Positions 1-34,543 of a DNA stretch of 34,543 bases are shown one piece after another; the stretch's first letter is position 1, and the number at the start of each line of letters is the position of its first letter. Source of the stretch: a virus; IMG/VR virus record IMGVR_UViG_3300031673_000260, positions 1 to 34,543 of that record. One strand, written 5' to 3'. The translations under genes were made by a program, and so were the position numbers. The notes under the pieces are model-generated. The model was not told where the DNA came from, ran no database searches, and worked only from the letters and a program-made list of their open reading frames with translations.

Positions 1-1
1 G

Positions 2-106
2 GCGATGTCCTCGGGCGACCACCGGCTCATCATGGACGCGGCGATCGCCGAGCTCGAACCCCCCACCGTTCGCGGCGTCATCCGCGAGCTCAGGAGATCC
101 CCATGA
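2..106 (+). CDS. 3' end of an unidentified upstream gene
   Basis: An open frame enters from the left edge and runs to a TGA at 104-106, giving the last 34 residues of a protein (it ends IRELRRSP). The stop overlaps the ATG of the next gene in an ATGA arrangement, the same coupling seen at many junctions in this window, which is the main reason to accept it as coding. The visible tail is partly charged and probably helical. No domain can be recognised and no function is proposed. Confidence 0.6.
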   Translation, partial: AMSSGDHRLIMDAAIAELEPPTVRGVIRELRRSP

Positions 107-459
107 CGATTGAATATCCTATCCCCGGCCGGACCCGGATCCAGGCCGACATCGACGCCCGCAACGAGCGCGACCTCCGCGACGCGACGACGGTCGAGTC
201 CTTAACTCAACTCCTCCTCCCGTTCCTTTGGGAGGCCCGGATGCGCCTGGCTCGCGAGGAGGAGGAGGCGCTCCCGGTCGTCCTCCGCCGTGTGGCGATG
301 TCGTTCAAGGGCGGGTTCCTCGACGACGGCCCGCTCCGCCTTCGGCGCCCGGCCGTCCTGGCGGCCGCGGCCGCGTTCGACGGGACCGATCGGACGGAGT
401 ACGACCGAGCTCGCCGTAGTGAGCGGTGTTCGGACGCCTGGGAGGCGCGGAAGCGATGA
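103..459 (+). CDS. Small hypothetical protein, 118 aa
   Basis: This ATG-initiated gene has a good Shine-Dalgarno sequence (AGGAG, about 6 bases upstream) and overlaps both neighbours by four bases (ATGA at each end), so it belongs to a translationally coupled run of small phage genes. The protein is mostly helical, with an acidic stretch (AREEEEALP) near residue 50 followed by a basic and Ala-rich half. No signal peptide, membrane segment or known motif is visible. It precedes a MESH1-like gene. I do not recognise a family. Confidence 0.6.
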   Translation: MTIEYPIPGRTRIQADIDARNERDLRDATTVESLTQLLLPFLWEARMRLAREEEEALPVVLRRVAMSFKGGFLDDGPLRLRRPAVLAAAAAFDGTDRTEYDRARRSERCSDAWEARKR

Positions 460-890
460 CCGCCACCGACCGCCTCGACCTGGTCAGCCGCTCCCATGCC
501 TTCGCCACGAAGGCCCACCAGGGCCAGGTCGACCGAAGCGGCCGCGACTTCATCGAACACCCCCGCCGAGTCGCGGCCAACCTCCAGGCCGAGGGCGCCG
601 ACCCGATCACGATCGCGGCCGCGGTCCTCCTCGACGTCGTCGAGGACACCGACACCTCCCTCGACGTGATCGAGGCCCTCTTCGGCCGCCAGGTCCGGCT
701 CGCGGTTGACGCCGTGTCCCGCCGCGAGGGCGAGACCTACGTCGACTTCATCGAGCGCGCTAGGCTCTCGCCGCGGGGTCGACGTGTGAAGCGCGCCGAC
801 ATCCTCGACAACCTCTACGGCCGCGAGGTCCGGCCGGCGCCTTCCCTCGCGAAGCGATACCACGCCGCCCTCCGGAGACTCGCGATATGA
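456..890 (+). CDS. MESH1/SpoT-like HD-domain protein with substituted HD histidine
   Basis: This 144-residue protein matches the single-domain MESH1/SpoT hydrolase layout: an AHQGQ motif with His21, a DFIEHP segment (residues 31-36), an LLDVVEDT block (58-65) and a VKRADILDN block (111-119). In the family these supply the metal ligands and catalytic residues that remove pyrophosphate from (p)ppGpp. Here the histidine of the HD pair is leucine (Leu59-Asp60, codon CTC, where CAC would give His), while Asp60, Glu63, Asp64, Asp115 and Asn119 are kept. The start at 456 overlaps the previous stop (ATGA) with GGAGG upstream. An earlier in-frame ATG at 426 lacks this context. The fold assignment is firm, but alarmone hydrolysis is doubtful because a metal ligand is missing. 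It may act on another nucleotide or bind without cleaving. Confidence 0.75.
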   Translation: MTATDRLDLVSRSHAFATKAHQGQVDRSGRDFIEHPRRVAANLQAEGADPITIAAAVLLDVVEDTDTSLDVIEALFGRQVRLAVDAVSRREGETYVDFIERARLSPRGRRVKRADILDNLYGREVRPAPSLAKRYHAALRRLAI

Positions 891-1060
891 AGACCGCCCG
901 CGCCCTGGGGAAGTTGGCCTGGATCCTGGTCCGCCACCCGACCCGCGCGCCGTTCCTCATCGGGGTCTTTTACCGCGAGGTCGTCAAGATCGCGGCGCCC
1001 GCATACTACGAGGGGCGATATGGCCGCCGCCCGACCGCGCCCGTCCTCGACGATGACTGA
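887..1060 (+). CDS. Very small hypothetical protein, 57 aa
   Basis: The ATG at 887 overlaps the preceding stop (ATGA), and the frame runs to a TGA at 1058-1060. The product has a basic N-terminus, a hydrophobic or amphipathic middle (KLAWILVRHP, then APFLIGVFY) and an acidic LDDD end. It might associate with the membrane, but the hydrophobic stretches are short. Overlap with both neighbours is the main evidence that it is real. No family is recognised. Confidence 0.5.
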   Translation: MKTARALGKLAWILVRHPTRAPFLIGVFYREVVKIAAPAYYEGRYGRRPTAPVLDDD

Positions 1061-1286
1061 CCCCGACCGCGCCCGTAGGATCGAGGCCCTCACCGAGGAG
1101 ATGAGCCGCGACCCCCGCAAGGTCGCGACCCTGGTCGTCCTCGAACGTGAGGACCACGAGCGCCATGACGAGGAGCTCGGCCGCCTCCGCGATGAGAACC
1201 TCCGGCTCTTCGACCTCCTCCGCGCGGCCGGTGGCGCCGGCTTCACTCCGCCCAGGGCGCCCCGCCGGCCGAGCTTCCTCGACTAG
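1053..1286 (+). CDS. Small coiled-coil hypothetical protein, 77 aa
   Basis: The likely start is the ATG at 1053, inside the end of the previous gene (8-base overlap). An ATG at 1020 in the same frame would give a 33-base longer overlap and an unusual Pro/Arg-rich extension. The protein is strongly charged, and residues 5-58 look like a continuous helix with a probable coiled coil (HDEELGRLRDENLRLFDLL). A Pro/Arg-rich tail follows. It could be a small multimerising regulator or adaptor, but nothing in the sequence fixes a function. Confidence 0.5.
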   Translation: MTDPDRARRIEALTEEMSRDPRKVATLVVLEREDHERHDEELGRLRDENLRLFDLLRAAGGAGFTPPRAPRRPSFLD

Positions 1287-1303
1287 TGGGCTAGGTTCTC
1301 CGG

Positions 1304-1627
1304 ATGCGGTCGGACATCCTCTCCCTCGTCATCCTGGCGGTCCTCATGGCCCTCCTGGTCTTCGCGTGTTCCTCGCCCAGGGCGAGCGCGGTCGACCCGG
1401 TGCGGACGATCGGAGCTCCCGTCGAAGTCTGGTCCAGCTACGCCCAGCCCGCGCCCGGCGTCGTCGGTGTGATCCTCCGACCGAACCCTTCCCAGGTGTG
1501 CGGGTGCGTTCTCCTTCCTGACGGCCCGGTGTGTCAATGCGCCACGTCCTTCGAGAAGGGAACCGCCGAAGAGGGCGACCTCGAAGCGCGCCGACCGGAC
1601 CGCCCGCCCGAACCCGGCGCCGGGTGA
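1304..1627 (+). CDS. Putative exported or membrane-anchored small protein, 107 aa
   Basis: Residues 6-22 form a hydrophobic segment (LSLVILAVLMALLVFAC) followed by SSPRASA, which resembles a signal peptide with a possible lipobox cysteine at residue 22, although Phe at -2 is atypical. After it come a Pro-rich region and a Cys cluster (CGCVLLPDGPVCQC). No Shine-Dalgarno sequence is evident. A TAGGTT hexamer lies six bases before the ATG. The stop overlaps the GTG of the VRR-NUC gene (GTGA). A spanin-type (Rz1) lipoprotein is conceivable, but the gene is far from the lysis genes, so I leave the function open. Confidence 0.5.
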   Translation: MRSDILSLVILAVLMALLVFACSSPRASAVDPVRTIGAPVEVWSSYAQPAPGVVGVILRPNPSQVCGCVLLPDGPVCQCATSFEKGTAEEGDLEARRPDRPPEPGAG

Positions 1628-1995
1628 GAACCGAACACCAGGAACAGGTCATCCTCGTCGCGAGGATCCGCCAGTTCCTCCGCGGCGTCCTGGTCTTCGC
1701 CGTCCCGAACGGAGGGAAGCGGGGGAAGCGTGAGGCCGCCCGCCTCAAGGCGGAGGGAGTCCTCGCGGGCGTCCCCGACCTGGTCATCGCCGAGCCGCGC
1801 GGTGGCTTCCACGGGATGTGTGTCGAACTGAAGCGCGAGAAGGGCGGCCGGACGTCGAAGGCCCAGAAGGAGGTCATCGCCGGCCTCCGAGCTCGGGGCT
1901 ACCACGTCGTCGTCTCGGCCGGCGCGGATGAGGCGTTCCGCCAGATCGAGACCTATCTGGCCCTCCCGCCTGGAGCGCGCGCGGTCCTCTCGTAG
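1624..1995 (+). CDS. VRR-NUC domain nuclease
   Basis: This 123-residue protein has the signature of the VRR-NUC branch of the PD-(D/E)xK nucleases: an Asn-Gly pair after the first strand (FAVPNGGKRG, 25-34), GVPDLVIAEP (49-58) with Asp52, VELKREKG (67-74) with Glu68 and Lys70, and a QKEVIAGLRARGY helix (81-93) with Gln81. The family includes structure-specific DNA nucleases, and phage members are commonly short stand-alone domains. I prefer the GTG at 1624, which overlaps the previous stop (GTGA) and lies just before the conserved HQEQ segment. An in-frame GTG at 1531 would add a 31-residue Arg/Pro-rich extension. It lies directly before the terminase genes, so a role in branched DNA or packaging substrates is plausible but inferred. 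Confidence 0.8.
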   Translation: MRTEHQEQVILVARIRQFLRGVLVFAVPNGGKRGKREAARLKAEGVLAGVPDLVIAEPRGGFHGMCVELKREKGGRTSKAQKEVIAGLRARGYHVVVSAGADEAFRQIETYLALPPGARAVLS

Positions 1996-2015
1996 CCTGG
2001 GCTACTCTGGAGAGC

Positions 2016-2558
2016 ATGACACGACGACGCTCTTCATCCGACAAGCCCCTCCGGAAGCGATCGCCCGCGGAACGCTACCAGGCCCGCCGGGTCCTCTACG
2101 GCGGAGGCCCGGACCCGGAGGCTCCTGAAGGAGTCCCCGGCGCCGGCCACAACCGGATCTATGACCCGACCTTCCACCCGGAGGACATGGTCAGCTTCTT
2201 CCGCGGTCGCTACGACAAGATCCTCGACTCGATCAAGAACGTCGACGACAAGGGGAGCCTGAAGTTCGTCCCGGTCCCGGTGCGGCCGCCGACGTTCGCG
2301 GGCTACGCCGTGAAGGCCGGGGTCTCGAAGGACACGATCTTCGCCTGGTCGAAGAAACATCCCGAGTTCGGAGAGGCGGCCGAGCATTGTAAGGCGATCC
2401 AGGAAGCCTTCTTCGTCGAACTCGGGACGCTCGGAGGCTTGAACGCGCAGATGACCATGTTTTCCCTGAAGAATCTCCAGGGCTGGGCGGAGAAGACCGA
2501 GCTCGGACTCAGCGGACACGTCGAGCTCAACTTCGACGACCAGGATCAGGGCGCCTGA
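2016..2558 (+). CDS. terS: Terminase small subunit
   Basis: This 180-residue protein lies two short genes before the large terminase. Its N-terminus (1-30) is strongly basic. A helix-turn-helix-like segment spans about residues 92-115 (PTFAGYAVKAGVSKDTIFAW), followed by helices with the KNLQGW motif common in small terminase proteins. Small subunits bind the packaging site on the concatemer and load the ATPase/nuclease subunit. A GGAG purine run precedes the ATG, and a TACTCT hexamer lies seven bases before it. The product is typical in length. The assignment rests on the HTH, the C-terminal pattern and the position. Confidence 0.8.
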   Translation: MTRRRSSSDKPLRKRSPAERYQARRVLYGGGPDPEAPEGVPGAGHNRIYDPTFHPEDMVSFFRGRYDKILDSIKNVDDKGSLKFVPVPVRPPTFAGYAVKAGVSKDTIFAWSKKHPEFGEAAEHCKAIQEAFFVELGTLGGLNAQMTMFSLKNLQGWAEKTELGLSGHVELNFDDQDQGA

Positions 2559-2559
2559 C

Positions 2560-2898
2560 GTGGCGGCGATCACCATCAACCAAGACACCGAGGTCGTCGT
2601 CACGGCGGCCGTCGCGGTCGAGATCGTTCCGGCCCGCTCCGGTAGGACGATCCTCGTGATCCAGAACCAGGGAGTCGGGAACCTCTGGCTCAGCTTCGGC
2701 GGGACGCCGGCCGTCGGGAACGGTTGGCGGATCGGATCGTGGGAGCGGATCTCCCTCGAAGGCGCCGCCGGGAAGGGGAACGGGACCGACTTCTACGAGG
2801 GCGCGATCGACGCGATCTTCGAGGGCGGGGGGAACGATACCGTCCAGGGCGGCGGGGGGATCGACCGGACGATCGTCCGCGTACTCGAAGCGACCTAG
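2560..2898 (+). CDS. Small beta-rich hypothetical phage protein, 112 aa
   Basis: This GTG-initiated gene starts one base after the small terminase stop. The product is rich in beta-branched residues and glycine. A first half of alternating strands (VVVTAAVAVEIVPARSG, LVIQNQGVGNLWLSFGG) is followed by a Gly/Asp-rich loop and a final strand. It resembles small beta-sandwich proteins of unknown function found near phage structural genes. It may be a minor virion component, but no catalytic motif or recognised domain supports a specific role. Confidence 0.65.
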   Translation: MAAITINQDTEVVVTAAVAVEIVPARSGRTILVIQNQGVGNLWLSFGGTPAVGNGWRIGSWERISLEGAAGKGNGTDFYEGAIDAIFEGGGNDTVQGGGGIDRTIVRVLEAT

Positions 2899-2901
2899 AC
2901 A

Positions 2902-4161
2902 TTGTTGACCGACGTCGAGAAGTTCGTCAAGACGAAGCGCCAGATCGAGGCGCTCGAAGTTGTCAATCAACACCGTCACGGGATGCTCTACGGCGGAGCT
3001 CGTTCCGGGAAGACGGCGATCCTCGTCCGGAACGTCTTTCTCCGGGCGGTGAAGAAGTCATCGAAACACCTGATCGTTCGCTACCGATACAACCACGCCC
3101 GGATCTCCCTCGGTCACGAGACGATCCCGTGGGTCCTTCGAGCTTGCTTCCCTGGGCTCGCCGTGGCGGAGAACAAGTCCGACGGGTACTGGACCGTCCC
3201 CGCGGCGGATGGCGGCCGCTCCCAGGTCTGGCTCGGCGGTACCGACGACCAGGACCGCGTCGAGAAGATCCTCGGGACTCAGTACTCCACGATCTACGCG
3301 AACGAGTGCAGCCAGATACCCTTCGAGGCGATCTCGACCCTCTGGACTCGTCTCGCCGAAAGGTCGGGGCTCTCCCAAAGGTTTTATTACGATTGCAACC
3401 CGCCCGGGAAGAAGCATTGGACCCACCGTCTTTTCATGGAAGGGTGTCTCCCGGACGGTACGCCGCACGATCTGGAGACCGGGGCGATCCAGGTCAATCC
3501 CATCCACAACCACGAGAACCTCTCCCCTGAATATCTCCGTGCGCTAGAATCGCTCCCCAGGCGCCAGCGCCAGCGGTTTCTTGATGGTCAGTACCTCGCG
3601 GACATCGAGGGGGCGCTCTGGAGCGACGAGGACATAGTCAACGCCCGGCTCCGTCAGCCTGGCGACATCAAGAAGACGGTGATCGCCGTGGACCCGTCCG
3701 TCACAAACAACCCCGGATCGGACGAGTGTGGGATCGTCGTGTGTTCCATCGACACCGAGAACATGGGCATCGTCCGCGAGGACTTCACGAAGAAGATGTC
3801 GACGGGCGCCTGGGCCCGCCGGGTCGTGTCGGCCTACCACGCCTTCAACGCGAGCGAGATCGTCGCCGAGGTCAACAACGGCGGCGACCTGGTAGAGGAC
3901 GCGATCCACAACATCGACCCCTACATCCGGGTCGTGAAGGTTCGAGCGTCGGTCGGCAAGAAGGCGCGAGCCGAGCCGGTGTCGATGCTCTACGAACAGG
4001 GTCACATCTCCCACACGAAGGACCTCCCCGATCTGGAATCGGAGCTCACCGAGACCGACCTCGACAAGGTCAAGACGAGCCCGAACAGGCTCGACGCCCT
4101 CGTATGGGGGCTCACCCACCTCATGATCGGCCGCACGAAGGCGAGGTTTCATCTAGGATGA
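2902..4161 (+). CDS. terL: Terminase large subunit
   Basis: This 419-residue packaging motor has both expected domains. The ATPase domain carries Walker A GGARSGKT at residues 31-38 and a Walker B-like segment ending with Glu135 (STIYANE). The C-terminal RNase H-like nuclease supplies acidic residues Asp264 (IAVDPS), Glu323 (VAEVNNGGD) and Asp398 (PNRLDALVW). It couples ATP hydrolysis to DNA translocation into the prohead and cuts the concatemer. The start is a TTG (2902, with a second TTG at 2905). The first in-frame ATG encodes Met28, only three residues before Walker A, which makes the TTG far more likely. The stop overlaps the portal ATG (ATGA). Confidence 0.95.
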   Translation: MLTDVEKFVKTKRQIEALEVVNQHRHGMLYGGARSGKTAILVRNVFLRAVKKSSKHLIVRYRYNHARISLGHETIPWVLRACFPGLAVAENKSDGYWTVPAADGGRSQVWLGGTDDQDRVEKILGTQYSTIYANECSQIPFEAISTLWTRLAERSGLSQRFYYDCNPPGKKHWTHRLFMEGCLPDGTPHDLETGAIQVNPIHNHENLSPEYLRALESLPRRQRQRFLDGQYLADIEGALWSDEDIVNARLRQPGDIKKTVIAVDPSVTNNPGSDECGIVVCSIDTENMGIVREDFTKKMSTGAWARRVVSAYHAFNASEIVAEVNNGGDLVEDAIHNIDPYIRVVKVRASVGKKARAEPVSMLYEQGHISHTKDLPDLESELTETDLDKVKTSPNRLDALVWGLTHLMIGRTKARFHLG

Positions 4162-5456
4162 TCTGGACCCCCTGGCGCAAGACCGCGGCGCGCTCCGCCG
4201 CCGAGACGAAGTCCTACACCCTCGGAACCTCCGACGAGCTCGGCCGGTTCCTCATGTTTGCCGAGGGGTCGGCCGCGTCCGCGAGCTCGGCGCTCAGCCT
4301 GTTCGAGCGGTCGACCGCGGTGTCGATCCCGATCAATTGGGTGAGCGAAGCCTTCAGCGTCGTCACGCCTACGCTCCTCGTCGACGGCCACGTCGTCCGG
4401 CGACACAAGATCCTCGACCTCCTCCAGCGCCCTTCCGCCTGGCACTCGACCGAGCTCTTCTTCGACATCCTCGCGAAGAACTACCTCATCACAGGGGAGT
4501 GCGGCCTGATCGCCCTGGGTGATCTGAATCGGCCGCCCCTTGAGCTCGTCCCGATCAGCCCCAAGAACATGAGCCCGGAAGCGGGGAGCATGTCGGACTA
4601 TCCTGACCGGTGGACCATCTCGGGCCGGACGCTCACCGGGGCCTATGTGAACGGTGGCGACGGTCGCTTCATCGACGTCCGGAACGGCCTCCGCGAGCTC
4701 ATGGTCGTCCGGAACTACTCGACGAAGGACAACTCGCTCCTCCGCGGCCAGTCTCCGCTCCTCTCGGCCTCGGCCGAGGCTCGCTCCCACATCCTCGGGA
4801 CCGAACACAACGTACAGATCCTCGAACGCGGTGGCCGGGTGAGCCTGGTCTTCCACTTCGACGAGGACATGAGCGAGGACGACTTCGAGAAGGTGAAGGA
4901 GCGCGTCCGGCGCCAGTACGGCGGAGCGACGAAGGCCGGGGAGATCGGCGTCACGGCGGGGCCGAACATGTCGGTCAAGGACATCGGGGTCAGCCCGAAG
5001 GACATGGACTTCGGCGGCCTCCAGAAGATCGCCTCCCAGGCGGTCGCGATGGTCTATCGCGTCCCGCTCCCGCTCATCTCCGACTCGCGCCAGACCCTTT
5101 CCAACTTCCGCGACTCGAAGACCGCGCTCTACGACGACGCGGTCATCCCCCTCTCCCGCCGGATCCTCGGCGGCCTGGCCGACTTCCTCTTCCCCCGCTT
5201 CGGCCTGGACCCTCGGCGGGACACGCTCTTCATCGACCCGGATGACGTCTCGGCCCTGGTCAGCCGTCGCAATGACGAGCTCCTCAAGCGGCGCCAGATC
5301 GGCGTCGAGTCGCCGAACGAACTCCGGAGCATGATCGGCCGCGAGCCGATCGAGGGAGGCGACACGGTCTTCCAGCCCGCCGCGATGGTCCCGGTCGGGT
5401 CGGACCTTTTCACCTCGGACAACACCCAGGTCCCCGACGACGAGGACGGAGAGTAG
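4158..5456 (+). CDS. Portal protein, HK97 family
   Basis: This 432-residue protein forms the ring at the DNA entry vertex. It follows the large terminase with an ATGA overlap. The sequence matches the HK97-type portal pattern: an N-terminal region with SIPINWVSEAFS, a DLLQRPSAWHSTELFFDIL segment, a long helix including DEDMSEDDFEKVKERVRRQY, and the MVYRVPLPLISDSR motif followed by an FRDSKTALYDDAVIP helix. The C-terminus (after about residue 360) holds the ELRSMIGREPIEGGD motif typical of this family and a disordered acidic tail. The start at 4158 is fixed by the overlap. Longer frames upstream are artefacts of the GC-rich reading. Confidence 0.93.
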   Translation: MIWTPWRKTAARSAAETKSYTLGTSDELGRFLMFAEGSAASASSALSLFERSTAVSIPINWVSEAFSVVTPTLLVDGHVVRRHKILDLLQRPSAWHSTELFFDILAKNYLITGECGLIALGDLNRPPLELVPISPKNMSPEAGSMSDYPDRWTISGRTLTGAYVNGGDGRFIDVRNGLRELMVVRNYSTKDNSLLRGQSPLLSASAEARSHILGTEHNVQILERGGRVSLVFHFDEDMSEDDFEKVKERVRRQYGGATKAGEIGVTAGPNMSVKDIGVSPKDMDFGGLQKIASQAVAMVYRVPLPLISDSRQTLSNFRDSKTALYDDAVIPLSRRILGGLADFLFPRFGLDPRRDTLFIDPDDVSALVSRRNDELLKRRQIGVESPNELRSMIGREPIEGGDTVFQPAAMVPVGSDLFTSDNTQVPDDEDGE

Positions 5457-5465
5457 GTCCGGCCG

Positions 5466-6302
5466 GTGGCGACTGATCGTCAGAAGGCCCTCCGCGACGG
5501 CGACGCCAAGATCCCCTTCGAGGACGCCCTGGCTCGGCAACGCCTCACCGCCCAGCGGAACATCGTCCGGACGGCCGCGCGCCAGTTCGCGTCCTCGGGC
5601 TCCGCCCAGATCCGCGAGCTCTCCGAGACCCTCATGGGCCCGATCCTGGCGGACCACTACGACCAGGTCCGCGGTCGCTTCGACTCGACGCTCCGGGTCG
5701 AGCTCCCTCCGGAGGCGGCGATGACCGACGAGGAGTCCGACACCCTGGAGGAGGCGCTCGCGGCGTTCCTCGCAGCTCGCGCCCTCACCCAGGCCGCGAC
5801 CATCGCGGAGACCGACCAGGCCGACGCCGACCTGGCGCGCCTGGTCATGAGGGCCGAGGTCGACCGCGTCCAGGAATCGGAGGGCCGGGCGATCGGCCGT
5901 AACGAGGCCGCGGTGATCGGAGCCTCGGTTCTGGAGCGCCGGATGCGCGGCCGGTTGAGCGGGATCGCGTCCTTCGAGACCCAGGCCGTCGCGGAACTCT
6001 CGAAGGAGGCGGAGGCTCGGACGCTCATCGGACTCAGCCCGATCCCCGACTCCTCACCGCCTCCGCCGGTTTCGCTTCCGGTGAAGTTGTGGGTCACTAT
6101 GGGGGATAGCCGTGTCCGCACCATCCACCAGGTCGCCGACGGCCAGGAGGTCCCGGCGTCGGATCCCTTCACCGTGGGGGGCGAGCGCCTGATGTATCCT
6201 GGAGACACGTCACTCGGAGCGAGCGCGGGGAACGTCGTGAATTGTCGATGCTCCGCCTCCCACGACGTCCGAAAGATCGCCCAGATGAGGAGCTCCCTAT
6301 GA
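5466..6302 (+). CDS. MuF-like minor head morphogenesis protein
   Basis: This GTG-initiated, 278-residue protein has the conserved C-terminal MuF (SPP1 gp7-like) signature: WVTMGDSRVRTIHQ around residues 209-222 with His221, a PGDTSLGASAGNVVNCRC block with Cys260 and Cys262, and a final SASH. The N-terminal 190 residues are helical. Family members are minor capsid proteins associated with the portal inside the prohead and may help early DNA delivery. No extra toxin-like domain follows the MuF motif, unlike some homologues. It is nine bases after the portal and overlaps the protease start (ATGA). Confidence 0.88.
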   Translation: MATDRQKALRDGDAKIPFEDALARQRLTAQRNIVRTAARQFASSGSAQIRELSETLMGPILADHYDQVRGRFDSTLRVELPPEAAMTDEESDTLEEALAAFLAARALTQAATIAETDQADADLARLVMRAEVDRVQESEGRAIGRNEAAVIGASVLERRMRGRLSGIASFETQAVAELSKEAEARTLIGLSPIPDSSPPPPVSLPVKLWVTMGDSRVRTIHQVADGQEVPASDPFTVGGERLMYPGDTSLGASAGNVVNCRCSASHDVRKIAQMRSSL

Positions 6303-7393
6303 TCCTGTTGACGCTCGTCGACGAGCATCACGACCAGCCCCACGAGGTCCTCCTACCGGAGGGCGTGATCCCGGCGGGGTGGTACCCCACCACGTCGATC
6401 GACGGTCACTATCACGGGGTATGGATCGAGGAGGACGTCGAGGTCGGCGACACGGTCAAGGCCAACACCGACCTCAGCCTCGGGCCGGCGGTGAAGCTTC
6501 GGCGACACGCTCACGAGATCGAGATCACGGCCGTCGAGGTCGAGGTCGAGGGGATGGGGGAGGAGACCGACGTGGACGATCAGGCCGGCGTGGTCGAGGA
6601 GCTCGCGGACGATCGGGCCGCCCAGGCCGAGCCGAAGAGTCACCCCTACCAGATCGAGGTCAAGGTCGCGCGGAGCTCAGTGATAGAGGTCAAGCAAGCG
6701 GACCGGAACGGCGTCCCGGTAGGGATCGTCGCCGGATACCTCTCGACCTGGCAGCCGGACACGGGTGGCCGCTTCGGCGTCCCGGATCAGTTCGTCCCCG
6801 GCGCCTGGCTGGAGACGCTCGCGGAGCATCGAGCTCGCGGAGCTCGCCCGGTCCGCCTGAAGGACCACCACGGCCGGACGGTCGGCGGCTTCCCGATCGA
6901 GTCCGTCCGCGAGGACGAGCGCGGTCTGTTCGGGATCGGCGAGATCAATCTGGAGGTCCAGCAGGGTCGCGAAGCGTTCGCGCTCGCGCGCCAGGGCGTC
7001 ATCTCCGACTTCTCAGTGGGCTACGTCGCCCTCGACGACAAGCTGGAGAAGGACGTCCGGCGGATCTTCCGGGCGACGCTCTTCGAGAGCTCCCTGGTCG
7101 ACGAGCCCGGGAACCAGGGCGCGAACATCGTCGAGGTGAAGGCGATCCAGGAGGCGCTCGCGGCCCAGGCCGGCTTCATCGACATCGCGATCGCGAAGGA
7201 GATGACGGTCCGCGACCTGGAAGCAAAACTCCAGGAGACCGGCGCCTTCAGTCGCTCGGCGGCGCGCTACCTGGCCGGCCGGATCGTGGCCGTCGAGCCC
7301 GCTCCGACCGAGGAGTCGAAGGTGGTGCGCTACGATCCCGAAGTACTGAGCTCAATCTTGCGGGAACTGCAAGAAGCGAAGGCGGCACTCTAA
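6299..7393 (+). CDS. Prohead protease (HK97 family) with N-terminal extra domain
   Basis: The protease domain spans about residues 120-285 of 364. It has the catalytic histidine region VRLKDHHGRTVGG (His190 or His191), the serine region ISDFSVGY (Ser236 or Ser239) and the following LFESSLVDEPGN block. These enzymes mature the capsid by removing the major capsid N-terminal region and themselves. About 115 residues precede the protease: a His-rich, beta-like segment (residues 35-85, GHYHGVWIEEDVEVGDTVKA) and an acidic linker. This is longer than usual for the family. A roughly 80-residue helical tail follows the protease. The ATG at 6299 overlaps the MuF stop (ATGA). Confidence 0.9.
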   Translation: MILLTLVDEHHDQPHEVLLPEGVIPAGWYPTTSIDGHYHGVWIEEDVEVGDTVKANTDLSLGPAVKLRRHAHEIEITAVEVEVEGMGEETDVDDQAGVVEELADDRAAQAEPKSHPYQIEVKVARSSVIEVKQADRNGVPVGIVAGYLSTWQPDTGGRFGVPDQFVPGAWLETLAEHRARGARPVRLKDHHGRTVGGFPIESVREDERGLFGIGEINLEVQQGREAFALARQGVISDFSVGYVALDDKLEKDVRRIFRATLFESSLVDEPGNQGANIVEVKAIQEALAAQAGFIDIAIAKEMTVRDLEAKLQETGAFSRSAARYLAGRIVAVEPAPTEESKVVRYDPEVLSSILRELQEAKAAL

Positions 7394-7479
7394 GCCGCGG
7401 CCGGCGGGAGGTCGGTCCTCGAAGGTCCCGAAAACAACCAACCCCCACATCAACCCCTTCAAAAGGAACACCCCCCAAA

Positions 7480-8769
7480 ATGAGCGAAGCGAACATCGAA
7501 CAGGTCCACGGCGCAGTAAAGGAGCTCCGCGAGGAGCTCAAGGGCGCGCGCGTCGACCACGAGAAGGTCGAGCGGATCAACACGTTCCTCGACTCCGCCG
7601 AGGAAAAGATCTTCCAGCCCCTCACCCAGGCCCGCGAGCTCGCGAAGACGCACGAAGTCGAGAAGAAGGAGCTCATCGAGAAGCTCGAAAGCTCCCAGGC
7701 TTCCGCGACCGAGATCAAGGCCCGCATGGAAGCCCTGGAGATCGTCCTGGCGCGAAGCAACGGCCCCGCGTCCGATCCCGACTACAAGGCGTCGGACGAG
7801 TACAAGGCCCTTCAGGAGTTCGCGATCCGCGGCGAGAGCCGACTGAGCGCAGAACAGAAGCAACTCCTCCGGACGGACTCGGCCACCGAAGGCGGCGTCC
7901 TGGTCCCGACGGAGCTCGACAACGTCATCACGAAGAAGATCACCGAGATCGACCCGATCCGCTCGATCGCACGCGTGAGGACGATCGGCGGGAAGTCGAT
8001 CGAGCTCCCGATCCGGAGCTCGATCCCGGCCGCGACCTACGAGGGCGAGACGGAGGCCGGCGCCGATTCGGTGGCGACCTACGAGGCGTCCACGGTGACG
8101 CCCTTCCGCCAGACCCACACGAGCCCGATCACCCTGGACATGCTCCAGGACTCGGCCTTCGACATGGAGTCCGAGATCGCGATGGACTCGGCCGAGGGCT
8201 TCGCCTTCGGTGAGGGTAACGGCTACGTCCTCGGGACGGGATTGAAACAGCCCCAGGGCTTCGCGAACCACCCGACCATCACGACGAACGACATCACGGC
8301 GGGCGGCAACGGTGGCGGCTTCCGGACCTCGGGGATCGCGGCTGACATCAGCGCGAACTCGATGATCCTCCTGACGGGCGACCTGAAGGCCGGATACGAT
8401 CCGGTCTATGTCTTCAACCGTCGCACCCTGGCGCGGATCCGGACCTTCCGGGCCGACGCGGTGTCCGCGGCGGACGAGGCGGGGTCGTTCCTGTGGGAGC
8501 CGAACATGAACGGCGGGGTCGCTCCGACGATCGGAGGCTTCCCCTACATCCTGGCGAACTCCATGCCGGACATCGCGGCCAACGCGTTCCCGGTGGCCTT
8601 CGGCGACTTCCGCCGGGCCTACACGATCGTCGACCGGATCGGCCTGACGGTGGTGCGCGACGAGTTCACCCTCAAGAAGTCGGGCATCGTGGAGTTCACG
8701 ATGAACCGCTGGAACACCGGCCAGGTGACGCTCCAGGAGCCGATCGTTCTCCTGAAGTGCTCGACCTGA
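7480..8769 (+). CDS. Major capsid protein, HK97 fold
   Basis: This 429-residue protein has the HK97-type layout. The first 95 or so residues are a charged coiled coil (delta domain, acting as built-in scaffold and normally removed by the prohead protease). The shell domain begins near LLRTDSATEGGVLVPTEL and includes IELPIRSS, GTGLKQPQGF and the C-terminal FGDFRRAYTIVDR segment common to the family. An AAAGGA ribosome-binding site precedes the ATG. An 86-base spacer separates it from the protease, and a strong hairpin follows the gene. The cleavage site is not certain but should lie between about residues 95 and 125. Confidence 0.95.
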   Translation: MSEANIEQVHGAVKELREELKGARVDHEKVERINTFLDSAEEKIFQPLTQARELAKTHEVEKKELIEKLESSQASATEIKARMEALEIVLARSNGPASDPDYKASDEYKALQEFAIRGESRLSAEQKQLLRTDSATEGGVLVPTELDNVITKKITEIDPIRSIARVRTIGGKSIELPIRSSIPAATYEGETEAGADSVATYEASTVTPFRQTHTSPITLDMLQDSAFDMESEIAMDSAEGFAFGEGNGYVLGTGLKQPQGFANHPTITTNDITAGGNGGGFRTSGIAADISANSMILLTGDLKAGYDPVYVFNRRTLARIRTFRADAVSAADEAGSFLWEPNMNGGVAPTIGGFPYILANSMPDIAANAFPVAFGDFRRAYTIVDRIGLTVVRDEFTLKKSGIVEFTMNRWNTGQVTLQEPIVLLKCST

Positions 8770-8793
8770 TCGAGCCCCTGACCTGACCTGATA

Positions 8794-8818
8794 GCCCGGC
8801 CGGAAGTACCGGCCGGGC
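8794..8818 (+). terminator. Hairpin after major capsid gene
   Basis: A perfect 10-bp GC stem (GCCCGGCCGG at 8794-8803 pairing with CCGGCCGGGC at 8809-8818) encloses a 5-base loop. Only GTCTTC follows, so the T tract is poor. It could be a weak or partial terminator, or an mRNA 3' end stabiliser that raises capsid transcript levels relative to downstream genes. Confidence 0.6.
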
Positions 8819-8870
8819 GTCTTCACGCCCTTCACCAGGGCAACACCTCATCAAGAGGAAGGACCTCATC

Positions 8871-9308
8871 ATGGAATTTGATCTTCACTCACGGGTCAAC
8901 ACGGCCCTCGCCCTGGCGCCGGCCGCTCTGGCCGCCGACACGAACGGGATCGCAATCGACACCCTGGGCTTCAACGGCCTGGAGTACGTCATCAACGTCG
9001 GGACGGCCTTCGTCGGCGGCGGCTTCGACGTCACCCTCGAAGAGGATGACGACGACGGCTCCGGCTCCCCCGTCGGAACCTGGACGGCGGTCCCCTCCGA
9101 CGAGATCCTCGGGCGCCTCAGCGACACGATCGCGGCGCAGGTGATCATCACCGACGCCAACAAGGTCTACCGCGTAGGCTCGATCGGCAAGAAGCGCCAC
9201 CAGCGGGCCGTCTTCACCGAGACCGGCACGATCTCGGCCGGCGTCATCGGCGCCGTCGCGATCCTCTCGCACCCGCGAGACATCCCGGTGGCCGATCAGT
9301 CCACCTGA
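8871..9308 (+). CDS. Putative capsid decoration or head protein, 145 aa
   Basis: The gene has a strong GGAAGGA site before the ATG and is flanked by GC hairpins on both sides. The protein is beta-rich: residues 20-130 alternate strands and Gly/Asp turns (EYVINVGTAFVGGGFDVTLEEDDDDGS, then VYRVGSIGKKRHQRAVF). Its position immediately after the major capsid gene and its size fit a head decoration or accessory capsid protein. No signature of a specific decoration family was recognised, so the role is inferred from position. Confidence 0.65.
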   Translation: MEFDLHSRVNTALALAPAALAADTNGIAIDTLGFNGLEYVINVGTAFVGGGFDVTLEEDDDDGSGSPVGTWTAVPSDEILGRLSDTIAAQVIITDANKVYRVGSIGKKRHQRAVFTETGTISAGVIGAVAILSHPRDIPVADQST

Positions 9309-9324
9309 TCCCCTGACCTGACGA

Positions 9325-9389
9325 GGGCGCCGGGAGTAAGCCGGCCGATCCGCCGCTTCGTGGGAGTGGCGAGGCCGCACCCGGCGCCC
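9325..9389 (+). terminator. Long-range hairpin after decoration-like gene
   Basis: Arms GGGCGCCGGG (9325-9334) and CCCGGCGCCC (9380-9389) are exactly complementary, extended by an outer A-T pair at 9324/9390, with a 45-base GC-rich internal region. TTCTTCCCC follows. This may be a weak terminator or a transcript-stabilising structure. It mirrors the hairpin after the capsid gene and brackets the decoration-like gene. Confidence 0.45.
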
Positions 9390-9431
9390 TTCTTCCCCTC
9401 CACCCACGACTCCCACGAAAGGACCCCCACG

Positions 9432-9728
9432 ATGAAGACCGTCAAGATGAGCCGGACGATCCGGATGGCCCACCCGAAGGACCCCCGACACCCCCAGATC
9501 CTCGCGATCGAGGGCGTCGAGTACGAGCTCGTGGATGCGATGGCAGACGAGGCCGTTCGCCAGGGCTGGGCCGAAGCCGTCGACCAGGCCGAAGAGGAGG
9601 CCCCCGAGGTCGATCCCGACGCCCAGGACGAGGACCAGGACGAGGACCAGGACGAGGCCGAGAAGGACCAGGCCGACCAGGCCGAGAAGCCCGAAGGTCG
9701 CCGCACCCGACGCCGCCGAGCTCAGTAG
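9432..9728 (+). CDS. Small charged protein with acidic DEDQ repeats
   Basis: This 98-residue protein starts at an ATG preceded by GAAAGGA. Residues 1-55 look folded (YELVDAMADEAVRQGWAEAVDQ). They are followed by an acidic low-complexity stretch built on a 12-base GACGAGGACCAG unit (DEDQDEDQDE) and a very basic end (GRRTRRRRAQ). In many phages small proteins between the capsid and the connector have this appearance, and some are virion or assembly components. No function is assigned. Confidence 0.65.
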   Translation: MKTVKMSRTIRMAHPKDPRHPQILAIEGVEYELVDAMADEAVRQGWAEAVDQAEEEAPEVDPDAQDEDQDEDQDEAEKDQADQAEKPEGRRTRRRRAQ

Positions 9729-9731
9729 CCC

Positions 9732-10319
9732 GTGGGCCAGGTCTACGTCCGAACGGACCCGGGGCCGCCGCCCGTGACGGTGACGGAAGCGAAGGACCAC
9801 CTCCGCCTCCATAGTGACGCCGACGACGAGATCCTCACCCAACTACTCCACACGGCGACCGAGGCGGTCGAGGCGTACACTCGGCGGGACGTTCGCGCGA
9901 ACACCTACAACCTCCTCCTCGACGAGTTCGAGGATCGGATTTGTGTCCGGCGCGACCTGGTCGACGCGATCACCTCCGTCTCCTACACCGTGAGCTCGTC
10001 CCCGGTGGTCGTGAGCTCGTCGGTCTACTACCTCCGCCGGGACGTCCAGTCCTCCGAGATCCTCCTCCAGGAGGACCAGGTCTGGCCCACCGACGGCGAC
10101 ATCCGCGAGCAAGGGATCACGATCGTCTTCACCACGACCACCCCGGCCTACCTGGTCGAGGTCGCGAAGTCCGCGGTCCTCCGGATCGTGGCTCACCTCT
10201 ACGAGAACCGGGGAGACGTCGATCCGGTATCCTCGGGGATGTCGGTGACGCGCTCGGACATCGTCCGAAAGTCCGGCGCGGGAGCCATCCTCGATCAATT
10301 CCGGATCAGCAGGGTCTAA
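9732..10319 (+). CDS. Head-tail connector adaptor (HK97 gp6-like)
   Basis: This GTG-initiated, 195-residue protein begins with the hallmark of gp6-like adaptors: VTVTEAKDHLRLHSDADDEILTQLLHTATEAVEAYTRRD (shown here in pieces: VTEAKDHLRL, then LLHTATEAVEAYTRRD). The C-terminal helix AKSAVLRIVAHLYENRGD is also typical. The middle contains beta strands with an unusual Ser/Val-rich stretch (SYTVSSSPVVVSSSVYYL). In HK97-type phages a dodecameric gp6 ring sits beneath the portal and receives the head-closure protein. Confidence 0.85.
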   Translation: MGQVYVRTDPGPPPVTVTEAKDHLRLHSDADDEILTQLLHTATEAVEAYTRRDVRANTYNLLLDEFEDRICVRRDLVDAITSVSYTVSSSPVVVSSSVYYLRRDVQSSEILLQEDQVWPTDGDIREQGITIVFTTTTPAYLVEVAKSAVLRIVAHLYENRGDVDPVSSGMSVTRSDIVRKSGAGAILDQFRISRV

Positions 10320-10321
10320 CC

Positions 10322-10714
10322 ATGTCAGCCGCCTCCGACTACCTCGAAGACGCCCTCGCGGACCACGTCCTCAACAACATCGGCTTCACGAGCCCGACGG
10401 TCGTCCAGCTTGCACTCTCGACCGCGGATCCGCTCGACACCGGGGCCGGCCTGGCCGAGCCCGCGGGTAGTGGGTACACACGCGTCTCCGTCGTCGGGAA
10501 CTTCACCGTCACGGCCGGCGTCGCGACGAACACCGCGGCGATCATCTTTCCCCTCGCGACTGGATCATGGGGGACGCTCACTCACTTCGCGATCCTGGAC
10601 GCGAGCTCCGGCGGGAACCTCCTGGTCCACGGCGCGCTATCGGGATCGCTCGCGATCGGCGCTAACGACCTGGTCGTCTTCGCGATCGGAGCCTTGTCCG
10701 TCACGGTCGCCTAG
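10322..10714 (+). CDS. Gp80-like virion fibre or appendage protein
   Basis: This 130-residue protein matches a widespread small phage structural family, often annotated tail fibre or gp80-like: an N-terminal SDYLEDALADHVL helix, VQLALSTADP, GYTRVSV, a NTAAIIFPLATGSWGTLTHFAILD core and a LVHGALSGSL...VFAIGALSVTV end. Members are beta-sandwich virion proteins of uncertain position. Here it lies between the adaptor and head-closure genes rather than among tail fibres, which suggests a head or neck appendage. It starts two bases after the adaptor stop. Confidence 0.75.
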   Translation: MSAASDYLEDALADHVLNNIGFTSPTVVQLALSTADPLDTGAGLAEPAGSGYTRVSVVGNFTVTAGVATNTAAIIFPLATGSWGTLTHFAILDASSGGNLLVHGALSGSLAIGANDLVVFAIGALSVTVA

Positions 10715-10716
10715 TC

Positions 10717-11448
10717 ATGGCGGACGTCTTCGTCCCGCCGCCGCTTCCGGTCCGCTTCCCCGACATGACTCTCGGCGATCGCGGCCAGTGGATCATGCGG
10801 GACGTCCACCACGTCCCGTCGCTCGATCGTGGCCGGGTGAAGGAATACCTCCACGACGCCTGGAGCCGGCTCCCTCCGGAGATCCAGTGTCGGACCCAGG
10901 GGACGCTCGAAGAGTCCGTCGAGCTCGTGAAGCGACGCGAAGGGGCCGAGGCCGTCGAGAACTTCCTGGCCCGAGAGGCGCAACGTCTCGCCGAGCAGGA
11001 CATGCTCGGCCTTCACATCCGACCGATCCGGTTCGCGATGCTCGACCGCGACGAGAAGGTCGTCGGCGGCTTCGAGTTCTATGGGATCAAGCTCCTGACC
11101 ATGACGGCTCGCCTGATCGAGGTGTCGGGTATGCCGTTCCCGGCGTTCGCTCATATGGGGCTCGACATGGCCGCGCAGATGAAGCTCTGCGCCGACGTGT
11201 GCGAGATCACCATCGCGTCGCCCGGGATCCAGATCGGGCCGACGCTATTCCGAGCGACCCAGGTCCGGACCTACACCTACGTCGACCCGCGCCAGGTCGC
11301 GGCCGGACATCCCGGCCACGAGGAGACGGCGGCCTGGAACCTGGAGGCTGACCGCCGATCCGCGAGCCTCGGAAGCCTGGTCCGGGTCCAGAAGACGACG
11401 AACGAGTGGGGACGTGAGGAGCGGATCGTCACCCGAGCGAGCTCGTAG
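10717..11448 (+). CDS. Hypothetical structural-region protein, 243 aa
   Basis: The ATG lies two bases after the gp80-like stop. The N-terminal third is Pro-rich and then helical (LVKRREGAEAVENFLAREAQRLAEQ). The middle has GGFEFYGIKLLTMTARLIEVSGMPFPAF, and the rest is mixed beta. It contains no signal peptide or membrane segment. Its location inside a block of appendage-like genes suggests a virion protein. I do not recognise the family. Confidence 0.65.
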   Translation: MADVFVPPPLPVRFPDMTLGDRGQWIMRDVHHVPSLDRGRVKEYLHDAWSRLPPEIQCRTQGTLEESVELVKRREGAEAVENFLAREAQRLAEQDMLGLHIRPIRFAMLDRDEKVVGGFEFYGIKLLTMTARLIEVSGMPFPAFAHMGLDMAAQMKLCADVCEITIASPGIQIGPTLFRATQVRTYTYVDPRQVAAGHPGHEETAAWNLEADRRSASLGSLVRVQKTTNEWGREERIVTRASS

Positions 11449-11451
11449 ATC

Positions 11452-13197
11452 GTGGCCGACTCAGGCGTCAATCAGACCTTCACGCTAGACCCGGCGCCCG
11501 GGGCGGCGACCGGCCCGACGACCGCCCACTACAAGGGGTTGGCCGCGCTCAATTCGCCGAACATCGACCAACACGTCAACGTCACCGCGGGCTTTCGGAC
11601 GATCACGAAGAACGATAACCGTCAATCCGCCTTCCTTCGCTTCGGGGTTAACTCGACCACGATTCCGGCCGGGTCACTCATCACCCGCGCCTATCTCCGA
11701 TGCTTTTCCCAGGGTACATCGACCCAGACGGCCGCGAACATCAGCATCGCCGCGCTCGCATCCGACGGACTTTGGGACTCGTCTCCGACGGACCACTTCT
11801 TCAACCGGGCCGAGGGAAACCTCTTCGGGGTGGACCTCATCGGCCGCATGAACCACCAGGTCTTCGACGCCGGGGCCTCGTCGATCAACGCCAAATATGG
11901 GACCGACACGACCATCCAGGTGTACCCTATCAACTCCGACGCGATCGCGAATCCGACCTCGGGACTCGGCCAGGCTTTCCTTGTCTCGAACGACCTGGGC
12001 GCCGGGCCCCATACTCTCGGTTCGATCACTCTCCGCCTCAAGCGGACTGGTTCCAACGGGTCAGCGACCCAGACCGTCGAGGTCTATCAGTGTCGCGCGA
12101 ATGATGGCAGCGACGACCGGCCGGATGAGGGCGTCGGGATCATCGCCACCTCGAACACCCGGACCTTCAACACCCCCGGCACGGGTTCGAGTGGTTCGCT
12201 CGTGAACTTCACCTTCACGGCGGGCCCCGCCCTGACCGTCGGGAACCGGTACGTCTTCAACTACCAGAACAACGCGGGGGTGAGTTCGTCGAATTACATC
12301 TCGGTCCTGTGGACCGCCGACTCCACGCTCTCGAATCCGGGGATGTACCCCCACAACTTCGCGACCGCCTATGCCTTCGCGAGCCGGAACTACCCCCTCA
12401 TCGGCCAGCTTCCGCACCTCTACGAGGCCGACGACTCGACGGTCCGGACCACCCCCCTGGGCTCGATTGCAAACGCGACCTTCCCGTCCTTCTCGTCCAA
12501 TAATACCTGGTATGAGGTCGAGCCGGCGGACCTCAAGACCATCATCCAGGAGTACATCGACCAGGGAGGCTACGGGTCCGGATCACTACTCGGGATCACG
12601 ATCGCGCCGAGTTCCTCGGCCACGCTTCCGACCTCGCGGATATGGGACTCGTCGGAGCTCATCCTCTCCTGGGGCCAGCCCGTCGCCGCGGCCGGGTCGG
12701 GTTCGATCGTCTGGTCGGGGTCCGGCCTGGCGGCGAACGCCAAGGTCCTGGCTTCCGCCGCGGTCTCGATCGTCTGGTCCATCGCGTCGGCCGCCGCGGC
12801 CAACACCTCGAAGGCCGCCGCGGCCGCAGTCTCGATCGTCTGGTCGGCCGCCGCCTCCGCGATCCAGGGATCGGTCCTGGCTTCCGCCGCGGTTTCGATC
12901 GTCTGGTCCATCTCGTCCGCCGTCGCGACCAACACGGCGAAGGCCGCCGCGGCCGCGGTCTCGATCATCTGGTCGGCCATCGGGACGGCGATCGCGACTT
13001 CCGCCGCCATCGTCGGGATCCTCCGCTTCCGCTCCAGGGCGACGCCGGCCGTGTCCGGGGAGGGTGACGCCAGGGCGGCCGTGTCCGGCCAGGGCGACGC
13101 CGTGTCCGCGGTCCACGCCACGAGCTCCGCCAGGGCGGCCGTGTCCGGCAAGAGCGACGCCCAGCCCGCGGTCCGGGGCGAGGGGAAGGTCAGGTAG
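11452..13197 (+). CDS. DNRLRE/CBM96-like structural protein with two C-terminal repeat arrays
   Basis: This GTG-initiated protein of 581 residues has at least four parts. Residues 1-135 resemble the first half of a DNRLRE (CBM96-like) beta-sandwich, with DNRQSAFLRFGV followed by TIPAGSLITRAYLRCF. A separate beta-sandwich-like insert (about 165-310, TLGSITLRLKRTGS to GNRYVFNYQNN) interrupts it. Residues 340-410 resemble the second half (YEVEPADLKTIIQEYI, GSLLGITIAPSS, SSELILSWG). From about residue 418 come five SIVWS repeats in an Ala-rich background, then five 10-residue repeats to the end. The protein is probably an extracellular virion appendage binding a surface polymer. This is inferred from fold-like features and context, since no virion data are available. 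Confidence 0.7.
   Translation: MADSGVNQTFTLDPAPGAATGPTTAHYKGLAALNSPNIDQHVNVTAGFRTITKNDNRQSAFLRFGVNSTTIPAGSLITRAYLRCFSQGTSTQTAANISIAALASDGLWDSSPTDHFFNRAEGNLFGVDLIGRMNHQVFDAGASSINAKYGTDTTIQVYPINSDAIANPTSGLGQAFLVSNDLGAGPHTLGSITLRLKRTGSNGSATQTVEVYQCRANDGSDDRPDEGVGIIATSNTRTFNTPGTGSSGSLVNFTFTAGPALTVGNRYVFNYQNNAGVSSSNYISVLWTADSTLSNPGMYPHNFATAYAFASRNYPLIGQLPHLYEADDSTVRTTPLGSIANATFPSFSSNNTWYEVEPADLKTIIQEYIDQGGYGSGSLLGITIAPSSSATLPTSRIWDSSELILSWGQPVAAAGSGSIVWSGSGLAANAKVLASAAVSIVWSIASAAAANTSKAAAAAVSIVWSAAASAIQGSVLASAAVSIVWSISSAVATNTAKAAAAAVSIIWSAIGTAIATSAAIVGILRFRSRATPAVSGEGDARAAVSGQGDAVSAVHATSSARAAVSGKSDAQPAVRGEGKVR
12703..13002 (+). repeat. SIVWS tandem repeat array, 129-bp higher-order unit
   Basis: SI[VI]WS codons start at 12703, 12766, 12832, 12895 and 12961, so the spacing alternates 63, 66, 63 and 66 bases. 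Two alternating subunits (VLASAAVSIVWSI and KAAAAAVSIVWSA) form a 129-base unit present at 12745-12873 and 12874-13002. The second copy diverges near its end. All copies stay in frame with the 11452-13197 gene. Confidence 0.9.
13048..13197 (+). repeat. Five in-frame 30-bp (decapeptide) repeats
   Basis: The last 150 bases of the 11452-13197 gene are exactly five 30-base units: AVSGEGDARA, AVSGQGDAVS, AVHATSSARA, AVSGKSDAQP and AVRGEGKVR plus the stop. Units 1, 2 and 4 share GTGTCCGG at 13051, 13081 and 13141. Unit 3 is the most divergent. Confidence 0.9.
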
Positions 13198-13206
13198 ACT
13201 ATCGTC

Positions 13207-13782
13207 ATGGCACGCCTCAAGCTCCCTTACAAGTCCTCGGTCCCGGTCCGCTTCATCGCGCCCGAGGACGTCTTGAACGAGAACGCGCTCGACAACACGA
13301 CCGATAGCGCGACCTGTAGCTTCAAGGTCTACGACCCGGGGAAGGACGAGCTCCTCACGGCCGCGGGTGCGAACCCGGACGTCATCCTCAACGTCACGAA
13401 CGCCGGGGTCTTCCAGGTCGGCGACGTCATCGAGGTCGATCTCGACGACGGGACGGTCCACGACGCCGGGGCGATCGTCAGCCTGGACGCCGCGGCCGGG
13501 ACGATCACCGTCACGACCGGCCTCGCCTCCGCCGCGGCCGCCGACAAGCGAGTCAGGGTCCGCCTGGGCGGAGAGATCACGATGTCGGAGTACGGGACCG
13601 CGAAGCTCGGCTCGTGGGACTTCGGCTTCATCGGGATCCTCCCGAGTGACCACCCCGGCCTGGTCATCGACCAGGAGATCGACATCGAGATCTCCTTCGT
13701 CGGAGATCCGGGCGGCGGCCTGGACGCGCTCGACATCATCTGTGCGGTCATCAAGCCCCTCGAAGATTGTCGCGAGGCGTAG
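13207..13782 (+). CDS. Hypothetical beta-rich structural-region protein, 191 aa
   Basis: The ATG lies nine bases after the previous stop, with TAGACT six bases before it and no Shine-Dalgarno sequence. A central segment (about 55-120) looks like a small beta-barrel: a VGDVIEVDLDDGT strand-turn, GAIVSLDAAAGTITVTTGL, then KRVRVRLGGEI. The C-terminal part contains GSWDFGFIGILPSDHPGLVIDQEIDIEI. It is probably a virion component of the same cassette as its neighbours. No family was recognised. Confidence 0.65.
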   Translation: MARLKLPYKSSVPVRFIAPEDVLNENALDNTTDSATCSFKVYDPGKDELLTAAGANPDVILNVTNAGVFQVGDVIEVDLDDGTVHDAGAIVSLDAAAGTITVTTGLASAAAADKRVRVRLGGEITMSEYGTAKLGSWDFGFIGILPSDHPGLVIDQEIDIEISFVGDPGGGLDALDIICAVIKPLEDCREA

Positions 13783-13785
13783 TCC

Positions 13786-14178
13786 ATGCCCCATCAGTCC
13801 ACCAGGAAGCGAGACCGCCGCGCCCAGGTCGGCCCCATGCGCGACCGGATCCGGATCTCGGACCGGGAGATCATCGAGCCGGACTTCGGGAGCGCCGACT
13901 TCCTGGAACAATTCAAGGCCCGCGCGATCGAGCGATGGTCGACGGTCCGGACGACGGCCGGCCGGACGCTCTTCGCCGGGGTAGGCGTCGACGTGGCGAT
14001 CACCCACGAGATCATCATCCGCTACGATGAAGGGGTGAGCTCCGAGTCCTGGATCATCCTCCAGGACGAGACCCGGCTCGACGTCGTCCAGGTCGAAGAC
14101 CTCGACGAGCGTAACGAGTGGATGGTCCTCCTATGTACCGACCGGGGCGACAAGAGCTTCGAGGCTTCCCAGGCATGA
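13786..14178 (+). CDS. Head closure / head-tail joining protein
   Basis: This 130-residue protein has the pattern of the phage head-tail joining family (SPP1 gp16, lambda gpFII-type fold): a short basic N-terminus, a central strand series TLFAGVGVDVAITHEIIIRY, then SWIILQDETRLDVVQVEDLDERNEWMVLLC. It docks under the adaptor ring to retain the packaged DNA. In most phages it directly follows the gp6-like adaptor. Here 3.5 kb of other structural genes intervene. The stop overlaps the next ATG (ATGA). Confidence 0.75.
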   Translation: MPHQSTRKRDRRAQVGPMRDRIRISDREIIEPDFGSADFLEQFKARAIERWSTVRTTAGRTLFAGVGVDVAITHEIIIRYDEGVSSESWIILQDETRLDVVQVEDLDERNEWMVLLCTDRGDKSFEASQA

Positions 14179-14654
14179 GCCGAGTCAGGATCGACCTCAG
14201 CATCAACGGCGAGGGCGAGCGACACCTCGCGACCATCAAGCGGAGCGGGAGGATCACCGCCGCCGCCGTCCGCCGCGCGTGGTTCGAGTTCGCCGGGGAC
14301 CTCCACCGGGAGGCCAATAAGGAGATCCTCGCCAAGAACAAGACCGGCCGGGTCTACTGGATCCGGACCCGGGGCGGCCGGCGCCGCCGACACATCGCGT
14401 CCGCGCCCGGCCAGACCCACGCGAACCGGACCGGTCGGCTCCGGAAGGCGCTCTCCTGGAGGGTGCGCGGCGTGGTCGGCCTCGACTTCGGCTACGGGAT
14501 CGCCGCGAGCTCGCCGAAGTATGCGTCCTTCGTCGAGTTCGGGACTCGCAAGATGGAGGCCCGGCCGAGCATCGGGAACGCGGTCCGGGCGGTCACATCC
14601 CGCACGGTCGAGCGTGAGTACTCCGACTCGCTGACCAGGGCGTTCGGGAAGTAG
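14175..14654 (+). CDS. HK97 gp10-like neck / tail completion protein
   Basis: This 159-residue protein begins with a strand, then a helical region (RAWFEFAGDLHREANKEIL), a basic loop (RTRGGRRRRHIASAPGQ), RTGRLRKALSWRV, and the hallmark segment YASFVEFGTRKMEARPSIGNA near residues 115-135. The FVEFGT...RP motif is characteristic of HK97 gp10-like proteins, which act at the head-tail interface. It is coupled to the head-closure gene by an ATGA overlap and ends one base before the next start. Confidence 0.85.
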   Translation: MSRVRIDLSINGEGERHLATIKRSGRITAAAVRRAWFEFAGDLHREANKEILAKNKTGRVYWIRTRGGRRRRHIASAPGQTHANRTGRLRKALSWRVRGVVGLDFGYGIAASSPKYASFVEFGTRKMEARPSIGNAVRAVTSRTVEREYSDSLTRAFGK

Positions 14655-14655
14655 C

Positions 14656-16539
14656 GTGCGAGCTCTCGACGTCGTCTCCAGGCTCGCGTCGGTCCTCCCG
14701 ACGAAGACCCCCTATTTCACGAGGACCGTCCCGGTCTCCGCGCTCACCGGCTCCGGGACCGTCATGACGGCCGTGTGCGGGGAGAAGCACAACCTCGACC
14801 CCGGCGACGTGGTCGTGATCCTGGGCGCGGTCGTCCCGATCTCTATCACCTCCCTGGTCCGGGTCGGGACCGTCGGGACCCTGGTCCTGGCCTCGAAGCA
14901 TGACCTCACTCCGGCGGTCGCGACGACCGTCACGATCAGCGGAGCGACCGAGGCGGACTTCAACGGGACCTTCGAGATCACGAACATCATCGACAACCTG
15001 ACGATCCAGTTCACCATGCCGGACTCCGGCGCCGTGACCGCCACCGGCTCGCCCGTCCTGGAGGGCGCCGAGTCGGCGCTCCGCCAGTTCAACGGCGCCT
15101 ATGCGGTCCTCGAAACACCGACCGAGTCGACCTTCACTTTCGCCCACGCCCTCGCGGCGACACTCCCCACGCCGATCGGGACCATCACCGCGCGGGTCAA
15201 GCCGAGGATCTCCGCCACGGCCACGCCCGACCGGATCATCCAGGTCTACACCGAACAGGAGACCAATGACCTCTGGGCCTTCGTCGTCCTGGGCGACGTC
15301 GTCTCCTCGAAGAGCCGGGCGATCAAGAGCGACGGGGTCGATCGCCTCCAGTCGAACAACTACTATCGGCAACAGATCATCCAGCCCTTCACCCTTTACG
15401 TCCTCATGCCGACCGCGGGCTCGGTCGCCGGCCGCCCGGCCCGAGACCTGGCCGAGGATCTATTCCAGCCGATCTGCCAGTCGCTCCTCTTCAAGGCGTT
15501 CGACTCTCGCCTCTATTCCGGGGCCGAGTCGAACCTCGTCTTCGACTCCCACGGGACCTCCAGCTACGACACGTCGGTCTACGTCCACGCCTACAACTTC
15601 GAGCAAACGGTCGATCTCAACTTCGAGGACACCGTCGGCCCGGACCTGGACGTCGCCTTCGAGTGTATCGACCTCACCCTCACCCCCGAGGTCGACGGCG
15701 GGACGGGCCTCGCCGTTCTGACTGCGTCCGCGCTCACCCTCGACGAGGCCGCCGTCGCGGTCACGCCCGCGCCGTCCTTCCCGCCCCAGACCCAGAGCCT
15801 CCACCTGAATTTGAGCTCCGGGACGATCGAGGTCGTCAGGGACAAGACCGACAAGACGGTCGGGATCGCCGACGCGTGGACGGTCGCAATGTGGGTGCAG
15901 CCGAAGGCCCGCGCGCTCACGGCGAGTGGGACGCTCTTCATGATGCAGGGTGGCACGGTCGCGAACGGGATCCGGATTACCACGAACGGCAGCCAAACGA
16001 ACGACCCGATCCAGATCGAGACATGGTCGCCGACGACGGCGGTCATCAAGGATTACGAGTACGAGTCCGTCCAGACCGAGGACGAGTGGCTCTTCATGGT
16101 CTTCACCTGGGATGGCCCGACCGACACGCTCCTCGCCTACTTCGACGGCGCCCTGGTCGCCGCGACCACGATGAACTCGGACAACGCGGGCACCATGACC
16201 GACATCGTCCGGGAGATCGCGATCGGCGCCAACCGCTCGACGACCCCGGGCGACGGCGCGCACTACTACTACCACTCGGCCGGGATGTGGAGCTCGGTCC
16301 TGACGGGCGACGAGGTCGCCGAGCTCTTCGCCGGGGCGGCCGGGATCGACTGGAACGAGGACTCCGGGGACTATGCGAGCTCGGCCAGCCTGGTCCACTG
16401 GTGGCGGTTCGGGTTCGACGACACCGACCTCACTTCGGTCTGTTTCGACTACGTCGACGGCGGCTCCTCCTTCGACCTCTCGGCCGACGCGGTCTCGGTC
16501 TCGGTCCCGGCCGACCTGGTCACCGCGAGCCCCGGCTAG
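14656..16539 (+). CDS. Tail-terminator-like (Mu gp37 position) protein with Ig-like insert and LamG lectin domain
   Basis: This GTG-initiated protein has 627 residues, about three times the usual size for this position. The first 20 and about residues 140-345 look like a tail completion/terminator protein (LQSNNYYRQQIIQPFTLYVLMP, then a helix AGRPARDLAEDLFQPICQSLL). Residues 30-135 form an inserted Ig-like or beta module with HNLDPGDVVVI, HDLTPAVATTVTISGATEADFNG and TATGSP. Residues about 380-605 match LamG/concanavalin A-type sandwiches (AWTVAMWVQPK, EDEWLFMVFTWDGPTDTLLAYFDGALV, AIGANRS, MWSSVLTGDEVAELF). The terminator normally caps the tail tube and joins it to the neck. The lectin-like domain would project from that ring. 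The role is inferred from position and domain pattern. Confidence 0.75.
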   Translation: MRALDVVSRLASVLPTKTPYFTRTVPVSALTGSGTVMTAVCGEKHNLDPGDVVVILGAVVPISITSLVRVGTVGTLVLASKHDLTPAVATTVTISGATEADFNGTFEITNIIDNLTIQFTMPDSGAVTATGSPVLEGAESALRQFNGAYAVLETPTESTFTFAHALAATLPTPIGTITARVKPRISATATPDRIIQVYTEQETNDLWAFVVLGDVVSSKSRAIKSDGVDRLQSNNYYRQQIIQPFTLYVLMPTAGSVAGRPARDLAEDLFQPICQSLLFKAFDSRLYSGAESNLVFDSHGTSSYDTSVYVHAYNFEQTVDLNFEDTVGPDLDVAFECIDLTLTPEVDGGTGLAVLTASALTLDEAAVAVTPAPSFPPQTQSLHLNLSSGTIEVVRDKTDKTVGIADAWTVAMWVQPKARALTASGTLFMMQGGTVANGIRITTNGSQTNDPIQIETWSPTTAVIKDYEYESVQTEDEWLFMVFTWDGPTDTLLAYFDGALVAATTMNSDNAGTMTDIVREIAIGANRSTTPGDGAHYYYHSAGMWSSVLTGDEVAELFAGAAGIDWNEDSGDYASSASLVHWWRFGFDDTDLTSVCFDYVDGGSSFDLSADAVSVSVPADLVTASPG

Positions 16540-16599
16540 GCTTGCGCTACATTCTCTCCCGACCCCCCGGACCCACCCAGAAACAAGGTCAAGCCACAC

Positions 16600-16836
16600 A
16601 TGAACCAGGTCAAGATCCGCGTGAAGAGCGCCGGGATCCGCGGCTTCCAGCCCGGCCAGATCGTCCGCGCCGAAGCGGACGAACACGGGACTCCTCTGGA
16701 TCCGACCTGGCGCCGACGCCTCCGAGACGCGAGACATGACGATTGTTGTGAGCTCGTGGTCGAGCAACCCACCGAGGCGCCGCGGCGTCACAAGTCGAAG
16801 AACATCCCCGTCCAGGACGGGACCCCCGAGGAGTAG
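16600..16836 (+). CDS. DUF2635-like small tail-module protein
   Basis: This 78-residue protein occupies the Mu gp38 position between the gp37-like protein and the sheath. It shows the family pattern: a short strand start (MNQVKIRVKSAG), a PGQIV turn, GTPLDPTWRRRLRD with the conserved Trp-Arg-Arg, and an exposed charged tail. The function in Mu-like phages is unknown. The 60 bases before it hold no gene, and ribosome-binding sequence is weak (AAGG about 10 bases upstream). Confidence 0.7.
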   Translation: MNQVKIRVKSAGIRGFQPGQIVRAEADEHGTPLDPTWRRRLRDARHDDCCELVVEQPTEAPRRHKSKNIPVQDGTPEE

Positions 16837-16842
16837 ACCCAG

Positions 16843-18408
16843 ATGAACGAGATCTCCCAGCCGTCCGTCACGCTCACCCTGGCGAACGCGAACCAGACCG
16901 TCCAGAACACCGCCCAGCGGGTTCTCGTCGTCGGTCAGCAGACCGCCGCCGCGACGTCCACCTCGGGCGCCCTGGTCGAGAACGTCGGAGACGACTTCGA
17001 CACGCTCTTCGGAGCTCGCTCCCAGATCGCCGGCATGGTCCGGGCCTACAAGAAGGTCAACCCCGTCGTCAAGATCGACGCGATCCCCCTCGACGACAAC
17101 GGCTCGGGCGTTCCCCGCGTGGTCGACTTCACCCTCACCGGAACCGCGACCGCCGCCGGGACCGTGACCCTGGTCCTCGGCTCGGAGCTCGATCACTCGA
17201 TCGTGGTCCCCGTCGCTTCAGGTGACACGGCCGCCACGGTCGCCGCAGCCATCACGGCCGCCGCCGCCCTCGACACGAAGGCCCCCTTCACGGTGGGTAA
17301 CGTCTCCGCCGCCGTAACGGTCACGGCCGCGAATGACGGGACGGTCGCGAACGACCTGGGCGTCGAGCTCGTGGTCGACGTCGCCGGGATCACGATTTCG
17401 GTCGACATCGTCCAGACGACGGCAGGCTCCACCGACCCGACGCTCACCTCCGTCTTCGACGTGGTCCCCTCGACCCGTCGCTACCAGGGGGTCATCTGGC
17501 CCTACGCCGCGACCACGGTGGTCGCCGCCTTCCTCTCCCCCCGCTTCAACCCGACGAATGACGTCCTCGACGGCGTGGCGATCGTGACCATCCAGGACAC
17601 GGCGTCCGCGGCCCAGACCACGCTCGACGCCCTGAACGACCAGAACCTCGTCGTCTTCGTGGACGAACAGATCACCGAGGACACGGCTGGCGCCACGACC
17701 CAGTACCTCGGGCCGGCCCAGAACGAGGCCAGCTATGTCAAGTCGGCGCTCTTCGCGGGGATCCGCGCGCTCCGCCTCACCGAGGACCAGGTCATCACGA
17801 ACTTCCTCACGAGTTCGGCCAGCCTGGATCAGTTCGGCGGGCCCGCCCTGGCGTCGCTCCCCTACTTCAACACCCCGATGGCGTATCTCCCCCTGGTCAA
17901 GGCCGGCCGTGGCTTCACCCGCCAGGAGATCGAGGACATCCTCACCTCCGGCGGCGCGGTCATGGGCGTCAACGTGGCCGGGAACGGCTCGCTCGTGGGC
18001 GAGGTCCCGACGACCTTCAAGACCGACTCGGCCGGGAACCCGGACGTGACCTGGAAGTTCCTCAACTACGTCGACACGGCGAGCCAGGTCCGGGAGTACT
18101 TCTTCAACAACCTCCGCGCCCGGTTCGCCCAGAGTCGCCTCACCGAGGGCGCCGCGAGTCGCGGCCGCGACATGGCGAACGCACCGATCATCGGGGCCTA
18201 TCTCGACAAGCTCTACCTGGACCTCGCGGGTCCCGACTTCGTCCTGGTCCAGGACGGCGAGACGGCGATCAAGTACTTCAAGGACAACCGGACCGTCACG
18301 ATCGACCTCGCCGCCGGCAAGGCCACGATCACCGCCCTCATCCCCATCGTCACCCAACTCCGGACGATCATCGCGACCCTCAAGGTCTCGTTCTCGACCG
18401 ACGCCTAA
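16843..18408 (+). CDS. Tail sheath protein (Mu gpL-like)
   Basis: This 521-residue protein forms the contractile sheath. Features consistent with Mu gpL-like sheaths are the N-terminal VTLTLANANQTVQNTAQRVLVVGQ, a beta-rich protruding domain (about 90-190, TGTATAAGTVTLVLGS), the SLPYFNTPMA segment, and the C-terminal FLNYVDTASQVREYFFNNLRARF followed by a final strand series ending LKVSFSTDA. It sits directly before the tube gene as in Mu. The sheath shows the phage is a myovirus. Confidence 0.9.
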   Translation: MNEISQPSVTLTLANANQTVQNTAQRVLVVGQQTAAATSTSGALVENVGDDFDTLFGARSQIAGMVRAYKKVNPVVKIDAIPLDDNGSGVPRVVDFTLTGTATAAGTVTLVLGSELDHSIVVPVASGDTAATVAAAITAAAALDTKAPFTVGNVSAAVTVTAANDGTVANDLGVELVVDVAGITISVDIVQTTAGSTDPTLTSVFDVVPSTRRYQGVIWPYAATTVVAAFLSPRFNPTNDVLDGVAIVTIQDTASAAQTTLDALNDQNLVVFVDEQITEDTAGATTQYLGPAQNEASYVKSALFAGIRALRLTEDQVITNFLTSSASLDQFGGPALASLPYFNTPMAYLPLVKAGRGFTRQEIEDILTSGGAVMGVNVAGNGSLVGEVPTTFKTDSAGNPDVTWKFLNYVDTASQVREYFFNNLRARFAQSRLTEGAASRGRDMANAPIIGAYLDKLYLDLAGPDFVLVQDGETAIKYFKDNRTVTIDLAAGKATITALIPIVTQLRTIIATLKVSFSTDA

Positions 18409-18421
18409 TCAGGAGCCCTTC

Positions 18422-18814
18422 ATGATCCAAGTCGCCGACGCCGCGGTCATCGTCAACAACGAAGTAGTCCCGACGATCCCCAACACGGTCAAGTTCACCG
18501 AGGGCCTCGGTGAGCAATCAATGCGATCCGTCTCCATCGGAGAGGGCAAGACCGAACAGGTGTGGAGCAACAACGTCGAAAGCTCGATCGGGATGGTCGC
18601 CTTCGAGATCCCCGTGACCGTCGAACTCATCGAGCTCGCGCGGACCTGGAAGGGGAACCAGAACCAGAACCTCGTCCAGCTTGCGGGCCGGACGGCGGAC
18701 GGGAAGGAGCTCACCCGGACCTTCAGCGGTGCGGCCCTCCTCTCCGACTACGAAGTCGAGCTCGGCTCCGACACGACGATCACCGTCGAGTTCAAGGGCA
18801 ACGTCGCGATCTAA
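18422..18814 (+). CDS. Tail tube protein (Mu gpM-like)
   Basis: This 130-residue protein has an AGGAG site before the ATG. The N-terminal strand DAAVIVNNEVVPTIPNTVKFTEGLGE and the GKELTRTFSGAALLSDYEVELGSDTTITVEFKGN end (seen as separate blocks) match Mu gpM-like tube subunits. Hexameric rings of this protein stack to form the inner tube surrounded by the sheath. It lies between the sheath and the frameshifted chaperone, which is the standard order. Confidence 0.9.
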   Translation: MIQVADAAVIVNNEVVPTIPNTVKFTEGLGEQSMRSVSIGEGKTEQVWSNNVESSIGMVAFEIPVTVELIELARTWKGNQNQNLVQLAGRTADGKELTRTFSGAALLSDYEVELGSDTTITVEFKGNVAI

Positions 18815-18867
18815 CGCGCTCGCCCGTCACTACTGACCCACACCCAACCCAGAGGACCCACGCCTCC

Positions 18868-19362
18868 ATGAGCGAACCCACCCCCATCAAGTCCGTCCCC
18901 TCCACCTCCGAGCCGAAGAGCGAGTTCGACTTCCACCTCACCGGTCCCCTCCGGTACGCCTACCAGGGCGACCAGGTCGACGCCTCCTTCGTCCGGTTCT
19001 TCGCCCCGAGCTCGAAGGTCTCGCGGGAGTGCGCCGCCCTGAAACAGGCATTTATGCGCGCGGTCCCGAAGAACCAGGACGACGCGGGAGCGGGCGCCGA
19101 GACCCCGGACAAGGAGCCCCAGATCAGCGGCTCCGACGTCATCACGGTCCTGGCGATGAGCCCGGACGTCGACCTCCCCGACCTCCTGGACGTGGGCCGT
19201 CGCCTGTTCTTGGCGCCCGGCGTCGCGATGGTCGACGGCGAGACGAAGCTCACGAAGAACCTCCTCGACAACCTCAGCCAGGACGACTTCGAGTCAATGG
19301 TGGGCGATTACATGGCAAATTTTACCCTTGCTTCTCAGTTTGCCAAGATGAAGGGCGACTGA
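18868..19362 (+). CDS. Tail assembly chaperone, short form (Mu gp41-like)
   Basis: This 164-residue protein starts at an ATG preceded by AGAGGA. The N-terminus has a Pro/Ser leader, FDFHLTGPLRYAYQGD and then a helical domain including the SDVITVLAMSPDVDLPDLLDVGRRLF block. It ends with YMANFTLASQFAKMKGD. Small tail assembly chaperones coat the tape measure protein before tube polymerisation and are not in the virion. The 3' end, near a probable -1 slip site, is locally more AT-rich than the rest of the window. Confidence 0.85.
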   Translation: MSEPTPIKSVPSTSEPKSEFDFHLTGPLRYAYQGDQVDASFVRFFAPSSKVSRECAALKQAFMRAVPKNQDDAGAGAETPDKEPQISGSDVITVLAMSPDVDLPDLLDVGRRLFLAPGVAMVDGETKLTKNLLDNLSQDDFESMVGDYMANFTLASQFAKMKGD

Positions 19363-19514
19363 TCGACACGATCCTCAATCTGGTCGTCCTGACCGAGGGC
19401 GGGCTATCCTACAACGACCTCCGCTCCATGCCGATCCCCGAGCTCGTCGCGCTTGAAGAACACGCGGGCCGCCTGGCGGAACGGATCAAGCGAGAACTCA
19501 AGAGGAAGTCCTAG
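18868..19514 (+). CDS. Tail assembly chaperone, -1 frameshifted long form
   Basis: A second reading frame, one base back, continues from the slip site to a TAG at 19512-19514. Its unique part is RLIDTILNLVVLTEGG, then LSYNDLRSMPIPELVALEEHAGRLAERIKRELKRKS (given in two blocks), which has the MPIPE-type motif and helical basic end typical of downstream chaperone parts. Joining 18868-19323 to 19323-19514 gives 215 residues. No start codon with a ribosome site exists for the second frame alone. Production of a G/GT-type pair by -1 frameshifting is conserved in tailed phages including Mu. Confidence 0.85.
19317..19323 (+). promoter_or_regulatory. -1 ribosomal frameshift site AAATTTT
   Basis: In the chaperone frame this reads gcA AAT TTT acc, which fits X XXY YYZ with X=A, Y=T and Z=T, so both tRNAs can re-pair after slipping to AAA TTT. 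The 0-frame stop is 37 bases downstream. I see no strong pseudoknot after it. Purine-rich GGTGGG lies about 12 bases upstream and might act as an internal Shine-Dalgarno stimulator. Confidence 0.85.
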
Positions 19515-19517
19515 CCC

Positions 19518-21104
19518 GTGGCGAACCGTGTCGTCTTCAGCTTCATCGCCTCCGACCGTTACTCCGCGGTGGCGCGGAAGATGTCGGCGGCGACCGACCG
19601 GATGAAGCGTTCGTTCCGGGGCGCGAACGCCGCCGCCGGAGGGCTCAACCAGCGGGTCACGAAGCTCGGCCAGAAGATGAAGCAGACTTCGGTCATCGCG
19701 GGAGCCGCGGCCGTGGCTTCCGCCAAGACCTTCGGCGACATGGAGGAAGGACTCTTCAACGTCCTGACCCTTCTGGACGACGACGCCGCGATCCAGAAGT
19801 TCGAGGGGCGCCTGGCCGGGCTCCAGAAGGAGTCCGTCAAGATGGGCTTCTCGATCGAGGACACGAACAAGGCGCTCTTCGACACCGTGTCCGCCCTGGG
19901 CGCGAACGAGGCCTCCTTCGCGGTCTTCCGCGAATCCCAGAAGCTCGCGATCGCGGGCGTCACTGACCTCTCGGTCGCGGTCGACGGCGTCACGTCGATC
20001 ATGAACGCCTACGAGCTCGGGGCGGGGGACGCCGCGAAGGTCACGGGGAGCTTCTTCACCTCCCAGAAGAAGGGTAAGATCACCGTCGCCGAGCTCGCGG
20101 CGAACATCGGTAAGGTCGCGCCGGTCGCGAAGGCGGCGGGGATCGGCTACCAGGAGCTCCTCGCGACGACGGCTCAGTTGACCCTCGGCGGCCTCAACGC
20201 GGAGGAGGCGACGACGGCCTTGAAGGGCGCGATCTCCGCCCTCATCAGCCCGAGTAACGAGGCGGCGAAGGTCCTCCGCAAGCATGAGGTCCCGATGGGG
20301 GCCGCGGCCATCCAGACGGTCGGCTTCCAGAAGGCGCTCCAGGCCCTCGCGGTCGCCGCGAAGAAGGACAAGGACGCCCTCTCGGAGGCGATCCCGAACA
20401 TCCGCGGCTTCACCGCGGTCGCTTCCCTGGGCGAGAAACAGATCGCCAACAACGCGGCGATCATGCACCAGATGGGGGTCGACTTCGAGACCGGGACCGG
20501 CCTGGTCGCCGCCTTCACGAAGCAACAGGGGAGCTTCAACCGCGAGACCGCGCGGACGTTCGGCGAGATCAAGATCCTCGCGGCGATGATCGGCGAGGGC
20601 CTGGCGCCCGTCCTTCGCGTGGTCGGGATCATCATCCGCGGGGTCATCGTGACCCTGGAGGCCTTCGGCCCGGTGGCCGGGAAGATCATCGCAGGGATCA
20701 TCGGGGTCCTCGCGATCGCGGCTCCGATCCTCCTCTTCTTCGGAAAGTTCGCTTTGGTCATGGGCACGATCGGGACCACGATCGTCGCGGCCGTGACCGC
20801 GCCCGTTGCTTTGGTAGCGATCCTGATCGCCGCCTTCATCGCTGCTGTGGCGGTCATCCTCGCGAACTTCGACTCCATCAAGGCCGGGGCGGCGAGCCTG
20901 GTCAGCGGGGTCAAGAGCTTCTTCGGCTTCGGCGACGACGAGGAGCTCAACGTCAAGGCGGCCGGCGAGCTCACGAACCGCAACCAGACCCAGGTCGACG
21001 TCAACCTCAACGCACCGAAGGGGACCATCGCGAGCGTGAAGTCGAAGACCACGGGCGACAAGGGCGGCCTCGCCCTGGGCGTCAACATGGCGGAGGCCCT
21101 CTAG
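19518..21104 (+). CDS. Tape measure protein
   Basis: This GTG-initiated, 528-residue protein lies where the tape measure is expected. Residues 70-290 match the TP901-type tape measure domain (MEEGLFNVLTLLDD, DTNKALFDTVSALG, VTDLSVAVDGVTSIMNAYE, TVAELAANIGKVAPVAKAAG, NAEEATTALKGAIS). Residues about 360-470 contain several long hydrophobic segments (IIIRGVIVTLEAF, IIAGIIGVLAIAAPILLFFG, VALVAILIAAFIAAVAVIL) that may insert into the host membrane. At about 0.15 nm per residue the tail would be near 80 nm, which is an estimate from the family rule. Confidence 0.92.
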   Translation: MANRVVFSFIASDRYSAVARKMSAATDRMKRSFRGANAAAGGLNQRVTKLGQKMKQTSVIAGAAAVASAKTFGDMEEGLFNVLTLLDDDAAIQKFEGRLAGLQKESVKMGFSIEDTNKALFDTVSALGANEASFAVFRESQKLAIAGVTDLSVAVDGVTSIMNAYELGAGDAAKVTGSFFTSQKKGKITVAELAANIGKVAPVAKAAGIGYQELLATTAQLTLGGLNAEEATTALKGAISALISPSNEAAKVLRKHEVPMGAAAIQTVGFQKALQALAVAAKKDKDALSEAIPNIRGFTAVASLGEKQIANNAAIMHQMGVDFETGTGLVAAFTKQQGSFNRETARTFGEIKILAAMIGEGLAPVLRVVGIIIRGVIVTLEAFGPVAGKIIAGIIGVLAIAAPILLFFGKFALVMGTIGTTIVAAVTAPVALVAILIAAFIAAVAVILANFDSIKAGAASLVSGVKSFFGFGDDEELNVKAAGELTNRNQTQVDVNLNAPKGTIASVKSKTTGDKGGLALGVNMAEAL

Positions 21105-22319
21105 GTGGACCTCCAAGATCTCCAGCGGGCGTCCTTCCGCGGCGTCCCCTTCCTGGTCTCCTCGACTGGCCTGACCGGCGGCCGCCGCCAGGTCCTCAAG
21201 CGGTTCCCGAACTCCGACCGCCAGGCCCTCGAAGACCTGGGCCGGACCCCTCGCGAGTTCTCGATCAGCGGGATCATCGCGGCCCAGCGGGACGCGGCCG
21301 GCGGGGTCATCCGCGACTACCGCGAGGTCCGGAACGCCCTGGTCAACGCGCTCGAAGAGCGAGGGCCCGGCGTCCTGGTCCACCCCTTCCTCGGGAAGTT
21401 CAACTCCGTCGGCGTCATGAGCTTCAGCCTCACCGAAGACATGACCCGCCTGGGCGACGCCACGATCGAGATGACCTTCGCCGTGGACGACGCCGACGCC
21501 CTCCCCCAGGCGACGGAGAGCGTCGTCGGGTCGGTCTCGAACGGCGCCGACGCGGTCACCTCGGCGGCCGAGGCGGACATCGGTGATCGGTTCGAGGTGA
21601 CCGAGACCTTCCCCGGGAACTTCTCCGACGCGATCGCGAAGGCGACCGACATCGCGACCCAGGTCCGCGGGGCCATCCAGGTCTCGGCCGCGACCGCCTC
21701 GGAGATCGACTCCTTCGACGCGAGCCTCACCGGCTTCGAGGATGACGTGGTCGACCTGGTAAACGACCCCGACCTCCTGGGCCAGGACGGCGTCGCCCTG
21801 GTCACGGGGATCCGCGGGATCTATGGCTCTTCGACCGATGCCTTCCGCTCCCTTGAGAAACTTTTCGGCTACGGCGACGATGACGTTCGGATCCTCCCGA
21901 CCACGGCCGGCCGGATCGAGCGTCAACGAAATCGCGACATCCTGAACTCGAACGTCCAGGCCACCGCCCTGGCCCAGGCATACCTCTCCGCGGCCGAGAC
22001 GGAATACGACAACACCGACGCGATCGACTCCGTCTCGGAGCGACTGGAGGCCCAGTGGACGAAGCTCCTCGCGGCCGACACGATGAGCGACGACACCGAG
22101 GAGGCGCTCGCCAAGCTCCGGGTGACGTCCAACCGCTTCTTCGACGAACAGCGTGATCTTCGGCCCCAGGTCGTCGAGGTCCGGACGGACCTGACGTCGG
22201 CCCGCCTCCTCTCCTTCAGCTACTACGGGTCCTCCGACCAGGGCGACACGCTCACGAAGCTCAATGACTTCGACGATCCGTCCGCGATCGAGGGGACGGT
22301 CAAGGTCCTCTCCTCGTGA
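21105..22319 (+). CDS. Mu gpN-like DNA circularisation / tail hub adaptor protein
   Basis: This GTG-initiated protein (404 residues) begins on the base after the tape measure stop. The N-terminal 125 residues show the DNA_circ_N pattern: LQRASFRGVPFLV, GGRRQVLKRFPNSDRQALEDLGRTPREFSISG (in blocks), NALVNALEERGPGVLVHPFLG, and MTFAVDDADA. The rest is helical. In Mu-like phages gpN is a baseplate-proximal tail protein between tape measure and hub. The old name refers to DNA circularisation. It overlaps the hub gene by GTGA. Confidence 0.85.
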   Translation: MDLQDLQRASFRGVPFLVSSTGLTGGRRQVLKRFPNSDRQALEDLGRTPREFSISGIIAAQRDAAGGVIRDYREVRNALVNALEERGPGVLVHPFLGKFNSVGVMSFSLTEDMTRLGDATIEMTFAVDDADALPQATESVVGSVSNGADAVTSAAEADIGDRFEVTETFPGNFSDAIAKATDIATQVRGAIQVSAATASEIDSFDASLTGFEDDVVDLVNDPDLLGQDGVALVTGIRGIYGSSTDAFRSLEKLFGYGDDDVRILPTTAGRIERQRNRDILNSNVQATALAQAYLSAAETEYDNTDAIDSVSERLEAQWTKLLAADTMSDDTEEALAKLRVTSNRFFDEQRDLRPQVVEVRTDLTSARLLSFSYYGSSDQGDTLTKLNDFDDPSAIEGTVKVLSS

Positions 22320-23449
22320 GCCTCACGCTCCAGGTCGGCGGCGTCCAGTATGACTCCTTCGTCTCGGCGAGCGTGGAGATCAGGCTCGACGCCCTCTCGA
22401 ATCTCTTTTCGTTCGAGCTCTCGTCGAAGGACGGCCGCCCCCTGCCGTTCCTCGGCGGCGAGGCGGCCCAGGTCTTCGTCGATGGGGAGCGGGTCCTCAC
22501 CGGCTACATCGAGCGGGTCACGGCCTCGGTCGACGACACATCCCACTCGGTCAACGTCGCCGGCCGCGACCGGACCTCCGACCTGGTCGACTCCACGCTC
22601 GACTCCTTCTCCGACCTGGTCGCTCCGATCTCCCTCAAGACGATCATCGAGCGGACCATCAAGAACATCGGCTCCAGGCTCTCGGTCATCGACCAGGCCA
22701 ACCCGACGGACTTCAACCCGGCCGAGGACCTGGCCTCCCCCGAGCCCGGCGACAACGCCTTCGGCTTCATCGAGAAGCTCGCGCGGAAGCGCCAGGTCAT
22801 GCTCACCTCGAACGGAGACGGGAACGTCGTCATCACTCGGGGATCCGGGACGGTCATCCCGGGCGCCGCCCTGATCCACCAGGTCGACAACCGGGGTAAC
22901 AACGTCATGAGCTCCGAGGTGGAGTACGACCTCTCGGACCGCTTCCGGACCTACAAGTCACCGAGCCAGTTGAACCTCGTCCCGCTCGACCAGGCCGGCG
23001 ACACCACGATCGAGTCGATCGTAGATCAGGGGTCGGCGGACGAGGCCCGCGCGATCGACACCGAGGTCCGGGCGGGCCGCCAGATGGTCCTCGCCGCGGA
23101 GTCGAGCTTCTCGGACGGCCAGGCCCAGAAGCGCGCCGAGTGGGAGCGGAACATCCGGAAGGCGCGCGCCGCGGTCTACTCCGCGGTCGTCGACGGCTAC
23201 CGGAACCAGGTCGGCCAACTTTGGGACGTCAACCAGGTCGTCCGGGTCCTCGACGACTACGCCGGCTTGAACGCGATGATGCTCGTCAACTCGGTCGCCT
23301 TCGGCCTCACCGAGGACGAGGGGTCGACGACGACGCTCTCCCTCGTCCGACGAAACGCCTACTCTCTCGCCCTGGCCGAGCCCTCGGACGAGGACGAAGG
23401 GATCGGCCTCACGACCCAGGGCGAAGACCCCGAGGAGGGCGAAGAGTGA
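22316..23449 (+). CDS. Baseplate hub protein (Mu gp44/gpP-like)
   Basis: This 377-residue GTG-initiated protein follows the gpN-like gene with a 4-base overlap. It begins with beta strands (LTLQVGGVQYDSFVSASVEIRLDALSNLFSFELS) typical of gpD/gp27-like hubs, with VFVDGERVLTGYIERV and RDRTSDLVDSTL, then a FGFIEKLARKRQVMLTSNGDGNVVITR block and a region with RAAVYSAVVDGYRNQVGQLWDVN. An acidic tail follows. The trimeric hub connects tail tube to spike. The GTGA at its end couples it to the spike gene. Confidence 0.85.
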   Translation: MSLTLQVGGVQYDSFVSASVEIRLDALSNLFSFELSSKDGRPLPFLGGEAAQVFVDGERVLTGYIERVTASVDDTSHSVNVAGRDRTSDLVDSTLDSFSDLVAPISLKTIIERTIKNIGSRLSVIDQANPTDFNPAEDLASPEPGDNAFGFIEKLARKRQVMLTSNGDGNVVITRGSGTVIPGAALIHQVDNRGNNVMSSEVEYDLSDRFRTYKSPSQLNLVPLDQAGDTTIESIVDQGSADEARAIDTEVRAGRQMVLAAESSFSDGQAQKRAEWERNIRKARAAVYSAVVDGYRNQVGQLWDVNQVVRVLDDYAGLNAMMLVNSVAFGLTEDEGSTTTLSLVRRNAYSLALAEPSDEDEGIGLTTQGEDPEEGEE

Positions 23450-24138
23450 AGGCGCTGAAGAGACTGATCCGGTGGGCGCGCATCACCCGCGAGAGTGAGG
23501 ACACGGGGGACTTCCCGATCCAACAGGTCGGATACCTGGGGAAGGTCGGGAACGCCGTGGTCTGGCTCCCCTATGGCTTCCACGCCAACATCCCCGAGAA
23601 CAACCTGGCCCTCATGCTCGCGATCGCCGGGAACCCCGAGGCGCGCGTCGTCCTCCCGGGCTCCCCGAAGTCGCGGGTCAAGCCGGTCACGGCCGGGGAG
23701 GTCGTGGTCTTCCACCCGATCACCGGCTCGAAGGTCCACTTCCGGGAGAACGGGGACATCGACATCGAGGCGACCGGCGACCTCAACGTCACGGTCGCGG
23801 GCGACGCCAACGTCACGGCCGGCGGTGCGATCGCGGTCACGGCGGGAACTACGGTCGACGTCGTAGCTCCGGGCGAGGTGAAGGTCGAATCCACCGGGAG
23901 CCACGTCAACATCATCGCGGACTCGGCCTCGAACATTGACCTCGACGGGGACCTCAAGCACACCGGGACGAACGTCGGCTTCCACGGCGTCACGCCGGCC
24001 CCGCTCTCCTCGGCCTACACCCCGACGAACGTGACCCCGGACCGCGCCTTCGACGCCGACGCCCACACGACCTTCGAGCTCGCGGACGTCCTCGGGACCC
24101 TGATCGCCGACCTCCAGGCCAAGGGCCTGATAGGGTAG
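23446..24138 (+). CDS. Baseplate spike protein (Mu gp45-like)
   Basis: This 230-residue protein starts at a GTG overlapping the hub stop. Residues 20-90 look like an OB-fold (YLGKVGNAVVWLPYGFHANIP), followed by repeating short strands (GDIDIEATGDLNVTVAGDANVTAGGAIAVTAG) that would form a triple-stranded beta-helix, as in Mu gp45. The C-terminus has VGFHGVTPA and a helical end (DVLGTLIADLQAKGLIG). The spike punctures the host outer surface. The tip lacks an obvious His-x-His iron site of the Mu type in the repeat region, and the helical tail suggests a different end. Confidence 0.85.
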   Translation: MKALKRLIRWARITRESEDTGDFPIQQVGYLGKVGNAVVWLPYGFHANIPENNLALMLAIAGNPEARVVLPGSPKSRVKPVTAGEVVVFHPITGSKVHFRENGDIDIEATGDLNVTVAGDANVTAGGAIAVTAGTTVDVVAPGEVKVESTGSHVNIIADSASNIDLDGDLKHTGTNVGFHGVTPAPLSSAYTPTNVTPDRAFDADAHTTFELADVLGTLIADLQAKGLIG

Positions 24139-24147
24139 ACTGACATC

Positions 24148-24603
24148 ATGGGACGAGGGATCGACGCCACACTGGACGAGCTCGCGGGAGGGATCTTCGA
24201 CCTCCGGATCGGGTTCGATGGGGACATCGAGACGAAGGACACCTTCGACACCGCGATCACGGTGAGCCTCTTCTCCGACTCCAGGGCGGACGCGAGCCAG
24301 GTCAAGAACCCCGAACGGCGGAGGGGGTGGATCGGTAACGAGTACACCCCCGGCTTCCAGATCGGATCACTCCTCTGGACTTTCGACCAGACCCGCCTCA
24401 CCCGCGCGGTCATGAACCAGATCGAGGACGAGGCCCGCGCCGCGCTACAATGGCTAGTTGATGACGGCCTGGCCGTCGCGATCTCCGACGTGACCGTCCG
24501 CTCGACCGCCCAGGGCCGGGTCACCCTCTCCCTCACGATCCAGCGTTCGGCCTCCGAGGTCGAGTTCCGGCTCTTCACCCTTTGGCAGAACACGGGAGTC
24601 TAA
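24148..24603 (+). CDS. Baseplate wedge protein (Mu gp46-like)
   Basis: This 151-residue protein begins nine bases after the spike gene. Its GP46 pattern is FDTAITVSLFSDSRADASQ, RRRGWIGNEYTPGFQIGSLLWTFDQ and a helix EDEARAALQWLVDDGLAVAI, ending with strands. The wedge joins the hub and the gp47 wedge. TAGACT lies six bases before its ATG and no Shine-Dalgarno sequence is evident. It sits directly before the J-like gene, as in Mu. Confidence 0.88.
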   Translation: MGRGIDATLDELAGGIFDLRIGFDGDIETKDTFDTAITVSLFSDSRADASQVKNPERRRGWIGNEYTPGFQIGSLLWTFDQTRLTRAVMNQIEDEARAALQWLVDDGLAVAISDVTVRSTAQGRVTLSLTIQRSASEVEFRLFTLWQNTGV

Positions 24604-24606
24604 CCG

Positions 24607-25926
24607 GTGCCCCTCACCACGCCCGACTCAGCCAGCGAGATCATCGACCGCGCCGTCGCCGACGTCGAGCTCGCCCTGGCCCCGGTCGGCGGGAAGCCGG
24701 CCCTCAAGAACTCCTGGCTCGCGGCGCTCATCAACGCGGTCGCCCAGCGGGTCTTCGACTTCTACATCGCCCTCGACCGGGCCGCCCTCGAAGCCCTCCC
24801 CGACACGGCCGTCGCCAACCTGGAGCGGTGGGCCGCGATCTACGCAATCCTCCGGACGCCGGGAACCACGTCGAGCGGGATGATCGTCGCCCAGGGCTCG
24901 ACGGGATCAGCCATCGCGGACGGGACCTTCCTCGCGAGCGGGGACGGGACGCGCTACCAGACGGTCGGCTCCGCCGTGATCGCGGTGACGGCCGGCCCCG
25001 CCGTCTCGACGCTCACGAGCTCGGCCGGCGTCGCGACCATGAACTTCGCGAGCTCCCACGGCCTCGTCGACGGGGTCCGGATCACGGTCACGGGGACGAC
25101 CGAGACCCAATACAACGTCACGAACGTCGCGGCCACGGTCGTCGACACCGACACGATCACCTACCCGATCAGCGGAACCCCGAGCTCCCCGGCGACTGGC
25201 TCGCCCGCGGCCTCGTGGAAGATCGCCTCCATCCTGGTCGAGTCCGTCGATCCCGGCGTGGACGAGGACCAGGTCTTCAACACCGCCCTCCGCTTCGAGA
25301 GTCCGATCGTAGGCGTGGACGACGTCGCCCGGGTGGACGAGGACGAGATCGGCGGCGGCGCCGACCGGGAGACCGACGCGGCCCTCCGCGCCCGGCTCCT
25401 GGACCGGATCCAGAACCCGATCGCCCACTTCTCGGCGACCGAGATCATCGCGGTCGCGAAAGGGATCGCGGGCGTGACGCGGGTCTTCGTCCAGGAGATC
25501 ACCCCGGCCGTCGGCCAGGTCACGGTCTACTTCATGCGGGACAACGACATCAGCCCGATCCCCTCAGGCACCGAGGTCGCGGCGGTCAAGGCCGCCCTGG
25601 ACGCGATCCGGCCCGCCACGAGTGACACCGACGACGTCATCGTCCTCGCACCGACGGCGGTCCCGACGAACTTCACCTTCACGGCGATCAGCCCGGACAC
25701 GGCCTCGATGAGGACGGCGATCGAGGCGAACCTGGACGAGCTCTTCTCCGAGCGGACCGAGATCGGGGTAGACGTGACCGAGGACTCCTTCCGGTCGGCG
25801 ATCTTCAACACGGTCGACACCGAGACCGGCGAGCGCCTGGTCTCCTTCACGCTCTCCGCCCCGGCGGCGGACATCACGATCTCCGCGGGCGAGATCGGGA
25901 CCCTCGGGACGGTGGCCTTTCCGTGA
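24607..25926 (+). CDS. Baseplate J-like wedge protein (Mu gp47-like) with Ig-like insert
   Basis: This GTG-initiated, 439-residue protein has the Baseplate_J pattern: a helical N-terminus (DRAVADVELALAP, NLERWAAIYAILRTPGTTSSG), an ETDAALRARLLDRIQNP motif (residues about 255-270), GVTRVFVQEITPAVGQVTVYFMRDN and a helical C-terminus. Residues 131-205 form an extra Ig-like module (HGLVDGVRITVTGTTETQYN to ATGSPAA) related to that in the terminator-like protein at 14656-16539. It assembles the baseplate wedge ring. It overlaps the next gene by GTGA. Confidence 0.9.
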   Translation: MPLTTPDSASEIIDRAVADVELALAPVGGKPALKNSWLAALINAVAQRVFDFYIALDRAALEALPDTAVANLERWAAIYAILRTPGTTSSGMIVAQGSTGSAIADGTFLASGDGTRYQTVGSAVIAVTAGPAVSTLTSSAGVATMNFASSHGLVDGVRITVTGTTETQYNVTNVAATVVDTDTITYPISGTPSSPATGSPAASWKIASILVESVDPGVDEDQVFNTALRFESPIVGVDDVARVDEDEIGGGADRETDAALRARLLDRIQNPIAHFSATEIIAVAKGIAGVTRVFVQEITPAVGQVTVYFMRDNDISPIPSGTEVAAVKAALDAIRPATSDTDDVIVLAPTAVPTNFTFTAISPDTASMRTAIEANLDELFSERTEIGVDVTEDSFRSAIFNTVDTETGERLVSFTLSAPAADITISAGEIGTLGTVAFP

Positions 25927-26513
25927 GCTCGCTCCGCATCCAGACCGAAGTCCTCGCGAACTACCTCCCGCCCGGCCGGGCCTTCGGAGCTCGGCGCCTG
26001 GACGGGACGGTCACGCGTCTCCTCCTGGAGGGACTGGCCGGGGAGATGCTCCGCTCGACCGACCTGATCGTGGAGTTCCGCGACGAGATCCTCCCGGACG
26101 AGACGATCCTCATGATCGAGGAGTGGGAGTCCGCGGTCGGGATCCCGGACGATTGCTTCACCGACACGGCGGGCTCGATAGACGAGCGACGCCGGAACGT
26201 CCTGGCGAAGCTCGTGAGCCTGGGAGTCCAGACGGCGGCCGACTTCGTGGCCCTCGCGGCGCTCTTCGGGATCGCGGCCACGGTCAAGGGCGGGGCCAGC
26301 CACGGCGCCTTCCCCTACGACTTCCCGATGATCTTCTTCCCCGACTCCCGGACGGCCCATCACACGATCCTCGTCGACCTGGACCAGACGTCCAGCGTCT
26401 TCCCCTATACTTTCCCCTTGACGTTCGACTCCGCCGAGCTCGCGCTCGTCACTTGCCTTTTCAACAAGGTCAAGCCGGCGAACGTCGACCTCCTCTTCAT
26501 CGACCTCCCGTAA
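25923..26513 (+). CDS. DUF2313 baseplate protein (Mu gp48-like)
   Basis: This GTG-initiated protein of 196 residues overlaps the J gene by 4 bases. The pattern is that of the gp48/YmfQ family: LANYLPPGRAFGARRLDGTVTRLLLEGLAGEMLR, then EFRDEILPDETILMIEEWESAVGIPDDCF (both abbreviated blocks), and ERRRNVLAKLVSLG. The C-terminal part carries HHTILVDL and LVTCLFNKVKPANVDLLFID. In Mu-like phages it links the wedge to the tail fibres. It is 15 bases upstream of the fibre gene. Confidence 0.88.
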   Translation: MSSLRIQTEVLANYLPPGRAFGARRLDGTVTRLLLEGLAGEMLRSTDLIVEFRDEILPDETILMIEEWESAVGIPDDCFTDTAGSIDERRRNVLAKLVSLGVQTAADFVALAALFGIAATVKGGASHGAFPYDFPMIFFPDSRTAHHTILVDLDQTSSVFPYTFPLTFDSAELALVTCLFNKVKPANVDLLFIDLP

Positions 26514-26528
26514 AGGAGCCCCGCTTCC

Positions 26529-27761
26529 ATGCAAGACCTCACCGGCAAGATCACGGGCGGCACCCTCACCGCGGCCGAGTGGAATCAGCTTCCCCAGGAA
26601 GTCCAGAACGTCATCGTCGACAACGGGATCACGCTCTCGAACGGGGACCTGGATCAGCTTGGCGACGCGATCGCGAACTACGCCCACTCGGGCCTCTACT
26701 ACACGGCCGCGGGGACGAACACGATCACCCTCACGAAGGTCGGCGCGAAGCGCGGGCTCGAACGGCTCGCGGCGATCACCGACGGCGCCCTGGTCATCTT
26801 CCGCCCGGCGAACGCCAACACCGGAGCGACGACCGTCAACGTGAACGGCCTCGGCGCGAAGGACGTCCGGCGCGAGACCGACGCGGTCCTGGCGGCCGGC
26901 GACCTCACCACGGGTCGGGACGCGATCCTCCGCTACGAGCAATCGACCGACCGCTTCCATCTCCTCGACGGGTCGCGGGCCCTGGACGCCGTCCTGGCCC
27001 GGGGCTACATCGACGGACTCATCTGTTCGATCGGGACCGACACCGACCACGACATCGACATCGCGGAAGGGGCCGCCCGATCCGACGACGATACGGTCGA
27101 CCTTGTTCTGGCCGCGGGCCTGACTCGGGAGATTGATGGAGCCTGGGGCACGGGGAACGGCGGCTTCCCGTCGGGTCTCACCCTCTCGGCGGACACCTGG
27201 TATCACGTCTTCCTGATCCGGAACACCTCGACCGGTGCGATCGACGCCGGCTTCGACACGAGCCTCACGGCGGCGAACCTCCTCGCCGACGCGACCGGCT
27301 ACGCGAACCCTCGCCGGATTGGCTCGGTCCTGACGGACGGCTCGGAGAACCTTATCCCCTTCGTCCAGGCTGGTAACGAGTTCCTTTGGGACGTCCCTGT
27401 TCAGGATGTGAACGGCGTCGCCGCCTCAAACACCGCGGCCCTCGAAACCGTATCGACCCCGCTCGGCGTGGTTTGTGGTCATATTGGCCGATGGCTCATC
27501 AGCGACACCGGGGCCGCCTCGGGCGACTTCGGGTGCCTCGTGACTTCGCCGCTCGTCGCTGACACCGCGCCTTCCTATCCTGGCTTCGTGACGGTCGGGA
27601 TCGACACCGGTCTCCAGAATGACGACTCAGCCGTCCTGACCGTCCCGACGGACACGTCGAGCCAGATCCGACACCGCGAGGCCGGCTCCCTCCCGAACGT
27701 CGCGATCGACGTCTGGGCCTTGACCTACGGGTGGGTCGATCGACGCGGCAAGGACGCATAG
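26529..27761 (+). CDS. Tail fibre protein, probable receptor binding
   Basis: This 410-residue protein has an AGGAG site and follows gp48 as Mu gp49/S does. The N-terminus (TAAEWNQLPQEVQNVI) is typical for baseplate attachment. A VNVNGLGAKDVRRETDAVLAAGDLTTGRDAILRY block (in pieces) and the DGAWGTGNGGFPSGLTLSADTWYHVFLIRN segment, rich in Gly and aromatics, recur in many phage fibres. The C-terminal 100 residues vary more and may form the receptor-binding tip. No chaperone gene is evident after it. Confidence 0.82.
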   Translation: MQDLTGKITGGTLTAAEWNQLPQEVQNVIVDNGITLSNGDLDQLGDAIANYAHSGLYYTAAGTNTITLTKVGAKRGLERLAAITDGALVIFRPANANTGATTVNVNGLGAKDVRRETDAVLAAGDLTTGRDAILRYEQSTDRFHLLDGSRALDAVLARGYIDGLICSIGTDTDHDIDIAEGAARSDDDTVDLVLAAGLTREIDGAWGTGNGGFPSGLTLSADTWYHVFLIRNTSTGAIDAGFDTSLTAANLLADATGYANPRRIGSVLTDGSENLIPFVQAGNEFLWDVPVQDVNGVAASNTAALETVSTPLGVVCGHIGRWLISDTGAASGDFGCLVTSPLVADTAPSYPGFVTVGIDTGLQNDDSAVLTVPTDTSSQIRHREAGSLPNVAIDVWALTYGWVDRRGKDA

Positions 27762-27764
27762 GTC

Positions 27765-27965
27765 ATGGACGCGCAAACGGTTGTCACCGCGGTCGCGGTC
27801 CTCCAGGCCGTCGCGATCATCGGCGGCGGGTTCTACTTCACAGGCAAGATCACGACCGTCTTGGAGGAGCTCCGCCGGATCGGGTTCGACCATGAAGACC
27901 GGATCCGCTACCTGGAGCGTGACCGCAGGAAGAACCTCCACCCGACCCAGACCGTGAACTCATGA
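27765..27965 (+). CDS. Holin-like small membrane protein, 66 aa
   Basis: The protein has one hydrophobic segment at residues 6-28 (VVTAVAVLQAVAIIGGGFYFTG) followed by a charged helical tail with coiled-coil character (ITTVLEELRRIGFDHEDRIRYLERDRRKN). It is coupled by ATGA to the endolysin. A single-TM small protein next to the endolysin could be a holin, or a hemolysin XhlA-like accessory. The sequence alone does not show hole formation. Confidence 0.65.
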   Translation: MDAQTVVTAVAVLQAVAIIGGGFYFTGKITTVLEELRRIGFDHEDRIRYLERDRRKNLHPTQTVNS

Positions 27966-28366
27966 GGATCGCCTACAAGGACTCCACGGTCGAGCGGCCG
28001 GTCGGCTCCTGGGCGATCGACACGATCGAGCGCGCCCTGGCCCGAACGGCGCCCGCCCTGATCGAGGACGTGGTCGTGGTCACCTCAGGTAATGACGGCC
28101 GCCACGGGGCCTACTCGAAGCACTACTCCGGCGCGGCCCTGGACGTTCGAGTCTACGGCGCCCGGCGCGGTGGGATCGACGTCGACGTCGCCCGGCGCGG
28201 GGGGATCGCCTCCGAGCTCGGGGCCTCGTTCGCGGAGCTTCAGAAGGCGTCGGCCCAACGGTGGCGGAAGCGACTCGCGAACGTCCTCGGGCTGGACTTC
28301 GACGTCGTCCTGGAAAGGGACCACCTCCATGTCGAGTATGATCCGAAGCTACTCGACCGCTTCTGA
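27962..28366 (+). CDS. Endolysin, M15-type peptidase
   Basis: This 134-residue protein has the zinc site of VanY/M15 peptidases: SKHYSGAALDVR (residues 52-63, ligands His54 and Asp61) and RDHLHVEYD (119-127, His123 and probably His121). These enzymes cut peptide cross-links in peptidoglycan. Between them are two near-duplicated decapeptides, ARRGGIDVDV and ARRGGIASEL, encoded 30 bases apart (28160 and 28190). It has no signal peptide, so release would need the holin. It overlaps the holin-like stop. Confidence 0.85.
   Translation: MRIAYKDSTVERPVGSWAIDTIERALARTAPALIEDVVVVTSGNDGRHGAYSKHYSGAALDVRVYGARRGGIDVDVARRGGIASELGASFAELQKASAQRWRKRLANVLGLDFDVVLERDHLHVEYDPKLLDRF
28160..28219 (+). repeat. 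30-bp in-frame duplication in endolysin gene
   Basis: GCCCGGCGCGG begins at 28160 and again at 28190. The first unit encodes ARRGGIDVDV and the second ARRGGIASEL. The unit boundaries match codon boundaries. Confidence 0.8.
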
Positions 28367-28400
28367 TCCAGACCCGACCAACTCTCGAAAGGACCTCGAC

Positions 28401-28640
28401 ATGCTCTTCTCCTTCCCCTCCATCGCCCGCATCAAGCGCGGCTTCCTCACCCTCCTCGGCCTGGGCGCCGCGGCCGCGGCCGGCTACCAGGGCGTCGCGT
28501 GCGGCGTCTCCGGCGTGGTCGATGACCATTGTGTCGCGAGCTCGGCGGCCGTCGCCGTGGTCGAGAAGCTCTCCGAAGTGGCCGAAGGCGGGAGCCTCCG
28601 GGTCCATCCGGTGGACCAGGACCAGGGCGCCAACCGGTGA
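28401..28640 (+). CDS. Small putative membrane or exported protein in lysis region, 79 aa
   Basis: A GAAAGGA site precedes the ATG. Residues 1-40 have a basic start (IARIKRG) and a hydrophobic stretch (FLTLLGLGAAAAAGYQGVACGVSGVV), so a signal-anchor is possible. The rest is short and polar. It could be a second holin, an antiholin or a spanin-like protein, but none can be chosen from sequence. The stop overlaps the next GTG (GTGA). Confidence 0.6.
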   Translation: MLFSFPSIARIKRGFLTLLGLGAAAAAGYQGVACGVSGVVDDHCVASSAAVAVVEKLSEVAEGGSLRVHPVDQDQGANR

Positions 28641-29101
28641 GCTCCGCCCGGATGATCTCCGAGCCGCTCCAGACCGAGCGGATGGACGACGGGCGCCGAC
28701 TCCTCCTTCGAGACCTGATCGTCGGCCTGGGATACGTCGACCCCGAGCTCGTCCCCTTCCATGACTCGAAGTCGGGAGCGGCCGGCCTGGGCCCGCGTAA
28801 TTCCCAGTACGGGACGATCATCCGAGTCCCGACCGGCTTCGACACCGACTACTCCTCGGTCCCCGTCCTGGGCCGCCTGGTCATGGGCCGATGGGATCGT
28901 CACGACATCGCGGGCGTGGTCCACGACTGGCTCTATCGCGTGGGAGCTCCCCGCTCCTCGGCGGACACGGCCTGGCGAACGATCGCCACTTCCGGGACCC
29001 GCCGGGTGGGCCCGGTCCGCGGCTTCCTGGGATGGGCCGGCCTCCGGCTCGGCGGGTGGGTATCGTACCGGAGCCGAGCTCGTGAGCGGGGCGAGGGCTA
29101 G
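28637..29101 (+). CDS. DUF1353 family protein
   Basis: The 154-residue protein has the DUF1353 hallmark: RVPTGFDTDYSSVP (residues about 62-76), GRLVMGRWDRHDIAGVVHDWLY and a final helical region. DUF1353 proteins are common near lysis or tail genes of phages. Their role is unknown. I start it at the GTG overlapping the previous stop. The ATG at 28652 is an alternative. It is the last gene of the rightward arm. Confidence 0.8.
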   Translation: MSSARMISEPLQTERMDDGRRLLLRDLIVGLGYVDPELVPFHDSKSGAAGLGPRNSQYGTIIRVPTGFDTDYSSVPVLGRLVMGRWDRHDIAGVVHDWLYRVGAPRSSADTAWRTIATSGTRRVGPVRGFLGWAGLRLGGWVSYRSRARERGEG

Positions 29102-29120
29102 GGCTACGGGGTCGCCCTGG

Positions 29121-29130
29121 GGAGATCTCC
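29121..29130. other. Perfect palindrome in intergenic region
   Basis: GGAGATCTCC lies in the short gap after the rightward arm, which has no gene in 29102-29220. GATCCTGG occurs twice nearby (29171 and 29181). The gap also holds a CTAGCGTCCAG-type motif at 29139-29153 like those near 30760-30809. Confidence 0.5.
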
Positions 29131-29186
29131 AGGAGCCAGGTCCTAGCGTCCAGCCCATCCCGAGATCGTCGATCCTGGGCGATCCT

Positions 29187-29237
29187 GGAGGGCCTCGACT
29201 TCTAACGCAAGGAGAAGACGTTAGAGCGAGGCCCTCC
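29187..29237. terminator. Bidirectional terminator at convergence point
   Basis: Arms at 29187-29207 and 29219-29237 pair as an 11-bp GC stem (GGAGGGCCTCG with CGAGGCCCTCC) and a 7-bp stem (TCTAACG with CGTTAGA), separated by a small internal loop and an 11-base loop. It lies between the end of the rightward genes and the stop of the leftward gene at 29221. No T tract follows on either side, so efficient intrinsic termination is not guaranteed. Confidence 0.75.
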
Positions 29238-29631
29238 GGACCCCCCGAACGATCCCCCTCAAGGCCAGGGCGACCAGGCACCCCGGGGCCACGATCAGGA
29301 CGACCCCGAGGCCGAACATCGCCGTCGGCCCGCCGCGGGGGTCGAGCGCCAAGAAGAGGGCGATGACGATCCCACACATCCAGGCCGTGACCACGCGGAG
29401 CCGCGCGACCTGGCGGGCCTTGCGAGCCTCGGCCCTTTGAAGGGCCGGACCCGCGACCTCGACCAGGTCGGCCGGGGTGACGTTGCGGATGTCCTTCTCC
29501 CCCGAGTCGAGGAAGCGGACGAACCAGGTCCCGCCGGTCTCGGCGACCAGGCCCTCCGCGCCAGGGCGGCGGAGGATGGCGCGGCGGCCGTCGAGCTCGA
29601 CGATCGCCCCTATGTCGAGTCGGGCCCTCAC
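29221..29631 (-). CDS. Hypothetical membrane protein with N-terminal beta domain, 136 aa
   Basis: The leftward GTG at 29631 overlaps the preceding stop (GTGA). Residues 1-55 look like a small beta barrel (LDIGAIVELDGRRAILRRPGAEGLVAETGGTWFVRFLD, in blocks) of the SH3 or KOW type. Residues 80-125 have two probable transmembrane helices (VVTAWMCGIVIALFLAL and MFGLGVVLIVAPGCLVALAL). Function unknown. Its stop lies inside the hairpin at 29187-29237. Confidence 0.65.
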   Translation of the reverse strand: MRARLDIGAIVELDGRRAILRRPGAEGLVAETGGTWFVRFLDSGEKDIRNVTPADLVEVAGPALQRAEARKARQVARLRVVTAWMCGIVIALFLALDPRGGPTAMFGLGVVLIVAPGCLVALALRGIVRGVRRASL

Positions 29632-29852
29632 GACCCGAACTCCTCGGCGAGCATCCGCGCCAGGCCGCGGTCGATCTCGATCTCGGTCATCTCCTCGACC
29701 GATGTGATCGGAGACCCGGCGCGATCGAGCTCGCCGAAGCAAGCCGGCCGCGGGAAGCGGACGATCCGGGTCGGGGTCAGGGAGGGGCTCGGGGTGGGCT
29801 CGCTCTCGGCGAAGGCGTCGTCGAGGCTCAGGGGTCGGGGGAAGTCAGTCAT
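29628..29852 (-). CDS. Small acidic hypothetical protein, 74 aa
   Basis: The ATG is preceded by AAGGAG. The protein has a Pro/Ser-rich N-terminal half and an acidic helix at the end (SVEEMTEIEIDRGLARMLAEEFG). It is short and of unknown function, in a leftward run of similar tiny genes. It overlaps the next gene by GTGA. Confidence 0.65.
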   Translation of the reverse strand: MTDFPRPLSLDDAFAESEPTPSPSLTPTRIVRFPRPACFGELDRAGSPITSVEEMTEIEIDRGLARMLAEEFGS

Positions 29853-29880
29853 CTCGGTCTCCTTGGGGGTGTGAGGAAGC

Positions 29881-29899
29881 TATCGGCCGGGCGGCCGGG
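29881..29899 (-). repeat. Intercistronic GC palindrome, copy 1
   Basis: TATCGGCCGGGCGGCCGGG here is identical to 30138-30156. The CGGCCG arms are self-complementary, so a hairpin or cruciform can form. It lies just after the stop of the 29905-30105 gene in the direction of transcription. Confidence 0.75.
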
Positions 29900-29904
29900 C
29901 GACT

Positions 29905-30105
29905 TTAGATCGCCCCGCGGGCGGTCATGACCCGCGACGTCAGGTAGACGTCGACCTCCTCGGCGGCTTCATCGTCGAGGCCAAAAGCCAGGGAGGCCCC
30001 ATAGAAGTCGAGCTCGTCGTCGTCGCTCGTGGCGGCTTCGGACGCCATCTCGCGGACGATCTCAGCCTTCTCGAAGAAGAGTTGGTCGGGGGTCAGGGTC
30101 GTCAT
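29905..30105 (-). CDS. Small acidic hypothetical protein, 66 aa
   Basis: An ATG with a GGAGACCGAG leader begins a very acidic protein (SDDDELDFYG, then LDDEAAEEVDVYL), mostly helical. It shows no motif. The leader resembles that of the gene at 29628-29852. Tiny acidic leftward phage genes may encode host-takeover or anti-defence proteins, but no family was recognised. Confidence 0.65.
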   Translation of the reverse strand: MTTLTPDQLFFEKAEIVREMASEAATSDDDELDFYGASLAFGLDDEAAEEVDVYLTSRVMTARGAI

Positions 30106-30137
30106 GGTCTCGGTCTCCGGTTGAGGGTTGAGGATCC

Positions 30138-30156
30138 TATCGGCCGGGCGGCCGGG
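30138..30156 (-). repeat. Intercistronic GC palindrome, copy 2
   Basis: Identical in 19 of 19 bases to 29881-29899 and placed in the same relative position, directly after the stop of the 30162-30401 gene. Confidence 0.75.
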
Positions 30157-30161
30157 GGACC

Positions 30162-30401
30162 TTAGTCCTCCCAGGTGTAGGCGAAGGCCGCCTCGGCGTC
30201 CTCCGTCGAGACGCCCGCGCGGTCCGCGAGCTCCTGGGGGGAGGTGGGAGCCGGGAGGGCTTCCCGCTTCGCCCGCGCCGGGGTGGGGGTGACGACCTTG
30301 CGGCCGTGGCAGCGGTAGCAGACCCCGAAGGTCTGGTAGACGCCGGTCCCGTCACAGCGGGGGCAGGGGATCTTCTTGGCGGCGGGCTTCGTGTTGGTCA
30401 T
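30162..30401 (-). CDS. Small CxxCxG zinc-finger protein, paralogue A (79 aa)
   Basis: The likely start is at 30401, overlapping the previous stop (ATGA), with AGAGGGAAA upstream. The N-terminal TNTKPAAKKI is followed by CPRCDGTG and, after a short loop, CYRCHGRK: two CxxC pairs like the DnaJ-type zinc finger. The rest is a helix-rich tail with a Pro-rich hinge. It is a paralogue of the next gene. The pair looks like a tandem duplicate. A nucleic-acid or protein-binding role is plausible. Confidence 0.75.
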   Translation of the reverse strand: MTNTKPAAKKIPCPRCDGTGVYQTFGVCYRCHGRKVVTPTPARAKREALPAPTSPQELADRAGVSTEDAEAAFAYTWED

Positions 30402-30440
30402 GTTTCCCTCTTCGGCGATCGCGCCAGAACCTTGAGCCGA
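30343..30440 (-). repeat. 98-bp perfect direct repeat, copy 1
   Basis: The sequence at 30343-30440 matches 30606-30703 base for base by eye. It spans the end of the previous gene, the ribosome site and start of the zinc-finger gene A, and its first 19 codons or so. Confidence 0.9.
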
Positions 30441-30664
30441 TCGTCGATCTCGGCGTCTTCGCGCTCGCGTCGAGCTCGACGATCGGCTCGGCTTTCGCCC
30501 AGGCCCCCCACGTCCGCAGGGACCCCGAGGAGCGTCTTCCGTCGCGCGGCCTTGTGGGTCACTCCGCTCCCGTGGCAACGAAAGCAGACTCCGCAAGGAT
30601 GAAAACCGGTCCCGTCACAGCGGGGGCAGGGGATCTTCTTGGCGGCGGGCTTCGTGTTGGTCAT
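30398..30664 (-). CDS. Small CxxCxG zinc-finger protein, paralogue B (88 aa)
   Basis: The start is the ATG at 30664 with AGAGGGAAA upstream, inside the second copy of the 98-bp repeat. It has the same N-terminal TNTKPAAKKI and CPRCDGTG, followed by HPCGVCFRCHGSG. After the finger the protein differs from paralogue A: a basic helical tail (RADRRARREREDAEIDDRLKVLARS). Its 3' end lies in the first repeat copy read in another frame. It is DnaJ-finger-like but lacks J and other domains. Confidence 0.75.
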   Translation of the reverse strand: MTNTKPAAKKIPCPRCDGTGFHPCGVCFRCHGSGVTHKAARRKTLLGVPADVGGLGESRADRRARREREDAEIDDRLKVLARSPKRET

Positions 30665-30703
30665 GTTTCCCTCTTCGGCGATCGCGCCAGAACCTTGAGC
30701 CGA
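30606..30703 (-). repeat. 98-bp perfect direct repeat, copy 2
   Basis: Second copy, 263 bases from the first. It covers the leader and first codons of zinc-finger gene B. Sequences flanking both copies are divergent. Confidence 0.9.
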
Positions 30704-30759
30704 AAGTGGCCCGGCGCGCGAGAAGGTGACGGACGGGGGTGTAAAGTTCAACCCCCCGG

Positions 30760-30809
30760 CGGTCTAACGTCCAGGATCTCACCCGCAAAACGGCCTAGCG
30801 TCTAGGATC
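30760..30809 (-). promoter_or_regulatory. Paired operator- or promoter-like motifs
   Basis: Two 19-base elements start 31 bases apart: CGGTCTAACGTCCAGGATC (30760-30778) and CGGCCTAGCGTCTAGGATC (30791-30809), matching at 16 of 19 bases. A related element is at 29139-29153. They lie in the 158-base gap between the metallopeptidase gene and the zinc-finger pair, upstream of leftward genes. The identity of the binding protein or sigma factor is unknown. Confidence 0.45.
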
Positions 30810-30822
30810 CTGGACCGGACCC

Positions 30823-31260
30823 CTACCAGTCGAAGGAGTCCATGTCCGCGTCGCCGTCCTCCCAGGCTTCCAGGATGTCGCCGTGGACGGCCTTCCACGT
30901 CGCGTCATGGTGGCCCTGGACCCGTTCGAGGAGCTCCTGGTGGCGGACGGACGCCGGCCAGGTCGCGGCGTGGGCCCACTCGTGGAGGAGGGTGTCGATC
31001 GCGTAGGCGGTCTGGAGGCCCGAGTGGATCCGGATGACCAGGTGGTTCGCGCCGGCCGGCCGGTAGGTGTCCCCGATCCCGTCGTCCGGCCGGTCCATCC
31101 GGCAGATCCGGAGGCGGACGGGGAAGGGCGCCGGCCAGTACGCGGCCAGGTAGCGCGCGACCTGGTGGAGGCGGCGCCGGGCCTGGCCGTCGACGATCCG
31201 AAGCGGGTCGAGCTCCCCGTTGACGACACGTTTGTCCGGCTTCGGGTAGGTCCGGGACAT
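30823..31260 (-). CDS. SprT-like zinc metallopeptidase, 145 aa
   Basis: The HExxH motif LLHEWAHAATW is at residues 91-101 (His93, Glu94, His97), with GHHDATWKAVHG (116-127) offering a third ligand, probably His117 or His118, in the SprT-like spacing. The N-terminus is basic and helical and the C-terminus is acidic. SprT-like proteins cleave protein-DNA cross-links or act on other substrates. The phage role is unknown. It begins 13 bases after the polymerase stop. Confidence 0.78.
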   Translation of the reverse strand: MSRTYPKPDKRVVNGELDPLRIVDGQARRRLHQVARYLAAYWPAPFPVRLRICRMDRPDDGIGDTYRPAGANHLVIRIHSGLQTAYAIDTLLHEWAHAATWPASVRHQELLERVQGHHDATWKAVHGDILEAWEDGDADMDSFDW

Positions 31261-31273
31261 CGGCGGCCTGGCC

Positions 31274-33283
31274 TCACTTTCGGTAACGGGTCCCCTTCCA
31301 GCCGTCGGCCGTGATCGGGATCCCGCGCATCCACGGGGGGTTAGTCATGAAACCGACATACTCGTCGAGATCCCCCTCCCCGAGGAGGCGCTGGGAGATG
31401 ATCTCGTCGTGAACCCGGCCGACTTGAAGATAGCCCGCCTCGATGATCCGCCGGACCGCGAAGAACATCACATCCCGGGCGATCGCCTGGACCGCGTTCT
31501 CCGTCCACCGGCCGGGCGTGATCTTCCGGCGCTCCCATTTAAAGTTCGTCCCCATCCCCATCGCGGTCACGGTCTCCTTCATCGCGCCCCAGGGCGTCTC
31601 CATGAGGCGGACGCGGGGCCGGTAGTAGGACAAGCGGCGGCCGCTCGGGAGGATCATGAAGAGGAAGTCGAAGTCGTCGTCGTACTCGAAGGTGATCTTC
31701 TGGTAGCGGGACCGGCCGCGGCGCTCGATCGCCTCCATCGCGGCTCGGTTGAGCCCGCGCCAGAGGTCGACGACCTCGGGGTACTGCGCGCGGTAGCCGT
31801 CCACCGTCTCGCGGGCCTTCGCTTCGGTCGGCGGCTCCTGGCCGAACGCGATCGCCTGGGCGATGTAGGTCTTCCATCCCATCCCGAAAACGCACCCGAG
31901 GACCGCGCCCTTGCAATGTTGTCGCTGGGCCGGGGTGACGTCGCCATAGTCCACGTTGTAGAACCCGCTCGCGAAGGTCCGATACTCGTCGAGGCCGCGG
32001 TTGTAGACGTCGATCCCGAAAGGACAATCGGCGAGCCAGAGGACGGTTCGGTTCTCGATCTGGGAGAGGTCACCCGCGAAGAGCTCGTGGCCCTCGCTCG
32101 CGACGAGCATCGGTCGCGACATCTTCGCCGCGAAGGTGGTGACCTCGCCGTAGAGGATCTCGATCGCGTCGAGGGGCCGCTCGGTCTTGAGCGCGCGGAC
32201 CGCGGTCTCGACCGCGAGGTTGATGTCGTCATGGTCCTCCGAGGAGGTGATGTTTTTCCGGACGAAGTTCTGGATCTGGACCCCGCGCCCGGCGTCACGC
32301 CCGGTCGAGGCGCCGTGGTAGGCGATCAGGTCCTTGATCGTCCCGTCCTCGGACGCGCGCCAGGAGATCGCCTCGTATTTCTTGACGCTCGACTTCGCGA
32401 GGTGTTGACGGATCTCCAGGACGCGGCGGCACTCCGGCGGGAGCTCGGTCTTGAGCGCGGCCTCGACCGTGTCCTTCCGGTAGTCGTCCAGGTGGGCGCC
32501 GCGGTCCCGGAGCCAGGCCAGGGACTTCGCGACCTGGGCGGCGGAGGTGAGCTCGCCGTCGGTGATCTTCACGAGCTCCGCGAGGAGCCGCTTCCGATCT
32601 TGTTCCAGGACGTCGATCATCCGCTCGACCGACTCCAGGTCAACGGGCCACCCGCGCCGGTTGAGGAGCATGGTCTCGCGCCAGGCGAAGAGCTCCTCGG
32701 GCGAGAGGTCGGGATAGGGGAGCTCGTCCAGGACGGACCGCTCGCGCTCGACATCCGTCATGCAATACTCATAGAGGGCGTGGAAGTCCGCGGGCTTCGT
32801 CGCCGGGGTCCACCGATTGTCCGAGTTCGCCTTCGAGGATCGGCGCGGCGCGCACAACTTCGAGACCAGGCGATCACCGGCCGGGTCCTTCCCCGGTAGG
32901 CCGAGGGCCTTGAGGGTCTCCTCCAGCTTCCAGGGAAGCGCGTGGGCCATTGCGACCGCGGCCGTGTCACGCCAAGCCTCGAAGGGGATCTCGGGCCAAC
33001 CCATCCGAGGGACACACACCTCCTCCCACACGGCCATCTCGAAGCCGGCGTTCCACGCGTGGACGGTCGCGCCCTTCGTGGCGATCGCGTCGAAGAGCCG
33101 GGGCGGCGGGGGGTCGGAAGGGATCCAGATCCGCGGCCGCTCGTCGTCGATCGCCCATCCCAGGCACAAGACCAGGGTCGAGTGGTGCGCGGCGTAGCGG
33201 CGAGATCCGACGGCCAGCTTCGAGCGCCCGAACTTCATCTCGGAGAAGGTCTCGAAGTCGAGGTGGATCTCGGGGCCGGTCAA
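31274..33283 (-). CDS. Family A DNA polymerase with 3'-5' exonuclease domain
   Basis: This 669-residue protein carries the DnaQ-like exonuclease in its first 190 residues: HLDFET (Asp9, Glu11), VHAWNAGFE (74-82) and YCMTD (Asp177). The polymerase domain has motif A FAGDLSQIENR (Asp405), motif B QRQHCKGAVLGCVFGMGW (Lys458) and motif C GRVHDEI (His625, Asp626, Glu627). No 5'-nuclease domain is present. It copies phage DNA. The TTG at 33283 overlaps the methyltransferase stop (TTGA). Any downstream ATG would remove exonuclease motif I. Confidence 0.95.
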   Translation of the reverse strand: MTGPEIHLDFETFSEMKFGRSKLAVGSRRYAAHHSTLVLCLGWAIDDERPRIWIPSDPPPPRLFDAIATKGATVHAWNAGFEMAVWEEVCVPRMGWPEIPFEAWRDTAAVAMAHALPWKLEETLKALGLPGKDPAGDRLVSKLCAPRRSSKANSDNRWTPATKPADFHALYEYCMTDVERERSVLDELPYPDLSPEELFAWRETMLLNRRGWPVDLESVERMIDVLEQDRKRLLAELVKITDGELTSAAQVAKSLAWLRDRGAHLDDYRKDTVEAALKTELPPECRRVLEIRQHLAKSSVKKYEAISWRASEDGTIKDLIAYHGASTGRDAGRGVQIQNFVRKNITSSEDHDDINLAVETAVRALKTERPLDAIEILYGEVTTFAAKMSRPMLVASEGHELFAGDLSQIENRTVLWLADCPFGIDVYNRGLDEYRTFASGFYNVDYGDVTPAQRQHCKGAVLGCVFGMGWKTYIAQAIAFGQEPPTEAKARETVDGYRAQYPEVVDLWRGLNRAAMEAIERRGRSRYQKITFEYDDDFDFLFMILPSGRRLSYYRPRVRLMETPWGAMKETVTAMGMGTNFKWERRKITPGRWTENAVQAIARDVMFFAVRRIIEAGYLQVGRVHDEIISQRLLGEGDLDEYVGFMTNPPWMRGIPITADGWKGTRYRK

Positions 33284-34146
33284 TCGCTCAGATCCAGTAG
33301 TGCGAGTCGACGAAGCGCGAGATCCCGGTAGACTTCGCTCGGCTCGATCCCGAGGTAGCGTCGGTCGAGCTTCTTCGCTTCGACGAGCGTCGACCCTGAG
33401 CCGGCGAACGGATCGAGAACCATGTCGCCCGGTTCGGTGAAGCATCGGATCAGATCCGAGACGAGAGCCTGGGGGAACGTCGCCGGGTGGTTCCGTTTCA
33501 AAGCGCGATCTTCGTCGCGCGGCTCACACTTCGTCGGGTTCCAGGTCATGACCGTCCCCGGGCATTTCAGCGCCGAGACCTTCTTTCTCGTGTTAGGGAC
33601 CATCTCCCCTTTCGTATTCCACGCGCCACCGGTTTGCATGGTCCCCGCGTAGATAGCCGGAATCTTCATATGGTCCTTGTCGAAGACCCTCGGGCGCTTC
33701 CCTCGGGAGAAGACGAGGACGAACTCGTGATCCACCCGAAAGCGGCGGCCCCACCATGCGCCCGGGACGCCTGGTCGATTCCAAATCAGCGTTTCAAATA
33801 GGCCGAGATCGCCGTGAGTCGCCCAGGCGCACGCCGTCGAGAACGACGTGAGGCTCTTGTGGCCGTTCTCCGTCTGGTCCTGGATCACGATCACGGCCAC
33901 GCCGCCCGGGACCAGGACCCTCGCAATGTCGGCGCCGAGGCTCGGGAGGTCGATCCCTGACCCATGATAGTCGCGGATCCCGTCGTAGGGTGGACTCCCG
34001 AGAATCAAGTGGATGGATTCGGTCGGGAGAAAGGAAAGAATCGTCTCGGCCTTCCCTTGGATCACCGGACCGGAGACCCCTCCCGGGTGACGGTCATCCG
34101 GGGGGCACTCGCCGACGTCGTCCGGCGCGGGGGTCCTGGTCTTCAT
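33280..34146 (-). CDS. DNA methyltransferase, SPPY (N4-cytosine/N6-adenine) type
   Basis: The 288-residue protein has catalytic motif IV GSPPY (residues 50-54) before the AdoMet site DPFAGSGST (245-253), the beta-class order. Glu268 in YLGIEPS follows the AdoMet motif. Between them is a target recognition region (residues about 120-220, IWNRPGVPGAWW and a Cys-containing KCPGTVMTWNPTKCEP). SPPY is typical of N4-cytosine enzymes but also occurs in N6-adenine ones. No restriction partner is nearby, so it probably protects phage DNA. The ATG at 34146 overlaps the previous stop. Confidence 0.9.
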   Translation of the reverse strand: MKTRTPAPDDVGECPPDDRHPGGVSGPVIQGKAETILSFLPTESIHLILGSPPYDGIRDYHGSGIDLPSLGADIARVLVPGGVAVIVIQDQTENGHKSLTSFSTACAWATHGDLGLFETLIWNRPGVPGAWWGRRFRVDHEFVLVFSRGKRPRVFDKDHMKIPAIYAGTMQTGGAWNTKGEMVPNTRKKVSALKCPGTVMTWNPTKCEPRDEDRALKRNHPATFPQALVSDLIRCFTEPGDMVLDPFAGSGSTLVEAKKLDRRYLGIEPSEVYRDLALRRLALLDLSD

Positions 34147-34463
34147 CGTCGTCTCCTCGTGGGGGCCTTCTTCTTCGTGGCCTTCTTCCCCGATTGGGTT
34201 ACCTTCTTCCGCTCGCCGCGCGGCCGGCCGGTCCGCGGGTCGCGGTCCTTCCACCGGTACAGTCCGCGCCGCAGGATCCGCGCCTCCTTCTTCGAGAAGT
34301 ACCCGTCGAAGAGTCCGCCCGGCGCGAGCTCGGCCGGGTCCACGAACTCCGAGACCATCACGCCCAGGTCGATCCCGGCGGCGGCGCCCTCGTGTAGGAC
34401 GACCACGGTGAAGCGGTCGCGCCGTTCGGTGAGGCCGATGACCTGGTAGTTCCGGCGGATCAT
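34143..34463 (-). CDS. Small basic hypothetical protein with Lys/Arg-rich tail
   Basis: The ATG at 34463 overlaps the preceding stop (ATGA), giving 106 residues. An in-frame ATG at 34502 would lengthen it by 13 residues but would overlap the upstream gene further. The first 60 residues look folded (NYQVIGLTERRDRFTVVVLHEG). The last 35 are very basic (RKKVTQSGKKATKKKAPTRRRR in two blocks), suggesting DNA or RNA binding. Coupled to the methyltransferase by ATGA. Confidence 0.65.
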   Translation of the reverse strand: MIRRNYQVIGLTERRDRFTVVVLHEGAAAGIDLGVMVSEFVDPAELAPGGLFDGYFSKKEARILRRGLYRWKDRDPRTGRPRGERKKVTQSGKKATKKKAPTRRRR

Positions 34464-34543
34464 AGGCCCAGGCTCCAGATGTCTCGCGAACATCCCGAAC
34501 ACGACCGCGAGATCTTCTTCGCGATGTAGTGGATGACGAACGG
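34460..34543 (-). CDS. 3' end of an unidentified leftward gene
   Basis: An open frame enters from the right edge and ends at a TGA overlapping the next ATG. The last 27 residues include CSGC, a possible zinc-binding pair, and DIWSLGL. The rest lies outside the window. Confidence 0.6.
   Translation of the reverse strand, partial: PFVIHYIAKKISRSCSGCSRDIWSLGL

Follow-up and report, generated by a model that had tools for sequence, protein, structure and literature searches.

Why a protein encoded at the position of Mu gp37 should end in a lectin-type LamG domain, and where on the virion such a domain would be displayed, is the question raised by the gene at 14656-16539 of the window. The window, to which all coordinates refer, is a stretch of 34,543 nucleotides (IMGVR_UViG_3300031673_000260, positions 1-34,543) from an uncultivated Mu-type contractile-tail phage. 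The gene opens with a GTG start 1 bp past the Neck1 stop and runs without internal stops (Table 1). Gene order in this part of the window is head closure Hc1, Neck1, terminator, a 78-aa gene, tail sheath and tape measure (PF10145, phrog_991), with relatives in the identical order, and Mu-type baseplate genes (DNA_circ_N, GpP, Baseplate J and Gp48) lie farther downstream. The tail is Mu-type contractile and the terminator gene occupies the Mu gp37 slot; the ORF coordinates and the gene order bear out the 627-residue product that the first-pass annotation had placed there. At the position of the small gene, DUF2635 was matched weakly and in two relatives only. Elsewhere in the window, the match of the ORF at 6379-8769 to phrog_10 (major head protein) begins only at residue 379 of 796, so that about 375 residues come before the part that matches the capsid, possibly a fused protease or scaffold.

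Table 1. Features of the terminator gene and its neighbours in the window
Feature	Coordinates	Strand	Evidence
Head closure Hc1 / head completion protein	13786..14178	+	PF05521 49.2 bits; phrog_25 E 7.8e-13
Neck1 / HK97-gp10-like tail completion protein	14118..14654	+	phrog_5 E 3.1e-10; TIGR01725 over cut-off
Tail terminator with double barrel and LamG, whole gene, 627 aa	14656..16539	+	ORF, homology, models
Terminator fold, segment one, residues 1-22, N-terminal helix	14656..14721	+	AF2 model, VIA-align to Mu/T5/lambda terminators
Outer FCCH-like beta-barrel, first half, residues 23-61	14722..14838	+	FCCH match, model strands, repeat test
Inner barrel copy nested in outer, residues 62-138	14839..15069	+	repeat test; phrog_9998 E 8.9e-8
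Outer barrel, second half, residues 139-183	15070..15204	+	model, FCCH match, repeat test
Terminator fold, main segment, residues 184-330	15205..15645	+	VIA-align structural matches
C-terminal arm, residues 331-368, '..DVAFECIDLTLTPE...LTLDEAAV'	15646..15759	+	homologue alignment; analogy to Mu gp37 and E217 gp29
LamG/pentraxin-like concanavalin-fold domain, residues 384-627	15805..16536	+	PF13385; fold match
Small 78-aa gene, Mu gp38 position, terminator-sheath gap	16600..16836	+	position conserved among relatives
Tail sheath	16843..18408	+	phrog_165 E 2.2e-46

The whole protein was modelled by AF2 with 11 homologues as input, and pLDDT was mostly 80-95 over residues 1-330 with the exception of a few loops. 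When this monomer model was compared with known structures, as the first-pass annotation had proposed, the best PDB matches of the core by VIA-align were the tail terminators of Mu (9khy, Z 13.3), T5 (p142, 12.7) and lambda (gpU, 11.6), and further terminator matches were those of Agrobacterium phage Milano (11.6), pyocin R2 (11.5) and T4 (gp15, 9.8). The terminator fold previously assigned to residues 140-345 is thus present, but its boundaries had to be redrawn, as the fold is discontinuous and made of residues 1-22 and then 184-330. A PDB sequence search with the whole protein and with the core returned zero matches; PF23840 (Phage_tail_terminator) was not matched by the window protein and gave 24.6 bits, under the cut-off of 27, in the relative P0009; and tblastn against 50,697 phage records found no match for the terminator, the P0002 homologue, the sheath or the LamG protein of contig L097. 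The closest whole-core structural match in BFVD was A0A6J5LRT3 (E 2.3e-29), an uncharacterised and unannotated protein of an uncultured phage, which shares the core structure and, at 342 aa, has no space for a LamG domain. Based on the fold, synteny and conserved core, the identification of the gene product as a Mu gp37-type tail terminator, which would form the hexameric ring capping tube and sheath, is well supported. Its length, earlier described as about three times the usual, is 3.6 times that of the 174-residue Mu chain but only about 1.7 times that of its own family (around 363 aa).

Between the two segments of the terminator fold lies a beta-barrel region, residues 21-183 of which matched the FCCH barrel of UBA6 (ubiquitin E1; Z 10.9, 1.8 Å over 77 residues) and also the K1F endosialidase barrel. 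This insert had been taken for an Ig-like domain spanning residues 30-135; its best matches are the E1 FCCH and endosialidase barrels, Ig is absent among the matches listed, the Ig-like label thus finds no support, and the actual span is about 23-183. From strand order and sequence, the region is a barrel within a barrel, where residues 62-138 are nested inside an outer barrel formed by residues 23-61 and 139-183. In the 72-row alignment, the two barrel copies aligned to each other with an hhalign E-value of 8.1e-16, compared with control values of 0.79 against the terminator part and 0.17 against a reversed profile. The double barrel is common to the relatives (11 aligned; 72-row alignment), which rules out the insert as a peculiarity of the window phage and leaves the LamG alone as the extra part. 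In the related terminators of L007, L074, L075, L076 and L078, an insertion of about 160 aa was found within the inner barrel, and that of L078 had no match in Pfam and PHROG. The phrog_9998 barrel was also detected in the Baseplate J-like gene of the window (24607-25926, match at 24997-25230, E 2.8e-12), placing one barrel family at both tail ends.

Contractile-tail terminators typically have a long C-terminal arm. Among 72 distinct homologues of at least 300 aa, the window protein included, most of the 71 others are 345-377 aa long and the arm is the end of the protein, with a family consensus of '..VAFRDIDL....GT...TADIDLDDEPL'; in the window, the LamG comes directly after the arm. In Mu, the extended gp37 C-terminus makes a beta-sheet together with sheath domain I in the last ring and becomes stretched upon contraction (PMC11915804), and in E217 the C-terminal extension of the terminator gp29 projects outward as far as the sheath (PMC10329688). 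By analogy with these two proteins, the conserved arm would be a strand gripping the last sheath ring.

A LamG domain that begins right after a presumed sheath-binding arm could itself be a structural clamp on the first sheath ring or on neighbouring terminator subunits, stabilising the neck-sheath joint without sugar binding. In phage 812, an additional beta-sandwich of the terminator acts as a clamp that presses sheath domain I onto the tube, and decoration proteins of the neck are thought to reinforce joints (PMC12886913). A search with the sheath retrieved 14 further contigs, and the sheath is 46-68% identical, among the relatives listed, in phages whose terminator carries no LamG. Since these conserved sheaths work without the domain, a clamp seems unneeded.

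The LamG assignment itself was supported by both sequence and fold. PF13385 matched at 15856-16320 with 42.1-42.3 bits against a cut-off of 27.6. In the whole-protein AF2 model, the LamG part had a pLDDT below 50 and was effectively unmodelled, so the domain was folded alone (residues 367-627, four homologues), which gave a model of moderate confidence with a pLDDT of 58 and a pTM of 0.70. The closest PDB matches of model residues 18-261, corresponding to residues 384-627 of the protein, were PAPP-A (Z 11.4), the NP1 pentraxin (10.7), a Limulus SAP-like protein (10.6) and CRP (10.3), and the LamG profile also found a weak pentraxin match in the PDB by sequence (E 0.038). The LamG/concanavalin-like domain foreseen at residues 380-605 is therefore confirmed, by a Pfam match over the cut-off and by a ConA-like jelly-roll fold, over residues 384-627. 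Many LamG domains bind proteins or serve structure only. The nearest relatives of this one, at 30-35% identity, came from only three other contigs: in L097 (266 kb) and L102, a standalone LamG protein adjoins a collagen-like fibre gene and a fibre-like gene, respectively, and in L112 the LamG is the C-terminal part of a gene that follows a tape-measure-like gene. A D-x-x-GTMT loop is conserved across the four relatives. The domain looks like a module that is passed between virion proteins, and its standalone relatives beside fibre genes in other phages are a further point against a clamp. The name 'botulinum neurotoxin type A' given to a LamG-like protein of Pseudanabaena phage Pam2 (ON014754.1, 58006-58278) was most likely assigned in error, through the shared lectin fold.

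We then asked whether other members of the family carry C-terminal additions. The first-pass annotation had pointed to related phages as the place to look for the same fusion, and the exact fusion, at 100% protein identity, is present in a second contig, L003 (IMGVR_UViG_3300031578_000898), which is 99.93% identical to the window in nucleotides over 12,214 bp. As L003 carries the identical protein and differs at 9 positions in this alignment, a chimeric assembly confined to a single contig was ruled out. A search with the core profile yielded 80 viral loci and 3 MAG loci, in several of which a different module follows the arm. L032 has one LamG-like domain there and L055 has two, these post-arm stretches matching phrog_10356 with E-values of 6.8e-11 and 8.3e-42, respectively, and the next ORF of L055 is a third LamG-like protein (PF13385, 36.5 bits). 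In L060 (2900-4888) and L057, a post-arm stretch of about 300 aa resembles part of the GH42 beta-galactosidases (12.7 bits against a cut-off of 21) and is perhaps a glycoside hydrolase. In L017 (1206-3282) and L056, the terminator ORF overlaps the next ORF by 8 bases, and that ORF carries a Big_1/invasin domain; it opens with the terminator arm motif, DLDEVPF, which suggests either a gene that has been split or a protein made by frameshifting. In cyanophage KBS-S-2A (NC_020854.1, 30845-31606; L098:4941-5702), a stand-alone relative of the L055 LamG-like repeats is encoded immediately ahead of head closure Hc1, within the cluster of neck genes.

In a tree of the family, the nearest neighbours of every C-terminally extended protein lack an extension, and the window LamG profile gave no alignment with the L055/L032 profile (E 0.48), which argues for separate LamG acquisitions in the window lineage and in L055/L032. 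From the extension-free sisters and the unalignable LamG profiles, we read the C-terminal modules as several independent gains. The terminator C-terminus thus recurs in the sequences as a docking point for differing accessory modules, and may be one in function as well.

This recurrence also bears on whether the LamG has any selected function. It might be an accidental, nearly neutral fusion or a recombination passenger at a tolerant C-terminus: the exact fusion occurs in one viral lineage only (the window and L003, 99.93% identical), and this C-terminus evidently tolerates appendages. We nevertheless consider a passenger quite improbable, given that two contigs keep 262 codons in an unbroken frame, that the GC and GC3 contents of the LamG (0.676 and 0.954) are in line with those of the remaining structural module (0.665 and 0.923), and that different, mostly lectin- or adhesin-like modules recur at one point, which random capture would not lead one to expect. 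The same set of unrelated post-arm modules, including the invasin-like ORF and the possible hydrolase, better suits surface interaction than a structural clamp, which we regard as rather unlikely overall.

LamG domains are capable of protein binding, and the domain could accordingly be an attachment or folding site for a partner virion protein such as a whisker, a collar fibre or a fibre tip. Whiskers are present at the neck of T4 (wac annotation) and of phage 812 (PMC12886913). No whisker-like gene was found beside the terminator, and most relatives of the same gene order have neither a module nor an extra gene there, which makes partner binding very unlikely.

With a rough probability of 0.57, we propose that the protein is a terminator with a lineage-acquired LamG, a sheath-gripping arm and up to six outward ancillary glycan-binding domains, for which the C-terminus would be the docking point. 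The window lineage has acquired the LamG at the terminator C-terminus, next to an arm that, as in Mu and E217, would pair with sheath domain I in the last ring. With the domain placed immediately behind this arm, as many as six LamG copies would lie on the outer face of the tail where neck and sheath meet, and they may shift with the arm upon sheath contraction. Judging from the fold family and the lactococcal precedent described below, the LamG is most likely a low-affinity, avidity-driven glycan binder of capsule, exopolysaccharide or matrix, and such binding could keep the particle near the cell ahead of engagement by the Mu-type baseplate and fibres. Being fused to a tail terminator, the domain is probably displayed at the tail top, as the first-pass annotation had suggested; the fold, the synteny and the conserved arm before the LamG speak for this placement, and the recurrent unrelated C-terminal modules lend support to the idea of a display site.

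Other domains have been gained independently at this position in several relatives, so that the neck gives the impression of a mount for accessory surface-binding parts. We give even odds to the broader proposal that, in this widespread family of Mu-type phages, the arm is a general display socket onto which modules, some lectin-fold, some adhesin-like and some perhaps enzymatic, are exchanged in the manner of fibre tips. Should this be true, the neck would give contractile tails a second, modular point of interaction with the host. Host-range studies mostly concern fibres and baseplates. Should the LamG module bind, the tail top would share in early reversible contact or matrix retention through a fixed ring of at most six copies. 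A module after an LDDEPL arm provides a simple sequence rule for finding more cases, and, as different modules keep appearing at a single conserved position, the idea of the neck as an accessory adhesion site can be tested directly.

Among public profiles, positions 4-106 of phrog_10356 are Hc1-like and are hit by the window Hc1, its positions 379-626 are LamG-like and are hit by L055/L032, and the last 150 positions of phrog_347 ('tail terminator') match LamG-type proteins. The core of the window terminator is matched by neither of the two, and the likeness is one of profile architecture only; PHROGs may already contain, unnamed, neck proteins fused to lectin-fold domains. That phrog_347 represents a known LamG-bearing terminator of T4-like phages was rejected, since it found no match in T4, P-SSM2, S-PM2 or HTVC008M.

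Extra domains on terminators are already known (PMC11784142), as are carbohydrate-binding decorations of the neck and tail. Mycobacteriophage Douge displays many surface domains, several of them host-binding (PMC13033339), and Psychrobacter phage Y8A has a Mu gp37 gene with a separate, unfused PF13385 gene five genes later (PMC10434257). A LamG on the terminator and the reuse of its C-terminus for different modules were not found in the incompletely covered literature that was searched, and these appear to be the new elements. Compared with Mu gp37 (PDB 9khy, 9lj8; PMC11915804), the window protein shares the core fold, the pre-sheath gene position and, presumably, the long C-terminal arm, but the 174 residues of gp37 leave no room for the nested barrel or the LamG. 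Staphylococcus phage 812 gp99 is likewise the terminator of a contractile tail and bears an extra beta-sandwich domain on its outside, but that domain clamps the sheath and, in the accessible text, is not described as a LamG or lectin (PMC12886913). In lactococcal 936 phages, carbohydrate-binding modules are carried on the neck passage structure, the tail tube and Dit; those of the neck and tail tube bind host cells, and a GFP fusion of the neck module binds weakly (PMC6669499). The lactococcal neck passage structure, a separate collar protein with a BppU-like N-terminus, was ruled out as the identity of the window protein, the N-terminal part of which has the terminator fold. The necks of the 936 and P335 siphophages nevertheless resemble the present case in bearing a glycan-binding-type module as an optional virion decoration, with the difference that their BppA-type modules are on a separate collar protein (PMC6669499), whereas the window LamG is on the terminator of a contractile tail itself.
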